NCBI GenBank assembly: GCA_022824405.1
Contig: JAJDZZ010000026.1
Coordinates: forward strand, 124,001-188,000
From: Opitutales bacterium
Lineage (GTDB): Bacteria; Verrucomicrobiota; Verrucomicrobiia; Opitutales; UBA2995
Length of the DNA stretch: 64,000 nucleotides
Direction: 5' to 3'
The translations under genes and the position numbers were made by a program. A model generated the notes under the pieces. It was not told where the DNA came from. It ran no database searches and saw only the letters and a program-made list of their open reading frames with translations. Shown one piece after another: positions 1 through 64,000 of the stretch (positions are counted from its first letter, which is position 1; each line of letters opens with the position of its first letter).

Positions 1-130
1 AACCGAGTTCCTTGGCAATGTGCATTTGAGATATGCGTCTATGGGCCGGATTCGACATTCCAACGATGGATGAAGGGCATTTTTCTGGCGGTTGCAATTA
101 ATAATCATTTTGTATTGGAGAAAAGGAGCC

Positions 131-150
131 ATGGAATAATGGAATAATGG
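131..150 (+). promoter_or_regulatory. Tandem two-codon ORFs in front of mtaB
   Basis: The octamer ATGGAATA occurs twice in direct tandem (131-138 and 139-146) and is followed by the ATGG of the mtaB start. Each copy encodes Met-Glu-stop, and each stop overlaps the next start as TAATG. A Shine-Dalgarno-like AGGAG lies at 125-129, far better spaced for the second mini-ORF start (139) than for the mtaB start (147). I infer that ribosomes may reach mtaB by termination-reinitiation. Confidence 0.5.
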
Positions 151-1508
151 TACGGGTCATAACATCGAAAAGGCGTGCTTCGCTACACACATTGGGTTGT
201 CGGTTGAATCAATCGGAATCCCTGCTCATGGGGGACCAACTGGAGCGGGCCGGTTACCGATTGGTCCCCTTGGGCCAGCCGTGTGATTTGGCCATCGTCA
301 ACACCTGTACGGTCACCCGATTGGCCGATGCCAAATGCCGCACCGTCATTCGCCGGATTATCCGGGAAAATCCCGCGGCCTTTGTGGCGGTAGTAGGGTG
401 TTATTCCCAAATCGGTTACAAGGAAATCGCCCAGATTCCCGGGGTCGATCTGATTGTGGGCAATGGCGAGAAATTGAATATTCTGCAATACGTCTCCTTG
501 GGAAAGAACGAGCATCCCGTCATCGTCAGGGACCGCATCACCAAGGAGGATTTCAGTATAGAGTTTGTCGGTGAGAGGCCTTATCCCAGACGGGCCAATC
601 TCAAGATACAGGATGGTTGCAGTTTCATTTGCTCCTTTTGCATCATTCCAAAGGCGCGGGGTCCGGCCCGTTCGCGCGATTTGTCCAACCTTCTGGAGGA
701 GGCCAGGGGCCAAGTGGAACGGGGTGTTCGGGAGTTGGTCCTGAGCGGGGTCAACATAGGAACTTTCCGCAGCGGGGAGGGGGATCTGATTACAGTGGTG
801 GATGCGTTGAATGCCTTGGATGGCCTGGAGAGGATCCGGATCAGTTCCATTGAGCCGACCACGGTCCCAATCGAGCTGTTGGCAAGGATGAACGATCCCC
901 AACACGCCCTGCTTCCCTTTCTTCACTTACCCCTTCAATCCGGTTCGGACAAGGTTTTGAGATCGATGCGCCGCAAATATACCGTTGGGGAATATTTAAG
1001 CTTTGCGCGCCGAGCGGTGGAGTTGGTCGGCGACTTGTGCCTAGGGACCGACATCATGGTGGGATACCCGACGGAGGGGGAACGGGAGTTTGAAGAAACC
1101 TTACGGACCTTTGCGGAAAATCCTTTTTCCTACTGCCATGTTTTTTCCTTTTCCGAACGTCAGGGCACCTTGGCGGCGCGAATGAAGAGGCGCCACGAGG
1201 CAGCGGTAAAGCGGATGCGGAGCGCCAAATTGCGGCGATTGAGCGAAAGGAAGCGGTATGGCTTTTACCGATCCCATCTGGGCCGGGTGGCCACCGTCCT
1301 GTTCGAGGATCCCCAGGGGAACTTCTGGCCGGGTTATACGGACAATTACATTCGGGTGGTGGTCAGGTCTGATAAGGACCTGCGCAACCGGATAGGCCGG
1401 GTTTATATGGATCGGTTGGCGGGAAACGTGGTGGAGGGCAGGCTGGTAGAGGTGGTTCCGGATCAAGCGACTGCGAATGGGAGGACTTCGGCACTGTCCG
1501 CCGGGTGA
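147..1508 (+). CDS. mtaB: tRNA-t6A37 methylthiotransferase MtaB-like radical SAM enzyme
   Basis: 453 residues, the normal size for the MiaB/MtaB/RimO methylthiotransferases. The N-terminal UPF0004 domain has the three cluster-binding cysteines C18 (LGCRLN), C54 (NTCTV) and C85 (VGCYS). The radical SAM domain has C158-x3-C162-x2-C165 (CSFICSFC). A TRAM-like region follows at the C-terminus. The LGCRLNQSE signature favours MtaB, which converts t6A37 to ms2t6A37 in ANN-decoding tRNAs, over MiaB or RimO; this is by family resemblance only. A HAD-phosphatase gene follows after 7 bases and is probably co-transcribed. The start at 147 is preceded by two two-codon ORFs. Confidence 0.9.
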   Translation: MVRVITSKRRASLHTLGCRLNQSESLLMGDQLERAGYRLVPLGQPCDLAIVNTCTVTRLADAKCRTVIRRIIRENPAAFVAVVGCYSQIGYKEIAQIPGVDLIVGNGEKLNILQYVSLGKNEHPVIVRDRITKEDFSIEFVGERPYPRRANLKIQDGCSFICSFCIIPKARGPARSRDLSNLLEEARGQVERGVRELVLSGVNIGTFRSGEGDLITVVDALNALDGLERIRISSIEPTTVPIELLARMNDPQHALLPFLHLPLQSGSDKVLRSMRRKYTVGEYLSFARRAVELVGDLCLGTDIMVGYPTEGEREFEETLRTFAENPFSYCHVFSFSERQGTLAARMKRRHEAAVKRMRSAKLRRLSERKRYGFYRSHLGRVATVLFEDPQGNFWPGYTDNYIRVVVRSDKDLRNRIGRVYMDRLAGNVVEGRLVEVVPDQATANGRTSALSAG

Positions 1509-1515
1509 ACTGTCC

Positions 1516-2208
1516 ATGGCAGAGAAGCGCGAGATTCTGTTGCTTTGGGACATCGACGGAACCCTGTTATCGGCCGAGGGGGCGGGCCCCCAGGCCTTTG
1601 AGCGGGCGCTTTGGCTGCAGTTCGGAGAACGTATTCCGTTATCCTCCATCGATTGGCCGGGCAGCACCGATTTTGCCATAGCATACGCCTTGCTGGAAAA
1701 AATGGGTTGGGAGGTGAGCCGAAAAAATGCCTGGAAACTTTTGCATAGTTATCTGGAAGAACTGCCCGGGTTGTTGGAATCCACCCGGACCAAGGCCAAT
1801 CCCGGAGTTTTGGAACTACTGGAGGTCTTTGACCGGGAAACCGGTGTTTACCAGGCCTTGTTGACGGGCAATATAAAGCGTGGGTCGCAACTGAAATTGA
1901 GCCATATAGGGGTGGAACATTTTTTTTTGTTTGGGGCCTATGCCGACCACAGCGATCACCGCAACGACCTCGGTTTGCATGCCCTGGATCTTGCCCGGAA
2001 ACGTTTGGGCAAGGATTTCACGGGTGAACAAGTATATGTCATCGGGGATACGCCCAAGGATATCGAGTGCGGCAAGCATATCGGAGCGCACACGGTAGCT
2101 GTGGCCACCGGCCACCATAGCGTGAAGGAGTTGGGCAAGCACCGGCCTTCGGCGGTGTTGGAGTCCCTGGCGGATCCGCGTGGGTTGCTCGCCATTATCG
2201 GCGTCTGA
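1516..2208 (+). CDS. HAD-superfamily hydrolase (phosphoglycolate phosphatase-like)
   Basis: 230 residues from the ATG at 1516. An upstream in-frame start at 1477 would lie inside mtaB and adds nothing conserved. Motif I is WDIDGT (nucleophile D12, acid/base D14), motif II is LLTGN near residue 117, and motif IV is IGDTPKDIEC near residue 177. The cap inserted after motif I is helical, as in the Gph/PGP subfamily. These enzymes dephosphorylate small phosphometabolites in the cytoplasm; the substrate cannot be read from the sequence. It follows mtaB by 7 bases. The next gene downstream is convergent, on the minus strand. Confidence 0.85.
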   Translation: MAEKREILLLWDIDGTLLSAEGAGPQAFERALWLQFGERIPLSSIDWPGSTDFAIAYALLEKMGWEVSRKNAWKLLHSYLEELPGLLESTRTKANPGVLELLEVFDRETGVYQALLTGNIKRGSQLKLSHIGVEHFFLFGAYADHSDHRNDLGLHALDLARKRLGKDFTGEQVYVIGDTPKDIECGKHIGAHTVAVATGHHSVKELGKHRPSAVLESLADPRGLLAIIGV

Positions 2209-2226
2209 TGGGTCCAGGCGCCAAGT

Positions 2227-2385
2227 TCAGGCCTCGTGGCCTGGACCGGAGGTTTCCGCATCCGGTTTCCGGGCAGGTTCATTTCCGGTCGATTTCTCCA
2301 CCGATATCCGGTAGATACACCAGAAAAACAGGCTGGAAACGGTTCCGACCGAAAGGACCATCACGAGCCATCCTCCCAGGGTCAT
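2227..2385 (-). CDS. 52-residue single-TM protein, probable small partner of the NSS transporter
   Basis: A 52-codon ORF whose ATG overlaps the TGA of the transporter gene upstream as ATGA (2382-2385), so it is translationally coupled. Residues about 5-26 (GGWLVMVLSVGTVSSLFFWC) form one hydrophobic span, followed by a short polar charged tail. Known NSS systems such as the MetP/MetS methionine importer encode a small membrane subunit right behind the transporter, and this gene has that position and architecture. The family assignment is by context; sequence identity to MetS is not evident to me. The same frame stays open much further upstream, but that part is antisense-frame shadow within the transporter gene. 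Confidence 0.7.
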   Translation of the reverse strand: MTLGGWLVMVLSVGTVSSLFFWCIYRISVEKSTGNEPARKPDAETSGPGHEA

Positions 2386-4121
2386 TCCGTGCCCTCCTCC
2401 CGGTTCAATTGACGGGTCCAGCGCTTGGCCGCCGTGCCGGTGACCAAGCCGATAAATATCAAGGTGAGGAGGATGAGCCCGACACTGAGCCTGGCCACCA
2501 GGCTGGATGGGCTGCCCTCTCCACCGATCAAGTCCTTCACGTAATTGGAAACTCCGCTTTGACCGACCCCCAGGACATTGTATCCGATAAAGAAGAAGAA
2601 TATGACCAGTAGAAACGATGGGGTGATGAATTTCATGATGAATTGGAACAGGCGTGGAACCCGGATGGAGGCGCCACGGTGAACCTCTTTCCAACCTTTT
2701 TCCATACCGACCACCCAGCCGAAAAGGATAATTTGAGTGGTGGCCAGGACGAATATCATGAAAGTTCCCATCCAGAAGTCCAAGGTGTCCAGGGCCTTTA
2801 CATCCTTGCTGAAATAAACGACGAAACCGCTCCCTAACGCGGTAAAAAGTCCCAGTATGGCAACGGATTGTTTGCGGTTTATTCTCAGTGCCTCTTCCAA
2901 AAATGCGATGACCGGCTGGAGCATGGAGAGGGAACTGGTAACCGCCGCCAGGAAGAGCAGAAAGAAAAAGAGGAAGCCGAAGAGGTTGCCGAAGGGCATG
3001 CTGGAAAAAACCATGGGCAGGACGTTGAAGCCCAATCCAAACGTGCCCATGCCTGCCACGCCGGCTACCCCCAGAAAGGCGTAAGCGGCCGGAATGGAAA
3101 TCAACCCGCCCAAGGAGACTTCGCAAAATTCGTTGGCGCTGGTGGCGCTCAGACCGCTGAGCACGATATCATCCCTCTTTCTCAGGTAACTGGCGTAAGT
3201 AATGATGACCCCGAATCCGACCGACAGGGAGAAGAAAATTTGTCCGGCCGCGGCCAACCAGAGTTGGGGGTTTTTCAGTTGCTGGAAAATCTTCTTTTCC
3301 ACGATGCGCAGGTCGGGGCTGGCCGCTGCTTCAGCCGCCCCTGCTTTCACCACCTCGGCTCCGACCAGTTCCGTCAGGTCGGACCAGGTCTCCGGCCCGT
3401 TCTCATTCACGGTCCGTTCCTGCAGGATCACCTTGGTCGGATTCCACAGGTAGCCGAGACCGTTGACAATGTTCTGGTCGGGCTTGGTGGCATCGGGGGT
3501 TCCAAGAGTGAGGACCCGCAAGAGGATGATCACGGCCAGGACCACGAGGGCCGGCATGGCATATAGGCAAAACAGTTCAATGCCCTTGGCGATACCCCGG
3601 TAGATCAGAAAAAAGTTCAGGGCAAAGCAGATGGCCAGGAACATGCCGACACGATCGATTCCGAACCCGACAGCCGATCCGTCCTCCCCGGCGCCGATAA
3701 AATTACTCCAGAAAGCCCCCGATTCGGCCACTGTGTCGAAATCCATCACTCCCCGCACGAACCCGAGCGAATATCCCAGGCACCAGGATTCGATGTAGAC
3801 GTAGTACATGTAGATGATCAACGGGACGGCCACCCCCAAAATGCCCAGGTATTTCCCCCAGGGGCGCCGAATGATCAGATTGAAAATCCCGGGGCTGGAG
3901 TGAAAACCCCGTTGTCCGCCCATACGGCCCATGGTCCATTCCGCCCAACAAATGGGCAGGCCGATGAGGAGGAAGGAAATAAAGTAGGCCAGCATGAAAG
4001 CTCCGCCCCCGTATTGGGCCACCTGACCTGGAAATCTCAGGAAATTACCCAGCCCCACCGCGCTTCCGGAAACTGCCAGGATGACGCCTATGCGGCTGTT
4101 CCAAGACTCTTTATTGGGCAT
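2382..4121 (-). CDS. Sodium-dependent transporter, neurotransmitter:sodium symporter (NSS) family
   Basis: 579 residues, about 100 more than compact bacterial NSS proteins such as LeuT or MhsT. The N-terminus has the family signature: SRIGVILAVSGSAVGLGNFLRFP forms TM1 with the unwound Na+/substrate-binding stretch, and the GGGAFMLAYF segment follows. About twelve hydrophobic spans are visible. The extra length is a polar loop around residues 215-275 (between NPTKVILQ and KNPQLW), probably extracytoplasmic. Substrate is likely an amino acid but cannot be specified. It is followed with ATGA overlap by a 52-residue membrane protein. It is divergent from the LptF/G gene, sharing a 111-base intergenic region. 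Confidence 0.93.
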   Translation of the reverse strand: MPNKESWNSRIGVILAVSGSAVGLGNFLRFPGQVAQYGGGAFMLAYFISFLLIGLPICWAEWTMGRMGGQRGFHSSPGIFNLIIRRPWGKYLGILGVAVPLIIYMYYVYIESWCLGYSLGFVRGVMDFDTVAESGAFWSNFIGAGEDGSAVGFGIDRVGMFLAICFALNFFLIYRGIAKGIELFCLYAMPALVVLAVIILLRVLTLGTPDATKPDQNIVNGLGYLWNPTKVILQERTVNENGPETWSDLTELVGAEVVKAGAAEAAASPDLRIVEKKIFQQLKNPQLWLAAAGQIFFSLSVGFGVIITYASYLRKRDDIVLSGLSATSANEFCEVSLGGLISIPAAYAFLGVAGVAGMGTFGLGFNVLPMVFSSMPFGNLFGFLFFFLLFLAAVTSSLSMLQPVIAFLEEALRINRKQSVAILGLFTALGSGFVVYFSKDVKALDTLDFWMGTFMIFVLATTQIILFGWVVGMEKGWKEVHRGASIRVPRLFQFIMKFITPSFLLVIFFFFIGYNVLGVGQSGVSNYVKDLIGGEGSPSSLVARLSVGLILLTLIFIGLVTGTAAKRWTRQLNREEGTE

Positions 4122-4232
4122 TTGGGTAGAAGATGGGAATTGAGATGAGAGGGCACCCTACTTGGTTCAGTGTCACATTAAAAGCACAAATCCCTTGCTG
4201 AGTTGTCCGTGGCTCGGTTGAAATGATAATCA

Positions 4233-5342
4233 GTGAATCGCATAGACCGCTACATCTTATGGGAATGGTTGCGGGCCTTTACCCTGTCCATTGGCGCCAC
4301 CATGGGTTTGTTGGTGATTTACGACATGTATGACAACCTGGGCGACTTGCTGGATTTCAAGGCTCCGGTGGGGCAGATCCTTTTCTATTACCTCTTAATA
4401 ATTCCCACCCTCCTGCCGCTGGTGTTGCCCATCGCCTTTCTGGTATCGCTGCTCTTCAGTCTAAGCCGGCTTCATGGCAATAATGAGGTCGTGGCCATGC
4501 GGTCCTGCGGCATGAGTTTCTGGCAAATAACCCGATCCCTCTGGTTGGCCGGGTTGTCGCTTTCCATAGGCCTTCTCTATCTGAATGCCAAAGTGGTTCC
4601 TTGGGCCGTGGAGGAGGCCCGACTGATCTGGGATGACCTGGAGTTGCAGTACCTCCTGAATAGTGAGGATCTGCAGGAAGTGGGTTTGCTCAACAACGTG
4701 GCCTTCGAAAACCCGACTGAGCGGAGGGTCTGGTTCATGAACCGGTTCAGTAAAATTTCTTTCCGCGGCTACGGGGCAACCGTTTCCACCCTGGACGGGG
4801 AGAACCGCGAAATTTCCAAAATTCAGGCCAGCGAGTCCTATTTCGACACGGATGAACGGTACTGGAAGTTTTATCGGGGCAGGGAATTGAAATTCGACGT
4901 GGAAACGGGAGATCTCATTCAGTCCAAACCATTCGAGCAATTGCATAAAACCGACTACCGCGAGTCACCCCGCTTGATGATGGCCCTGGATAAGCGGCCC
5001 AAGGATCTTTCTCTTTCCGAATTACGGTCCATCATGAATTATTTCGCCATCCACGATACTGGAAAAGTGACGAGTTACCGGGTGCGCTACCATTCCATTC
5101 TGGCCGGCACCGCCATTTGTTTCATCATCGTGGGCATAGCCGTACCCTATTCCGTGTCCGGGGTCCGGGTGAACGCCATGGTAGGGGTTTGCAAATCTGC
5201 CGGTTTGTTTTTTTCCTATTATCTCATCGCCAGGTTGGCCGTATTAATGGGTGAACAAGGTTACCTTCCAGCCGTCTACGCAGCATGGATTCCGAATGTG
5301 TTCATGGGATTCCTGGCCGGCTACCTCTACCGAAAATTGTGA
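4233..5342 (+). CDS. LptF/LptG (YjgP/YjgQ) family lipopolysaccharide-export permease
   Basis: 369 residues with the family pattern: opening MNRIDRYILWEWLRAF, three N-terminal TM spans (about residues 14-34, 45-75, 95-120), a periplasmic beta-jellyroll-like domain (about 125-270) and three C-terminal TM spans. These permeases pair with LptB ATPase to extract LPS from the inner membrane. Only one copy is present here, so whether it is LptF or LptG is not decidable and the partner must lie elsewhere. The start is a GTG at 4233. A DUF2064 gene follows closely downstream. It supports a Gram-negative envelope. Confidence 0.88.
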   Translation: MNRIDRYILWEWLRAFTLSIGATMGLLVIYDMYDNLGDLLDFKAPVGQILFYYLLIIPTLLPLVLPIAFLVSLLFSLSRLHGNNEVVAMRSCGMSFWQITRSLWLAGLSLSIGLLYLNAKVVPWAVEEARLIWDDLELQYLLNSEDLQEVGLLNNVAFENPTERRVWFMNRFSKISFRGYGATVSTLDGENREISKIQASESYFDTDERYWKFYRGRELKFDVETGDLIQSKPFEQLHKTDYRESPRLMMALDKRPKDLSLSELRSIMNYFAIHDTGKVTSYRVRYHSILAGTAICFIIVGIAVPYSVSGVRVNAMVGVCKSAGLFFSYYLIARLAVLMGEQGYLPAVYAAWIPNVFMGFLAGYLYRKL

Positions 5343-5352
5343 GAAGGCGCCC

Positions 5353-5970
5353 TTGTTCAAAGGATTGGTGAAGGTTGTAGCGATCATGCTGAGAACTCCC
5401 GTGGCAGGAGCGGTAAAATCCAGGTTGGCAATATCCCTGGGCGCCGAAGCGGCCCTGATGAGTTATTGCCAATTGGTGGAATTTCTTTTGCGACGGCTTG
5501 GCCGCCCTTGGCCCATTCACATTCACCATACCCCCGATAAACCGGTTGAGATGGAAAACTGGCTGGGGGATGCCTACTCCTATTTCCCCCAAGTGGGCGC
5601 GAATTTGGGTGAACGACTTATCCACGCCATGGAAACGGAATTTTCCCGGGGTGTGAAAAAATTAATTTTTCTCGGAGGGGATTGTCCCTACGTGGACCGG
5701 GCCAGGGTGGAGGATGCCTTTGGGGAACTGGAGGATTGCGACGTCGTTCTCGGCCCGGCCACCGATGGGGGTTATTATCTGATCGGTCTCAAGCAAAACC
5801 GGCCCGGGCTCTTTCGGGGCATTCCCTGGGGAAGCGGAGAGGTATTGTCCTCGACCCTGGAAAAATGCGTTGAGCTCGGGTTGAGGAGTTCGCTTCTGGC
5901 GGAGGAATCGGACGTGGACGACCTTGCCGGTTGGAAAGTGGCCCGGGAGTATATGGCCGATCGGGGCTAA
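5353..5970 (+). CDS. DUF2064 / TIGR04282-type glycosyltransferase-like protein
   Basis: About 205 residues. The N-terminus [19 protein letters not shown] matches the K-x-P-x-x-G-x-x-K-[TS]-RL nucleotide-binding signature. It is followed by FLGGDCPYV and the [13 protein letters not shown] block (DGGY motif) typical of the family. It has a nucleotide-diphospho-sugar transferase fold and the biochemical role is not established for most members. The only ATG (5386) would cut the conserved beta strand, so I place the start at TTG 5353 after AGAAGG (5342-5347); GTG 5368 is an alternative. It begins 10 bases after the LptF/G stop. Its 3' end overlaps a convergent gene by 4 bases. Confidence 0.8.
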
Positions 5971-6764
5971 AACTCATAAGGTGGCAAGGTTTCTCCGGGA
6001 GGCGCCACGGAAATTCGGTAGGATCGTTCCCGGTTTGTGCCATTCGACACATTTTGGGAGACTTTTTCCACGGAATTACAGTCTTTGCTCAAGTGGGCCA
6101 GGAATACATGCTCCCACCCTGGGTCTTCCAGGGTGTCGAGGAGTTCCAGGGCGGCCTCGTTGGAGAGGTGACCGTGGCGCCCGCTGATACGCTGTTTCAC
6201 CGGCCAGGGTCGCCTGGGATCGCGGGCCAGCATCTGGGTATCGTGGTTGGCCTCCAGTACCAGCACGTCCACTTTGCGTATCCGCTGCTTGATCAGTTCG
6301 GATACGTAACCCAAATCGGTCACCCAAGCCAGGCTGCGTTTTCCATGCAATGAGGCATCCCTTCCACTTTTGAAGATAAAACCAACCGGGTCATAGGCAT
6401 CGTGGGGGATTGCGAAACTGGTAATTTCCAAATCGCGAAAGGCGAAGGTCGATCCGGTCTCGAAAAGTTTCCAATTGGGCCGACGCTTCAACTTCGATTG
6501 CACTGCCCTTGCGGTTGAGCGATTGGCGTAAACCTTCAGGTGTCGAAACCGGCACAACCCGCGAATGCCGGCGGTGTGGTCGCTGTGTTCGTGAGTCAGG
6601 AAAACGGCATCGACCTGTTCGATCGATTCACCCACCGTTTTGAGGAGGCGGCACAGTTGCCTGCCAGAGAATCCGGCGTCGATGAGGATCTTGCAATGTT
6701 GGGTAGCTAGGAGGCTGCAGTTGCCAGAGCTGCTGCTTCCCAAGATGGTGAAGCGCATCGCCAT
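5967..6764 (-). CDS. MBL-fold metallo-hydrolase (WalJ/YycJ-like)
   Basis: 265 residues. The N-terminal [15 protein letters not shown] opening is the hallmark of the YycJ/WalJ subfamily. The metal ligands of the metallo-beta-lactamase fold are seen as THEHSDH near residue 59, and later histidines ([15 protein letters not shown]) complete a dinuclear site. WalJ proteins are phosphodiesterase/exonuclease-like and are linked to DNA repair and cell-wall control in Firmicutes; the role here is inferred only from family. The gene overlaps the convergent DUF2064 gene by 4 bases. It lies downstream of ruvB on the same strand with 92 bases between them. Confidence 0.85.
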
Positions 6765-6856
6765 GGAGATTCATTCAGCGAGAAGCCGAAGCCGCCTTCA
6801 AGGGTATTCGGTCAGATAGAGTCGGTAATTTTTTCATGTGCCTCCAACGATTCGGG

Positions 6857-7924
6857 CTAGATGCTGAGCCGTTGCTGGGAATCGATGTCATCCTTTAGGG
6901 CGAGACGGGCCAATCCAACGGCCTGAAAACCCCTTGGGGTGAGGGAGCGGCCTTGTGGGGTGCGCTGGAGCAGACCCTTTTGGATGAGGAAGGGTTCGTG
7001 GACTTCGGCCAGGGTGCCTTCTTCCTCGCCCAGGGCGACGGCCAGGGAATTCAAGCCGACGGGGCCGCCTCGATAGTTTTCGGCGATGGTTTTAAGCAGG
7101 CGTTTATCCATTTCGTCCAGGCCGTTGTCGTCGATATCGAGAAGTTCCAGGGCGGCTTTGGCCATTTCCAGCGTAATAACTCCATCTCCTCGCTGCTGGG
7201 CATAATCGCGGGCAAACAAAACGAGATTGTTGGCGATGCGGGGAGTCCCACGGGCGCGACCGGCAATTTCTTCCGCCCCTTTCGGGTGGGTGTCGATTTC
7301 CAATAAACGGCAGGATCGCCGGACTATTTTGGTGAGATCGCCGTGGTCATAGTAATCGAGCCTGGTTTGCAGGGTGAACCGGGAGCGCAGTGGAGCGGTC
7401 AGCATGCCCATCCGGGTGGTGGCGCCCACCAGGGTGAAACGGGGTATGTTGAGCCGGATACTGCGGGCATTTGGACCCTGGTCGATCATGATATCGATCC
7501 GATAATCCTCCATGGCGGAATAGAGATATTCTTCCACCGTCTTGGATATGCGGTGGATTTCGTCGATAAAGAGGATATCGCCGTACTCGAGGTTGGTTAG
7601 CAGTCCGGCCAGATCGCCCGGTTTCTCGATAATGGGACCCGAGGTTATGCGCACCCCCCGCTCCATCTCATTACCCAGGATCAGGGCCAGGGTGGTCTTG
7701 CCCAGCCCCGGAGGTCCGCTGAAGAGAATGTGACTCAGAGCGTCTCCGCGGGCTCGGGCCGCCCCCACCATGATCTGAAGGCGTTCCAATGTTTTTTCCT
7801 GGCCGGTGAAATCGCTGAAATCGAGGGGACGGAGCTTATTGTCGCTGGAATTATCTTTCTCTTGCAGGGAGGTTCTTATGAAACTCATCCCCTTGTGGGG
7901 AATTTCCGAGGTGGAATTTTCCAC
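6857..7924 (-). CDS. ruvB: Holliday junction branch-migration helicase RuvB
   Basis: 355 residues; family members are usually 330-350, and the surplus is a polar N-terminal tail of about 30 residues. The AAA+ core has Walker A GPPGLGKT (70-77), Walker B FIDEIH (119-124), sensor GATTR and the RSRF arginine finger. A winged-helix RuvB C-domain (RTPQGR, LTPRGF) follows. RuvB hexamers drive RuvA-bound junctions during recombination. ruvA and ruvC are not adjacent. murA ends 5 bases upstream on the same strand, so ruvB is probably co-transcribed with it. Confidence 0.97.
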
Positions 7925-7929
7925 GGCCT

Positions 7930-9234
7930 TCAGGCGGCTTGGGGGTTTAGTTCCTTGGGCATATCCCTTTCGGGCAAACGGTGCATGATGGCGCCGACGG
8001 CTTTGAGTTTTTCCTCGATGTTGTCATAGCCGCGGTCCAGATGGTAAATGCGCAAAACCCAGGTAACTCCTTCCGCCACCAGCCCGGCCAATATGAGGGC
8101 GGCGCTGGCGCGAAGATCGGAGGCCATGACCGGAGCGCCGGAAAGGCCGGTTTTTCCTTTGATTATGGCATTGGGGCCTTCGATGGCGATGTCCGCCCCC
8201 ATGCGTTGCAGTTCCGGCACATGCATGAAACGGTTGGGAAAAACTTTTTCGGTTACGATACTGAGCCCGGGCGTAATCGACATCAGGCTGCTCATTTGGG
8301 CCTGAAGGTCGGTGGGAAATCCCGGATGAGGATGGGTCACCACATCCACCGGCCGCAGGGGGAGACTGCTTTTCCGCACCGTTATGGAAGTGGGAGATTC
8401 GATTTCAAGGGATACCTCCGCTTCACGCAGTTTATCGATCAAGGCAGCCTGGTCGGCCACGCGCATGTTTTCCAAAGTCAGTTTTTCCGCGGCCATGGCG
8501 CCGGCCATGAGGTAAGTGCCCGCCTCGATGCGGTCGGGTGGTATTTGAAAGGTGCATCCGTGCAGTTTATCCACCCCACGAACGACTAAAATCGGGCTGC
8601 CGGTTCCCTCGATGTCGGCCCCCATGGATTTGAGCATATTACAAAGGCCCACGATTTCAGGCTCGCAGGCGGCGCACTCGATAAGGGTTTTGCCCGGGGT
8701 CAGAACGGCGGCCATGAGTACATTTGCGGTACCGGTCACGGTACTGCCGTGGCGTCCCCCCAAAAATATGTGGTCTCCGCGAGCCCGCGATGCCTCCAAT
8801 TGAACGTAACCGTTCTCAATGCTGATCCCCATTCCAAGGCCGGCAAACCCCTTCAGGTGCATATCGATGGGCCGCGGTCCAATGACACATCCACCCGGGA
8901 GGGAGACTTCGGATCGTTTAAGGCGACCGGCCAGCGGCCCCATCAAACAGACGGAGGCGCGCATTTTTCGAACCAGTTCGTAGGGAGCTCGCGGCGAGAC
9001 GTTGGCCGCTTTTATCTTCCAGGTAGTCGCCTCGGTTTGCTCCACCTCCGCCCCCAGGTGGTGCAGGATCTTTCCCATGAACCGTATATCGCTCAGATTG
9101 GGCACATTTTCCAATGTGCAAAGTTCCTCCGTCAGCAGGGTGGCGGCAAGGGCGGGCAGCGCGGCATTTTTCGAGCCGCTGATGGAAATGGAACCACGGA
9201 GGTTATTCCCTCCTTCAATACGCATTACATCCAT
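7930..9234 (-). CDS. murA: UDP-N-acetylglucosamine 1-carboxyvinyltransferase MurA
   Basis: 434 residues. The N-terminal [23 protein letters not shown] block contains the KN pair that contacts UDP-GlcNAc. The catalytic-loop cysteine is C116 in LPGGCVIG, so this enzyme has the fosfomycin-sensitive Cys form rather than the Asp variant. [10 protein letters not shown] and the late conserved DLRASAALI block are intact. MurA performs the first committed step of peptidoglycan synthesis, enolpyruvyl transfer from PEP, which shows that this organism makes peptidoglycan. It lies between a strongly basic protein gene (24 bases upstream) and ruvB. Confidence 0.97.
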
Positions 9235-9258
9235 GGTAGCAACAGTGGGGTAGGGACA

Positions 9259-10068
9259 TTAGGATGAGGAAGGTTTTTTTCGGGAAGCGGGAGAAGGGTT
9301 GGTTGGCCCCTTCCTTCCCGTCAAGTTTTTTTGTGGGTGAGGCCCCCCTCGTCGACGCCTGCGGCGGCGAGGTCTTCTGCGTTTGGAATGGGTATCCCGG
9401 TCCGCAGGCCTTTTCGAACCACCCCCTTGGGAGGAGGGCCGGTTCGGCCGACTTCCTTTTGCCTTGTTGGGACGGTAATTCTTCCCTCGTCTCGGTTTAC
9501 GGCGGTGGGTCCGCTTTGGCTGTTCCGGCTCGGGCTCTTTGATGCCGAAAAGGATTTTCAATCGGGACAAGATGGAGCCGAACAAGCCTTTTTGAGCCGG
9601 GGGTTTACCCTGGCGTGCGGGTTTGGTACGGGCGGAGCCACGATGGCCGCCGCGACGATCCGGCCTTCTACCGTCGCCCCTATTGCGGGGGCCTCCGGAG
9701 CGGCCGCGGTTTCGATGGCGTTGTTGGCCCGGACGGGGTGGCCGCTTACCCTGGCCCGCTTTGGCCTGAGGGTCGCGCTTTTTGCGCGGAGGCGGTTTGG
9801 GGCGAACCGGTTTTTGACGATCCTCGGACCCGGAGGCCGATTCCGGTGCGATCGGTTGGGAAGGGCGTTTAACCGGTCCGGATCGGGGTTTCCGGTAGGC
9901 CGTGCGGTAACGGCCACGACGGGCCCGTTTGGGAGCGGTCGGCCGATCCGGTCCGGTCTGGCTTTTTTTTGCGGAATCTCCCGGGCCGCTTTTTCTTGGT
10001 TTGTTTCCTGGTTTTAACTCGTAGTCGGTTTTGGAGTCGACGGGTTTAAGTTCTTCAAATTCGGGCAT
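9259..10068 (-). CDS. Extremely basic, low-complexity protein of unknown function
   Basis: 269 residues dominated by Arg, Lys, Pro and Gly with almost no hydrophobic residues. The exceptions are one short amphipathic island at about 161-176 (KGLFGSILSRLKILFGIKEP) and an acidic N-terminus (MPEFEELKP). A near-continuous polyarginine run sits near residue 235, and the tail is Ser/Pro/Lys rich. It should be intrinsically disordered and able to bind nucleic acid, but no named family is recognisable. It reads in the same direction as murA and ends 24 bases before it. An opposite-strand frame of 228 codons exists but looks like a by-product of high GC. Existence as a gene is likely, function unknown. 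Confidence 0.7.
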   Translation of the reverse strand: MPEFEELKPVDSKTDYELKPGNKPRKSGPGDSAKKSQTGPDRPTAPKRARRGRYRTAYRKPRSGPVKRPSQPIAPESASGSEDRQKPVRPKPPPRKKRDPQAKAGQGKRPPRPGQQRHRNRGRSGGPRNRGDGRRPDRRGGHRGSARTKPARQGKPPAQKGLFGSILSRLKILFGIKEPEPEQPKRTHRRKPRRGKNYRPNKAKGSRPNRPSSQGGGSKRPADRDTHSKRRRPRRRRRRRGGPHPQKNLTGRKGPTNPSPASRKKPSSS

Positions 10069-10378
10069 GGTAAAAATGTTATTGGAAGTTGTATTGGTGC
10101 AAAAGGAAGCGGGGAGGCACCTTCGGGAGGCGGGGATATATGGAGAGGGAGGGAATCTTGAAAATGGGGTGATTGGATCATTTCGACGCCTATCCCTTTA
10201 TCTCTTCCGTATCCGTTTTGCATGCGATATTGGTTTGGTTCTTTATTCTTCGCCGTGCGGAGGAAGGGGTCAAGCCAAACCACGGGCGGAGAGATGCCTG
10301 TAAGGGGAAGAATTGAGGCAACCTCCAAAATTCCTAATTGCCTTGCCCAAAGGGGGAGGTTTTCCGAACCTTTCCCCT
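10069..10378. other. 310-base divergent intergenic region with a nested inverted repeat
   Basis: This is the spacer between the divergently transcribed basic-protein gene and the dUTPase gene. The clearest element is an 8-base inverted repeat, TGGTTTGG (10231-10238) and CCAAACCA (10275-10282), which encloses a smaller one, CTTC (10248-10251) and GAAG (10263-10266), around CCG/CGG. No convincing sigma-70 promoter pair was found. A purine tract GGGGGAGG at 10352-10359 lies about 20 bases before the dUTPase ATG, too far for a normal ribosome-binding site. Confidence 0.4.
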
Positions 10379-10750
10379 ATGGACAAACTCGAGGAAATTT
10401 TTCAATTGCAGGACGGGCTGAACAAGCGGATCGGAGTTGATACCGAGGCCATGTCGGAAAAAGAACAGGTCGAGTGGGTGCTCAATTACACGCGGGCCAT
10501 GCAGCAGGAATTGGCCGAGTTGACCGATTCCGTGCCTTGGAAATGGTGGGCCAAATATCAGGAATTCGACCGGCAGAACGCCAGGGTCGAGGTGGTGGAT
10601 TTGTTTCATTTCCTGGTTTCGTTGGGGCAGGTTTTGGGTATGAACGCCGAAGACATTCATCGAGCTTATATCAAAAAGAATGTGGTCAATCACCAGCGCC
10701 AGAAAACGGGTTATGCCTACAAGGACGAGAGAGACTCGCGGCATATCTGA
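10379..10750 (+). CDS. Dimeric (all-alpha) dUTPase family protein
   Basis: 123 residues from the ATG at 10379; the frame extends upstream but without conservation. Motifs of the all-alpha NTP pyrophosphatase superfamily are visible: the metal-binding E-x-x-E stretch in QQELAELTDSVPWKWW, the second acidic motif in RVEVVDLFHFLVS, and KKNVVNHQRQKTGYAYKDE at the end, characteristic of dimeric dUTPases of Leishmania/Campylobacter/phage type. It would hydrolyse dUTP (and perhaps dUDP) to dUMP, keeping uracil out of DNA. The exact nucleotide specificity is inferred. Confidence 0.82.
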   Translation: MDKLEEIFQLQDGLNKRIGVDTEAMSEKEQVEWVLNYTRAMQQELAELTDSVPWKWWAKYQEFDRQNARVEVVDLFHFLVSLGQVLGMNAEDIHRAYIKKNVVNHQRQKTGYAYKDERDSRHI

Positions 10751-10829
10751 TACTTTTTTGGAGCCCAAACGGATGAATTGGGGTCCAAGTAATGTTTTGC
10801 AACTGTAATTATCTGGTAAAAACACCGTT

Positions 10830-13472
10830 TTGAAAATTTTTGGCAAATCGCTGACGGGAGGTTTGCTTTCCGTTGCTTCGGTAATGGCCGCATGGGCCTG
10901 CAGCCCGGCTTTATTCGGGCAACAAGCCGGCGCAGTCGATGCAAACGTTCCCCTGATCGGCGAGGGGGAAGCGGCAGCCTTGGAGGGAGATCGGCGGCGG
11001 ACCTGGGAGAGGGCGGCGGCAGACTCCGCCCTGAGGACGGGGTTGGGCAATATCGCCATCGGGTTCTACGATCGCCTTCTGGAAGGAGCTGATGTCGCTG
11101 ACGGGGAAACCCATGAAATGGAGCTGAACCGCATCACGGCCTTTATTTCCCTGGGCCGATTGGAGGAAGCCAAAGCGGCATTGGGGGAGTATCATGGGAA
11201 GCGGGCCTCGAGGTATCACCTCCGTCGTGCCTTGGCGGGGTACTTTCTGGGTGATGAGAAGGTGGCGGTGGAAGCCTTGGAGTTTGTGGATGGGCAGGCA
11301 TTGTTGAGGGAGGAAAGGGCTTGGCACCTCCTGATCCGTGGATTACTGCAACGAAAGAACCGGAAAGGGGAAGAAGGAGAGGCTCTCCTGCAGCGTGCCC
11401 GCCAAGCCGCTGTTTCCATTGAGCAGAGGGCCCAGATTGCCCTCATCATCAACAGGACATTGTTGCTGGAATCGCGTCGCCTCAATCCGGATCAACTGAA
11501 GCTTTTGCGAGAGGAGATGGATTCGCAAATCCTGGAAGGTAACCGGGCGGGTTATCAGTTTGCCAAGCAATATGCCGTGGCCCTCAATACGGCGGGTCGT
11601 CCAGAGGAGGCGGTGGAGTTTATTCGGGAGACGGTGCCCCTGATTTTGGAAGCGGACTACGATTTGCGGGATGAAATGTTGTTCCTGCAGGGGATTTTGT
11701 CGGGGCGGGCCTCGGAGGGCGGTCGGGACGCATTTCGACACCTCCTGTCAGCAGGTGTAACCACCGAACTGCGTTTGCAAGCTTTGCATGCCTTGGTATC
11801 ATCGGCCATTGCCTCGGAGGACATAGAGGCATTCCTGACCTACACCAATGAACTCCCCCTGGCCGGTTTGCCCGGGGTCCTTAAAGACCAGGTGCTCTAC
11901 AGCCGGGCCCAGCTTCTCTACCGGATCATGGATTACGAGGCATCGGAAAATGAGTGCCAAACCCTGCTGGCGGAAAATCCCGGCCCCGAGCTGAGGCAAT
12001 CTACACTCCGTTTGCTCGTATTGATTGCTTTTCAACGGCAACGCTTTCGAACTGCGGCCGGATTCCTCATACAGTTGGGAGAGTTGGTCGGGACCGATGG
12101 CGAGCGCAATCGCATTCAGTTGTTGGTGGCAGATTGCTTTTTTCTGGCCGAGGACTATCGCAATGCGGCGGATTCCTACGGAGTGGCCATAGAGCAGGAC
12201 CAGAGCGATCGGGGAGTCGTTCTCTTTCAGTGGATTTTGTCGGAAATCAAAGCCGGGAATTACAAAAAAGCCATAGAGCACATCGGCGCCTTCAAGGAGG
12301 ACGACAGCGTGGACCCCGTGCAGAAATGGCGGGCGCTTTGGAATCTCCTGTCGGCTATGCAGCGGGTGGGGGAGGAAAGCGAGGCTTATCGTCTGCTCAG
12401 TGAATGGCTCACCCGGGAGTCGAAGGAAGTGCTGCCTGTTTCCCTTTGGGTTCGTTTATTGTGGCTACGGTGTCAACTGACCCTGAAAACGGGGCGTTAC
12501 GATAGGACACCCGCGGTGGCAGGGGAAGTTTACCGGGCCCTGAGCGAAGCCAAAGGGCAACTGGATAAGGATTTAGGCATCGAGATCACCAGTCTCACCC
12601 AGGTCATGGAGAGTCAGGCATTGGTTTTTTCCGGCCGCGAGGAGGAAGGAATGGAATTGCTCGAGGCGGTGCGCCGCGATTTCCCCAATACGCGAGCGGC
12701 GGTGCAGAGCATCTTTGCCGAAGCCCGGTATTTTGCTTCTAAGAACCTAATGGTCGATGCCCAGCAAAGGTTGATTCAACTGGCCGACACCTATCCCGAG
12801 AGCGAACTTGCCCCGGTGGCCTTGTATGAGGCCGCCCTCCATGCCCTTACCCGGGGGACCGATTCCACCATGAGGGAAGCAAGCCTGGTGTTCGAGCGGA
12901 TGGCCGCCCACTATCCCGAGCATCCCCTGGTATTTTACGGGAGGTTGAATCAGGGCAACCTATTGAGAAGTTTTAATGATTTTGGCGGGGCGGAACAGGT
13001 CTTCGAACAATTGCTTATCGCCTTCCCGGGGCACAAGGACAGCGCGGTCGTGCTTATGGCTCAAGCCGAGTGCATTTTAGCCCAGACCGACACATCGCAG
13101 GTGAGAATCGACCAAGCCATCGGGAAATTTGAGCGATTGGCCGAATTGCCAGACCTGCCCATCGATCTGCGGGTGGAAGCGGCCTGGAAATGGGCCTTCG
13201 CCTATCAACGCCGTAACAATCCCGAACGGGTGATCCAAATCTACTGGTTGACCATCGATCAGTTTCTCATCGAAGAGGACCATGCCAGGGAATTGGGTCC
13301 CACCGGTCGCTACTGGATGTCCCGAATCGTCATTTCCCTGGGCGAGGCCTTGGAGGGCCAGGGAGACCTGGAGTCGGCCCGCCGGGTTTACGCCCTCATC
13401 GAAGAGCGCGGATTGCCTTTTCAAAACCTGGCCCAAGGCAAACTTGCCCGAATGGGTCAGAAACAAGGATAG
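10830..13472 (+). CDS. Exported TPR-repeat protein of an ExbB/ExbD operon
   Basis: 880 residues. The TTG start at 10830 gives a good Sec signal peptide (hydrophobic core about residues 8-28, then SPALFGQQ); later ATGs would truncate it. The rest is helical repeat sequence, with many degenerate 34-36-residue TPR units from about residue 75 to the end. Examples are LGRLEEAKAAL and EYRNAADSYGVAIEQ-like helices and late AxYPEHPLVFYGRLNQGN units. TPR proteins of this kind scaffold protein complexes in the periplasm. The ExbB gene begins 2 bases after its stop, so it belongs to the same machine. No enzymatic domain was seen. Confidence 0.85.
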   Translation: MKIFGKSLTGGLLSVASVMAAWACSPALFGQQAGAVDANVPLIGEGEAAALEGDRRRTWERAAADSALRTGLGNIAIGFYDRLLEGADVADGETHEMELNRITAFISLGRLEEAKAALGEYHGKRASRYHLRRALAGYFLGDEKVAVEALEFVDGQALLREERAWHLLIRGLLQRKNRKGEEGEALLQRARQAAVSIEQRAQIALIINRTLLLESRRLNPDQLKLLREEMDSQILEGNRAGYQFAKQYAVALNTAGRPEEAVEFIRETVPLILEADYDLRDEMLFLQGILSGRASEGGRDAFRHLLSAGVTTELRLQALHALVSSAIASEDIEAFLTYTNELPLAGLPGVLKDQVLYSRAQLLYRIMDYEASENECQTLLAENPGPELRQSTLRLLVLIAFQRQRFRTAAGFLIQLGELVGTDGERNRIQLLVADCFFLAEDYRNAADSYGVAIEQDQSDRGVVLFQWILSEIKAGNYKKAIEHIGAFKEDDSVDPVQKWRALWNLLSAMQRVGEESEAYRLLSEWLTRESKEVLPVSLWVRLLWLRCQLTLKTGRYDRTPAVAGEVYRALSEAKGQLDKDLGIEITSLTQVMESQALVFSGREEEGMELLEAVRRDFPNTRAAVQSIFAEARYFASKNLMVDAQQRLIQLADTYPESELAPVALYEAALHALTRGTDSTMREASLVFERMAAHYPEHPLVFYGRLNQGNLLRSFNDFGGAEQVFEQLLIAFPGHKDSAVVLMAQAECILAQTDTSQVRIDQAIGKFERLAELPDLPIDLRVEAAWKWAFAYQRRNNPERVIQIYWLTIDQFLIEEDHARELGPTGRYWMSRIVISLGEALEGQGDLESARRVYALIEERGLPFQNLAQGKLARMGQKQG

Positions 13473-13474
13473 GG

Positions 13475-14146
13475 ATGAATGGATTTAACCTCAGTTTATT
13501 GGAGAATGGCGGACCGATCATGTGGGTGTTATTTCTCATGAGCCTGGTCGCATTTCTCGTTTTCGTGGAGCGGGCCCTGTATCTTCATCGCGGGCAGATT
13601 CGATCTTCGGAATTTATTGCCGGTATCAAAAATGCGGTGCGCAAGCAGCGATTGGTGGAAGCCCTCACCCTCTGCGAGGAGACACCGGGGCCTCTGCCCA
13701 ATCTGGTCAAGGCCAGCCTGCTTCACTTCCAAGAAGACGAGGGAAAGATTCGCTATGAAATCCAGGAGGCGGCTTTGGTGGAGATTCCCTCCCTGGAAAA
13801 ACGATTGGGAGCGCTGCCCGCTTTGGCCAAGGCAGCTCCTTTGGTGGGATTGCTGGGAACGGTTATCGGCCTTGCCCAGACATTTTATGAAATGCAAGCG
13901 GCCGGAAACTACTCGGATGCCACTTTGCTTTCTCAGGGCATGTGGCAAGCCCTTCTGACAACGGCCTGGGGATTGGCCGTAGCCGTTCTGGCATTTCTCG
14001 GATACCATTTTTTGCACGGCCGGGTGCGGGCATTGGTTCTGGACATGGAGTGGGCCGGTAACGAAATGCTCAAATTTATCGTGCGCGATCTGCGCGGCCA
14101 AGGGTTCAAGTTGGAGCCGGCTTCCCAAGAAAATCGCGATGTTTAG
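13475..14146 (+). CDS. MotA/TolQ/ExbB proton-channel family protein
   Basis: 223 residues with the three TM spans of ExbB/TolQ: about 12-30 (IMWVLFLMSLVAFLVFVE), 112-133 (ALAKAAPLVGLLGTVIGL, the conserved pore helix) and 156-178 (LLTTAWGLAVAVLAFLGYHFL). A large cytoplasmic loop contains the usual RLGALPALAKAAP approach to TM2. With ExbD it forms a proton-driven stator that energises an outer-membrane or envelope process. TM1 is preceded by a short N-terminus, as in TolQ rather than long ExbB. It is the second gene of the TPR operon and its 3' end overlaps exbD by 8 bases. Confidence 0.92.
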   Translation: MNGFNLSLLENGGPIMWVLFLMSLVAFLVFVERALYLHRGQIRSSEFIAGIKNAVRKQRLVEALTLCEETPGPLPNLVKASLLHFQEDEGKIRYEIQEAALVEIPSLEKRLGALPALAKAAPLVGLLGTVIGLAQTFYEMQAAGNYSDATLLSQGMWQALLTTAWGLAVAVLAFLGYHFLHGRVRALVLDMEWAGNEMLKFIVRDLRGQGFKLEPASQENRDV

Positions 14147-14582
14147 CCAACCGCTCAATTTGGGAAAGTTTATCCAGTCCAGGGTCGACTCCAAATTAGA
14201 GGTCGTACCTATCCTGGATATCCTGATTATCGTTTTGTTTTTTGGAATATTCAGCTCGGCTTTCGTTTTTCCCCAGGGGGTGGAGGTGGATTTGGGGTTG
14301 ACCGAAGAATTGGTCAGCGGAATGGAGGTCACGGCCGTTCTGACGGTTAGGCGGGACGATATGCTTTTGTTTGAGGGCCAAAACCTGAAGCTTTCCCAAT
14401 TCAAGGGAAAGGCGAGCGCTTTTTTGAAGGGGAAAGAAAAGGCAGCTTTGCTGGTACGGCTCGATCCCTCGATTCGGGCCCAAACCGTTTTCGATATTTT
14501 TGGACAAGCCAAGCAAGCCGGATTTACCCACGTGCTGGTGGCCGGGGAAAATAAAGCCACCGAATTGCCCACGTTTCACTGA
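14139..14582 (+). CDS. ExbD/TolR family biopolymer transport protein
   Basis: 147 residues. A cytoplasmic N-terminus is followed by one TM helix (about 24-44, VPILDILIIVLFFGIFSSAFVF) carrying the proton-relay aspartate D27, then a periplasmic domain ending in the ExbD-type AKQAGFTHVLVAGEN strand. It partners with the ExbB-like protein encoded immediately upstream (8-base overlap). The following gene starts 2 bases after its stop. No TonB or TolA homologue with a recognisable C-terminal domain is encoded nearby. Confidence 0.9.
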   Translation: MFSQPLNLGKFIQSRVDSKLEVVPILDILIIVLFFGIFSSAFVFPQGVEVDLGLTEELVSGMEVTAVLTVRRDDMLLFEGQNLKLSQFKGKASAFLKGKEKAALLVRLDPSIRAQTVFDIFGQAKQAGFTHVLVAGENKATELPTFH

Positions 14583-14583
14583 G

Positions 14584-15321
14584 ATGGGAAAAACCGGGAA
14601 ATCTACCCGTTACAAGGGAAGGCTGGCGCTTTTTTTCGCCGTGGGAATTATAGCGCACTTTGGCATCTGGTCCCTGTTTCGCATCGATCCGAAGCACGAC
14701 CGATCCGAACCCGATCAAGGCGCCTTTGTCTTCCATCAACCCGGAGGTCGCCAACTGCACGGCGACCTGCTTTTGGGGCGGGCCTTCCTCTTCGATTCGG
14801 AACCCATTTTTCTTCCCACCACTCGCAATTATTCCGGCCCCGTCAAAACCGATGCCAGCGTTTGGGAACCGGAGATGGATCTCGCCAAACCATTCGACCC
14901 CGATATTCGCCTGGACGATTCCATTTTGCTGGCGGCGGCCCAGTCGACGGCCCGGGTGGAATATCCCGAGGAACTGTTGCAGAATCTTTCGGGAGATTTC
15001 TTTTCGGAATTTGGGGTGGGGAATCAAGTTCGGCCTTCAGTGGAACAAAACGGACTCTTTGTCCAAGCCACAGATGCAAGGGGAAACGTGGTGGTCGAGT
15101 CGTTCCTTTCCCTTGAAACCACTCCTTCCTTTTCCCTGGTGGTGGGCCCGGTTGTTTTTGCCATTCTTCACACCCCATTCGGCTTGGGTGGAGAGCCATT
15201 CCTGGTCAATCCGAGCGGGGACGAAAAAACCGATGCCTATTTGCAGAAATTTCTTCTGGAAGAGGTGCGCCCGCTTCTCCAAGGTTTAACAGGGTATTTC
15301 CATGTGAAAATTGGGCCTTGA
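14584..15321 (+). CDS. Membrane-anchored periplasmic protein of the ExbB/ExbD operon, unknown
   Basis: 245 residues from the ATG at 14584. A basic N-terminus (KSTRYKGR) precedes one TM helix at about 13-32 (LALFFAVGIIAHFGIWSLF), and the remainder is predicted periplasmic. That N-in, single-TM topology is the one TonB and TolA have, but no proline-rich linker or TonB C-terminal motif is present, so I do not call it TonB. The gene is fourth in the TPR-ExbB-ExbD operon, 1 base after the exbD stop. It may be the force-transducing partner of this system. No family is recognised. Confidence 0.75.
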   Translation: MGKTGKSTRYKGRLALFFAVGIIAHFGIWSLFRIDPKHDRSEPDQGAFVFHQPGGRQLHGDLLLGRAFLFDSEPIFLPTTRNYSGPVKTDASVWEPEMDLAKPFDPDIRLDDSILLAAAQSTARVEYPEELLQNLSGDFFSEFGVGNQVRPSVEQNGLFVQATDARGNVVVESFLSLETTPSFSLVVGPVVFAILHTPFGLGGEPFLVNPSGDEKTDAYLQKFLLEEVRPLLQGLTGYFHVKIGP

Positions 15322-15331
15322 TTCCCGTCTG

Positions 15332-15372
15332 AAAAAAGCAAAAATAAAGGTTGACGACCCTTTTTGCTTTTT
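15332..15372 (+). terminator. A/T-rich perfect inverted repeat, probable terminator
   Basis: AAAAAGCAAAAA at 15333-15344 is the exact reverse complement of TTTTTGCTTTTT at 15361-15372, separated by 16 bases. The element sits 11 bases after the stop of the four-gene ExbB operon and in front of tRNA-Thr. The stem has only two G-C pairs, so it is not a textbook intrinsic terminator, although the 3' arm is T-rich. Confidence 0.4.
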
Positions 15373-15422
15373 GCCATTTTCTCGCCTTTATTTTCTCCAC
15401 ACCATTCTCTCGTAGATTGTGT

Positions 15423-15498
<76 letters not shown>

Positions 15499-15564
15499 TT
15501 TACAGTGAGGATTTAATTCAGATCCAATTAATTACCAACTCTTTATCTATTAAATTAATATCCT

Positions 15565-16755
15565 ATGGCTAAGGGAACCTTCCAAAGAACCAAACCACAC
15601 GTCAATGTCGGGACCATCGGTCACGTCGACCACGGTAAAACCACATTGACCACGGCTATACTGAAAGTTCAGTCCGAGAAAGGGCTGGCGGAATTCAAGT
15701 CCTACGCGGAAATCGCCAAAGGGGGAACCGTGCGGGACGATTCAAAAATCGTCACCATCGCCGTGGCCCACGTGGAATACGAATCGGAGAATCGGCATTA
15801 CGCCCATGTCGATTGTCCCGGCCACGCCGATTTCATTAAGAATATGATTACCGGAGCCGCTCAAATGGACGGGGCAATTCTGGTGGTGAGTGCGGCCGAT
15901 GGCCCCATGCCCCAGACCCGCGAGCACATTTTGCTGGCCCGTCAGGTGGGGGTGCCGAACATTGTGGTTTTCTTGAACAAGACCGATCTCATCGATGACG
16001 AGGAACTGGTTGAACTGGTGGACATGGAGGTGCGGGAGTTACTATCCAAGTACGAGTTCGACGGCGACAACATATCCATTGTCAAGGGCTCGGCCACACA
16101 GGCTATGGAGGGCGCGCCCGAAGGTCTCGAAGCCATCGCCCAGCTTTTGGAAGCTGTGGACAACGATATTCCCGAACCGGTTCGCGAAATCGATCAGCCT
16201 TTTTTGATGTCGATCGAAGACGTATTTTCCATCACCGGTCGCGGAACCGTGGTGACGGGAAGAATTGAACGCGGTGTGGTCAAAGTCGGCGATACGATTG
16301 AGATTGTGGGCATAAAGGACACGCAATCAACGGTGGTCACCGGCGTGGAGATGTTCCGCAAGCTGCTCGACCGGGGACAAGCCGGCGACAACGTGGGGGT
16401 ACTTCTTCGGGGTATCGGAAAGACCTCCGTACAACGTGGACAGGTTTTGGCCGCCCCCAAGACCATCAATCCGCACAAGAAGGGCAGGGCGGAGATTTAC
16501 GTCCTGAGCAAGGATGAAGGCGGGCGCCACACTCCCTTTTTCGATGGTTATCGTCCCCAGTTCTATTTCCGGACCACCGATGTAACGGGAAATGTAAAGC
16601 TTCCCGATGGCGTAGAAATGGTCATGCCCGGGGACAACCTTGGTTTGGGCATCGAATTGATCACCCCGATTGCCATGGAGAGAGGTCAACGATTCGCCAT
16701 CCGTGAAGGTGGTCGCACCATTGGTGCAGGTCGAATAACTGAAATTGTGGAGTAA
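15565..16755 (+). CDS. tuf: Elongation factor Tu with divergent switch I
   Basis: 396 residues, full length, with all three EF-Tu domains. P-loop GHVDHGKTT (19-27), DCPGHAD (83-89) and NKTD are intact. The usual switch I core K-A-R-G-I-T-I is replaced by D-S-K-I-V-T-I (59-65) within a stretch [18 protein letters not shown]. The Mg2+-binding threonine (T64) is kept, but the RG pair and the usual preceding EEKA helix are not. Downstream [19 protein letters not shown] is normal. EF-Tu delivers aminoacyl-tRNA to the ribosome. It is the only tuf in this window, and none follows fusA. No Shine-Dalgarno sequence is visible before the ATG. Confidence 0.98.
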
Positions 16756-16828
16756 TTATTGAAACCTTTCAACCGGGCCGGGAGTTTGCTCAAATGGACC
16801 CTGGCATACCTGTCTAAATTTTTGCCAT

Positions 16829-16904
16829 AGGACAGTAGCTCAATAGGTAGAGTAGCGGTCTCCAAAACCGTCGGTTGGGGGTTCGAGTCCCTCCTGTCCT
16901 GCCA
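16829..16904 (+). tRNA. tRNA-Trp (anticodon CCA)
   Basis: 76 bases. Acceptor AGGACAG pairs with CTGTCCT, the discriminator is G and CCA is encoded. The D-arm AGCTCAATAGGTAGAGT and T-arm with GGTTCGAGTCC are standard, and the loop around CTCCAAA gives anticodon CCA. It lies between tuf and secE, the common bacterial place for tRNA-Trp; secE starts 7 bases after the CCA. Confidence 0.96.
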
Positions 16905-16911
16905 ACATTTA

Positions 16912-17118
16912 ATGAAAAATCCCTTTCGCAGCATCCGAATTTTCTGGAAGGAAACGGTGATTGAGCTGAAAAAAGCTTCCTGGCCGACCCTAAAGGAACT
17001 GCGCGATTCTACCATTGTGGTGTTGATCGCGGTATTGCTGTTGGGGGCTTTTATTGGAATCGCGGACTTTTCCCTCTTCCAGGTGGTAAACCTCTTTACC
17101 GATTGGGTGCGTGGCTAG
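16912..17118 (+). CDS. secE: Preprotein translocase subunit SecE
   Basis: 68 residues, the short one-TM bacterial form. The amphipathic helix carries the conserved ELKKASWPTLKEL motif (residues about 19-31), followed by a single TM span (about 36-58). SecE clamps the SecY channel. rpmG (L33), often found between tRNA-Trp and secE, is not here. nusG follows after 6 bases. Confidence 0.95.
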   Translation: MKNPFRSIRIFWKETVIELKKASWPTLKELRDSTIVVLIAVLLLGAFIGIADFSLFQVVNLFTDWVRG

Positions 17119-17124
17119 ATTGAA

Positions 17125-17703
17125 TTGATGATGGCAGGAACTTCCCAGTCTAATACCCAATGGTATGTGCTCCAGACGCTTTCCAATAAGGAAAACCAGG
17201 CCAAAACTTACCTTGACCGGTATAAGAAGCAGGAGGAAATGGAGGATATTCTCTTCGACGTCCTGTTGCCCACGGAGACGGTTTCCGAGGTGAAACAAGG
17301 CCGGAAAACCACCAAATCCCGTAAACTGTATCCCGGTTACGTCTTCGTTCATATGAAATTGTACGACGAGGAGGGCCAGTTGTTGAATAAACCTTACTAC
17401 TTTATCAAAGGGGCAACCGGAGTGATAGGTTTTGTGGGGGGGGCAAATCCCACGCCGTTGAAAGAGGAGGAAATTGAACGCATTATTGCGCAGGTCAAGG
17501 AAGCGGAAGGCAAGGAGGTCCCCAAGGTGAGCTATGAATTGGGAGAGGACGTCAAGATCACGGACGGACCCTTTCTCAACCTTAATGGAAGGATTGAGGA
17601 GATCGATCCCGAGAAGGGGACCCTCAAAGTTTCGGTATCGATTTTTGGACGCTTCACCCCGGTCGAACTGGAATACTGGCAGGTGGAGAGAAGTACGGAC
17701 TAA
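17125..17703 (+). CDS. nusG: Transcription termination/antitermination protein NusG
   Basis: 192 residues. The NGN domain begins QWYVLQTLSNKENQAKTYL and includes the RKLYPGYVFVHM core. The C-terminal KOW domain has GEDVKITDGPFLNLNGRIEEID. NusG binds the RNA polymerase clamp and couples transcription with translation and Rho. Tandem ATG ATG codons open the frame and no ribosome-binding site is apparent, although the secE stop is only 6 bases upstream. Confidence 0.97.
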   Translation: MMMAGTSQSNTQWYVLQTLSNKENQAKTYLDRYKKQEEMEDILFDVLLPTETVSEVKQGRKTTKSRKLYPGYVFVHMKLYDEEGQLLNKPYYFIKGATGVIGFVGGANPTPLKEEEIERIIAQVKEAEGKEVPKVSYELGEDVKITDGPFLNLNGRIEEIDPEKGTLKVSVSIFGRFTPVELEYWQVERSTD

Positions 17704-17709
17704 ACTGCT

Positions 17710-18135
17710 ATGGCCAAGAAAATTACAGGAACTATTCGTCTGCAATTGCCGGCTGGAGCGGCTAATCCCGCACCGCCGGTCGGACCGGCTCTGGGCGCGG
17801 CCGGGGTCAATATCGTGGCCTTTTGCAAGGAATTCAACGCCAAGACCAAAGATCAGGCTGGAATGATTCTCCCGGTGGTCATCACGGTCTACGCCGACCG
17901 TTCTTTCAGTTTCATTCTGAAATCGCCCCCGGCTGCCGTATTGCTGAAAAAAGCGGCCGGTCTGGCCAAGGGATCGGGTGAGCCAAACCGGGAGAAGGTG
18001 GGCCGGGTTTCCCGGGCCCAGTTGGCCGAGATCGTCAAGATTAAACAAAACGACCTCAATTCCTCGGAGGAGGATCAGGCCGTAAAAATTATTGCCGGCA
18101 CGGCGCGAAGCATGGGCATTGAGGTAGACTGGTAA
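17710..18135 (+). CDS. rplK: 50S ribosomal protein L11
   Basis: 141 residues, the standard size. The proline-rich N-terminal signature [19 protein letters not shown] is intact, and the C-terminal rRNA-binding domain ends [13 protein letters not shown]11 with 23S rRNA forms the GTPase-associated centre bound by EF-G and EF-Tu. It follows nusG by 6 bases. Confidence 0.98.
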
Positions 18136-18154
18136 ATTTTCGAGGGCAACTTAC

Positions 18155-18844
18155 ATGATAAAGCACAGCAGACGTTACTCCCATGCTTTCGGGCATGTCG
18201 ACAGGTCGAAAGTTTACGACCTGGATGAAGCTATCAAAATCTTGCAAAGCTTTCCCCCGGCCAAATTCGATGAAACCGTGGAACTCTCCTTTCGACTGGG
18301 GGTAGATCCCCGCCAAAGCGACCAAATGGTGCGCGGGACCGTTTCCCTGCCCAACGGGAGCGGAAAGAAGGTGACCGTGGTCGTGTTCACCAACGATGAG
18401 GAGAAGGCCAAGGAAGCCGGGGCCGACTACGCCGGATTGAAAGATCTGGTGGCAAAGGTCCAGGGAGGTTGGCTGGATTTCGACGTAGCCGTCGCCACCC
18501 CCGCCGCCATGAAGGTGGTGCGTTCCATAGGACGCATCCTCGGTCCGCGGGGGCTCATGCCCAATCCCAAGGCCGGTACGGTGACCGACGACGTCGCCAA
18601 AGCGATTCGGGAAGTCAAAGCCGGCCGCATCGAATACAAAATGGATAAGACGGCCAATGTCGGGGTTCCTGTGGGCAAGCGGTCTTTTGCGCCGGACCAA
18701 ATCAGGGAAAATATCGAGACGGTGATGGCCGAGTTGATTAAATCCAGGCCCCCCGCCTTAAAGGGCAGGTATATTTTAAACGTGTCGTTATCCTCCACCA
18801 TGAGCCCTGGGGTCAGGTTGGATACTTCAGGCTATATCGACTAA
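18155..18844 (+). CDS. rplA: 50S ribosomal protein L1
   Basis: 229 residues with the L1 two-domain pattern, including [18 protein letters not shown], the central conserved block, and ending in a Ser/Thr-rich strand. L1 forms the mobile L1 stalk at the E site and in other bacteria represses translation of its own L11-L1 operon. It is 19 bases after rplK. Confidence 0.98.
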
Positions 18845-18858
18845 CAGGAGAAGGGACC

Positions 18859-19380
18859 ATGAGAGCGGAGAAACAGTACCTGGTAGATGAGGTCAGCGAC
18901 CATCTCGGGAAATCCGAGTTTGTATTTCTGACAAATTATGAACGGATAACGGTGGCGGAATCCCAGGAACTACGGACCAGACTTTCCGAAAGGGGAGCCG
19001 AATTTCACGTGGTTAAAAACAGTGTGCTCGACGTGGCCGCAAGGGACCGCAACCTTCCCGGGTTGGACCCTTGGCTGGCTGGCCCGACCGCCATCGTGGT
19101 CGGGGGTCAGGACCCCTCCGGAGTGGCCCTAACCTTACGCAAATTTTTCAGAGAGAAGAAAAAAAACGAAGTCAAAGTCGGTCTACTGGGTGAAAAAACC
19201 CTGACCCGGAATGACGTCAATGCTTTGGCCGACCTTCCTTCCCTCGAGGCCCTGCAGGGGCAATTGCTCAACCTGTTCAACCTCCCGGCTACGCGGATGG
19301 CCGGCCTGCTCAATGCGGTTCCAACCAGTGTGGTCACCTTATTGACAGCCCGGGCCGACAAAGATAAGGAGGAAAACTAA
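18859..19380 (+). CDS. rplJ: 50S ribosomal protein L10
   Basis: 173 residues. An N-terminal globular domain ([19 protein letters not shown]) is followed by a C-terminal helix that anchors L7/L12 dimers ([19 protein letters not shown]). The start has a clear purine-rich AGGAGAAGG just upstream, unlike many neighbours. The spacer before it is only 14 bases, so there is no room for an E. coli-style L10 leader directly ahead of the gene. Confidence 0.97.
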
Positions 19381-19504
19381 ATTAACCCATGGCCGACGAA
19401 AAACGGAAGTCCATGAAAAGGAACACTTTACCCAAATGGTTGGCCAGGAACATTTCCTTGTAAACGTTTCTGACCACAACACTAATCCGTCAAAGGAAAA
19501 TATC

Positions 19505-19894
19505 ATGTCCGACATAACCAAAGATCAAGTTATCGATTGGCTTTCCAGCCAATCAGTCCTGGATATCGCCGCATTGGTGAAGGAACTCGAAGCCAAATGG
19601 GGGGTAAGCGCAGCCGCACCGGTTGCCTTTGCTGCTGCCCCCGCAGCCGGTGGTGGCGATGAAGCCGAAGCGGCCGAAGAACAAACGGAATTCGATGTCA
19701 TCTTCGCAGGTCCGGGCGAGAACAAGATCGCATCCATCAAGGAAGTCCGCGCCATTACCCAACTCGGTCTGAGAGAAGCCAAAGACCTCGTGGAGAGCGC
19801 CCCCAAGGCCGTCAAGGAGGGGGTTACCAAGGAAGAGGCTGAAGAGGTTCGCAAGAAACTCGAAGCCGTCGGCGCTAAAGTCGAAATCAAATAA
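19505..19894 (+). CDS. rplL: 50S ribosomal protein L7/L12
   Basis: 129 residues from the ATG at 19505, preceded by AAAGGAAA. The N-terminal dimerisation helices and an Ala/Gly-rich hinge ([23 protein letters not shown]) lead to the C-terminal domain [21 protein letters not shown] with [14 protein letters not shown]7/L12 recruits GTPase factors to the ribosome. A 124-base spacer separates it from rplJ; the in-frame upstream extension to 19436 is not conserved. Confidence 0.97.
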
Positions 19895-19925
19895 TTGGTT
19901 TATTCTCAGTTTCAGCTATATTCCG

Positions 19926-19970
19926 AAACGGTCCGAACTTGGCTATCACGCCATGTTCACGGTCCCGTTT
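19926..19970 (+). promoter_or_regulatory. Hairpin in the rplL-rpoB spacer
   Basis: Three nested complementary arms are present: AAACGG (19926-19931) with CCGTTT (19965-19970), GAAC (19935-19938) with GTTC (19955-19958), and TGGC (19940-19943) with GCCA (19950-19953), around loop TATCAC. It lies 66 bases before rpoB. In E. coli the same spacer carries an attenuator and an RNase III processing site that set rpoBC expression relative to the ribosomal genes. A similar role here is inferred from position only. Confidence 0.45.
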
Positions 19971-20035
19971 GCCTGAATTGCCATCCTGCCTCGCTGCCCT
20001 GACATCCCCTCAACCCATACCCATATTAAAGCCCC

Positions 20036-23000
20036 ATGTCTGACCGTATCAACTTCGGAAAACTCGAGGAGGTCATCAAGTCTCCCAACCTTATTCAAAA
20101 TCAAATCGACTCCTTCAAGGCCTTTATTCAGCAGGCTGTAGCTCCGTCGAAACGTAAAAGGACCGGTCTGGAAGCAGTTTTTCAGGAAGTGTTTCCCATC
20201 GAAAGTTACGACGGGAAGTCGGTGCTGGAGTATGTCTCCTACAATATTACCGGTCCCAAGATGACGGAAATGGACTGTATCCGGGAAGGGATAACCTTCT
20301 CCATCTCTTTGCAGGTAAAGCTTCGCCTTCGCGACGAGGATGAAATTAAAGATGAAGAAATCTACATGGGGGAAATTCCCCACATTACGGAGAGAGGATC
20401 CTTTATCATCAATGGAGCCGAACGGGTAGTTGTCAGCCAACTCCATCGCTCCCCCGGGATTGCTTTCGAGTCCTCTACTCATACCAGCAGCGGGAAACTG
20501 CTGCATTCTTTCCGCATTATTCCGGACCGGGGAACCTGGTTGGAAGTGCAGTTCGATATCCACGACCTGCTCTACGTTTTCCTCGATCGCCGCCGCCGCC
20601 GCCGCAAGTTTCTCATTACCACTTTGCTCAGGGCGATGGGCTACGGTTCCGATGTCGAAATACTGAGCCTGTTCTACGACATCCGGGAACTCCATTTGTC
20701 CGAGGCTATGGATATGGGAATCGTGAGCCATTACGTCCTGGTTGAAGATATCATAGACGCCAACCAGGGCATCGTTCTGGCCCGGGCTTTCGAGCCGCTG
20801 ACCAAGAGCATTTTACGGCAATTCGAGCAAGCGGAAGTTTCCTCCATCCGGGTCATCGATACCTCCTTCGACGATGGGATCATCGTCCGCGCCTTAAAAA
20901 AGGATCCGACCCGCAATGAAGAGGAAGCTCTCAAGGAGATTTACAAGCGGTTGCGTCCGGGAGAGCCTCCCACCACGGCCAATGCCAAAGCTTTATTGAG
21001 ACGCCTATTTCAGGATCCCAAGCGCTACGACCTGGGCCGGGTCGGCCGTTACAAAATCAACCAGAAGCTTTCCCTGAACACGGAGCTCGAGGTTCGCACC
21101 ATCACGGTAGAGGACATCGTTGAAGCCACCCGATACGTGATCAAACTGAAGAAAGGAGAAGGGTCGGTTGACGATATCGATCACCTGGGCAGTCGCCGCG
21201 TCCGCACCGTGGGAGAACTACTTTCCAACCAATGCCGCATTGGTTTGGCCAGGACGGAACGGCTCGTGCGCGAGCGCATGACCCTCTACGACCAGAGCGT
21301 GGATTCCATAACACCTCAAAAATTGATCAATCCCAAAGCCTTGAGCACTGTCATCCGCGACTTTTTTGCTCGGAGCCAACTCTCCCAATTCATGGACCAG
21401 ATCAATCCCCTGGCGGAAATCACGCACAAGCGACGCCTGAGCGCCTTGGGTCCGGGAGGATTGAACCGGGAGCGGGCCGGATTTGAAGTGCGCGATGTTC
21501 ACCCATCCCATTACGGCCGCATTTGTCCCATCGAAACTCCCGAGGGTCCCAATATCGGGTTGATCAACTCATTGAGCATTTTCTCCCGCATTAACGAATT
21601 TGGTTTCATTGAAACTCCCTATAGAGTGGTGACGGACGGTCGGGTGACCGATGAGGTTCGTTACGTGACGGCGGACGCGGAAGAGGGATTGGTCATCGCC
21701 CAGGCCAATTCGGAGCTGGATGCGGAGGGCAACTTTATCGGCGCGGTTACGGCTCGGCAGGGAGACAACTTTTTCGAGGCCGACCCACGGGATATCGACT
21801 ACATGGACGTATCTCCCAAGCAACTGGTATCGGTGGCGGCGGGATTGATCCCGTTTCTCGAACACGATGACGCCAACCGGGCCTTGATGGGATCCAACAT
21901 GCAGCGTCAGGGGGTGCCCCTTCTGCGTACCCAAGCGCCTTACGTGGGGACCGGGATCGAAGCAAAGGTGGCCCAGGATTCCAAGACCGTCGCCTTGGCC
22001 CGGAGCGATGGCATCGTGGCCTCGGTCGATTCCTCAAGGGTGGTGATTTCCAAGGATGGGAACCTTCCGGCCAATTTTACCCGCAATCCGAGGAACCTCC
22101 CGAAAAAGGGAATCCACGTGCACCAACTGCGCAAATTCATGCGTTCCAATGCAGGAACGTGTTTCAATCAAAAACCACTGGTCGTCAAGGGGCAGGAAGT
22201 AACTGCCGGTCAGGTAATTGCGGACGGGGCCTGCACCGATCACGGAGAATTGGCCCTCGGGCGCAATGTCCTGGTCGCCTTCATGCCCTGGAATGGATAC
22301 AATTTCGAGGATGCCGTTCTCATCAGTGAGAAGGTGCTCAAGGAGGATATCTTTACTTCCATTCACATCGAAGAATTCGAGGTGACAGCCCGGGATACCA
22401 AACTGGGACCGGAAGAAATTACCCGCGATATCCCCAATGTGGGGGAGGAAGCATTGAAAAACCTCAATCACGATGGGGTCATCCGCATAGGGGCCGAGGT
22501 AAAGCCTGGAGATATTCTGGTGGGCAAGATCACTCCCAAGAGTGAAACCGAACTCGCTCCGGAAGAAAAACTCCTCCGGGCCATTTTCGGGGAAAAGGCC
22601 GCTGACGTCAAGGATACTTCCCTGGTGGTTCCATCCGGGGTGAGTGGTATCGTGATGGGAGAAAAAATCTCCACCCGCATTGAAGGAGAGCAGGAGAAAC
22701 TCAGCCCGGCCGACCGTCGCCGGAAAACCAAGCAAATCAACGAGAGATACCGCAACGAAACGGAAGGCTTGAGGGAAAACCTGACCGAAGCCCTGTCCAA
22801 CATCCTTCTCGGTGAGAAAATTCCTCTGGACGTGGTAAACGGACAATCCGGCGAAATCATTATTCCGGCCAATCGCAAGATAACCAAAACCCTGCTTCGG
22901 CGGTTGGCTTCGGTGTCCAAACACGTGGAAATAGACCCGTCTCCGGTGCGCATAAAAATCATGGAGATCATCAAATCTTTCCAGAGCCGGTTCACCGAAT

Positions 23001-23809
23001 TGGATGCGGACCGCGCGCGCAAGATTGACGCCGTCCAGGAAGGCACCGAAATTGATTCCGGAGTCATCAAGCAGGTGAAAGTTTACGTGGCCACCAAGCG
23101 CAAACTTCAGGTCGGAGACAAAATGGCGGGTCGCCATGGAAACAAGGGTGTTGTGGCCAAGATCGTGCCGGAAGAAGACATGCCTTTCCTTGCCGACGGA
23201 ACGCCCATCGAGATCTGCCTCAATCCTCTGGGGGTTCCCTCTCGAATGAATGTCGGGCAAGTGCTGGAAACCCATCTCGGGCACGCCTGCCACAAGTTGG
23301 GAATTCGCATTGCCACACCGGTTTTTGACGGAATAGACGAGGAGGGTATCCGGGAATATTGTCGCGCCGCCAAAATTCCCGAACACGGCAAGAGCCAACT
23401 TTACGACGGCCGCACGGGGGAAGCCCTCGATCAGGAGGTGGTTGTGGGCCACATCTATATGATGAAGCTCAATCACCTGGTAGCCGACAAAATTCACGCC
23501 AGGGCCGTCGGTCCCTATTCGCTGATCACCCAACAACCCCTTGGCGGTAAAGCGCAGTATGGGGGCCAACGATTTGGAGAAATGGAGGTATGGGCTTTGG
23601 AAGCTTACGGCGCGGCTTACACGCTGCAGGAATTGTTGACCGTTAAATCGGACGACGTGCAGGGGCGCACCAAGATCTACGAGGCCTTGGTCAAGGGAGA
23701 TAATTCCCTAAGCGCAGGGACCCCGCAGTCCTTCAATGTGTTGATGAAAGAAATGCAGAGTCTCTGTTTGGATGTTCGTCTGGATAACCGGACCACAGCA
23801 GGAATTTAA
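20036..23809 (+). CDS. rpoB: DNA-directed RNA polymerase subunit beta
   Basis: 1257 residues with all beta-subunit blocks. The rifampicin-pocket region reads SRSQLSQFMDQINPLAEITHKRRLSALGPGGL (here ARSQLSQFMDQ), and the late KMAGRHGNKGVV and PFGGKAQ-like PLGGKAQYGGQRFGEMEVWALEAYGA blocks are present. An uninterrupted (CGC)6 tract encodes six arginines at about 185-190 in the beta lobe region, where other RpoBs have a shorter DRRxK sequence. The start ATG has no Shine-Dalgarno. rpoC follows after 19 bases. Confidence 0.99.
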   Translation: MSDRINFGKLEEVIKSPNLIQNQIDSFKAFIQQAVAPSKRKRTGLEAVFQEVFPIESYDGKSVLEYVSYNITGPKMTEMDCIREGITFSISLQVKLRLRDEDEIKDEEIYMGEIPHITERGSFIINGAERVVVSQLHRSPGIAFESSTHTSSGKLLHSFRIIPDRGTWLEVQFDIHDLLYVFLDRRRRRRKFLITTLLRAMGYGSDVEILSLFYDIRELHLSEAMDMGIVSHYVLVEDIIDANQGIVLARAFEPLTKSILRQFEQAEVSSIRVIDTSFDDGIIVRALKKDPTRNEEEALKEIYKRLRPGEPPTTANAKALLRRLFQDPKRYDLGRVGRYKINQKLSLNTELEVRTITVEDIVEATRYVIKLKKGEGSVDDIDHLGSRRVRTVGELLSNQCRIGLARTERLVRERMTLYDQSVDSITPQKLINPKALSTVIRDFFARSQLSQFMDQINPLAEITHKRRLSALGPGGLNRERAGFEVRDVHPSHYGRICPIETPEGPNIGLINSLSIFSRINEFGFIETPYRVVTDGRVTDEVRYVTADAEEGLVIAQANSELDAEGNFIGAVTARQGDNFFEADPRDIDYMDVSPKQLVSVAAGLIPFLEHDDANRALMGSNMQRQGVPLLRTQAPYVGTGIEAKVAQDSKTVALARSDGIVASVDSSRVVISKDGNLPANFTRNPRNLPKKGIHVHQLRKFMRSNAGTCFNQKPLVVKGQEVTAGQVIADGACTDHGELALGRNVLVAFMPWNGYNFEDAVLISEKVLKEDIFTSIHIEEFEVTARDTKLGPEEITRDIPNVGEEALKNLNHDGVIRIGAEVKPGDILVGKITPKSETELAPEEKLLRAIFGEKAADVKDTSLVVPSGVSGIVMGEKISTRIEGEQEKLSPADRRRKTKQINERYRNETEGLRENLTEALSNILLGEKIPLDVVNGQSGEIIIPANRKITKTLLRRLASVSKHVEIDPSPVRIKIMEIIKSFQSRFTELDADRARKIDAVQEGTEIDSGVIKQVKVYVATKRKLQVGDKMAGRHGNKGVVAKIVPEEDMPFLADGTPIEICLNPLGVPSRMNVGQVLETHLGHACHKLGIRIATPVFDGIDEEGIREYCRAAKIPEHGKSQLYDGRTGEALDQEVVVGHIYMMKLNHLVADKIHARAVGPYSLITQQPLGGKAQYGGQRFGEMEVWALEAYGAAYTLQELLTVKSDDVQGRTKIYEALVKGDNSLSAGTPQSFNVLMKEMQSLCLDVRLDNRTTAGI

Positions 23810-23828
23810 CCTTTAGGGCCCTTACATT

Positions 23829-26800
23829 ATGAGTACACAAGAAGTGAGAGAGGTATTAGGATTCGACCGGGAAAGCACTTTCGATTCGGTCAAGATAACG
23901 GTGGCATCGCCGGACACCATTCGTTCGTGGTCCAGGGGCGAGGTGAGAAACCCGGAAACCATCAATTACCGGACCTTCAAGCCCGAGCCGGGCGGGTTGT
24001 TCTGCCAACGTATTTTCGGGCCCGTTCGGGATTACGAATGTGCCTGCGGGAAGTATAAGCGGATCAAGTACAAGGGTGTGATCTGCGATCGTTGCGGGGT
24101 TGAGGTTACCGTTTCCAGGGTGCGCCGGGAGCGTATGGGCCACATTGAATTGGCCGTCCCGGTTACCCATATCTGGTTTCTCAAGAGCATGCCCAGCCGG
24201 ATAGGCCTGATGTTGGACATGACCGCCCGCAACCTGGAGCGAGTCATTTACTACGAAAACTACATGGTGATCGATCCGGGCAAAACTCCTTTGGAGGAAA
24301 AGCAATTGCTCACTGAAGCCCAGTATCAACAAGCCCTGGACGAATACGGGGACGATGCCTTCACCGCCCGCATGGGGGCCGAGGCGGTGAGAAGCGTGTT
24401 GTCCAATACCGTCCTGGAGCCCTTGGTGAGCGATTTGCACGAAGCCATGAACAACACTCGTTCAAAGCAGATCAAAAAGAAGATTTCCAAGCGCCTCAAG
24501 CTGATCCAGGGATTCATCAACAGCGGCACCCGTCCCGAGTGGATGGTATTGGAAGTGTTGCCGGTGATCCCGCCCGATTTGCGTCCTTTGGTTCCTCTGG
24601 AAGGCGGTCGGTTCGCCACTTCCGACCTGAACGACCTCTACCGGCGCGTGATCAATCGCAACAACCGTTTGAAAAATCTCATGCAACTGAAAACGCCCGA
24701 CGTTATCATCAATAACGAAAAGCGGATGTTGCAGGAAGCGGTGGATGCCCTGTTCGATAACGGCCGGCACGGCCGGGCCGTGACGGGGGCCGGAAATCGT
24801 CCCCTCAAATCTCTCAGCGACATGCTCAAGGGCAAACAAGGTCGCTTTCGCCAGAACCTGTTGGGTAAACGGGTCGATTATTCAGGCCGTTCCGTCATTG
24901 TGATCGGCCCCGAGCTGAAATTACACCAGTGTGGTTTGCCCAAGAAAATGGCGCTGGTTCTTTTTGAGCCCTTCATCATCCGGCGTCTCAAGGAATTGGG
25001 CTTTGTGCACACCGTTCGCGGCGCCCGCAAAATGATCGAAAAGCGTTCGCCCGAAGTTTGGGACATCCTGGAGGAAGTCACCTTGGGCCATCCCGTGCTA
25101 CTCAACCGGGCTCCAACCTTGCACCGCTTGTCTATCCAAGCCTTTGAGCCGGTGCTAATCGAAGGGGATGCCATCCGCGTGCACCCCTTGGTATGCGCCC
25201 CGTACAATGCCGACTTCGATGGCGACCAAATGGCGGTTCACGTTCCCCTCTCCCTGGAGGCGGTCATGGAGTGCAAGCTGCTCATGTTGGCTACCAATAA
25301 TATCTTCCTGCCCTCCAGCGGTAAGCCGGCTCTCACTCCTTCCCAGGATGTTGTCCTGGGATCCTATTACCTGACCATTGAACCCAGGAAACGGCCTGGG
25401 AAGGGAGATCGCGTGCCTTTGGCTTCCGAGGTGGAGGAAATCCTCCTGGCCGAGGCGGATAACGTGTTAAAAAAGCACGACTGGATCGACTTGGTTAATC
25501 CGGACTACGGGAATCCCCATACCATTTTCGGCAACAGCAAGCGAAAAATCATCCGCACAACGGTCGGACGTATCATATTCAACGAAATATGGCCCGATGA
25601 ACTGGGTTTTATCAACTTCCCGGTGGCCAAGTCCAAGCTGGGCGATATTATTTTGTCCACTTACCAGACGGCCGGTAAGGATGTCACCATCCAGGTGCTG
25701 GACGAGTTGAAGGAACTAGGGTTCAGCATTGCGACCAAGGCCGGTATTTCCATGGGGTTGGAGGATATGATCATCCCCAAAAACAAGGATGAAATTGTCG
25801 CCCAGGCCCGTTCCAGGATTGAGGCAGTGGAAAGAGAATATCGCAAGGGTGTCATTACTCAAGGGGAACGCTACAACAAGATTATCGACGAATGGACCGG
25901 GGCCACGGACCAGATTCAGCACGCCACTTTCCAAGGGCTGGAGTCCAACGCGGGCAAAGCCGAGCCCAATCCCGTTTACCTGATGATGGATTCCGGCGCC
26001 CGAGGCAACCGTCAACAGGTTCGGCAATTGTGCGGAACGAGGGGATTGATGGCCAAACCTTCGGGAGAAATTATCGAGCGGCCCATACTTTCCTCCTTCA
26101 AGGAAGGCCTTTCCGTTCTGGAGTACTTTATATCCACCCACGGAGGACGCAAGGGGTTGGCCGATACCGCTCTCAAGACGGCGGACGCCGGGTACCTTAC
26201 GCGGAAACTTTGCGACGTGGCCATGGATATGATAATTACAGAGGACGACGATGGATACCGTGACGGTATCTGGAAACGTGCCATAGTTGAAGGAGATGAG
26301 GAAATTGTCCCCCTATGCGACCGCATTATCGGCCGTTGCGTGGCGGAGGAGATTCGCAACCCCCTGAACCCGGACGAGGTTCTGGTGGAGGAGGGTATGC
26401 TCATATCAGAGGAGATGGGCAAACGGATTGAAGATTTGGGCATAGAGAGGGTTAAATTGCTTTCTCCCCTGACCTGCCGCCTCCGCAATGGTATCACGGC
26501 TCTCAGCTACGGTATCAACCCCGCCACCAATAAGAAGGTGGAAATAGGATCGTCCGTCGGTATCGTGGCCGCTCAATCCATCGGAGAGCCCGGAACCCAA
26601 TTGACCATGCGCACGTTCCATATCGGCGGTATCGCATCGAACTTGTCCAAAAGCAATGAGATCCGGGCCAGAAATGATGGCCTTGTGAAATTTTCCGGCC
26701 TTCGCTTCGTCGAACTCGGCTCCGGAAATCACGTGGTGGTCAATAAGACCGGATCCATGCAGATTTTGGACGAGGAGGACAAGGAACTGGAAAATTATGC

Positions 26801-27941
26801 CATCCCGGTAGGGGCGCTTATCCGATTCGATGACGGGGCCGAGATCAAGACCGGTACTACCCTGGCTGAATGGGACCCGCACAACGTGCCCATTCTTTCC
26901 GAAAAAGGCGGCCGAGTCGTTTTTCGCGATATGATTCCGGGTGTGACTATCAAGAAGGAACTCGATGAATCGACCGGCCGGGTCGGCATCGTGGTTACCG
27001 AACACAAGGAAGACTTGAATCCGCAACTGGAAATCCAGGATGAGGCGGGAAAGGCCATCGCCACTTACGCCATACCCACTGCCGCTCAAGTGGCCGTCAG
27101 CGAAGGCGACGACATCACGGCGGGGGCCCTTATTGCCAAAACTCCGCGTCAAGCCTCCAAGACCATGGACATTACCGGAGGTCTCCCCCGAGTGGCGGAA
27201 CTGTTTGAGGCCCGCCGCCCCAAAGACGCGACCAATATGGCAAAAATTGACGGAATCGTCTCTTTTGGACCCAGCGTGCGCGGCAAAAAGCGCCTTATCG
27301 TTACGGATGAGGAGACGGGAAATCATGCGGAGCACCTGGTCGTCCACGGCAAGCATATCATCGTGCAGGTAGGGGATTACGTGTACAAAGGCCAGCACCT
27401 CACGGAAGGTCCGGCCGACCCCCATGAGATATTGGATATATTGGGACCCACCGCCCTGCAGGAGTATTTGCTCACCGAAATTCAGAAGGTTTACCGGATG
27501 CAGGGGGTGACCATTAACGACAAACACATCGAAATCATTATCTCACAAATGTTGCGCAAGGTACGGATAACCGATCCCGGCGACACCGATTTCTTCTGGG
27601 GCGAACAGATCGAGCGGAAGACCTTTATGGCCGAGAATGAGCGCATCCTCGAGGCGGGTGGGAAACCGGCTGAAGGTGAACCGATCCTCCTCGGCATCAC
27701 CAAGGCCTCCATCGAAACGGAAAGCTTCATTTCCGCCGCATCCTTCCAGGAAACCACCCGGGTCCTCACCGATGCTTCCACCCTGGGCAAAATCGATAAC
27801 CTGAACGGTTTTAAGGAAAATGTCATAATGGGGCACCTGATTCCGGCCGGGACCGGCTTGCCACTCTACCGCAACCTCCGCATCGACACCTTCGGAAACG
27901 AATTTGTTTCGGGAGAAGAGACGGGCAAGGAAGCCGGTTGA
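23829..27941 (+). CDS. rpoC: DNA-directed RNA polymerase subunit beta-prime
   Basis: 1370 residues. The N-terminal zinc-binding cysteines are C71, C73, C86 and C89, the catalytic magnesium loop NADFDGDQM lies near 459-467, and the bridge helix/trigger loop sequence and [16 protein letters not shown] near 916-932 are intact. The length is close to that of proteobacterial beta-prime. It ends the L11-rpoBC part of the locus. A 336-base gap precedes rpsL, the largest gap in the locus. Confidence 0.99.
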
Positions 27942-28277
27942 CCCCAACGGAGTTGAAGATTTGTGGGAAATGCACTAGGGAGCAATACGGTATGGACGCC
28001 TGCCGGGCCCCGTCCTTGATTATTGACATGTCCTCATATTGATAATCGAGAACCGACCCCTTTGCGGTTGTTCATGGCCGAGGTTTGCCCCGCTGATTCC
28101 GACCGCGCCCGAATGTGGCCCGGCCCTCAGCCCTGCGGGTTGCAAAACACCGATCTTCCAGGGTTTTCCGTTTGGTTTGGTATCTCCCCATAAAATCTCC
28201 AATTTAGTACTTGAATAACCTCAAGCCTCTGATACGTTCCACATTTTTTCCAAAATTCCTACCTAAGTTATCACCCC
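27942..28277. other. 336-base gap between rpoC and rpsL
   Basis: No coding sequence is supported here. It probably holds the end of the rpoBC transcript and the promoter/leader of the str-S10 part of the locus. A weak promoter-like pair TTGAAT (28211-28216) and TACGTT (28233-28238) with 16 bases between is the best candidate I see. TTGACA at 28023-28028 lacks a -10 at a workable distance. No GC-rich hairpin followed by a T run was found. Confidence 0.3.
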
Positions 28278-28652
28278 ATGCCGACCATAAACCAGTTGGT
28301 CCGGAAAGGACGTAAAGCGGCAAAATCGAAATCCAAATCACCCGCTTTGGACGGAAATCCGTTTCGCCGCGGCGTTTGCGTTCAAGTGATGACCCGTACC
28401 CCGAAAAAACCTAATTCCGCTATCCGCAAAGTGGCCAAGGTCCGCCTGACCAACGGACAGGAAATTATTGCCTACATCCCGGACGAAGGACATTCTCTGC
28501 AAGAACATAGCATTGTGTTGGTTCGGGGTGGCCGCGTTAAGGATTTGCCCGGTGTGCGCTATCATATCGTTCGGGGCGCTCTCGATTGTCTGGGGGTTGA
28601 AAAGCGTCGGCGCAGCCGTTCCAAATATGGCGTTAAACGCCCCAAGAACTAA
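28278..28652 (+). CDS. rpsL: 30S ribosomal protein S12
   Basis: 124 residues. The decoding-centre motif [11 protein letters not shown] has the lysine whose mutation gives streptomycin resistance in other species, so this is the sensitive-type sequence. The second loop, [14 protein letters not shown], is also normal and contains the aspartate modified by RimO where that enzyme exists. rpsG follows after 11 bases. Confidence 0.98.
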
Positions 28653-28663
28653 ATAAGGTTTCC

Positions 28664-29137
28664 ATGTCACGCCGTCGAAGAGCACAAAAAAGAGTACCGG
28701 ATCCGGATCCCCGGTATAACAGCCCTTTGGTTAGCAATCTCATCAACATGGTGATGCGGGAGGGCAAGAAATCCCTCGCCCAATTTATCGTTTACCGGGC
28801 CTTTGAACGGGTGGCCGAGAAACTGGGAAAGGGCGATCCGATCGATTTGATTTTGGGGGCTCTGGAAAATATAAGGCCTCGTCTGGAGGTAAAAAGCCGG
28901 CGGGTCGGAGGAGCCACTTATCAGGTTCCCGTGGAAATTTCATTTGAGCGCCAGCAAAGCCTCGCCTTCCGTTGGCTGATTCAGGCCGCGCGGAACCGCA
29001 ACGGCATACCGTTCACCGAAGCCCTGGCGCTGGAAATCGTCGACGCCTATAATAATACAGGTGTGGTCGTGAAGAAACGCCAGGACACCCACCGCATGGC
29101 TCGGGCCAATCGTGCTTTTGTGCACTTGCGCTGGTAA
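28664..29137 (+). CDS. rpsG: 30S ribosomal protein S7
   Basis: 157 residues, the usual length. It opens [10 protein letters not shown] and has the conserved [16 protein letters not shown] block and C-terminal [18 protein letters not shown]7 nucleates assembly of the 30S head and in other bacteria represses the str operon. fusA starts 13 bases downstream. Confidence 0.98.
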
Positions 29138-29150
29138 GGAGGGTTTTCTA

Positions 29151-31304
29151 ATGAATGGTTTAGGTATATCCGCTTATAATTCGCCTAACCGCGAATACCC
29201 CTTGGAGTTCACTCGCAACATCGGCGTCGCGGCCCATATCGATGCGGGCAAAACTACCGCGACCGAACGCATTCTCTACTATACCGGGGTCGTCCATAAA
29301 ATCGGGGAGGTTCACCATGGAACCGCCGTAACCGACTGGATGGCCCAGGAACGTGAGAGAGGCATTACCATTACTTCCGCGTCCATCACTTGCTCATGGA
29401 CTACAAAGCAGGGTCCCTATGGCGGAAGGGAACATCGTATCAACATTATCGATACGCCAGGCCACGTGGACTTTACGGCCGAGGTCGAGCGTTCGCTACG
29501 TGTTCTCGATGGCGCCGTAGCCGTCTTTTGTGCCGTAGGAGGCGTTCAACCCCAATCTGAAACTGTCTGGCGCCAAGCCGATAAATACGGGGTGCCCCGT
29601 CTGGCATTTGTCAACAAAATGGATCGATCCGGGGCCAATTTTTTCAGCGTCATCGACGATATGCGCGAAAAACTGGGAGCCAACGCCCACCCCTTGTTTT
29701 TGCCGATCGGTTTGGAGGAAGATTTTGTAGGTCTGGTCGATCTTGTCGCCATGAAGGCCTATTATTTTGACAAGTCCGATCCACTCGGCGTCAATTTTCA
29801 TGTCCGTGAAATTCCTGAGGAACTGGGGGAGGAGGCAATTGCCTACCGCGAAGCCCTGGTCGAGGCGATTGCCGATTACGATGACGATATTGCCGAAAAA
29901 TTTCTCCTGGGAGACACCCCGGAAGAGGATGAACTGAAGCGGGGCATCCGCAAGGCTACCCTCTCTATCGATTTTGTGGGAGTCATCCCGGGATCGGCCT
30001 TCAAAAATAAAGGGATCCAACGGCTCCTCGACGCGATTGTCGATTACTTGCCGTCCCCCCTGGACCTTCCCCCCATGATAGCTCAGAATGCGGTGGGGGA
30101 GGAAGTGGAATTGGCTCCCGACGATGGAGGCAAAGCCGCCGGCCTGGTATTTAAACTTTGGACCGACCCCTTTGCGGGGAAATTGGTCTTCTATCGGCTC
30201 TATTCCGGCAGGCTGCAAAAGGGGTCCCAGATTTACAATCCACGCACGCGAAAGATGGAGAGGGTCAGCCGCCTTCTGGTCATGAAAGCGGATGCGCGGG
30301 AAGATATCGATGTTGCCTACGCGGGAGATATTTGCGCCATCATCGGGGTCCGGAACGTGACTACCGGAGACACCCTTTGTGACAAGGTGCTCGATGTGTC
30401 CCTGGAGCCTCCCACCTTTCCCGTGCCGGTCATCTCCATGTCCATTGAACCCAACACCAAGGCCGATCAGGAGAAAATGTCCATGGCTTTGGGCAGGCTT
30501 TCGGAGGAAGATCCCACCTTCCGGGTTTCTTCCAACCCCGAGACTGGGCAGACCCTTATTTCCGGAATGGGGGAATTGCATTTGGAAATTATAAGGGACC
30601 GGTTGTTCCGGGAATTCAAAGTCCATGCCCGTGCCGGGAAACCGCGCATCGCCTATCGTGAAACGATTTCCAAAGAAGCCGAAGGAGAAGGAAAATTCGT
30701 CCGCCAGTCCGGTGGAAGGGGCCAGTACGGCCATGCCAATATCCGGATTGAACCGCAGAAACCGGGTACGGGTATCGAGGTGGTCAATAAGATCGTGGGC
30801 GGGGTCATCCCCAAGGAATTCATCAAGCCCACCGTGGATGGGATCATGGAGGCGGCCAATAACGGGGTGGTGGCCGGCTATCCGGTAATAGATTTCAAGG
30901 TGAGCATTGAGGACGGAAGCTTCCACCAAGTCGATTCCTCGGAAATGGCCTTCCGTATGGCTGGAATTTTCGCCTTCAAAGATGCCATGACCAAGGCTGG
31001 GCCTACTTTGTTGGAACCCATCATGCTGGTCGAAGTTACCACTCCCGAAGCGTATCAGGGAGATCTGATAGGTGACCTCACTCGCCGTCGTGGGCGCATC
31101 CAAAATATGCAGGTGGGAACCAGGGCCACCCAAATATCCGCCATGGTCCCTCTGGAAACCATGTTCGGCTATGCCACGGATCTGCGTTCGCTTTCCAGGG
31201 GAAGGGCCGACTACTCAATGGAACCGTCGCATTTTGCGGAAGTTCCCACCTCCCTCTCCACCCACATCGTTCAAACCTCTCACCGCGAACCCGTTCGCGC
31301 CTGA
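29151..31304 (+). CDS. fusA: Elongation factor G
   Basis: 717 residues from the ATG at 29151, which has a strong AAGGAGG at 29136-29142; upstream in-frame codons lie inside rpsG. P-loop [10 protein letters not shown], an unaltered switch [18 protein letters not shown] and NKMDR are all present, followed by domains II-V. EF-G translocates tRNA-mRNA and recycles ribosomes. The normal RGITI here contrasts with the altered tuf switch. rpsJ follows after 8 bases with no second tuf between. Confidence 0.98.
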
Positions 31305-31312
31305 TTTTTTTC

Positions 31313-31621
31313 ATGTCCGGTCAGAGAATAAGGATAAAACTCAAAGGTTTCGATTTCCGGGTCATCGATTCCTCGGCCCGCGACATAGTGGACACGGCAA
31401 AGCGTTCCGGAGCCCGGGTGGCTGGGCCGGTCCCGCTTCCCGTACACATTGAAAAGTTTTCCGTGAACCGTTCGCCGCACGTGGACAAGAAATCGATGGA
31501 ACAATTTGAAATCCGCACCCACAAGCGCTTGATCGACATTATTGAACCCACCACCCAAACCGTAGACGAGTTGAAGAAATTGAACCTTCCCTCCGGGGTG
31601 GATATATCTATTAACGTATAA
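31313..31621 (+). CDS. rpsJ: 30S ribosomal protein S10 (NusE)
   Basis: 102 residues with the S10 signatures: [18 protein letters not shown] at the start, [21 protein letters not shown] in the loop that also binds NusB, and [20 protein letters not shown]. It is the first gene of the S10 cluster. Its upstream sequence is GCCTGATTTTTTTC, without a Shine-Dalgarno. The 96-base spacer to rplC contains no obvious strong hairpin. Confidence 0.98.
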
Positions 31622-31717
31622 CCCTTGCCAAGTCGGAACTGAATTCTATTTCCCCTTAATTGCTAACGTAGGTCTATCCCATAAACGGAGCCCCGGTTCC
31701 ACCTACCGCTTAGAACG

Positions 31718-32365
31718 ATGTTACACACCCTTATCGGAAAAAAAATTGGAATGACCCAGGTCTATGACGATGAAAATCGTTTGATCCCGGTCACCGTTAT
31801 CGAAGCCGGTCCCTGTCCCGTCACCCAGGTCAAGACTGAAGCTACCGACGGGTTTAACGCCTTGCAAATCGGTTTCGTGGGGAAAAAGGCCAAGAACATG
31901 AGCGCCGCCCAGAAGGGCCACCTGAAAAAAGCGTCTCTGGCCGGGCTTTCCCAACTCAAGGAAGTCAGGTGTGAGGGCGAACCTGCCTATAGGGTGGGCG
32001 ATACCCTGACCGTGTCGGGGTTTGCCCAAGGCAGCAAAGTCGACATAATCGGTGTGACCAAAGGACGCGGATTCCAGGGAGTGGTCAAACGATGGAATGC
32101 CAAGGGTGGACCTTCCTCCCACGGTTCCATGTTCCACCGAAGGGTGGGAGCCATCGGATTGTGCCAGGACCCTGGCCGGGTATTCAAGGGCCAAATCATG
32201 CCCGGACAAATGGGAAACAAGCGTCGTACCGTGCAAAACCTGCAGGTGGTAAAAATTTACCCGGACAAGAACCTTATACTGATCAAAGGCAGCGTCCCAG
32301 GGCACAACGGCGCCCAGGTTCTGGTGCGTAGCGCCAAAAAGAACCGGATAACCCAAACGAGTTGA
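31718..32365 (+). CDS. rplC: 50S ribosomal protein L3
   Basis: 215 residues. It begins MLHTLIGKKIGMTQVYD and has the characteristic RGFQGVVKRWNAKGGPSSHGS loop with GQMGN downstream. That loop reaches toward the peptidyl-transferase centre. It is separated from rpsJ by 96 bases. rplD follows after 14 bases. Confidence 0.98.
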   Translation: MLHTLIGKKIGMTQVYDDENRLIPVTVIEAGPCPVTQVKTEATDGFNALQIGFVGKKAKNMSAAQKGHLKKASLAGLSQLKEVRCEGEPAYRVGDTLTVSGFAQGSKVDIIGVTKGRGFQGVVKRWNAKGGPSSHGSMFHRRVGAIGLCQDPGRVFKGQIMPGQMGNKRRTVQNLQVVKIYPDKNLILIKGSVPGHNGAQVLVRSAKKNRITQTS

Positions 32366-32379
32366 GAGGAAAAGGCGCC

Positions 32380-33015
32380 ATGCAATTGAAAACTTACAAT
32401 TCGGACGGATCCTCCAATGGCTTGGAGGAATTCGATCGGGTTACCGCCTTCGCAGACGACAAAGGTCTTCAGGCCTTGAAAGAGGTTATCACCGCGATCC
32501 AGGCAAATAACCGTCAGGGTACCGCCAGCAGCAAAACGCGGGCTCAGGTATCCGGCAGCGGAAAGAAGCCATTCCGCCAAAAAGGCACTGGAATGGCCCG
32601 CCAGGGAAGCCGTCGGTCCCCCATCCTGGTGGGCGGCGGGGTAGCCATGGGCCCCAAGCCACGCGATTACAGCAAGAAGGTTAACAAAAAAGCTAAGGCT
32701 CTAGCCTTCAGGCGAGCTCTGTCCGATCGCGCCGCAGATGGATCCTTGCTCCTCATCGAAGAATTTTCTTTGCCCCAGGCCAAAACCCGCCTCATGGTGA
32801 ATATTCTCAAACAGGTGGTTCCTGAACGGGGTTCGATTCTTCTGGTGGACAGGGAATTCCAGGAAACGGTTATTTTGGCTTCGCGCAATCTCCCTTCCGT
32901 GGATTTGGAAGAAGCACCCTATCTCAACCCGCTGCAACTTTCCCTCTATGACACCATAGTCATTTCCAAGGCGGGTTTCGACACGGTCCTGAATCGAATG
33001 GAGGCAGACAACTGA
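32380..33015 (+). CDS. rplD: 50S ribosomal protein L4
   Basis: 211 residues from the ATG at 32380, preceded by GAGAGGAAAAGG. A TTG at 32362 is in frame but overlaps the rplC stop and adds no conserved residues. The exit-tunnel loop is recognisable as [25 protein letters not shown] followed by [20 protein letters not shown]. The stop overlaps the rplW start as TGATG. Confidence 0.97.
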
Positions 33016-33305
33016 TGAAACGGCCAGAAAAAGTCATTAAAGAAGTAAGTATCACGGAGAAATCGAATATTTTGTCCTCCCATTTGGGGCAATACACCCT
33101 TTCGGTCCATCCCGACGCCGACAAAATCAATATAAAACACGCCGTGGAAAAAACCTTCGACGTATCGGTTACCCGGGTGAACACCTTGAACCGAAAAGGC
33201 AAACGCAAGTCCGACTTGAGGAGGCGGGGTAAGTTCGGTCAGAAGGCTTCCTCCAAACGCGCCATCGTGACCCTCAAGGAGGGGGACGTCATCGAAATCT
33301 TATAA
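33015..33305 (+). CDS. rplW: 50S ribosomal protein L23
   Basis: 96 residues, typical for bacterial L23, with [10 protein letters not shown] near the N-terminus and [33 protein letters not shown] in the extended loop. L23 sits at the tunnel exit and docks trigger factor and SRP. It is coupled to rplD through TGATG. Confidence 0.97.
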
Positions 33306-33322
33306 CCGCGAGTTTTCCCGTA

Positions 33323-34165
33323 ATGCCCATTGTAGATAAAAAGCCCGTAACGCCCAGCCAACGCTTTCTCAAGCAGAACAAGCAGGACCTTTCCAAGGAT
33401 AAACCCCTGAAGCGCCTGACCCTTCACAAGAAGCGTTCAGCCGGGCGCAACGCCTATGGCCGCATTACCTCCCGCCGTCGCGGAGGGGGGCACAAGCGTC
33501 ACATCCGGATAGTCGACTTCCGCAGGGAAAAGTTGGATATTCCCGCCAGGATCCAAAGTATTCAATACGATCCCAATCGGTCGGCCAACCTCGCTCTGCT
33601 GGCCTATGCCGATGGGGAGAAACGCTACATTCTGGCTCCTCGCGGTCTGCGGGAGGGAGACCAAGTCATCGCTTCGGATACCCAACGCAGCATCCGGCCC
33701 GGAAACTCGATCCGGCTTTCCAATATTCCCCCGGCCACCAAGGTTCACAATATTGAATTGATCCCTGGAAAGGGAGGTCAAATTGCCCGATCGGCCGGCA
33801 CAGCGGCACAACTGATAGGTTTGGATGACAAATTCGCCACCCTCAAGATGCCCAGTGGTGAAATTCGCCTGATCAACAAAAAGTGTCGGGCCACTATCGG
33901 TGAGGTGGGCAACACCCAACACCAGTATCGTTCAAAGGGCAAGGCCGGTCGTTCCCGTTGGCTGGGCCGCCGCCCGCGCGTGCGCGGGGTGGCCATGAAC
34001 CCCGTCGACCACCCCATGGGTGGAGGGGAAGGTCGCACTTCCGGCGGGGGGCATCCCATGTCGCCTTGGGGCCAGTTGGCCAAGGGATTTCCCACGCGGC
34101 GGAAGTCGAAAACCACCAACAAGTTTATCCTGGTCAACCGTAACGGTAAGAAATTCAAGCGATAA
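33323..34165 (+). CDS. rplB: 50S ribosomal protein L2
   Basis: 280 residues. [18 protein letters not shown] and the C-terminal [18 protein letters not shown] containing the peptidyl-transferase-associated histidine are present. The tail reads [14 protein letters not shown], with Gly where Arg is common. No Shine-Dalgarno precedes the ATG. rpsS follows after 5 bases. Confidence 0.98.
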
Positions 34166-34170
34166 TCCCA

Positions 34171-34440
34171 ATGGCGCGTTCTCAAAAAAAAGGCTATTTT
34201 GTCGATCCGAAGTTGATGGACCGGGTGGAGGCTGCACAAAAGGCCAATTCCCGCAAACCCATCAAAACCTGGTCGCGCCGATCGACCATCACGCCGGATT
34301 TCATCGGCCTCACTGTCAGCGTGCACAATGGCCGTGCTTTTCTCCCGCTCTATATCACCGAAAACATGGTGGGCCACAAGCTGGGTGAATTTGCCCCCAC
34401 ACGGACCTTCAGGGGGCACGGTTCTCACACCAAAAAATAA
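34171..34440 (+). CDS. rpsS: 30S ribosomal protein S19
   Basis: 89 residues, the standard length. [23 protein letters not shown] and [17 protein letters not shown] are the diagnostic blocks. S19 forms a complex with S13 in the 30S head. It is followed after 9 bases not by rplV but by a small exported-protein gene. Confidence 0.98.
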
Positions 34441-34449
34441 TCCTTCGCC

Positions 34450-34800
34450 ATGAAAGGGAAATTCGGCTCATCAATGATTTTGGCAACCTGCTTGTTGGGA
34501 GGGATGTTTTTCCCCACTTTGCAAGCGGAGGTCCCGGACCGCCCGGGGGAGTTGGTCATCTGCATTATCGAGCCTGGCGACCTGACCGATTTAATCGGTA
34601 TCAACGGAGGCCTGGAACAAGGGTTGCTCCCCGGCATGGTATTATCCGTTTTCCGCAATGGCCAAAGGGTGGGGGAGTTGCTCCTTACCAGGGTCCAAGA
34701 ACAATGTGCAGTGGCCCTGATCGCCGCTCTCGAACCTAAAAAAACGCTTGCGGTCGGGGATAGGGCCACTCCAAAACTAGGTAAATTCAAACCGATCTGA
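34450..34800 (+). CDS. Small exported protein inserted between rpsS and rplV, unknown
   Basis: 116 residues. A signal peptide is clear: basic MKGKFGSS, hydrophobic core about 9-22, and a predicted cut near LQA-EV (about residue 26). The mature part of about 90 residues is a beta-rich domain with a turn GLEQGLLPGMVLSVFRNGQ, then VGELLLTRVQ and a final KTLAVGDRATP, a pattern seen in small exported domains where a protein avoids or saturates a substrate groove; I cannot name a family. It is in phase with the operon (9 bases after rpsS, 3 before rplV), so it must share the S10 transcript. An exported protein is unexpected in this position. Confidence 0.8.
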   Translation: MKGKFGSSMILATCLLGGMFFPTLQAEVPDRPGELVICIIEPGDLTDLIGINGGLEQGLLPGMVLSVFRNGQRVGELLLTRVQEQCAVALIAALEPKKTLAVGDRATPKLGKFKPI

Positions 34801-34803
34801 CCC

Positions 34804-35139
34804 ATGGAAGTTCAGGCCCTCACCAAATACGTCCGTCTCTCCCCCAAGAAGGCCCGGGAAATTACCCGGGAGATTCAGGGATTGCGCGCCTGGAAAGCCC
34901 AGGAAATACTCCGTTTTATTCCGCGTAAATCTGCCCGGCTGGTGGCAAAGACCTTGCACTCCGCCATAGCCAACGTTGAAAATAACCACAATCGACCGGG
35001 TGAGGATCTGATTGTTTCCAAAGCCGTTATCGAACAGGGACCTACCTTGAAACGTTTTCGTGCCGGAGCCCGCGGCTCGGCCAAACCCATCAAAAAGAGA
35101 ACCAGCCACATTCGCATCGTTTTATCGGATCGAGAATAA
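34804..35139 (+). CDS. rplV: 50S ribosomal protein L22
   Basis: 111 residues, with LSPKKAREITREIQGL at the N-terminus and the tunnel-lining hairpin GPTLKRFRAGARGSAKPIKKRTSHIRIVL intact, the region where macrolide-resistance changes occur in other bacteria. It lies 3 bases after the inserted exported-protein gene. Confidence 0.97.
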   Translation: MEVQALTKYVRLSPKKAREITREIQGLRAWKAQEILRFIPRKSARLVAKTLHSAIANVENNHNRPGEDLIVSKAVIEQGPTLKRFRAGARGSAKPIKKRTSHIRIVLSDRE

Positions 35140-35157
35140 TCGCCGACAAATTGCCTC

Positions 35158-35811
35158 ATGGGACAAAAAACACATCCAATCGGTTTCCGACTAGCCGTTC
35201 GCCGTAACTGGCAATCCCGCTGGTACGCTGACAAGAGAAACTTTAGTCGGTTTCTGGAGGACGACCACAAGATCCGTATGGCGCTGGCGGAAAGGCTCAG
35301 GTATGCCTCGGTGCCGCGAATTTTTATTGAGAGGGCTTCCAGCCGGATCCGGGTAAAAATTTACACCGCTCGTCCGGGAATCGTCATTGGCCGAAAGGGG
35401 CAGGAACTGGAAAAGCTCAAGGTCCGCCTCAACAAGTTGATGAACCGGGAAGTCTTGTTGGATATCCAGGAAATCAAGAAGCCCGAATTGGAGGCGCAGT
35501 TGGTTGCCGAAAATGTGGCGCTGCAATTGGAGCGCCGCATATCATTCCGCCGCGCCATGAAAAAGGCCGTGCAAATTGCCCATAGCCTGGGGGCGGAGGG
35601 CATAAAGATCCGTGTGGCGGGTCGTTTGGGTGGGGCGGATATTGCCCGTGCCGAAATGGTGAAGCAGGGTCGCATCCCCTTACACACCCTCCGGGAAAAT
35701 ATCGACTACGGGTTTGCTGAAGCCAGGACCGTGTACGGGGTGATCGGCGTTAAGTGCTGGCTGCTCAAGGAAGGGGAAAAAACGGATTCATTTAAACGGA
35801 GTCGGATTTGA
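35158..35811 (+). CDS. rpsC: 30S ribosomal protein S3
   Basis: 217 residues. It begins MGQKTHPIGFRLA, and the KH domain contains GIVIGRKGQELEKL. The C-terminal domain GRLGGADIARAEMVKQGRIPLHTLRENIDYG is the mRNA-entry part with helicase-related basic residues. rplP starts 3 bases downstream. Confidence 0.98.
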   Translation: MGQKTHPIGFRLAVRRNWQSRWYADKRNFSRFLEDDHKIRMALAERLRYASVPRIFIERASSRIRVKIYTARPGIVIGRKGQELEKLKVRLNKLMNREVLLDIQEIKKPELEAQLVAENVALQLERRISFRRAMKKAVQIAHSLGAEGIKIRVAGRLGGADIARAEMVKQGRIPLHTLRENIDYGFAEARTVYGVIGVKCWLLKEGEKTDSFKRSRI

Positions 35812-35814
35812 TTT

Positions 35815-36231
35815 ATGGCCTTAATTCCATCCAGAACCAAGTACCGCAAACAGCAAAAAGGGCGGGTCAAAGGCAAAGCCCAGCGAGGCAATTCCCTGGC
35901 CTTCGGGGATTTCGGAATGCAATCGCTGGAGCGTGCCTCGATTACATCGGCCCAGATTGAGGCGGCGCGGGTTGCGGTTACCCGCCACCTCAAGAGAAAG
36001 GGAAAAGTGTGGATACGCATCTTTCCTCACAAGCCCATTACCAAGAAACCGTTGGAAACCCGCATGGGTAAAGGAAAGGGCGCCGTGGAGCGTTGGGTGG
36101 CGCCGGTCAAGCCGGGCACTATGCTATTTGAAGTGGGTGGAGTCCCCATTTCGCTGGCCCGGGCCGGGCTGCGTCTGGCCGATACCAAGTTGCCTTGTCG
36201 GTGCCGTTTCGTTTCCCGGGAGGTAGAGTGA
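35815..36231 (+). CDS. rplP: 50S ribosomal protein L16
   Basis: 138 residues with [54 protein letters not shown] and [21 protein letters not shown]16 organises the A-site of the large subunit. The gene is tightly packed after rpsC. Confidence 0.97.
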
Positions 36232-36242
36232 GAAATGAGATT

Positions 36243-36446
36243 ATGAAAGCGGAGGCAATCAGGAATCTTTCCCCACAGGAAATTGAGAAAATGCTGCGCG
36301 ATTCTCGGCAGGAATTGTTAAACTTGCGTTTACGCAAGCAATCCGGGCAAATTGAAAAGACCCATGAAATGAGGGAGTTGCGCCGTGAAATCGCCCGCTT
36401 GCAAACCATAATCAAGGAGCGGCGAGCGGTCGCCTCTGCCCAATAA
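36243..36446 (+). CDS. rpmC: 50S ribosomal protein L29
   Basis: 67 residues from the ATG at 36243. The frame is open upstream into rplP but not conserved there. It is an all-helical protein with the LRLRKQSGQIEKTHEMRELRREIARL signature at the helical hairpin. It binds near the tunnel exit beside L23. Confidence 0.95.
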   Translation: MKAEAIRNLSPQEIEKMLRDSRQELLNLRLRKQSGQIEKTHEMRELRREIARLQTIIKERRAVASAQ

Positions 36447-36461
36447 ACAAGGAAGGGAACA

Positions 36462-36731
36462 ATGGGCCAAACGAGAAATAAACGCAAACGCTTGCAAGGA
36501 GTAGTGACCAGCAAAACGGGCGACAAGTCTGTCAAGGTTACGGTCTCCTACAAGATTCCCCACCCTCGGTTTCAAAAGGTGATCAACCGGAAAACCGTCC
36601 TTCACGCCCATGACGAGAAGAACGAAACCAAGCCCGGTGACAAAGTCGAAATCATGGAAACCCGCCCCTTGAGCAAGTTAAAGCGCTGGCGCACCACCCG
36701 TATTCTGGAAGCCGCCCCGCCACTCGACTGA
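36462..36731 (+). CDS. rpsQ: 30S ribosomal protein S17
   Basis: 89 residues, an OB-fold protein. Its KRLQGVVTSKTGDKSVKVTV opening and ETRPLSKLKRWRTTRILE ending are diagnostic. A purine-rich AAGGAAGGG precedes the ATG. Confidence 0.97.
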   Translation: MGQTRNKRKRLQGVVTSKTGDKSVKVTVSYKIPHPRFQKVINRKTVLHAHDEKNETKPGDKVEIMETRPLSKLKRWRTTRILEAAPPLD

Positions 36732-36758
36732 AGGGTAGAAAGGAGAGGATAGTTTACC

Positions 36759-37124
36759 GTGATCCAACTATTGAGCAGACTGGAAATTGCCGACAATACA
36801 GGGGCCAAGAAGGCAACCATGATCCGTCGCCTGGGCCAATTGAAGAAAACAGCCGGCATCGGGGATATCATCGTGGTCAACATCAAGGAAAGTTCCACCG
36901 ATGCTTCGGTCAAAAAAGGGGAAGTGGCCCGCGCCGTGGTGGTCAGGACGAAAGCTCCGATTCGCCGCCCCGACGGTAGTTACCTCCGTTTTGACAGCAA
37001 CGCTATCGTGCTGATAGATGCCAACAAGAATCCTAGGGGAACCCGCATATTCGGGCCGGTGGCCCGCGAACTGCGCCTCAAGCGTTTCATGAAGATTATT
37101 TCCCTGGCCCCGGAGGTCCTGTAA
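36759..37124 (+). CDS. rplN: 50S ribosomal protein L14
   Basis: 121 residues, starting with GTG after AGAAAGGAGAGG. It has the family opening [22 protein letters not shown] and [26 protein letters not shown]. It forms an intersubunit bridge and is the target of RsfS. Its stop overlaps the rplX start as TAATG. Confidence 0.97.
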
Positions 37125-37381
37125 TGAAGAGTCACATCAAAACCGGAGATATGGTTGTGGTCATCAGCGGAAGCCATAAAGGCAAATCCGGCAAGGTGCT
37201 TCAACTGGTAAAACATAGAAAGAGAGCCTTGGTCGAAGGCCTCAATATGGTCCATCGCCATCAAAAACCGACCGACCCAAATGACCCGCAATCCGGGGGC
37301 ATCATCGAACGCGAAGCCAGCATCCACGTGTCCAATCTGATGAGGGAGTCCCGCTACAACGCCCGCCAATCGAAAAAATAA
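37124..37381 (+). CDS. rplX: 50S ribosomal protein L24
   Basis: 85 residues, shorter than the usual 100-105. The KOW motif is [18 protein letters not shown], followed by [13 protein letters not shown] and [15 protein letters not shown]. The shortening is at the C-terminus, which stops soon after the SNL strand. Translationally coupled to rplN. A 99-base spacer, in which I see nothing, precedes rplE. Confidence 0.95.
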
Positions 37382-37480
37382 ACCACTAAGGCTTGCCAAC
37401 CCCATTTGATATTGTCTTTGTCCAACGTTTTTCCCATTTGCTCTACTGATCGGCCCCGCTAAATTGCTCGGCTCAACACC

Positions 37481-38029
37481 ATGAACCAACCCAGTTTAAA
37501 AACCCATTATCACGAGAAGATAGTTCCGGAACTGTTGAAAACGCGACAGTTGAAGAACAAGCTTCAGGTGGCCAGGGTGGAGAAAGTCGTTCTCAACTCG
37601 GGGGTTAGCACTTCCAAGGACAAGAACGTGATCAACGACGTGGCTAAGGATATGGCCCTGATTTCCGGGCAAAAACCGGTAATCACACGCGCCAGAAAAA
37701 GTGTATCCAATTTCAAGTTGCGTACCGGCATGCCCATCGGGGTAAAAGTCACATTGCGGGGAAATCAGATGTGGGAATTCCTTTACCGCTTGATTTCCGT
37801 TTCCCTTCCCCTTATCCGGGATTTCCGGGGGGTTGGCAGCAAATTGGACGGTCGTGGAAATTACAGCCTCGGCATCGCCGACCACACCATTTTCCCTGAA
37901 ATCAATTTGGACACTCACAAGCACACCATTGGTCTCGATGTCTGTATTGTCACCTCGGCCAAGACCGATGAGGAAGGACTTGAATTGCTCACAATGCTGG
38001 GAATGCCCTTTAGAAAATCAAAAACCTGA
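37481..38029 (+). CDS. rplE: 50S ribosomal protein L5
   Basis: 182 residues with [30 protein letters not shown] and the C-terminal [16 protein letters not shown]5 binds 5S rRNA and contacts the P-site tRNA. No Shine-Dalgarno is visible (GGCTCAACACC before ATG). Confidence 0.97.
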
Positions 38030-38039
38030 ACCCGTTACC

Positions 38040-38345
38040 ATGGCCAAAAAATCTGCCATATACCGAAACAAAATGCGTGAGCGCCTCGTGGCCAAGTACG
38101 CGGCCGAGCGCGCCGAACTGAAAAAAATCCTGTCAAATCCCGATGTCGGAGACGAAGAATTTTTCCAGGCCCAGCGAAAATTGTCCCAACTCCCCCGCAA
38201 CTCATCCCCGGTGCGGTTGCGCAATCGATGCGTTGTCACGGGCAGGCCGCGAGCCTATATGGGGCGGTTCGGCCTATCCCGCATCACCTTTCGAGAACTC
38301 GCCTTGGCCGGCCGCATTCCCGGGGTCACGAAATCGTCCTGGTGA
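38040..38345 (+). CDS. rpsN: 30S ribosomal protein S14, zinc-free form
   Basis: 101 residues from the ATG at 38040. This is the long, zinc-independent type: the C-terminal block [30 protein letters not shown] has no CxxC pairs. It opens [16 protein letters not shown]. The frame is open upstream into rplE but is not conserved there. Confidence 0.97.
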
Positions 38346-38391
38346 AACAGCCACCGTATGAAGCAGGGGTAACATCCGGCAACTCAGCAAC

Positions 38392-38784
38392 ATGACCGAT
38401 CCAATAGCAGATTTCCTGACCCAAATCCGCAATGCCGTGAAGGTTAAGAAAAAGACCTGCACCGTCCCGCATTCCAAAATGAAGGCCGGTATTGCAGGAA
38501 TCCTGAAAGAATGCGGTTACATCAGGGGGTTTAGGGAAAGCGAAGCCGTCGCCCCTCGAAAAAACCTGACCATCGAATTGAAATACGTCGATGGGGTGCC
38601 CGCCATTACCGAACTCCATCGGGTCAGCCGCCCGGGCCGGCGCCTCTATTTCGGCGCTAATGAGATACCCAAGGTCCTGGGTGGTATGGGAGCGGGAATT
38701 TTGACCACCTCCCATGGATTGATGACAGACCGGGAGGCTCGTCGACAACATCTGGGCGGTGAAATGGTAGCCAGAGTCTGGTGA
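38392..38784 (+). CDS. rpsH: 30S ribosomal protein S8
   Basis: 130 residues. It opens MTDPIADFLTQIRNA, and the C-terminal rRNA-binding region reads GAGILTTSHGLMTDREARRQHLGGEMVARVW. In E. coli S8 represses the spc operon; whether it does so here cannot be read from the sequence. Confidence 0.97.
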   Translation: MTDPIADFLTQIRNAVKVKKKTCTVPHSKMKAGIAGILKECGYIRGFRESEAVAPRKNLTIELKYVDGVPAITELHRVSRPGRRLYFGANEIPKVLGGMGAGILTTSHGLMTDREARRQHLGGEMVARVW

Positions 38785-38794
38785 GGAGGGCAGG

Positions 38795-39331
38795 ATGAGT
38801 AGAATTGGAAAGTTGCCGGTTCAAATTCCGGAGAAGGTTACGGTCACGGTGAAGGGCAACTCGGTGGCGGTGGAAGGCCCAAGGGGCAAATTATCCCGTA
38901 CCTTTCCCGAGGTGGTGGACATTGCCAAAACAGATTCCCAGGTAACAGTGGCCCCGAGGCAAAACTCCCGGTTTGCCCGCAGCATGCATGGCACAGCCCG
39001 CTCTCTCATCGCAAACATGGTCAAAGGAGTGGTGGAAGGCTACCACAAGGACTTGGAGATAAGGGGTGTGGGATTCAGAGCTGTGCTCACCGGCAGAACG
39101 CTGGACATGAATCTCGGTTATTCGCATCCGGCCATCTATTCAATTCCCGATGGAGTCGAGGTGACGGTCAAGGACAATACCAGAATCAAGGTGGAGGGCA
39201 TCGACAAACAATTGGTAGGTGAGGTGGCGGCGGCCATTCGCAGGTTCTATCCCCCGGAGCCTTACAAGGGCAGGGGTGTCAGGATCGTGGGAGAATACGT
39301 TCGGCGCAAGGAGGGTAAGACCGCCGGTTAA
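38795..39331 (+). CDS. rplF: 50S ribosomal protein L6
   Basis: 178 residues, two tandem L6 folds. It opens MSRIGKLPVQIP and the second domain ends PPEPYKGRGVRIVGEYVRRKEGKTAG. A good GAGGAGGG lies before the ATG. L6 sits at the base of the GTPase-factor binding region. Confidence 0.98.
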   Translation: MSRIGKLPVQIPEKVTVTVKGNSVAVEGPRGKLSRTFPEVVDIAKTDSQVTVAPRQNSRFARSMHGTARSLIANMVKGVVEGYHKDLEIRGVGFRAVLTGRTLDMNLGYSHPAIYSIPDGVEVTVKDNTRIKVEGIDKQLVGEVAAAIRRFYPPEPYKGRGVRIVGEYVRRKEGKTAG

Positions 39332-39345
39332 CCTGGAAAAGTGGG

Positions 39346-39708
39346 ATGAAGGTAGAAAAGAAAGTTTTGCTGAAGCAGAAACGCCGTTGGCGTATCCGCA
39401 AGAAAATAGCTGGTAGCGCCAGCCAACCCCGGTTGGCAGTCCATTTCAGCAACAAACATATTTACGGCCAGGTCATCGACGATGAAGCTGGCAAGACAGT
39501 CATTTACGTATCCTCCCTGGACAAGGACCTACGGAAAAAATCGATCAAAGCGAATCGCGAAGGCGCGGTGGCGATCGGTCAAATCGTGGCGGAAAAGTCC
39601 AGAAAAGCTGGAATCGAGGCCGTGGTTTTTGACCGAAGCGGCCGTCTCTACCACGGTTGCGTCAAAGCCTTTGCCGAAGCAGCTCGGAAGGGTGGACTAA
39701 AATTTTAA
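39346..39708 (+). CDS. rplR: 50S ribosomal protein L18
   Basis: 120 residues with [34 protein letters not shown] and the C-terminal [27 protein letters not shown]18 mediates attachment of 5S rRNA to the large subunit. Confidence 0.97.
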
Positions 39709-39724
39709 TCTCCAGAAGACCCTA

Positions 39725-40204
39725 ATGGCAATCGAACCAGAGGCCCCCGAATTATTCGACAAAGTCGTTCATATCAACCGCTGTGCCAAAGTGGTGAAAG
39801 GCGGACGACGTTTTAGTTTTTCCTCCCTCGTGGTGACTGGAGATCACAACGGCCGAGTGGGAGTGGGCCTCGGTAAGGCCAAAGAGGTTCCCGAAGCGAT
39901 TCGTAAGGGCACGGAAATGGCCCGCAAGAATATGGTTCACATTCAATTGCGCGAGGACACCATCCCCCATCAGGTGGTGGGCGAATCCGATGGCGGCAGA
40001 GTCTTGCTGCGCCCGGCTTCACCCGGGACCGGGGTAATTGCGGGCGGAAGTGTCCGAGCCGTTTTAGAGGCGGTGGGAATAAAAAACGTGCTCACCAAGT
40101 CCCTTAGATCGAATAATCAACGAGCCATGGTCAACGCCACCATGGCCGGGTTGAAAAAACTCCGTTCCAAACAACAAATCGCCCATCTCCGCTCCGCGGA
40201 ATAA
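39725..40204 (+). CDS. rpsE: 30S ribosomal protein S5
   Basis: 159 residues, with the N-terminal double-stranded RNA-binding fold ([18 protein letters not shown]) and a C-terminal block [30 protein letters not shown]5 contributes to accuracy and mRNA entry. rplO follows after 16 bases, so rpmD (L30), normally between these genes, is absent here. Confidence 0.98.
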
Positions 40205-40220
40205 TCGAGGAGACAACGCA

Positions 40221-40667
40221 ATGAGACTTCACCAACTTTCCAATACACCGGGAGCTACCCACCGGAAAAAGCGCCTGGGTCAAGGGGAGGGTTCCGGAAA
40301 GGGTAAAACTTGCGGAAGGGGACATGGAGGCAGAAAATCCCGTAGCGGTGGAAGCATCCCCATCGGGTTTGAAGGAGGGCAAATTCCCCTTTATCGCAAG
40401 CTTCCCCGTCGCGGTTTCAACAACGCGCAATTCACCATCCGGTATGAAGTCGTAAACGTGGGGGACCTGGCCAAACTGGGGGATCAAACCAATGCCACTC
40501 CGGAGAACCTGGCCAAAGCCGGCTTGTTGCGGGCCGGGGCCAAGTCCATAAAAATCCTGGGATCGGGAGAAGTTGAAAAAGCCTACACGGTCAGCGCCCA
40601 TAAGTTCTCCGCCACGGCCAAAGCAAAGATAGAAAAGGCCGGTGGTGAAGCTGTTCTGCTCAGTTGA
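40221..40667 (+). CDS. rplO: 50S ribosomal protein L15
   Basis: 148 residues. The glycine/basic N-terminal extension GEGSGKGKTCGRGHGGRKSRSGG threads into 23S rRNA, and the C-terminal domain ends KAKIEKAGGEAVLLS. A clear GAGGAG ribosome-binding site is present. secY begins 24 bases downstream. Confidence 0.97.
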   Translation: MRLHQLSNTPGATHRKKRLGQGEGSGKGKTCGRGHGGRKSRSGGSIPIGFEGGQIPLYRKLPRRGFNNAQFTIRYEVVNVGDLAKLGDQTNATPENLAKAGLLRAGAKSIKILGSGEVEKAYTVSAHKFSATAKAKIEKAGGEAVLLS

Positions 40668-40691
40668 TCCGATACCTTCAAAATTCAGCAG

Positions 40692-42197
40692 ATGCTTTCC
40701 GCTTTCTCCAATAGCTTCAAAATCCCGGATCTCCGCAACAAGCTGTTCTACACCTTGTCCCTCCTGTTTGTGGCGCGCATCGGCGCCAACATCCCCATCC
40801 CGGGAATCAATCCCGCTCCTCTGCAAGAATTTTTTGCCGACCAGACCGCGGCGGGTGGTGGTGGCATGCTCGGGCTCTACAACATGTTTACGGGAGGGGC
40901 CCTTCTGAAAGGAGCGGTATTTGCCCTGGGCATCATGCCCTACATCTCGGCATCGATTATTTTCCAGTTGATGACCGCGGTTGTTCCGAGCCTGGCCCGG
41001 TTGTCCCGTGAAGGGGACGTGGGGCGCCAAAAGATTACCCAATACACGCGGTATGCAACGGTGCTAATCTGCTTGGTGCAGGGAACGCTGATGATAATGG
41101 GTTTGAAAAACCCCCAGAGTCTCTTTTCAGGGTTCGACCAGCGCATTTACAGCCCGATTATCCTGAGCGACAGCCTTTGGTTTTTCTTTAGCGCCGTCAT
41201 CATTTTAACTACCGGCACCATCATCCTGATGTGGTTGGGAGAACAAATTACCCAAAACGGAATCGGGAACGGAGTTTCCCTGTTGATTACGGTGGGCATT
41301 GTGGCCGACCTTCCCGGGGCATTGGCCACCCTCTACCGCCTTGTATTCGCGCCCGTCGGCACTAGTCGGATCGAGGTTCCCCAACTGGCTGTCATGCTGA
41401 TTCTATTGTTGGTCGTGACGGCGGGGCTGGTGGCGGTTATCCAGGCCATGCGGAAAATTCCCGTGCAGTACGCCAAGCGGGTAGTCGGGCGCAAGGTGTA
41501 CGGGGGCCAGACCTCGTTTCTTCCCCTGAAAGTCAATTACTCCGGAGTGATGCCCGTCATCTTTGCCAGCGCCATTCTGCTCTTCCCGCAACAAATTTTT
41601 TCCTACCTGGGAGCCAGTAGTGAGAACCTCAGCTTTTTCAGCAGCATGTCCGCCTGGTTCAACCAGGGAACCCCCAGCTACTATTTCATATTCGGAATGC
41701 TGATCCTGCTTTTCAGCTATTTCTGGGTATCCGTCATGTTCAAGCCCATCCAGATCGCGGATGACCTGAAAAAATACGGAGGTTATATTCCCGGGGTGCG
41801 TCCAGGTGAGCCGACAGCGAAGTTTCTCGATTTCATCATGACCCGCCTGACCTTTGCCGGCGCGGTATTCCTGACCCTGATTGCGGTTTTTCCGGATATT
41901 CTCCTCTTCACCTACAACGTTCCCTTCCAGATTTCCAACTTCTTTGGCGGAACCGGGATGTTGATTACCGTGGGCGTATTGCTGGATCTGCTTCAACGGA
42001 TCGAGACCTATCTGCTGCAACGCCATTACGACGGCTTCATGAAAAAGGGACGTATTCGTGGACGCAGTCCGGCCAGGGCTCGCCGTCAGATTGCTTCCAC
42101 GGGTCAGTTGAAGAATATCGGACCCCTCATGGTGGTATTGGGTGGGATCTTCCTGGTAGGTATCGTTTCCTGGGTACTGCGCTCCTGGGTTCTGTGA
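40692..42197 (+). CDS. secY: Preprotein translocase subunit SecY
   Basis: 501 residues, about 60 longer than E. coli SecY. Ten TM spans can be traced, starting FKIPDLRNKLFYTLSLLFVARIGANIPIPGIN. The cytoplasmic ribosome/SecA-binding loops include RKIPVQYAKRVVGRKVYGGQ and YGGYIPGVRPGEPTAKFLD. The extra length lies in the first periplasmic loop and in the C-terminal tail. map follows after 3 bases. Confidence 0.98.
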   Translation: MLSAFSNSFKIPDLRNKLFYTLSLLFVARIGANIPIPGINPAPLQEFFADQTAAGGGGMLGLYNMFTGGALLKGAVFALGIMPYISASIIFQLMTAVVPSLARLSREGDVGRQKITQYTRYATVLICLVQGTLMIMGLKNPQSLFSGFDQRIYSPIILSDSLWFFFSAVIILTTGTIILMWLGEQITQNGIGNGVSLLITVGIVADLPGALATLYRLVFAPVGTSRIEVPQLAVMLILLLVVTAGLVAVIQAMRKIPVQYAKRVVGRKVYGGQTSFLPLKVNYSGVMPVIFASAILLFPQQIFSYLGASSENLSFFSSMSAWFNQGTPSYYFIFGMLILLFSYFWVSVMFKPIQIADDLKKYGGYIPGVRPGEPTAKFLDFIMTRLTFAGAVFLTLIAVFPDILLFTYNVPFQISNFFGGTGMLITVGVLLDLLQRIETYLLQRHYDGFMKKGRIRGRSPARARRQIASTGQLKNIGPLMVVLGGIFLVGIVSWVLRSWVL

Positions 42198-42200
42198 GGT

Positions 42201-43001
42201 ATGGTCACGGCCCCATATTGTCTTCCCGACTCCATGATACCCATCAAAAACAGCCACGAGGTCGAACGGATGCGCAAGGCCTGCCAAATTGCGGCCACGG
42301 TGCTCGACCGCGTTGTGAATCTGGTCGGTCCGGGTGTGAATACCTATGACCTGGACCAGGCGGGGAAACGCTATATCCGGGAATCAGGCGCCACCAGCGC
42401 CTGCCACAATTTTCAAAGTGGCAACCGGATCTATCCAGGTTACATCTGCGTCTCGGTCAATGACGAGGTTGTCCACGGCATCGGTTCCCTGAGGCGCACC
42501 ATCCGCCCGGGCGATGTGGTTTCAGTAGACGTTGTCATTTCCTACGATGGGTTTATTGGGGACAATGCCCGGACGGTTATGGTGGGGGAGGTTTCCGCCG
42601 AGGTGCGGCACCTGGTGGAGACAACCCGCGGCGCCCTCAGCCATGCTATTTCCTTTGCCAGAGACGGAGGCCGGGTTGGGGACATATCCCATGCCGTTCA
42701 GACCTTCGTGGAATCCCGCGGGCTCTCCATTGTACGGGAATTTGTCGGCCATGGGGTGGGCAGGTCCATGCACGAAGCTCCTCAAATTCCCAATCACGGC
42801 AGAAAAGGCAAAGGCGATCGCTTAAGGGCCGGAATGACACTGGCCATCGAACCCATGGTAAACTTGGGAAAACACGAAGTGAAAGTGGCCGATGACGGCT
42901 GGACTGCTGTAACCATGGATGGTAAACCATCCGCTCACTTCGAGCACACCGTCTTGATCACACGAAACGGTCCCGAAATCTTAACTTTACCAAAAAAATA
43001 G
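42201..43001 (+). CDS. map: Methionine aminopeptidase type I
   Basis: 266 residues if started at 42201, where GAGG precedes the ATG; a start at 42234 (MIPIKNSHEVERMRKA) would match the family length equally well. The metal ligands are recognisable: D in SVDVVISYDG, D in FIGDNARTV, H in VGHGVGRSMHE, E in IEPMV and E in HFEHTVLI. The enzyme removes initiator methionine from nascent proteins. Its place between secY and rpsM is common, but adk, infA and rpmJ, which usually join it, are missing. Confidence 0.95.
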   Translation: MVTAPYCLPDSMIPIKNSHEVERMRKACQIAATVLDRVVNLVGPGVNTYDLDQAGKRYIRESGATSACHNFQSGNRIYPGYICVSVNDEVVHGIGSLRRTIRPGDVVSVDVVISYDGFIGDNARTVMVGEVSAEVRHLVETTRGALSHAISFARDGGRVGDISHAVQTFVESRGLSIVREFVGHGVGRSMHEAPQIPNHGRKGKGDRLRAGMTLAIEPMVNLGKHEVKVADDGWTAVTMDGKPSAHFEHTVLITRNGPEILTLPKK

Positions 43002-43064
43002 CTTTTCAAAAGGACTTGACTTGTTATTTTGGCCACTTTTCACAAATTCCATCATTGACCCTGC

Positions 43065-43439
43065 ATGCCTAGATTACTCGGTGTAGAAATACCTAATAAT
43101 AAGCGAATTGCTTATGCGCTTCGCTATATTTACGGTATCGGTCCCACTCGTGCGGAACAGATCGTCGAGGCCCTGGGGATCGATCCCTCCTTGCGATCGC
43201 ATGAACTGAAGGAGGAGCATATGAACCAGATCTCCGAAATCATCGTGAAGAAACAATGGATGATCGAAGGGGATCTGAGACGGGAAATCGCGGGCAATCT
43301 CAAGCGCCTGCAGGCCATCCAATGCTACCGCGGTCTGCGTCATCGCCGGGGTCTCCCGGTCCGCGGTCAACGAACCAATACCAACGCCCGCACTCGCAAA
43401 GGCGCTCGCAAGACCGTCGGTGTCGTTTCCAAAAGGTAG
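43065..43439 (+). CDS. rpsM: 30S ribosomal protein S13
   Basis: 124 residues, opening [19 protein letters not shown] and ending in the basic [22 protein letters not shown] tail that contacts tRNA in the P site. A 63-base spacer precedes it, with a weak promoter-like TTGACT (43016-43021) and TTCACA (43039-43044). No Shine-Dalgarno is visible. Confidence 0.97.
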
Positions 43440-43450
43440 TTAATTTTTTT

Positions 43451-44065
43451 ATGAGTAAAGAGGAAATATCGGAGGATAAGCCGGCCCAACCGGCTGCGGA
43501 AACTCTCCAGGCGGAGGCCAGGGAAAAGGGTGGGGAATCGGTTTCAAAGGAAACCTCTTCCCAGGAATCCTCAGCCAAAGTGGCTTCTGGCAAGGAAGCC
43601 GAAACCCCAGGTCAGGCTACGGAGAAGGAAGGCGAGAAAAAGAAAGGCACAGCCATTGCGGACCTACTCAAAGACGACTTGGCCGGGGCAAAAATCCGCC
43701 GTGCCAAGGGGAGTAAGAATATTACTTCAGGGGTGGTGCACGTAGTGGCCACCTTCAACAACACCAAGGTGACCGTTACCGACACCAAGGGTAACGTCAT
43801 TTCCTGGAGTTCGGCTGGAAAATGCAATTTCCGCGGTTCCCGCAAATCTACCGCCTATGCCGCGCAGGTGGTGACTCAGGATGCGGCCCGGGCGGCCATG
43901 GCGCATGGGCTCAAGGAAGTAAAAGTCCACCTTAAGGGTCCCGGTTTGGGACGCGACTCCGCTGTCCGCGCCTTGCAGGCCCTTGGGGTGATCGTGCTGG
44001 CCATTGTCGACAAAACCCCCGTTCCGCACAATGGTTGCCGCCCGCCAAAGCGTCGTCGCGTATAA
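43451..44065 (+). CDS. rpsK: 30S ribosomal protein S11 with acidic N-terminal extension
   Basis: 204 residues against about 129 in most bacteria. The S11 core begins near residue 83 ([26 protein letters not shown]), with [20 protein letters not shown] and the normal basic ending [15 protein letters not shown]. Residues 1-80 are a low-complexity Glu/Ala/Lys/Ser-rich extension, predicted disordered and starting [12 protein letters not shown] chose the ATG at 43451 because it is the only start between the rpsM stop and the core that keeps the reading frame short of rpsM; no later ATG lies in the extension. The extension would project from the 30S platform near the mRNA exit. Confidence 0.95.
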
Positions 44066-44085
44066 TCGATCAATTCAAGTTTGGT

Positions 44086-44694
44086 ATGGCTCGTTACACT
44101 GGTCCCACTACACGCATTAATCGCCGGTTTGGTATGGCGATTTTTCCGCCGAACAAGGCTTTTGAACGGAAGAGCTACCCCCCGGGGTCGCACGGCTCAC
44201 GATTGCGTCGGAAGCAAAGCGAGTACTCCATCGGCTTGGCCGAGAAACAAAAGCTCCGCTACACCTACGGAATGACGGAAAAGCAGTTTCGCCGTACCTT
44301 CCAACAGGCAAAAAAGGCCGGTGGAGTGACCGGTGAAGTATTTTTGCAGCGCCTGGAAACACGGCTCGATAATGTGATTTACCGCATGAATCTGGCCAAG
44401 ACCCGTTCCGCCGCCCGGCAGTTTGTCAATCATGGACACATCCTGGTCAACGGCAGAAAAGTGGATATACCCAGTTTCCGAGTTTCACCGGGTGACGAGA
44501 TCGAGGTCAAGGACGCCACTTCCTCCAAACAATTGGCCACTCGTGCTTTGGATGAAACCCGGGCCCGTCTCATTCCCGAGTGGGCCTCGCTTTCCGAAGA
44601 TACTTTCAAGGGAAAGATCCTTCGTCTACCCACCCGCGAAGAGATCGAAGTGGGCATCAATGAACAACTCATCGTCGAGTTTTACAGCCGATGA
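44086..44694 (+). CDS. rpsD: 30S ribosomal protein S4
   Basis: 202 residues from the ATG at 44086; upstream in-frame codons lie in rpsK. It is the zinc-free type (no N-terminal cysteines). The S4 RNA-binding domain reads RLDNVIYRMNLAKTRSAARQFVNHGHILVNGRKVDIPSF. S4 starts 30S assembly and in E. coli represses the alpha operon. Confidence 0.97.
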   Translation: MARYTGPTTRINRRFGMAIFPPNKAFERKSYPPGSHGSRLRRKQSEYSIGLAEKQKLRYTYGMTEKQFRRTFQQAKKAGGVTGEVFLQRLETRLDNVIYRMNLAKTRSAARQFVNHGHILVNGRKVDIPSFRVSPGDEIEVKDATSSKQLATRALDETRARLIPEWASLSEDTFKGKILRLPTREEIEVGINEQLIVEFYSR

Positions 44695-44732
44695 TTTTTA
44701 CATTTCGTATTTAATTTTACCTCTGGTAGATC

Positions 44733-45731
44733 ATGGTTACACGATTAAGAATATTCGAACTTCCCAACCGACTGGCCAAGGAAGAAGAAAGCGCTACGGA
44801 AACGTATTCCAAATTTATCGCCGAGCCCTTTGAAGGTGGATATGGACACACCATCGGTAATTCCCTGCGCCGCGTGCTTCTGAGTTCCATTGAGGGGTCC
44901 GCTATCTCCTCGGTCAAAATCGACGGAGTAGATCACGAATTCCAAAGCCTCGAAGGAGTGGTAGAAGACATCACCGATGTGGTGCTCAACCTGAAAAAAA
45001 TCCTTTTGATCAATCACAAGCGCGAACCGGTCCAGTTGATCCTCGATGTCACCAAGGTGGGACCTGTCACCGCCGCCGATATTCGACCCGATGCCAACAT
45101 AGAGATCATCAATCCGGATCAGGTCATTTGTACCTTGGACAAGGAACGGCGGATCCTGGCCGAGTTGGAAGTAAAAGTGGGACGTGGTTACGTAACCGGC
45201 GAAGAAAACAAATCCGAGGAGGATCCCATAGGGGTGATTCCCATCGATTGCCTCTATAGCCCGGTGCGGTTGGTAAAATACAGTGTGGAAAACACCCGGG
45301 TGGGCCAAATGACGGACTACGACAAGTTGATCCTGGAAGTCTCCACCGATGGCCGAATCTCACCGGATGACGCGCTGAAGCACGCCGCTTCCATTCTCAA
45401 ACACCATCTCGACGTATTCGACGCCGTATCCGATGAATCGGTCGAGTTCGAGGTGGCGGGGGCCGAAGTGAGCGAGGAACAGAACAAGCTGCGCAAATTG
45501 CTCAATATGAGTGTGAATGAAATCGAGCTCTCGGTGCGTGCGGCCAATTGCCTCAATAATGCCAACATAACAACAGTGGGGGAACTTGCCATGAAATCGG
45601 AGCAGGAAATGCTCAAGTACCGCAATTTTGGTAAAAAGTCCCTCAATGAAATAAAATCCAAGCTTGAACAACAGGGCCTGTCTCTGGGAATGAAGATCGA
45701 CGAGCGTCTGCTCGATGCCAGGATGGACTAA
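44733..45731 (+). CDS. rpoA: DNA-directed RNA polymerase subunit alpha
   Basis: 332 residues. The N-terminal domain carries the dimerisation/assembly sequence EPFEGGYGHTIGNSLRRVLLSS, and a flexible linker leads to the alpha-CTD with LLNMSVNEIELSVRAANCLNNANITTVGEL and RNFGKKSLNEIKSKL, which binds UP elements and activators. Position after rpsD and before rplQ is the usual one. Confidence 0.98.
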   Translation: MVTRLRIFELPNRLAKEEESATETYSKFIAEPFEGGYGHTIGNSLRRVLLSSIEGSAISSVKIDGVDHEFQSLEGVVEDITDVVLNLKKILLINHKREPVQLILDVTKVGPVTAADIRPDANIEIINPDQVICTLDKERRILAELEVKVGRGYVTGEENKSEEDPIGVIPIDCLYSPVRLVKYSVENTRVGQMTDYDKLILEVSTDGRISPDDALKHAASILKHHLDVFDAVSDESVEFEVAGAEVSEEQNKLRKLLNMSVNEIELSVRAANCLNNANITTVGELAMKSEQEMLKYRNFGKKSLNEIKSKLEQQGLSLGMKIDERLLDARMD

Positions 45732-45752
45732 CACGCCTGTCTACCAATTGAA

Positions 45753-46175
45753 ATGCGCCATTTAAAGCACCGACATTTATTGGGGGTAAAAAAAGCCCAC
45801 AGGATGGCCCTTATGGCCAACCTCGGCTGTGCCTTGATTGTGGAAGGTCGTATCGAGACCACCCTGGCCAAGGCCAAAGCCCTGCGGCCTTTTGTGGAAA
45901 AATTGATCACACGAGGGAAAAGGGGAACTCTGACCGACCGCCGGATCGTTTTCTCTCGCCTGCGCAACAAGAAAGCGGTGCAAATCCTCTTTAACGAAAA
46001 AGCATCTGAATTCAAGGACCGCCCGGGAGGTTATACCCGCATTTATAAGTTGGGCAGGCGCGTCGGAGATGCTGCCGAAATGGCGCTTATTGAACTCATT
46101 CCCGCCTCCGACGAAGGTTACCCCAAAAAAAGGAGATCTGGGCAAGAAGCCAGGAAGGCAGATAAAAACCCTTAG
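45753..46175 (+). CDS. rplQ: 50S ribosomal protein L17
   Basis: 140 residues. MRHLKHRHLLGVKKAHRMALMANLGCALI and RIETTLAKAKALRPFVEKLIT are the diagnostic blocks. The last 25 residues are a lysine/arginine-rich tail (PKKRRSGQEARKADKNP) beyond the typical end. It closes the ribosomal part of the locus. Confidence 0.96.
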   Translation: MRHLKHRHLLGVKKAHRMALMANLGCALIVEGRIETTLAKAKALRPFVEKLITRGKRGTLTDRRIVFSRLRNKKAVQILFNEKASEFKDRPGGYTRIYKLGRRVGDAAEMALIELIPASDEGYPKKRRSGQEARKADKNP

Positions 46176-46219
46176 CAAGGAACGAAGGTGAAGGGCGCGC
46201 CTTAACCACTGGCGCGTTT

Positions 46220-46462
46220 ATGTTTGAGATGATTCCCATTACACTCGGTCAAGGTTTCTTCATTTACCTGATGGGTGGAATCGGATTCATTCTGTTTTTG
46301 TGGATTTATTACGATTATCGCGATAAGCATTTCTACCAGTCGGAACGCTCCAAAACGGTCTTCCATTGCATCAAATGCGGCAAGATTTATGCCGATAAGA
46401 TGGGGGTAAAGCAGTCGAGATGTCCAAGCTGCCAATTCAAAAACGCCCCTCTCCAGTTTTAA
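46220..46462 (+). CDS. 80-residue membrane protein with a zinc-ribbon tail, unknown
   Basis: 80 residues. One TM span at about 11-30 ([20 protein letters not shown]) is followed by a basic/aromatic cytoplasmic stretch and a C-terminal zinc ribbon: C50-x2-C53 in HCIKCGKIY and C68-x2-C71 in SRCPSCQ. No family is recognised. It is 44 bases after rplQ and its stop is one base before the guaA start, so it is co-transcribed with guaA. The ribbon might bind zinc at the membrane surface; that is inference from the four cysteines. Confidence 0.75.
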
Positions 46463-46463
46463 A

Positions 46464-48002
46464 ATGGCCCAGGTCGTAGCTGTCCTCGATTTCGGATCTC
46501 AATACACCCAGGTAATTGCCCGCCGACTGAGAGAATGCCAGGTTTACTCCAAGGTTTATCCCTACTCCACCTCCGCTGCATCGTTCAGGGAGGAAGGGGT
46601 GAAGGGAATCATCCTGTCGGGGGGGCCATCCAGTGTTTTGGCCGATAATGCCCCCCTGCCTGACCGTGGTATTTTCCAACTAGGAGTGCCGATCCTGGGC
46701 ATTTGCTACGGAATCCAACTGCTGGGGCATATGCTCGGAGGCAAAACCGAACCCAGCGAGGAACGCGAGTACGGAAAGGGGGCCTTGCAGTTGACTTCGG
46801 ACAGTCCCTTGTTCGAGGGAATACCACGGCGGATACAGGTCTGGAACTCCCATGGAGATAAACTTACCCAATTACCTCCCGGATTTGAATCCATCGCCAG
46901 AACGGAAAACAGCGAATTCTCCGCCATAGAAAACCCGGAGCTTCAATTTTTCGGTTTGCAGTTCCACCCGGAGGTGTTCCACACCGAGCGAGGAACAGAT
47001 ATCATTGGCAATTTTCTCTTCCGGATTTGCCACTGCCGGGGTGACTGGAACATGGCCCGTTACATCGATTCATCCATTGCGGCCATCCGCCAAACCGTGG
47101 GATCCAGTAGGGTCATTTTGGGCCTCAGTGGGGGAGTGGACAGTTCCGTTGCGGCAAAACTCATCCATGAGGCTATTGGAAATCAGTTAACCTGCGTTTT
47201 CGTGGACAATGGGTTGCTGCGGGAAAAGGAGCGCCAGGCAGTGGAAAAACTCTACCGGAAACACTTCCAGGCCCATCTCGTGGTGGCGGATGCCCGAGAT
47301 ATCTTTTTGAACCGCCTCAAGGGAGTGACGGATCCGGAGAGGAAACGAATTATTATCGGCAATACCTTCATCGAAGTCTTCGAGGCCGAGATGTCAAAAA
47401 TGGGCAAGGTCGAATTCCTGGCCCAAGGCACCATTTATCCCGACGTCATCGAAAGCATTCCCATCGATGGTAATCCCGCCTCGCTCATCAAGAGTCATCA
47501 CAATGTGGGCGGATTGCCCAAACGGATGAAACTGAAAATCCTCGAGCCGCTCAACCAGCTATTCAAGGATGAGGTGAGAAAACTTGGAGAAGAATTGGGT
47601 TTGCCCAGGCACCTGGTTTGGCGACAACCCTTTCCCGGACCGGGGCTGGCCGTGCGGGTGCTTGGCGAAATAACCGAGGAGCGTCTCGGTATCTTGCGTC
47701 GGGCAGACGCCATCCTTTTGGACGAAATGACAAAGGCGGGCATGTACTACAAGGTGTGGCAGTCCTTTGCCGTATTTCTTCCCATTCGAACGGTGGGGGT
47801 AATGGGAGACGAACGAACCTACGACAACGTCATCGCTTTGAGAATCGTGGAGAGTATCGATGCCATGACGGCTGATTGGGTCGACCTCGATCACAATTTG
47901 CTGCAACGAATTTCCAACCGCATCATTAACGAAGTCAAAGGGGTCAACCGCGTCGTGCTCGATATCAGTTCCAAGCCACCCAGTACCATTGAGTGGGAAT
48001 AG
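46464..48002 (+). CDS. guaA: GMP synthase (glutamine-hydrolysing)
   Basis: 512 residues. The class I amidotransferase domain has nucleophile C81 (LGICYG) and the FHPEV pair near 171-174. The ATP pyrophosphatase domain has the PP-loop LSGGVDSSV near 218-226. The C-terminal dimerisation domain ends with the substrate-binding [13 protein letters not shown]. It converts XMP to GMP with glutamine as nitrogen donor. It is one base downstream of the membrane zinc-ribbon gene. Confidence 0.98.
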
Positions 48003-48040
48003 AACCGCGCCCGCTGGAACGAAGTCGAAACGACCGGAAA

Positions 48041-48056
48041 CATCCGAATTCGGATG
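48041..48056. repeat. Perfect 16-base palindrome CATCCGAATTCGGATG
   Basis: A perfect dyad with no central spacer, 39 bases after the guaA stop and 78 bases before the next gene. Flanking sequence continues into CGACGGAAAAAAATTGG. It could be an operator or a hairpin of a terminator; a short A-run rather than a T-run follows on the plus strand. Confidence 0.6.
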
Positions 48057-48133
48057 CGACGGAAAAAAATTGGATTGAACATCGGATGAATCTACTAGTC
48101 CTATAACCTTGCCTCAAATTTGCCGATAAGGAA

Positions 48134-48910
48134 ATGAACCGGGCATTTTTCAGATTACTGCTGGCCACGCATTCGATGAGAACCTCGATCCTTCTTATAT
48201 CGGGGCTCATCTGCTCGCCTCTTTCAGTGACCGCGGACGATCCGGAAGCGGAGGCGATTCTGGCCAAGGCACGGCAGCGTTTGGGTAGCGAAGCCAAGCT
48301 GAACGGGGTGCATTCCCTGCGGTTCTCAGGTACTATAACTACGGTCAAGGGCAAGTCGAACACCATCGAAATTGTCTTGAAAAAACCATATAAGCAGCGC
48401 CAGGTTTTTGTCGGGGATAAACTGGTTCGTGAAATTGGGCTCAACGACTACGTGGCCTGGACCAGGGTTTATAACAAAAATACCCCCAAGCTCTACAATC
48501 TCATGCTCCATACCGCCGAAGCGCTCCGGCGCATTCGAGCCTCCACCTATGAAAATCTCTACTTCTTTTTTCCCTACTCGAACCGTTGGCGCAAAGTGGA
48601 ATACCTGGACCGAAATGTCTACGATGGTCTGATGGTTCACCGCGTAAAAGTTTCCTATGGAAACGTTTATTATCTTCGCTATATTGAGGAATCGACCGGA
48701 CAGCTTGTTCTGACCGAAGTCGAGACTGGAGAACGCATCGTGGAAGGTGGCGAGATGTTTGCCGGCGGAATCCGCTTTCCCCGCACCTTGACCACCTTCC
48801 GGGATGGGAACGAAGTGCACCGGATTGCCTTTGATGAAATACAAGTGAATCCCGTTTTGGACGATTCACTGTTCAATTTGCCCCCTCTTCCCGGGCTGAA
48901 GCAAAAATAA
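48134..48910 (+). CDS. Exported LolA-like outer-membrane lipoprotein-sorting family protein
   Basis: 258 residues with an N-terminal signal peptide; the start could also be the ATG at 48176, which places the hydrophobic core (SILLISGLICSPLSVTA) directly after RT. The mature part resembles the beta-rich LolA/LppX half-barrel proteins: ILAKARQRLGSEAKLNGVHSLRFSGTIT, then repeated YxKxxxKxY/VEYLDRNVYDG strands and the DGNEVHRIAFDEIQVNPVLDDSLFNLP ending typical of the family. It would bind a hydrophobic ligand in the periplasm. It is 3 bases before hisD, possibly co-transcribed only by proximity. Confidence 0.7.
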   Translation: MNRAFFRLLLATHSMRTSILLISGLICSPLSVTADDPEAEAILAKARQRLGSEAKLNGVHSLRFSGTITTVKGKSNTIEIVLKKPYKQRQVFVGDKLVREIGLNDYVAWTRVYNKNTPKLYNLMLHTAEALRRIRASTYENLYFFFPYSNRWRKVEYLDRNVYDGLMVHRVKVSYGNVYYLRYIEESTGQLVLTEVETGERIVEGGEMFAGGIRFPRTLTTFRDGNEVHRIAFDEIQVNPVLDDSLFNLPPLPGLKQK

Positions 48911-48913
48911 CCG

Positions 48914-50209
48914 ATGGCCACATACCCCTACGGATCGGATGGATTTTTTCAACGGTTGCAGGCTTTTGCCGAAGACGCTTCCGGCTCCGCCGAGGTGGAG
49001 GCTGTGGTAACCGGTATCCTTCAAGCCGTTGCCGGGCGGGGAGACCGGGCCCTCTTCGAATTGACCGCCAAACTGGACGGCGCCACCATCTCAGCCAAGT
49101 CGATAGGTCTGTCTCGCCAGGAGCTGGAGCGGGGTGAACAGAGCCTTTCCGCACAGGATCGGCGGGCCATTGGGGAAGCGATTCGTTGCGTTGAGTCCTT
49201 CAACCGCCAGTCCCTTCCGGAAAATTGGTCCGGCAAAAATCCGCACGGCGCCACAGTGGGGGAGCGCTACTATCCGATCCGTCGAGTGGGGATCTATGTT
49301 CCGGGAGGTGGCGTTCCTTTGGTTTCCACTGTCATCATGACTACTACCTTGGCCACAATAGCCAATGTGGGGCAAATTTGTGTCTGCACCCCTCCCAATC
49401 GCCTGGGAGCAATCGCCCCGGCATTGGCTGGCGTGTTGTCGATTTGCGGGGTGGATGAAGTCTACAAGGTGGGTGGCGCCCAGGCTGTGGCAGCCATGGC
49501 TTACGGGACGGAATCCATTGCCGCGACCGATAAGATTTTTGGTCCGGGCAACGCTTTTGTCAACGAGGCGAAGCGCCAATTGTTCGGGAAGGTGGGAATC
49601 GACCTGCTCCCGGGTCCAAGTGAATTGATGGTGATCGCCGATTTCCAGGCCCAACCACAGTTTGTGGCGGCAGATTTGCTGGCCCAAGCCGAACATGGTT
49701 CGGGAAAAGAAAAAATCTATCTGGTTTCCACTTCGGAGAAAATTGCAGCGGAAGTGAAAAAGGCTCTGACGGCCCAGCTACTTCGGCTGACCCACCGGGA
49801 GGCGATTGAAAAGGTTCTCGACACCAATTTTGCCTGGATCGATGTGCCCCATCTCGACGCGGCCGTGGAAGTGGCGAATTTTGTCGCCCCGGAACACCTC
49901 CAGTTGCAAGTGGATAATGAGGCCATTGCCTGGATGACCCGCCGCATTACGACTGCCGGGGCGATTATGCAGGGTAATTTTACCGCTACCGCCCTGGGTG
50001 ATTTTGTGGCCGGGCCCAGTCACGAACTTCCCACCGGCCGGGGGGGGCGATTTTCCAGTGGACTGACCGTGCGGGATTTTTTCCGCAGGAGCAGCGTTGT
50101 GCGTTACGATAAGCCGGAAGTGAACAAGGCCGCCCCCACGGTTGAAGCATTCGCCAGAATGGAAAACCTCGACGCACATGGCAGATCTGTTTCTATTCGG
50201 GCAGAATAA
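48914..50209 (+). CDS. hisD: Histidinol dehydrogenase
   Basis: 431 residues, the family length. The signatures are IYVPGGGVPLVSTVIM, then DKIFGPGNAFVNEAKRQLFG, and the catalytic VAPEHLQLQ with E and H near 325-326. The enzyme carries out the last two oxidations to L-histidine using NAD+ and zinc. First of four his genes; the order here is hisD-hisC-hisB-hisH. Confidence 0.97.
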   Translation: MATYPYGSDGFFQRLQAFAEDASGSAEVEAVVTGILQAVAGRGDRALFELTAKLDGATISAKSIGLSRQELERGEQSLSAQDRRAIGEAIRCVESFNRQSLPENWSGKNPHGATVGERYYPIRRVGIYVPGGGVPLVSTVIMTTTLATIANVGQICVCTPPNRLGAIAPALAGVLSICGVDEVYKVGGAQAVAAMAYGTESIAATDKIFGPGNAFVNEAKRQLFGKVGIDLLPGPSELMVIADFQAQPQFVAADLLAQAEHGSGKEKIYLVSTSEKIAAEVKKALTAQLLRLTHREAIEKVLDTNFAWIDVPHLDAAVEVANFVAPEHLQLQVDNEAIAWMTRRITTAGAIMQGNFTATALGDFVAGPSHELPTGRGGRFSSGLTVRDFFRRSSVVRYDKPEVNKAAPTVEAFARMENLDAHGRSVSIRAE

Positions 50210-50225
50210 CTCCTTTTGCCGCGTT

Positions 50226-51329
50226 ATGAAACATCCCAAACCTTCGGTCGGTGACCGGGCCCTCCCGCATGTGCGGGCCCTGGACGCCTATGTACCGGGA
50301 AAACAGCCCAGGGATTCGGGATGGATCAAACTCAATACCAACGAGAACCCGTATCCTCCCAGTCCGGTTGTGGAGGAGGTTATTCGAAAGTCGGCGTGCG
50401 AAGGGCTGAAAACCTACCCCGATCCCATCAGCGCTGCCCTACGCAAACAATTGGCCGGTTTTTTCGGCCTTCCCGGATCGGATTGGGTCTTTGTCGGGAA
50501 TGGTTCGGATGAGGTTTTGAACCTGTTGGTTCGGACCTTTGCCGACCGGGATCGGCCGGTGGGATACATGTCGCCGAGCTATTCCCTTTATCCGGTAATG
50601 CGGAGGATGCAAAATGCGGCTAGAGCGGAAATCAGGTACGACCGATCCATGGGATTGCCCATCCCCGCAATCGCGCAATGTGGCGCCAATATCTTTTTCC
50701 TCACCTCGCCCAACGCGCCCACGGGAGTGGGCATTTCCACGGGATCCATCGAGGCTTTGCTGAACCGTTTCGGCGGGGTGCTGGTGGTGGACGAAGCCTA
50801 TGCCGCATTTGCCGAGGAAGATGCCATTGATTTGCTAACCAGATACGACAACCTTTGCGTTACCAGAACTTTTTCCAAATCCCACAGCCTTGCCGGGATG
50901 CGCATCGGGTTCTTGCTGGGAAATCCTCAAATTGTTGAGCTGTTGGACAAGATCCGCGACAGTTATAATGTAAACGTCTTGTCCCAATTGGCCGGTCTGG
51001 CCGCTCTATCCGATCCTGGTTATTATCGGGACTTGGCCCGAAAAATCAAACGGACGCGGGATCGGCACTTTGAGGCTTTGCAGGATAGGGGATGGTTTAC
51101 CTATCCCTCACAGGCCAATTTCCTGTTCACCGAGCCAAAGGATTCCAGAGGCAATACGGGTTCGCCCGTAGCCCAATCCCTCTATGATTTCCTTTCCCGT
51201 AAAAAAATTCTTGTTCGCTATTTCGGAAACGATCCTTTAACGCATTCATTTTTGAGAATCAGCATCGGTTCGGAAAAGGAGATGGCAATTTTAAGTGAAG
51301 CTTTCGATCAATGGCAGAACAGCGCATAG
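50226..51329 (+). CDS. hisC: Histidinol-phosphate aminotransferase
   Basis: 367 residues from the ATG at 50226, 16 bases after hisD. An earlier in-frame start would overlap hisD and adds no conserved sequence. The class II aminotransferase core has [19 protein letters not shown] and the PLP-lysine motif [15 protein letters not shown]. It transaminates imidazole-acetol phosphate. Its end overlaps hisB by 19 bases. Confidence 0.95.
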
Positions 51330-51910
51330 TTACCCTGAATCGCAAAACTGCGGAAACGGACATTTCCGTTACCATAAACCTGGATGGCAGCGGTCGGTAT
51401 GAGGTGGAAACGGGGATACCCTTCTTCGACCATATGCTATGCCTGTTTAGCAAACATGGGCTTTTCGACCTGAGTTTGAAAGCGTCAGGTGACTTGGATG
51501 TCGACTATCACCACACGGTTGAGGATACCGGTATCGTTTTGGGCCAAGCGATTAAACAGGCCCTTGGCGAGAAGCTGGGTATCCGGCGCTACGGGTTCTT
51601 TATGGTTCCCATGGACGAATCCCTGGCCCGAGCCGCCATCGATCTGAGCAACCGCCCCTACCTGTGTTACGAGGTGGAGTCTCCCGCCCATTACATTCGG
51701 GATTTCAATATCGTCCTGATCCGGGAATTTTTTCAGGCCTTGGTTAACGGGCTTGGCGCCAATATCCACCTGAAGCTGGAATACGGCGATGAACCGCACC
51801 ATATTTTGGAAGCGATATTCAAATGTTTCGGCCGGGCCTTGGATGCGGCCACAGCTATCGATTGCCGGATAGAAGGTAAGGTGCCTTCGACCAAGGATGT
51901 GCTATCCTGA
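51311..51910 (+). CDS. hisB: Imidazoleglycerol-phosphate dehydratase
   Basis: 199 residues, monofunctional (no phosphatase domain). The metal-binding histidine motifs are visible: [20 protein letters not shown] with the repeated HHxxED, and [12 protein letters not shown]. It dehydrates imidazole-glycerol phosphate. It overlaps hisC by 19 bases and precedes hisH by 11. Confidence 0.97.
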
Positions 51911-51921
51911 GCCCTCTCCCT

Positions 51922-52551
51922 ATGAATCCAAAGGTAGCAGTTATCGACTACGGCCTGGGCAACCTCCGCAGTGTGTGCAAGGCTTTCGAAGCCTGCAGAG
52001 CCGAAGTGGACCTGATTTTCGGGCCGGAGGGCCTGAACGGGGCCCAGGGCCTGGTATTGCCAGGAGTTGGCGCCTTGGGCGATTGCATGGATGGCCTCGA
52101 AGCCTGTTCCCTTGTGGATGCGGTAAAGGGTTGGATTGCCGAAGATCGACCCTTTTTCGGTGTTTGCCTCGGTTTTCAGGCCCTTTACGACTACTCCGAG
52201 GAGGGGGATGTGAATGGCTTGGGGATTTTTCCCGGATCGGTTAAACGATTTCGCCTTCCGGGCGGTTTTAAAGTGCCCCACATGGGCTGGAATGCGGTCG
52301 TCCTGAAAAATCCGAACGACCCCCTAGCGGCGGGTCTGGTATCGGGAAAGGACCAGTTTTATTTTGTCCACAGTTACTTTGTGGCTCCGGAAGAAGAGGA
52401 GTCGGTGTTTTTTCAGACCGAATATGGATTTCCCTTTGCCAGCGGGATAAAAGTGGGAAACTGCGTCGCAACCCAGTTCCACCCCGAGAAAAGTCAGGAC
52501 AAAGGACTCCGGTTATACAAAAATTTTCTGAATTTGGTTGAAAATCATTAA
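51922..52551 (+). CDS. hisH: Imidazole glycerol phosphate synthase, glutamine amidotransferase subunit
   Basis: 209 residues. The class I amidotransferase nucleophile is C82 in FGVCLGFQALYDYS, and the H-x-E pair is in QFHPEKSQ near 193-195. It supplies ammonia to HisF. hisF and hisA are not in this window, so the his pathway is split. The last his gene here; gltA follows after 53 bases. Confidence 0.96.
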   Translation: MNPKVAVIDYGLGNLRSVCKAFEACRAEVDLIFGPEGLNGAQGLVLPGVGALGDCMDGLEACSLVDAVKGWIAEDRPFFGVCLGFQALYDYSEEGDVNGLGIFPGSVKRFRLPGGFKVPHMGWNAVVLKNPNDPLAAGLVSGKDQFYFVHSYFVAPEEEESVFFQTEYGFPFASGIKVGNCVATQFHPEKSQDKGLRLYKNFLNLVENH

Positions 52552-52604
52552 CCTGCTTTGACTATCCTTGAGCGAACCCTGCAAAACTCCTAGCAAATTT
52601 ATTT

Positions 52605-53894
52605 ATGTCTGAAACCGCCATCATTACCATAGAAGGAAAAAACCACGAGTATCCGGTCATTTCCGGGACCGAGGGGGAGAAATCCGTCGACATTCGAAAA
52701 CTGAGAGCCGATACCGGATACATAACCTTTGATGAAGGATACGGGAATACGGGATCCTGCCTGAGCGACATCACTTTCGTCAACGGAGAGCAGGGCATTT
52801 TGCGCCACCGCGGGATTCCCATAGAGGAGTTGGCAGAGAAGAGTTCCTTTCTCAGTACGGCTTATCTGGTAATCTACGGACATTTGCCCACCAAGGAGGA
52901 GTCGGATGCCTTCCGCGCCCGGATAGCCCAAAATGCTCAACTTCATGAAAACTTCCGCCATCATTTCCAAGGATTTCCGAGGGACGCCCATCCCATGGCC
53001 GTACTTGGTTCCATGCTCAATGCCCTCGGTTGTTACCATCCCGAAATAGCCACAAATAACCGTCAGCAGGACCTGGATAACTTCGATGAAGCCGCTGCCT
53101 TGCTCATTTCGAAAGTGCGCAGTATCGCAGCCATGACCTACCGCATGAAAGAGGGCCTGCCTTTTGTCTGGCCGCGAAAGGATAATAGCTACGTGGAAAA
53201 TTTCCTTCACATGATGTTCAGCGAGCCGTATTCGCTCTATGAACCTGCCCCCGAGGTGGCCAGCGCCCTCGATCTGTTTTTATTGCTGCATACCGACCAC
53301 GAACAAAACTGTTCGACTTCTACGGTGCGAATGGTCGCCAGCGGAGGCGCCAACCTGTTCCCTTCCGTGGCGGCCGGTGTGTCCGCGCTTTGGGGTCCTC
53401 TGCACGGCGGAGCCAATACTGCAGTGGTTAAAATGCTACAGGACATCCACCGATCCGGCGACGACGGCAGCAAGTTTATTGAAGCAGCCAAATCGGGCAA
53501 AGCCCGGCTCATGGGGTTTGGCCACCGCGTTTACAAGAACTACGACCCGCGGGCCAAAATTCTCGGCGCCGCTACCGAGAAACTGCTGAACAATCTGGGA
53601 CATGCCGATCCCTTGTTGGAAATTGCCAAACGACTGGAGAGCGCAGCCCTGCAAGACAGCTATTTTATCGAGAGAAAACTCTATCCGAACGTGGATTTTT
53701 ACAGCGGCCTCATCCTCAAAGCCATCGGCATACCGGTGGAGATGTTTACCGTCATGTTCGCCATGGGCCGGCTTCCGGGCTGGATTGCCAATTGGAGGGA
53801 AATCGCCAGGGGAACCGTCCGTATCCATCGGCCGCGTCAAGTTTACACCGGGCCCGTCAACCAAAACCATATTCCCATAGAGAATCGCGGATAA
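52605..53894 (+). CDS. gltA: Citrate synthase
   Basis: 429 residues, type II (proteobacterial hexameric) length. Catalytic blocks are the [40 protein letters not shown] histidines and the [17 protein letters not shown] region, with the late [28 protein letters not shown]. It condenses acetyl-CoA with oxaloacetate. A TTGACT at 52557-52562 could be part of a promoter, but no convincing -10 is seen. Ends 96 bases before a convergent gene. Confidence 0.97.
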
Positions 53895-53906
53895 CCTGTC
53901 CCATTT

Positions 53907-53934
53907 CCTGCCGCTGCCTTTTCGGCGAAGCAGG
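53907..53934 (+). terminator. Hairpin after gltA
   Basis: CCTGC (53907-53911) pairs with GCAGG (53930-53934), extended by CGC (53912-53914) with GCG (53925-53927) after a two-base bulge. It lies 13 bases after the gltA stop and between convergent genes, a likely place for a terminator. No T-run follows on the plus strand. Confidence 0.3.
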
Positions 53935-53990
53935 ATATTCCGGAACACAGTAGAAAACGCGTCAGAATTGCGGGAAGGTGTTGCCCTTCT

Positions 53991-54731
53991 TCACCGGCCC
54001 TTTCCCTTCTCCTTCGGCGCATCCTGCAACATTTGCTCCAGCTTCAGGCCGGTTAGCTGCCCGAGCCCCGTAACCAGTTTCCACAGGGCAATCATCATGA
54101 TAAGGGCGCTGGGAAGGGCGATTACGAACCAACTCATGAAATTCATTTTCCCGAGTTGCGCGTTAAACGCCACCAGGTCGTCGGCCGGGTGGGTTGTAAC
54201 CATCATGCGCGCTAACAGGTAGTTGAGCGCCGCGCTCAACAGGAAAGAGAAAATCAACAACCCATTGCACAGGGAAAATATTTTGTCGAATGCCTGTTGC
54301 GACCCAGTCGCTTCCAGGCGTTCATCGATCAGTTGGGTTTTTAAAATTTGGGGATTATAGAGGAAGGTTTTTATCAGCGGCCTCTTGCTGCGGAAGGTCA
54401 CCAAAACCATGATTCCGATGGCCAAGGGCAGGGAGGCTTCCTTAACGGCAAACCAAAACGGGTCGACCTGAACCAGGCCGAATGCGCCGCTCAAACCCAC
54501 GCTTATGATCCCCAATAGCGAAACAAAATTGAGTTGCTTGCGGTTTAGCAGATCCCAGATGCCATAACCCAGGGGGAAGGCCAATCCCAGGCAAAGCGCC
54601 ACTACCGGACCCAAACGATCCGGATTACTCAATTTGGTTAAAATCAATAAGGGAATTACGAGGTTGCAAATCACGCTAACCAGAAGATTTTCCCTTTTTC
54701 CAACCATATCGGCTTGGTCCCTCCGCATCAT
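53991..54731 (-). CDS. Multi-pass membrane protein of the VC0807 type
   Basis: 246 residues from the ATG at 54731 (a TTG at 54767 is in frame but adds no conserved sequence). Five or six TM spans are visible, beginning NLLVSVICNLVIPLLIL, then VVALCLGLAFPLGYGIWDLL, FVSLLGIISVGLSGAFGLV and a late ICNGLLIFSFLLSAALNYLLA. The order of hydrophobic spans and the loop with KEASLPLAIG, found in VC0807-like proteins, suggest that family, whose role is not established. It faces the kinase gene divergently. Confidence 0.6.
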   Translation of the reverse strand: MMRRDQADMVGKRENLLVSVICNLVIPLLILTKLSNPDRLGPVVALCLGLAFPLGYGIWDLLNRKQLNFVSLLGIISVGLSGAFGLVQVDPFWFAVKEASLPLAIGIMVLVTFRSKRPLIKTFLYNPQILKTQLIDERLEATGSQQAFDKIFSLCNGLLIFSFLLSAALNYLLARMMVTTHPADDLVAFNAQLGKMNFMSWFVIALPSALIMMIALWKLVTGLGQLTGLKLEQMLQDAPKEKGKGR

Positions 54732-54848
54732 GGGTGGGACTGTGTGGAGCCCAAAAAAACTTGGCAACTTTATTAAGACCGGTGTTGGATAAGGTAGCGA
54801 AATGGCCTTCTCGGGTAGCCCTTGCCAAGGGCGTCACCTTTTGCAGCA

Positions 54849-56024
54849 ATGACGGAAATCAGAAATTCCCGGTTAGATAATGTCCTGGGGCAACTCAGTC
54901 ACCTGGACGAAATCAACCTGCAAAACCTGGCCAGTCGGCTTGCCAGAGAGAGGGAGCTTTTTGAGGGGATTTTCAACACGGTTCGTGAGGGAATTCTGGT
55001 TATTTCCGCCGCCGGTGTCTTGCAGTATGCCAACCGGGAGGGCATGGCCATGGTCGGCATCAGGGAAAGCGATTTGGGGTCCGCTCTCTTATGGAAATGG
55101 ATTCCCGACCTGGCTCCGGTTATCAATCTCGACCACGGGCAGCCTCAGTTTTCCGAACAAGCCCTCGTAACGCGCGAAATTGAGATGACTTATCCGGAAC
55201 CTCGCATCGTGCGGGTTTACATCGTTCCCTTCGAAGAATTACAGGGCTCCGAGAAACACTACGTGGTGATTTTGCATGACATTACCAAGGACGTGGTTTC
55301 GACCGAGGAAAAGATAGAATCGGAAAAAATGGCCTCCTTGTTCCGATTGGCCGCAGGGGTGGCTCATGAATTGGGAAATCCACTCAATTCGCTCACCATT
55401 CACCTTCAACTCATGCAGCGCCAACTCGACCAGATTAAAGATGAGGAAACGCGAGGTAAGCTGAAGGGTTCCCTCGATATTTGCAGCGACGAGGTGGTGC
55501 GTCTCGATGGAATCATCACTCATTTCCTCGAGGCTATCCGACCCACTCCGCTCGATTTGCAGGATACCAATCTCATCGAAGTCCTGGAGTCCGTCCTGCG
55601 GGTTCAGGAACAGGAATTGAGCGATGCCGGGATTTCCATCGACCTCGAAATGGGAAATGAAGTGCCCATGATTTCCGGAGATGCCAATCAACTGAAGCAG
55701 GTGTTTTTCAATGTGATCAAAAATGCCTGTGAAGCCATGACCGAGGGGGGCATTTTGACCATCAAACTGAAGGAGGATGACGATTTTTTCTACATTCTAA
55801 TTGGAGATTCGGGAAGCGGTATAGAACCGGAGCACTTGTCCAAAGTCCTTCATCCCTACTTTTCCACCAAGGCTTCGGGCAGCGGCTTGGGGCTGATGAT
55901 TGTCAATCGTATCCTCAGGGACCATGGAGGCCAAGTAGGCATTGACAGTAAAACCGGCATTGGCACGGTTATCTCCTTGAAGTTTCCCAAGAAACATCGC
56001 CGGGTTCGGTTATTACCGGAATAA
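54849..56024 (+). CDS. Soluble PAS-domain sensor histidine kinase
   Basis: 391 residues from the ATG at 54849; a TTG at 54822 is possible but poor. No TM span, so the sensor is cytosolic. A coiled N-terminus (about 1-38) leads to a PAS domain (about 39-150, VREGILVISAAGVLQYANREGMAM). The HisKA dimerisation helix has the phospho-accepting H173 (VAHELGNPLN), and the HATPase_c domain has N-box KNACEAM and G-box GDSGSGIEPE and ASGSGLGL. It is of NtrB type and pairs with the NtrC-like regulator 36 bases downstream. Confidence 0.92.
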   Translation: MTEIRNSRLDNVLGQLSHLDEINLQNLASRLARERELFEGIFNTVREGILVISAAGVLQYANREGMAMVGIRESDLGSALLWKWIPDLAPVINLDHGQPQFSEQALVTREIEMTYPEPRIVRVYIVPFEELQGSEKHYVVILHDITKDVVSTEEKIESEKMASLFRLAAGVAHELGNPLNSLTIHLQLMQRQLDQIKDEETRGKLKGSLDICSDEVVRLDGIITHFLEAIRPTPLDLQDTNLIEVLESVLRVQEQELSDAGISIDLEMGNEVPMISGDANQLKQVFFNVIKNACEAMTEGGILTIKLKEDDDFFYILIGDSGSGIEPEHLSKVLHPYFSTKASGSGLGLMIVNRILRDHGGQVGIDSKTGIGTVISLKFPKKHRRVRLLPE

Positions 56025-56060
56025 CCCACCCCCGAAACCAGCCGGCCCAACTGTATTTTA

Positions 56061-57437
56061 ATGCCCGCATCCATTCTCATTGTCGACGACGAGAAACATA
56101 CCCGTGAAGGGTTGCAGTTGGCTTTGCAGGACACCTACGATGTCTACTTGGCCAGCAATGCCGACCAGGCCTACAATTTGCTGGATAGCCAACCCTTTGA
56201 CGTGGTTTTGACCGATCTCCGCATGTCCGGTAAATCGGGCATGAAGGTTATCGATCAAGCCCTTTCCCAAGCCCATAAGCCGATCTGCATCATGATGACA
56301 GCTTATGGCAATGTGGAAACGGCCGTGGAAGCCATGAAGCGCGGGGCCTTCGATTTTCTGACCAAGCCGGTCAACCTGGAGCGATTGGAGATTCTCATCA
56401 AACGGGCTCTTAGTTCCAGACGGATCAGATCGGAAAACAAAGTCCTGCACCGGCGGTTGGACCAAAAATTCGGTTTCCAACGTATTATTGGCAACTCGGC
56501 CGCGCTAAAGGCGGTGATAAACCGGGTCCAACTGGTTGCCCCCTCCCGGGCCACGGTGTTGCTGGAAGGAGAGACGGGAACCGGAAAGGAACTCATCGCT
56601 CAGTCCATTCACCAGAACAGTAATCGATCCCGCAAACCGTTCCTTGCCGTCAATTGCGCCGCCCTTCCGGCCAGCCTGTTGGAAAGTGAACTGTTTGGGC
56701 ATGAAAAAGGAGCTTTCACCGGTGCCGTGGGAAAGCGGATTGGGCGCTTTGAAGCGGTTCAGGGCGGCACTTTGTTCCTTGATGAAATTGGGGAGATCGA
56801 TGCTTCTACCCAGATTAAACTCCTCCGGTTCCTGGAAACCAAAACCTTCGAAAGGGTGGGAAGTATCAAACCCATATCGGTGGATGTGCGCTTGGTGTGT
56901 GCCACTAACCGCAATTTGAAGGCGCACGTGGATAAGGGCGATTTCCGCGAAGATCTCTATTACCGGTTGAACGTGGTCTCGATTACCCTTCCACCACTGC
57001 GCGAGCGAAAGGAAGACATAATTCTATTGCTGGATCACTTTCTCAGGTTGTACGCCAAGGAAAATGGCGTAAATATTCCCCAGGTCGATCCAGGCGCTTT
57101 AAAGGTTCTCGAAGGATATCGATGGCCGGGAAACATCCGGGAATTGAGAAACTTTGCCGAAAATACGGTAGTGTTGCATCGCGGAGCGACCATAACCGAA
57201 TACAATCTGGACCATCGGTTCTTCGACGGAAATTCCGCCGCCAACCTCGATCCCGGCAGGGTGCATAACCTTTCCATGAAAGAAAATGAAAAGCACCTTT
57301 TGCATCAGGCTCTGGTGAAGGCCAAGGGAAATCGAACCAAGGCGGCCCGGCTGATGGGAATTTCGCGCCGTACCCTCCACCGCAAACTCCTTCAGTGGCC
57401 CGAACTCGATTTCATCGGAAAAACCGATAAAGGTTGA
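56061..57437 (+). CDS. NtrC-family sigma-54-dependent response regulator
   Basis: 458 residues. Receiver domain with phospho-acceptor D52 (VLTDLRM) and K102; AAA+ domain with Walker A GETGTGKE (170-177) and the sigma-54 contact loop GAFTGA (217-222); C-terminal Fis-type helix-turn-helix [20 protein letters not shown]. It should activate sigma-54 promoters when phosphorylated by the upstream kinase. The exported binding protein starts 4 bases downstream, so this operon couples regulation with an exported ligand-binding protein. Confidence 0.95.
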
Positions 57438-57441
57438 TACC

Positions 57442-58314
57442 ATGATTCGCCCTTGGCCCCCTCCCATATGGTTGATTCTCCTGCTTCCCTGGCCCAACTG
57501 GATTTCGGGGCAGGAGCCTCCTCTCAGGGTGGTGGGCAGCCATTACGTGCAGAAAATCCTTGGTTACGATGGTTCCGAAGGGGAGGAATCCATCGCCTAT
57601 CGGATGACGAGCAGCCTGCTCGGTCTTATGAAAATTCGAGAGGGATTAGCTGATGTTGCGTTCGTGATTCAATCCTCCCAAGCGCATCCATCCGTGCCGG
57701 GCACGGCCAACATACCTCTCGGATATTGGAGCGTCTATTTTGCCGTGCATGGAGACAACCCCTTGACGGAAGTCCCCCTGGCCCGGTTGTCGGATCTATT
57801 GCGCAAAACGAGGCAAGGACTCAAATCCGAGTGGGGTTTTCTCCTTCCCGATGAACCGGATTGGGCCAACCGTCCCATGCTCGTGACGTTTGGTTTGACC
57901 GAAGAAGATCCTTCCTATCCCGTATTGAACCACTGGTTCTTTCAGGATGAAGCAGTGCAGGAGCTTGGAAGTCTTGGAGAATACCTGGCCGATCCAATTG
58001 GAGCCGGGTCCTCGGCTTTATTGGTATTGTCCCAATTGCCCGAGGTCGATCGAGGGCTCAGGTTGTTGTCGCTGGTTCAACCGGGGGATACCGTGGGATT
58101 CCCCCCCTCCCAGGAGAATCTGTTTTTTGGAGATTACCCCTTGAGGTGTTCTCTGCATCTGGTCGCTCGCGATATCGAGGAACCCCGAACCCGTCGATTT
58201 CTGGCCGGTTTTTTCCAATCCCGGGACCTGGAAAAACTTGGAGATTCCGGCTTTGTAGCTGTGCCGGCCAACGTGCGCAATCAAGCGCTTTTAGAGTTTG
58301 ACTTGGAGTTCTGA
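57442..58314 (+). CDS. Exported PstS-like type II solute-binding protein
   Basis: 290 residues. The signal peptide (hydrophobic about 6-20, then ISGQEPPL) is followed by a mature part with the pattern of phosphate-binding-like type II periplasmic proteins: LRVVGSHYVQKIL, MTSSLLGLMKIREGLADVAFV, NPLTEVPLARLSDLL, and an ending with FLAGFFQSRDLEKLGDSGFVAVP. No lipobox cysteine. There is no transporter gene nearby. It follows the NtrC-type regulator by 4 bases, which suggests it takes part in the same sensory pathway; the kinase is cytosolic, so any link would be indirect. Confidence 0.75.
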   Translation: MIRPWPPPIWLILLLPWPNWISGQEPPLRVVGSHYVQKILGYDGSEGEESIAYRMTSSLLGLMKIREGLADVAFVIQSSQAHPSVPGTANIPLGYWSVYFAVHGDNPLTEVPLARLSDLLRKTRQGLKSEWGFLLPDEPDWANRPMLVTFGLTEEDPSYPVLNHWFFQDEAVQELGSLGEYLADPIGAGSSALLVLSQLPEVDRGLRLLSLVQPGDTVGFPPSQENLFFGDYPLRCSLHLVARDIEEPRTRRFLAGFFQSRDLEKLGDSGFVAVPANVRNQALLEFDLEF

Positions 58315-58338
58315 TTTTTCCTTACTCACTGACTTTTA

Positions 58339-58361
58339 GCCCGGTAGTGAGATATCCGGGC
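58339..58361. other. GCCCGG/CCGGGC hairpin upstream of the tRNA cluster
   Basis: GCCCGG (58339-58344) is the exact reverse complement of CCGGGC (58356-58361), with an 11-base loop. It lies 5 bases before tRNA-Gly. It may be a terminator for the preceding operon or a processing site for the tRNA precursor. No T-run follows. Confidence 0.3.
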
Positions 58362-58366
58362 GAGAC

Positions 58367-58442
58367 GCGGGCGTAGCTCAGTTGGTAGAGCACAACCTTG
58401 CCATGGTTGGGGTCGTGAGTTCGAATCTCATCGCCCGCTCCA
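58367..58442 (+). tRNA. tRNA-Gly (anticodon GCC)
   Basis: 76 bases. Acceptor GCGGGCG pairs with CGCCCGC, the discriminator is T, and CCA is encoded. The anticodon stem CAACC/GGTTG encloses loop TTGCCAT with anticodon GCC. The T-arm has GTTCGAATC. First of three tRNA genes in a row. Confidence 0.96.
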
Positions 58443-58510
58443 TCCCCAACCACGCTTTTTACGACTTGACCCTTGCTCCCATGGCTTTAGAGGTTATTCG
58501 CCTTTTCCAA

Positions 58511-58586
<76 letters not shown>

Positions 58587-58587
58587 G

Positions 58588-58663
58588 GCCGGCGTAGCTC
58601 AATTGGTAGAGCAACTGATTTGTAATCAGTAGGTTGCGGGTTCGAGTCCCATCGCCGGCTCCA
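58588..58663 (+). tRNA. tRNA-Thr (anticodon TGT)
   Basis: 76 bases. Acceptor GCCGGCG pairs perfectly with CGCCGGC, the anticodon stem ACTGA/TCAGT encloses TTTGTAA with anticodon TGT, and CCA is encoded. With the GGT isoacceptor in front of tuf, the window holds two threonine tRNAs. Confidence 0.96.
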
Positions 58664-58721
58664 TCCCGGTTTCCGGCGGGCTTCCACTCGGGTCGATGAG
58701 AAAGGTATTTTCGTGATCGAT

Positions 58722-58749
58722 GTAAACGGAGGGGCAGGTGTGCGTTTAC
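58722..58749. terminator. GTAAACG/CGTTTAC hairpin between tRNA-Thr and the convergent sulfatase gene
   Basis: GTAAACG (58722-58728) is the exact reverse complement of CGTTTAC (58743-58749), with a 14-base loop. It sits between the tRNA cluster and the 3' end of the convergent sulfatase gene (58760), and may end transcripts from one or both sides. No flanking T-run is evident. Confidence 0.3.
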
Positions 58750-58759
58750 CGATGTTGTC

Positions 58760-60397
58760 TTAAAACTCGGGCATTTCCCAGTTGGCGGTCAGCTTCGGAT
58801 TGTGCCAACTGCTTCTAAAACCCGGAGAAACTTTTTTCATGACCGGACCGGTTTTCATTTTGGAATCGCTTCCCGCGCCTTGGGCGATGGCATGCCAGCG
58901 CTTCGCCATGGCCTGGACTTTTTTAGGCTTTGAGGCGGCCAAGTCATTCTGCTCCGTGCGATCTTCCGCTAAATGGTAAAGTTCCCACTTGTGGCCATAG
59001 AAACTGACCAGTTTCCAATCTCCCTGACGCAAGGCGCGGCAGTTGGAGAAAATGAAGAATAATTCGTCATGTCCGTTCCGTTTTCCCCCTTTCAGGATGG
59101 GCGCCAGGGATTTTCCCTGAAGCGGGTTCAATCCTTTCCGCATCGGATATTCCGCGCCGGCAACCTCTATACAGGTCGCCATAATATCGATTAGGTGACT
59201 CAACTCATGGTCCAACCGGCCCGGGTTTTTAATTTTTCCGGGCCAATGGGCGATAAATGGGCTGGAGATTCCGCCTTCGTGTTGGGTTTGTTTATAATGC
59301 CTGAAGGGTGTGTTGCCAACGGTGGCCCAACTGGCGTCATAGAGGTACCAGGATCCGGCCTTCCAAGGTGGAATATCGATGTGTTCACTGCGCTCGAAAG
59401 GGCAGGCTCCATTATCGGACAAGAACAGGATGAGGGTGTTTTCATATACGCCCTTGTCCTTCAAATAAGCAATCATGCGTCCGATGTTCTGATCAAGGCT
59501 ATCGACCATGGCGGCGTAGATGGCCATGCGGAAAGATTCCAATTGCTTTTGCTTTTCCGTCAGGGAGTTCCAGGGGGGAACATGGCGGGGGAGGGGAGGC
59601 AATTCCTGGTCGGCCGGGAATAGTCCGAGCAGCTTTTGTTTAACCAGACGCTCCTCCCTCAAAACTTCCCAACCGGCATCATAGCGGCCCAAGTACTTTT
59701 CGATATCCTTCTTTGGGGCCTGGAGAGGATAGTGCGGGGTATTGAAGGCGATGTAGTGAAAGAAGGGCTTATCCGTTTCCAGAGCCTTGTCGAGGAACTG
59801 GATGGAGAAATCGACATTGGCATCGGTGGTGTAGAAATCTTCGTCGAAATCGTTCCACACCTCCCCGTTCAATCGAAAGGTGTCATCGCCTTTGAAAAAG
59901 TCGGTTGCTCCGGAGATATGGCCCCAATAACGATCGAAGCCATAATCGGTAGGTTCGTTATCCAAATGCCATTTTCCGGTCATTGAAGCGCTGTAACCGG
60001 CGCTCTTCAGAACTTGGGCGATGGTTACGGCATTGCGGAAATCTTCTTCCCCGGCGTAATGGCTGTACTGGCCGCTCAGGAGACAGAGCCGGGAGGAGTG
60101 GCATTTTGCGGTATTGTAAAACTGGGTGAGCCGAAGACCGTTGCTGGCCAGACGGTCGATATGGGGGGTTTGGATTTCGCTACCGTAGCAGCCGAGGTCG
60201 GCAAACCCTAGATCATCCACCATAATGAGGAGAATATTGGGCCTGTCCTGAGCGGACGCGGCGGCCAGGAAACTCAAAAAACAAATTCCAACCCCCAAAA
60301 GCGGCAGGATGGGGTTGAGTCCTCTCGGGGACCCCTTCCCAGGTTTAGGCTGGACCGCTCGGGCGGTGAAAAAAATCGAAGCTGAAAGAATTTTCAT
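58760..60397 (-). CDS. Exported sulfatase with CHSSR active-site signature
   Basis: 545 residues with a long-n-region signal peptide (hydrophobic about 29-48, ending SAQ). The alkaline-phosphatase-fold metal ligands are visible as D61 D62 (IMVDDLGFADLG) and late LSDNGACP. The S1-sulfatase signature that supplies formylglycine is normally C-x-[PA]-x-R; here it reads C99-H-S-S-R103 followed by LCLLSGQY, so proline is replaced by serine. TGKWHL after it is normal. It would remove sulfate esters from polysaccharide or glycan outside the cytoplasm. Maturation by an FGE or anSME enzyme is needed but none is in the window. Confidence 0.9.
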   Translation of the reverse strand: MKILSASIFFTARAVQPKPGKGSPRGLNPILPLLGVGICFLSFLAAASAQDRPNILLIMVDDLGFADLGCYGSEIQTPHIDRLASNGLRLTQFYNTAKCHSSRLCLLSGQYSHYAGEEDFRNAVTIAQVLKSAGYSASMTGKWHLDNEPTDYGFDRYWGHISGATDFFKGDDTFRLNGEVWNDFDEDFYTTDANVDFSIQFLDKALETDKPFFHYIAFNTPHYPLQAPKKDIEKYLGRYDAGWEVLREERLVKQKLLGLFPADQELPPLPRHVPPWNSLTEKQKQLESFRMAIYAAMVDSLDQNIGRMIAYLKDKGVYENTLILFLSDNGACPFERSEHIDIPPWKAGSWYLYDASWATVGNTPFRHYKQTQHEGGISSPFIAHWPGKIKNPGRLDHELSHLIDIMATCIEVAGAEYPMRKGLNPLQGKSLAPILKGGKRNGHDELFFIFSNCRALRQGDWKLVSFYGHKWELYHLAEDRTEQNDLAASKPKKVQAMAKRWHAIAQGAGSDSKMKTGPVMKKVSPGFRSSWHNPKLTANWEMPEF

Positions 60398-60446
60398 AAG
60401 GTTTTATATTAAAATCGGTTCATCCCCGGCCAAGCAATTCGGAACT

Positions 60447-61337
60447 TTACCGGGCCCTGTTCCAGAGTTCGGACGGATAGAGACCGCGTGCGATCAGGTC
60501 ACCCAGCTTGGCTGCCGCTTGGGCTGTGTCCTCGGGGTAGGTCAGCCCCAACCACGTTTCCCCGGACTGTCTCAGCTCTACCGTGGCGTCCCGCTCCCCG
60601 ATCCATTGGAATACCGCAGTAGGCAGGTAGAATTCCTCCTTTTCCGGGTCCGTCATGGAACCGAGGAATTCTTCAAATTTCTCGCGCAGAAAGGGCAGAA
60701 AATCCGGGGCAAATCCCCAGAGATTGAGCGAAACGACAGCCTGGGGAGACAGGAGGCGGGCCTCGCCCTCAAAGGATCCGACAATTCCCCGGTCGGTCCG
60801 CGATATCTGAGTGTGCTCTTCAATTCGGATCAGGAAATTGTCTTGGCAGGTTTCGCAAACCGCGCGTGAGACGCCGCCATGGGGAGAGAGCGTTTTTTCC
60901 AGTTCGAATCCGATGTTGACCCCGGATCTCCCTGTAATTCCAGCCAGGCTTTGGGCCAGGAGCTGAAAGGATGAGGGTCCGTAAAAATCGTCCGCATTGA
61001 TCACCCCCATGGGCCCATCGACATGATGGGCGGCGCTGAGGAGGGCATGGCCCGTTCCCAATGGTTTATCCCGGCTCACAGGGGCACCTCGCATGGATTG
61101 AAAGGCGAACTCGACCGCGATGCGGTCTTCAAACCTCCGGGTTATGCGTTGACGAAAGCCAGGCTCCATTTCCTTGCGGATAACGATGACCGCCTTTTCG
61201 AATCCCGCTCGGATGGCGTCATACACCGAATAGTCGAGCAACACTTCCCGGGAGGGCCCCAGGCCTTCCATTTGCTTGACCCCGCCATAACGGCTGCCCA
61301 TTCCTGCGGCTAAAACTACCAGGGTTAAATCGCTCAT
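60447..61337 (-). CDS. Nucleotidyltransferase-like protein (sugar-nucleotide type)
   Basis: 296 residues from the ATG at 61337; a TTG at 61397 and an ATG at 61361 are in frame but lie before the conserved start. The opening LTLVVLAAGMGSRYGGVKQ is the GxGxRxxxxK signature of sugar nucleotidyltransferases, followed by VIVIRKEM and INADDFYGP, the metal-binding aspartate pair. The product is unknown; glucose-1-phosphate-type substrates are typical. It lies 49 bases before the sulfatase gene in the same direction. Confidence 0.8.
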   Translation of the reverse strand: MSDLTLVVLAAGMGSRYGGVKQMEGLGPSREVLLDYSVYDAIRAGFEKAVIVIRKEMEPGFRQRITRRFEDRIAVEFAFQSMRGAPVSRDKPLGTGHALLSAAHHVDGPMGVINADDFYGPSSFQLLAQSLAGITGRSGVNIGFELEKTLSPHGGVSRAVCETCQDNFLIRIEEHTQISRTDRGIVGSFEGEARLLSPQAVVSLNLWGFAPDFLPFLREKFEEFLGSMTDPEKEEFYLPTAVFQWIGERDATVELRQSGETWLGLTYPEDTAQAAAKLGDLIARGLYPSELWNRAR

Positions 61338-61450
61338 CGCAGAGTTGATCCGGTCCAGCATCCGGAACCTGTCCCCTTGCGTCCAGTCTGGAATCAATTA
61401 GAAATAATAGGCGCAGAAGTGCCCAAGGGCGCAATTAGGAGTTAGGAACT

Positions 61451-61481
61451 GGGAATAGGGACCGGGAAGGGGTTTATAGGG
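61451..61481 (+). other. G-quadruplex motif upstream of the DUF3570-ApbE-TlpA operon
   Basis: Five G-runs in 31 bases on the plus strand: GGG (61451-61453), GGG (61458-61460), GGG (61464-61466), GGGG (61469-61472) and GGG (61479-61481), with loops of 4, 3, 2 and 6 bases. It fits the canonical four-run G3+ N1-7 pattern. It ends 51 bases before the DUF3570 start. The surrounding 61398-61532 interval otherwise shows no clear promoter or Shine-Dalgarno. Confidence 0.65.
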
Positions 61482-61532
61482 TTGCCACTTGCCGGGGCAA
61501 TATTCTCAAAATAACCCGCTGGCTAAATTTTC

Positions 61533-62696
61533 ATGGCGACCTCATCCCATTTTAAAACCCGGACTTGCAGCCTCATGTTGGCTTTGTACCTGGTATCCAG
61601 CATGCCGAAGCCGGTTCGGAGTGAGGATTCCATCCGTTACAAGTACGAGGATTACCAGGAGGACGACGACCGTATTCGGGTGCGAGCCCATTACATCAGC
61701 GCCGATAAGGACCTCAGCCCGAACACTCGTTTGGGTGTGGTGGGGCTGATCGATACCATAACCGGCACTACTCCCACGGGGGAACTGCCGGAGGCGGGGG
61801 CCGATCGCGTTCCCATGGGGAGCCTGATCGATGAGCGCCGCTCCATTATCCTGAATCTCGATCATCAGGTAAAGGACCATGCTTTCACCTTCGAGTTGAA
61901 TTATAGCAATGAGAGCGATTATTTGTCGGAGGGCGGGGCCTTTACTTATCGACGCTATTTCAATAAAAAAAACACCGCCTTTGAGTTGGGTTACTCCTTG
62001 CTGCAAGACGAACTCAGCGCCCCGACTCTTCCTGAAGTGGAAGGCAAGGACAGCGAGGATGTTCTTCTCGGGATTACTCAAACTCTGGATCCCGCCACCG
62101 TTTGGTCGGCCGATCTGACCTACGGACGGGAGAATGGCTACCTGGCCGATCCCTACAAAGTAGTGGAAAAAAACGTCGAACTCCTTTCCGATTTCTTTCT
62201 TCCCATCACCTTCCCGGAAAACCGGCCCCGTTCCCGGGAAAAGTGGATTTTTTTCACCGAGATGATACGGGATTTGGAGAAACTGAAAGCCAGCATCCAA
62301 GCCTCCTACCGTTATTTTTCCGATGACGCCGATCTGGATGCCCACACCCTTTCCCTGCAGTGGTTTCAAAAAATCTCCGATCAAGTCATCCTCGAACCTT
62401 TGGTTCGCTACTATAGGCAGTCGGCCGCCAACTATTACCACCACGACCTCAACCTCACCGGTATCATTCCCGACCGCGAAACGATCGGGCGCGCCCCTTA
62501 TTTCTCTTCCGATCACCGCCTTTCCAATATGGAAACCTTCGCTTGGGGGGCGAAGCTGATTTATTTTTTTTCGGAAGATCTGGAATTCAACCTGAAGCTC
62601 CAACGCTACGATATGGCAGGTCTGGATCCCCTGACCCATCCCAGTGTTTACAGTGACGCCAATATTCTTACGGTGGGGGGACGGTGGGTCTTCTAA
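61533..62696 (+). CDS. DUF3570 outer-membrane beta-barrel-like protein
   Basis: 387 residues with a signal peptide (hydrophobic about 12-23, then KPVRSED). The mature protein is rich in alternating-hydrophobicity strands with YxYxxY patterns, LNLDHQVKDHAFTFELNYS and similar, and ends in VF like a barrel terminal strand (VGGRWVF). This resembles DUF3570 proteins, which recur with ApbE and thioredoxin-like genes. Near the mature N-terminus is D74-TITGTTPT, close to the D-x-x-[ST]-G-A-[ST] motif that ApbE modifies with FMN. Stop overlaps the apbE start as TAATG (62694-62698). Confidence 0.82.
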   Translation: MATSSHFKTRTCSLMLALYLVSSMPKPVRSEDSIRYKYEDYQEDDDRIRVRAHYISADKDLSPNTRLGVVGLIDTITGTTPTGELPEAGADRVPMGSLIDERRSIILNLDHQVKDHAFTFELNYSNESDYLSEGGAFTYRRYFNKKNTAFELGYSLLQDELSAPTLPEVEGKDSEDVLLGITQTLDPATVWSADLTYGRENGYLADPYKVVEKNVELLSDFFLPITFPENRPRSREKWIFFTEMIRDLEKLKASIQASYRYFSDDADLDAHTLSLQWFQKISDQVILEPLVRYYRQSAANYYHHDLNLTGIIPDRETIGRAPYFSSDHRLSNMETFAWGAKLIYFFSEDLEFNLKLQRYDMAGLDPLTHPSVYSDANILTVGGRWVF

Positions 62697-63676
62697 TGTC
62701 TGATTGCTTCCAGTTGAAGGTGTCCGGAGTGGCGACCGATGATTTGGCTCGGGGTCTGTTCCGGGTGAAATTTCGGGCCATGGGCACATCCTGCGAAATC
62801 CAATTTCAATGCAACGATCAGGGATTGGCCGGGAACTTCAAGGAAGCAGTTCTGGATTGGGTGCGCAATTTTGAAGCCACTTATACGCGGTTCGAGGATT
62901 CCAGCCTGGTCAGCCGCATCAACCGCTCCGCCGGACGGGAGTGGGTGGCAATCGACCCCGAGACGGAAGCGCTCTTTGACCTTTGCGACAGGTTTCACTT
63001 TATTACCGAAGGTCTCTTCGACCCCACCACCCTGCCAATAATTGAGCTCTGGGATTACAAGGCCAAACATCCACGCATTCCCACCGCAGATGAAATCGGG
63101 AGAGCCCAGGACCTCATCGGATGGGACAAAGTAGAGCGTAGGCCCGGTTGGGTTCGCCTGGAAAGAGTCGGAATGGGAATCGATTTGGGGGGTATCGGAA
63201 AGGAGTACGCGGTGGACCGCGTCGCCCTGTTGGCCCGGGACTTCGGGATTGGGGATGTCCTGATAAATTTTGGTGGGGACGTGGCTGCCCTGGGGCATCC
63301 CCCCGGCTACACCCATTGGCATGTCGGCATGGAGGATCCCGGGAATCCGGGGAAGTGTTGGGGAAGTTTGGCCCTGAATGATCTCTGTGTGGCCAGTTCG
63401 GGGGACTACCGCCGATTCTTTGACCTCAACGGCAAGCGTTACGGGCACATTGTCGACCACCGCAAAGGCTATCCAATCGCCAACAAGGTGAAACACGTCA
63501 CCGTAGTTGCAGGCACTTGCACGGAGGCGGGTATCCTTGCTACCGCCGCCTGCCTCTTGGGGGAAGAAGAGGGCATGGAGTTGATTAACCGGTTTTTTGG
63601 AGCGGAGGGGTGCCTCCACACGGAATTCAAACGCATAGATTCACATGGAATATATCATTATATGGTCTCGGATTAA
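62696..63676 (+). CDS. apbE: FAD:protein FMN transferase ApbE
   Basis: 326 residues from the ATG at 62696. ApbE motifs are in order: FRAMGTSCEIQF near the start, DLGGIGKEYAVDRV in the middle, LINFGGDVAALG, then VASSGDYRRFF, HIVDHRKGYPI and the late ATAACLLG. It transfers FMN from FAD to Ser/Thr of exported redox proteins. No signal peptide or lipobox is evident at the N-terminus (MSDCFQLKVSG), unlike most ApbEs. Translation is coupled to the DUF3570 gene. The 3' end overlaps the next gene by 32 bases. Confidence 0.93.
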   Translation: MSDCFQLKVSGVATDDLARGLFRVKFRAMGTSCEIQFQCNDQGLAGNFKEAVLDWVRNFEATYTRFEDSSLVSRINRSAGREWVAIDPETEALFDLCDRFHFITEGLFDPTTLPIIELWDYKAKHPRIPTADEIGRAQDLIGWDKVERRPGWVRLERVGMGIDLGGIGKEYAVDRVALLARDFGIGDVLINFGGDVAALGHPPGYTHWHVGMEDPGNPGKCWGSLALNDLCVASSGDYRRFFDLNGKRYGHIVDHRKGYPIANKVKHVTVVAGTCTEAGILATAACLLGEEEGMELINRFFGAEGCLHTEFKRIDSHGIYHYMVSD

Positions 63677-64000
63677 ACCCTTGGTCCTGGCGGTGTTGGT
63701 CGGGTTTTTGACCATCGGTCTGCATGAAGCCTCGGCAAAGGTGGTAGAGGGAGACACTTTTCCCGATTTGAGCAACTTCGAGTTTGAGGGAGAAGTGCCC
63801 GAAATTGAGGGAAAAGTCGTATTGGTCGATTTTTGGGCCTCCTGGTGCGCCCCTTGCAAGGCTTCGTTTCCAGCCATGGAACGGTTGTACCAGGAGTTCA
63901 AAGACCGTGGTTTCGAAATAGTTGCCGTCAGCGTGGACGACAGCGCCGCGGCCTATTCGCGGTTCGCGAAGAGATCCGGAGCCACTTTTCCCATATTGCG
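63645..64000 (+). CDS. TlpA-like thioredoxin-fold protein (partial, runs off the window)
   Basis: 118 codons are visible and the frame is still open at 64000. A signal anchor (hydrophobic about 13-25, IKPLVLAVLVGFLTIGL, then EASA) precedes a thioredoxin fold: GKVVLVDFWASWCAPC with the active-site W-C-A-P-C, then FPAMERLYQEFKDRGFEIVAVSVDD, typical of TlpA/ResA. It would reduce or exchange disulfides, or handle redox, in the periplasm. It starts inside apbE (32-base overlap). Other genes known to join such clusters, such as the DUF4266 lipoprotein, could lie beyond the window. Confidence 0.9.
   Translation, partial: MEYIIIWSRIKPLVLAVLVGFLTIGLHEASAKVVEGDTFPDLSNFEFEGEVPEIEGKVVLVDFWASWCAPCKASFPAMERLYQEFKDRGFEIVAVSVDDSAAAYSRFAKRSGATFPIL

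Follow-up and report, generated by a model that had tools for sequence, protein, structure and literature searches.

An exported small-barrel protein encoded beside rplV in the S10 operon across a bacterial phylum

The S10 operon is among the most conserved gene clusters of bacteria, and in the stretch of Opitutales DNA analysed here (64,000 nucleotides, hereafter the window) it carries an additional gene, X, for an exported protein; X represents a barrel family of the envelope that is new and occupies an unusual place across the phylum. Of the 120 genomes surveyed in the phylum, 71 have an X orthologue as the gene immediately before rplV, and they come from 31 of 50 families, these proportions being rough because the sample was non-random, with some genomes picked for hits and some f13 genomes for lacking them. 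From its own tree and that of neighbouring ribosomal proteins, X appears to be ancestral to the phylum and to have stood next to rplV since the phylum's common ancestor. We know of no other bacteria in which an envelope scaffold, as X is proposed to be, is made from the ribosomal S10 operon. Searches of the non-subscription literature found no paper describing an exported protein in this operon, nor did they find the X gene in work on insertions into the S10 operon, on the essential genes of Akkermansia or on the outer-membrane proteome.

The X reading frame (Table 1) runs from an ATG start to a TGA stop, 9 bases after the end of rpsS and 3 bases before rplV. A first-pass annotation had described a 116-residue protein with a signal peptide at just these spacings, and both the open reading frame and the letters confirm it. 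The S10 cluster around X is otherwise ordinary, with secY downstream on the same strand (40692-42197). A site scan detected no promoter-like or terminator-like sites on the X strand between rpsS and rplV, either inside X or just before it; the lack of a terminator-like site, together with the two short gaps, was counted in favour of co-transcription of X with rpsS and rplV. An antisense open reading frame of 126 amino acids (34425-34805, minus strand) covers X nearly exactly; no support for it was found, and it is probably a by-product of base composition.

Table 1 Features of the X locus, in positions of the window
Feature	Position	Strand	Basis
X, encoding an exported protein of 116 aa with a signal sequence and a small beta-barrel	34450..34800	+	Open reading frame, slot orthologues, dN/dS 0.187
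X signal sequence (residues 1-26; probable cleavage after LQA)	34450..34527	+	Read from sequence; hydrophobic N-terminus in nearly every orthologue
X C-terminal small six-strand beta-barrel (predicted), about residues 31-112	34540..34785	+	AlphaFold2 pLDDT 90-97 over most of it; FlgT Z 10.4
rpsS (S19), upstream neighbour of X	34171..34440	+	Precedes X in unbroken operons
rplV (L22), next gene after X and its conserved linkage partner	34804..35139	+	X retained ahead of rplV where rpsS lies apart

Judged by comparison of sequences, X is preserved far beyond what chance would allow. Searching 88 related genomes with X as a single protein yielded matches in 38, and at all 30 of the loci kept from this first search, which span nine families, the gene lay between rpsS and rplV (the slot), its frame open, and encoded the domain of the window's X behind a hydrophobic N-terminal stretch. 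Against the closest sister locus (L031, Opitutia bacterium isolate 287ce), the dN/dS of 0.187 indicates that X is under purifying selection; in the same comparison rpsS had a similar value (0.190) and rplV a lower one (0.043). Within the window's order, identity to the window protein falls as low as 23-28%, so that the shared location is no relic of recent ancestry, and the frame remains intact over phylum-level divergence. The annotation had named absence from relatives combined with frame disruption as the outcome that would speak against it; instead, orthologues are widespread and the frame is kept. As a sign of high expression, codon bias was uninformative (0.67 for X, 0.65-0.79 for the ribosomal genes and a mean of 0.72 for other genes).

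The export signal, read by eye from the letters and the hydropathy, consists of an n-region (MKGK) and a hydrophobic stretch at about residues 9-24, and this segment has low pLDDT in the AlphaFold2 model. Cleavage likely follows L-Q-A26 and would leave a mature part of about 90 residues, in agreement with the annotation's estimate. The remainder was modelled from 59 slot proteins as a six-strand barrel (pLDDT ~95; strands at residues 35-41, 48-51, 64-69, 72-82, 87-94 and 105-108). In the window's order X comprises the signal and the barrel only, whereas outside it the protein is mostly longer, with a signal or anchor, a coiled coil whose length varies (in the window's class it spans about 100 residues) and the same barrel. 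The AlphaFold2 model of one long form, L066, has the signal, long helices at residues 30-79, 85-121 and 127-144, and the same barrel as X; an hhalign comparison of the short with the long slot family shows them to be homologous (Prob 99, E 4e-18). Conservation is seen at G54, G58, G62, M63, G103 and D104; these residues look structural and no catalytic set is apparent, which makes a binding role likelier than an enzymatic one.

The annotation could give the mature domain no name. This holds as far as curated families go, since Pfam and NCBIfam scans found nothing for X alone and no family covering X and its relatives, and a PDB sequence search with profile A1 returned nothing credible; homologues were nonetheless recovered by profile, and a fold could be assigned. 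The best PDB matches of the modelled barrel (VIA-align) were to the C-terminal domain of FlgT (FlgT_C, PF16538), at Z 10.4 over 83 residues (3w1e) and Z 10.3 (8z5n), followed by a tie between the N-terminal barrels of F1-type ATPases (~9.2) and MreC (9.1). Small barrels are a common fold, as the F1-ATPase value (Z ~9) illustrates, and hence the predicted fold of X is no proof of its function. As X is predicted to be, FlgT is exported and on the envelope side, and 4 of the 15 long-form members show weak FlgT_C Pfam matches, the best at E 0.003. X itself, however, has no such match at E<=10, shares 16% identity and, at 116 residues, lacks the other FlgT domains. A flagellar role was rejected, the window genome having no match for FlgH of the flagellar L-ring. 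The long form also matched TsaP of the type IV pilus machine in Foldseek (3jc8_Ta, E 1.2e-2); X differs in its mature length of about 90 residues and in the absence of LysM from Pfam scans. A secretin link was likewise rejected, as secretins occur both in genomes that have X and in genomes that lack it.

The resemblance to MreC raises the alternative that X is a divergent cell-shape protein acting with the MreBCD elongation machinery. The long form has the architecture of MreC (PF04085), namely an N-terminal membrane segment, a coiled coil and a barrel; MreC structures are among the top Foldseek matches, with a barrel Z of 9.1 to 7eft; profile A2 hit an MreC chain, 9dvb_C, with E 2.7e-5, the coil contributing part of the match; and some X members have weak NCBIfam MreC matches. 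Against this, hhalign comparison of X families with MreC of the same phylum gave Prob 3.4 and 0.9, and PF04085 neither matched X nor figured in the family listings of the A1 and A3 members. MreC has two barrels, and the X models show one six-strand barrel. The window genome has a separate MreC gene by Pfam, as do other genomes with and without X, for which reason co-occurrence of MreC with X was rejected; moreover, G111 carries X upstream of rplV and has no MreC match. We therefore consider an MreC-like role improbable. As modelled, X has a FlgT-C / MreC-like small-barrel fold and, by the tests made, is a member of neither family. Among the genomes tested, G111 and G183 (f29, g69) stand apart in having no Pfam match to MreC.

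Looking for the gene between rpsS and rplV in relatives, as the annotation had proposed, revealed how widely the arrangement extends. Profile A1 matched in 162 of 388 genomes of the phylum, and comparison of the match positions with those of rpsS suggested that many adjoin it. The region 3' of rpsS was then read in 80 genomes for gene content irrespective of similarity. In 14 of the 20 genomes sampled from the window's class, a gene of about 235-290 codons lies between rpsS and rplV and encodes a protein in which a signal sequence and a coiled coil precede the C-terminal domain shared with X; in other classes, X is upstream of rplV in 15 of 39 genomes. The phylum-wide count of 71 comprises 69 genomes assigned by an automatic rule plus G319 and G351, in which 130 and 171 bases separate X from rplV; the distance ranges from about 3 to 171 bases. 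Where X is lacking, rpsS-rplV gaps of 7-180 bases remain and the operon is without visible damage. At L058 and L061 (f32, 0.9-Mb genomes) and L071 (f36), gaps of 148, 313 and 552 bases hold no clear X frame and are possibly decayed remnants of the gene.

On a species tree built from S19, L22 and S3 of 119 genomes with a midpoint root, the presence of X requires 11 changes, whereas shuffled labels require 38 on average and never fewer than 29; the root state is present. The largest X-lacking group, of 13 families, forms a weakly supported clade, and X is also missing from most sampled f13 genomes. In a tree of the barrel domain, coarse because it rests on about 84 columns, slot copies form one clade against the non-slot paralogues with support 99/97 (80 rows), or 97/94 when homologues from X-lacking genomes are included (88 rows), and the slot part broadly tracks the species groups. 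This history is consistent with a single origin, vertical descent and about ten losses, and the losses imply that X is not essential everywhere. The annotation had also entertained a lineage-specific insertion, and on such a reading the gene would be of no general importance; no point in its favour was left after the survey, and a single phylum-wide clade linked to rplV, inferred to be ancestral and lost about ten times, contradicts it. We regard this explanation as scarcely credible.

The window's X falls within the rplV-linked family as we define it here, with an export signal, the barrel, a place directly upstream of rplV and membership of the slot clade. Related proteins of the same phylum (L138, L140-L145, L158-L164) share the X-type barrel, a membrane segment and a coiled coil; unlike X, they are not linked to rplV and are separate from the slot clade. 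Some of these membrane-anchored coiled-coil proteins are encoded in tandem pairs outside the ribosomal operon (L138:268-2012, L140:124-2028 and L162). No relocated X orthologue was seen in X-lacking genomes; the homologues found elsewhere in them fall outside the slot clade and are paralogues by the tree, and relocation was accordingly rejected.

The linkage to rplV also survives disruption of the operon. Several families of the phylum have an S10 cluster that is split directly after rpsS, and X then lies just upstream of rplV, heading the rplV-rpsC part. These breaks fall at L079/L124, L080/L113, L082/L114, L095/L116, L100/L122, L103/L120, L105/L117, L109/L115, L086/L112 and L156, with X beside rplV at the locus named second in each pair and at L156. 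X is thus linked to rplV and not to rpsS, and its place beside rplV throughout the phylum, even in broken clusters, strongly hints at selection on location. It might be argued that X is simply a useful envelope protein that was inserted once, in the phylum's ancestor, and has since stayed in the operon because moving is rare, its place there having no regulatory meaning. Such a history would agree with the single clade and vertical inheritance, and with repeated loss leaving gaps but no visible damage to the operon. Yet it sits less easily with the retention of X beside rplV through operon breaks in several families, and with the lack of any relocated slot-clade orthologue among the X-lacking genomes. 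We view this account, the chief alternative to our own, as somewhat doubtful.

Our own reading, on which we are evenly balanced, is that X is a periplasmic scaffold or adaptor co-transcribed with ribosomal proteins, its supply following the growth rate. The signal sequence would export X across the inner membrane via Sec; the coil, where present, would oligomerise and provide spacing or reach; and the barrel would bind another envelope component. Transcribed together with rpsS and rplV, X would rise and fall in supply with ribosome synthesis, and part of the envelope would thereby be kept in step with growth rate. The annotation had suggested a link between ribosome synthesis and the envelope, and two of its foundations stand, namely the exported protein in the S10 operon and an ancient linkage to rplV that is kept after breakage; the tie itself we infer from them. 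That it amounts to a coupling across the phylum, in which an envelope scaffold is made from the S10 operon and envelope assembly is set by ribosome synthesis, is a more tentative proposal that we rate as rather unlikely.

A regulatory role of another kind would be that of a SecM-like secretion monitor, in which translation of X senses Sec activity and tunes rplV, or the operon including secY. Like monitors of this type, X is a short exported protein encoded upstream of a gene that could be regulated, here at a 3-base gap that might permit coupling, and secY follows downstream on the same strand. X differs from them, however, in that its conserved part is a folded barrel and not the C-terminal tail, which varies among X proteins and is not strongly conserved in A1 or A2, in that no known arrest motif is visible, and in that its distance to rplV is variable. 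A secretion monitor is thus a very improbable explanation.

Under the reading that we prefer, of an envelope scaffold or adaptor supplied with the ribosomal proteins, production of the cell envelope and of ribosomes may be tied at the X locus. As a defined gene, X lends itself to tests of how growth of the envelope keeps pace with ribosome supply, and it is a possible marker of the phylum.
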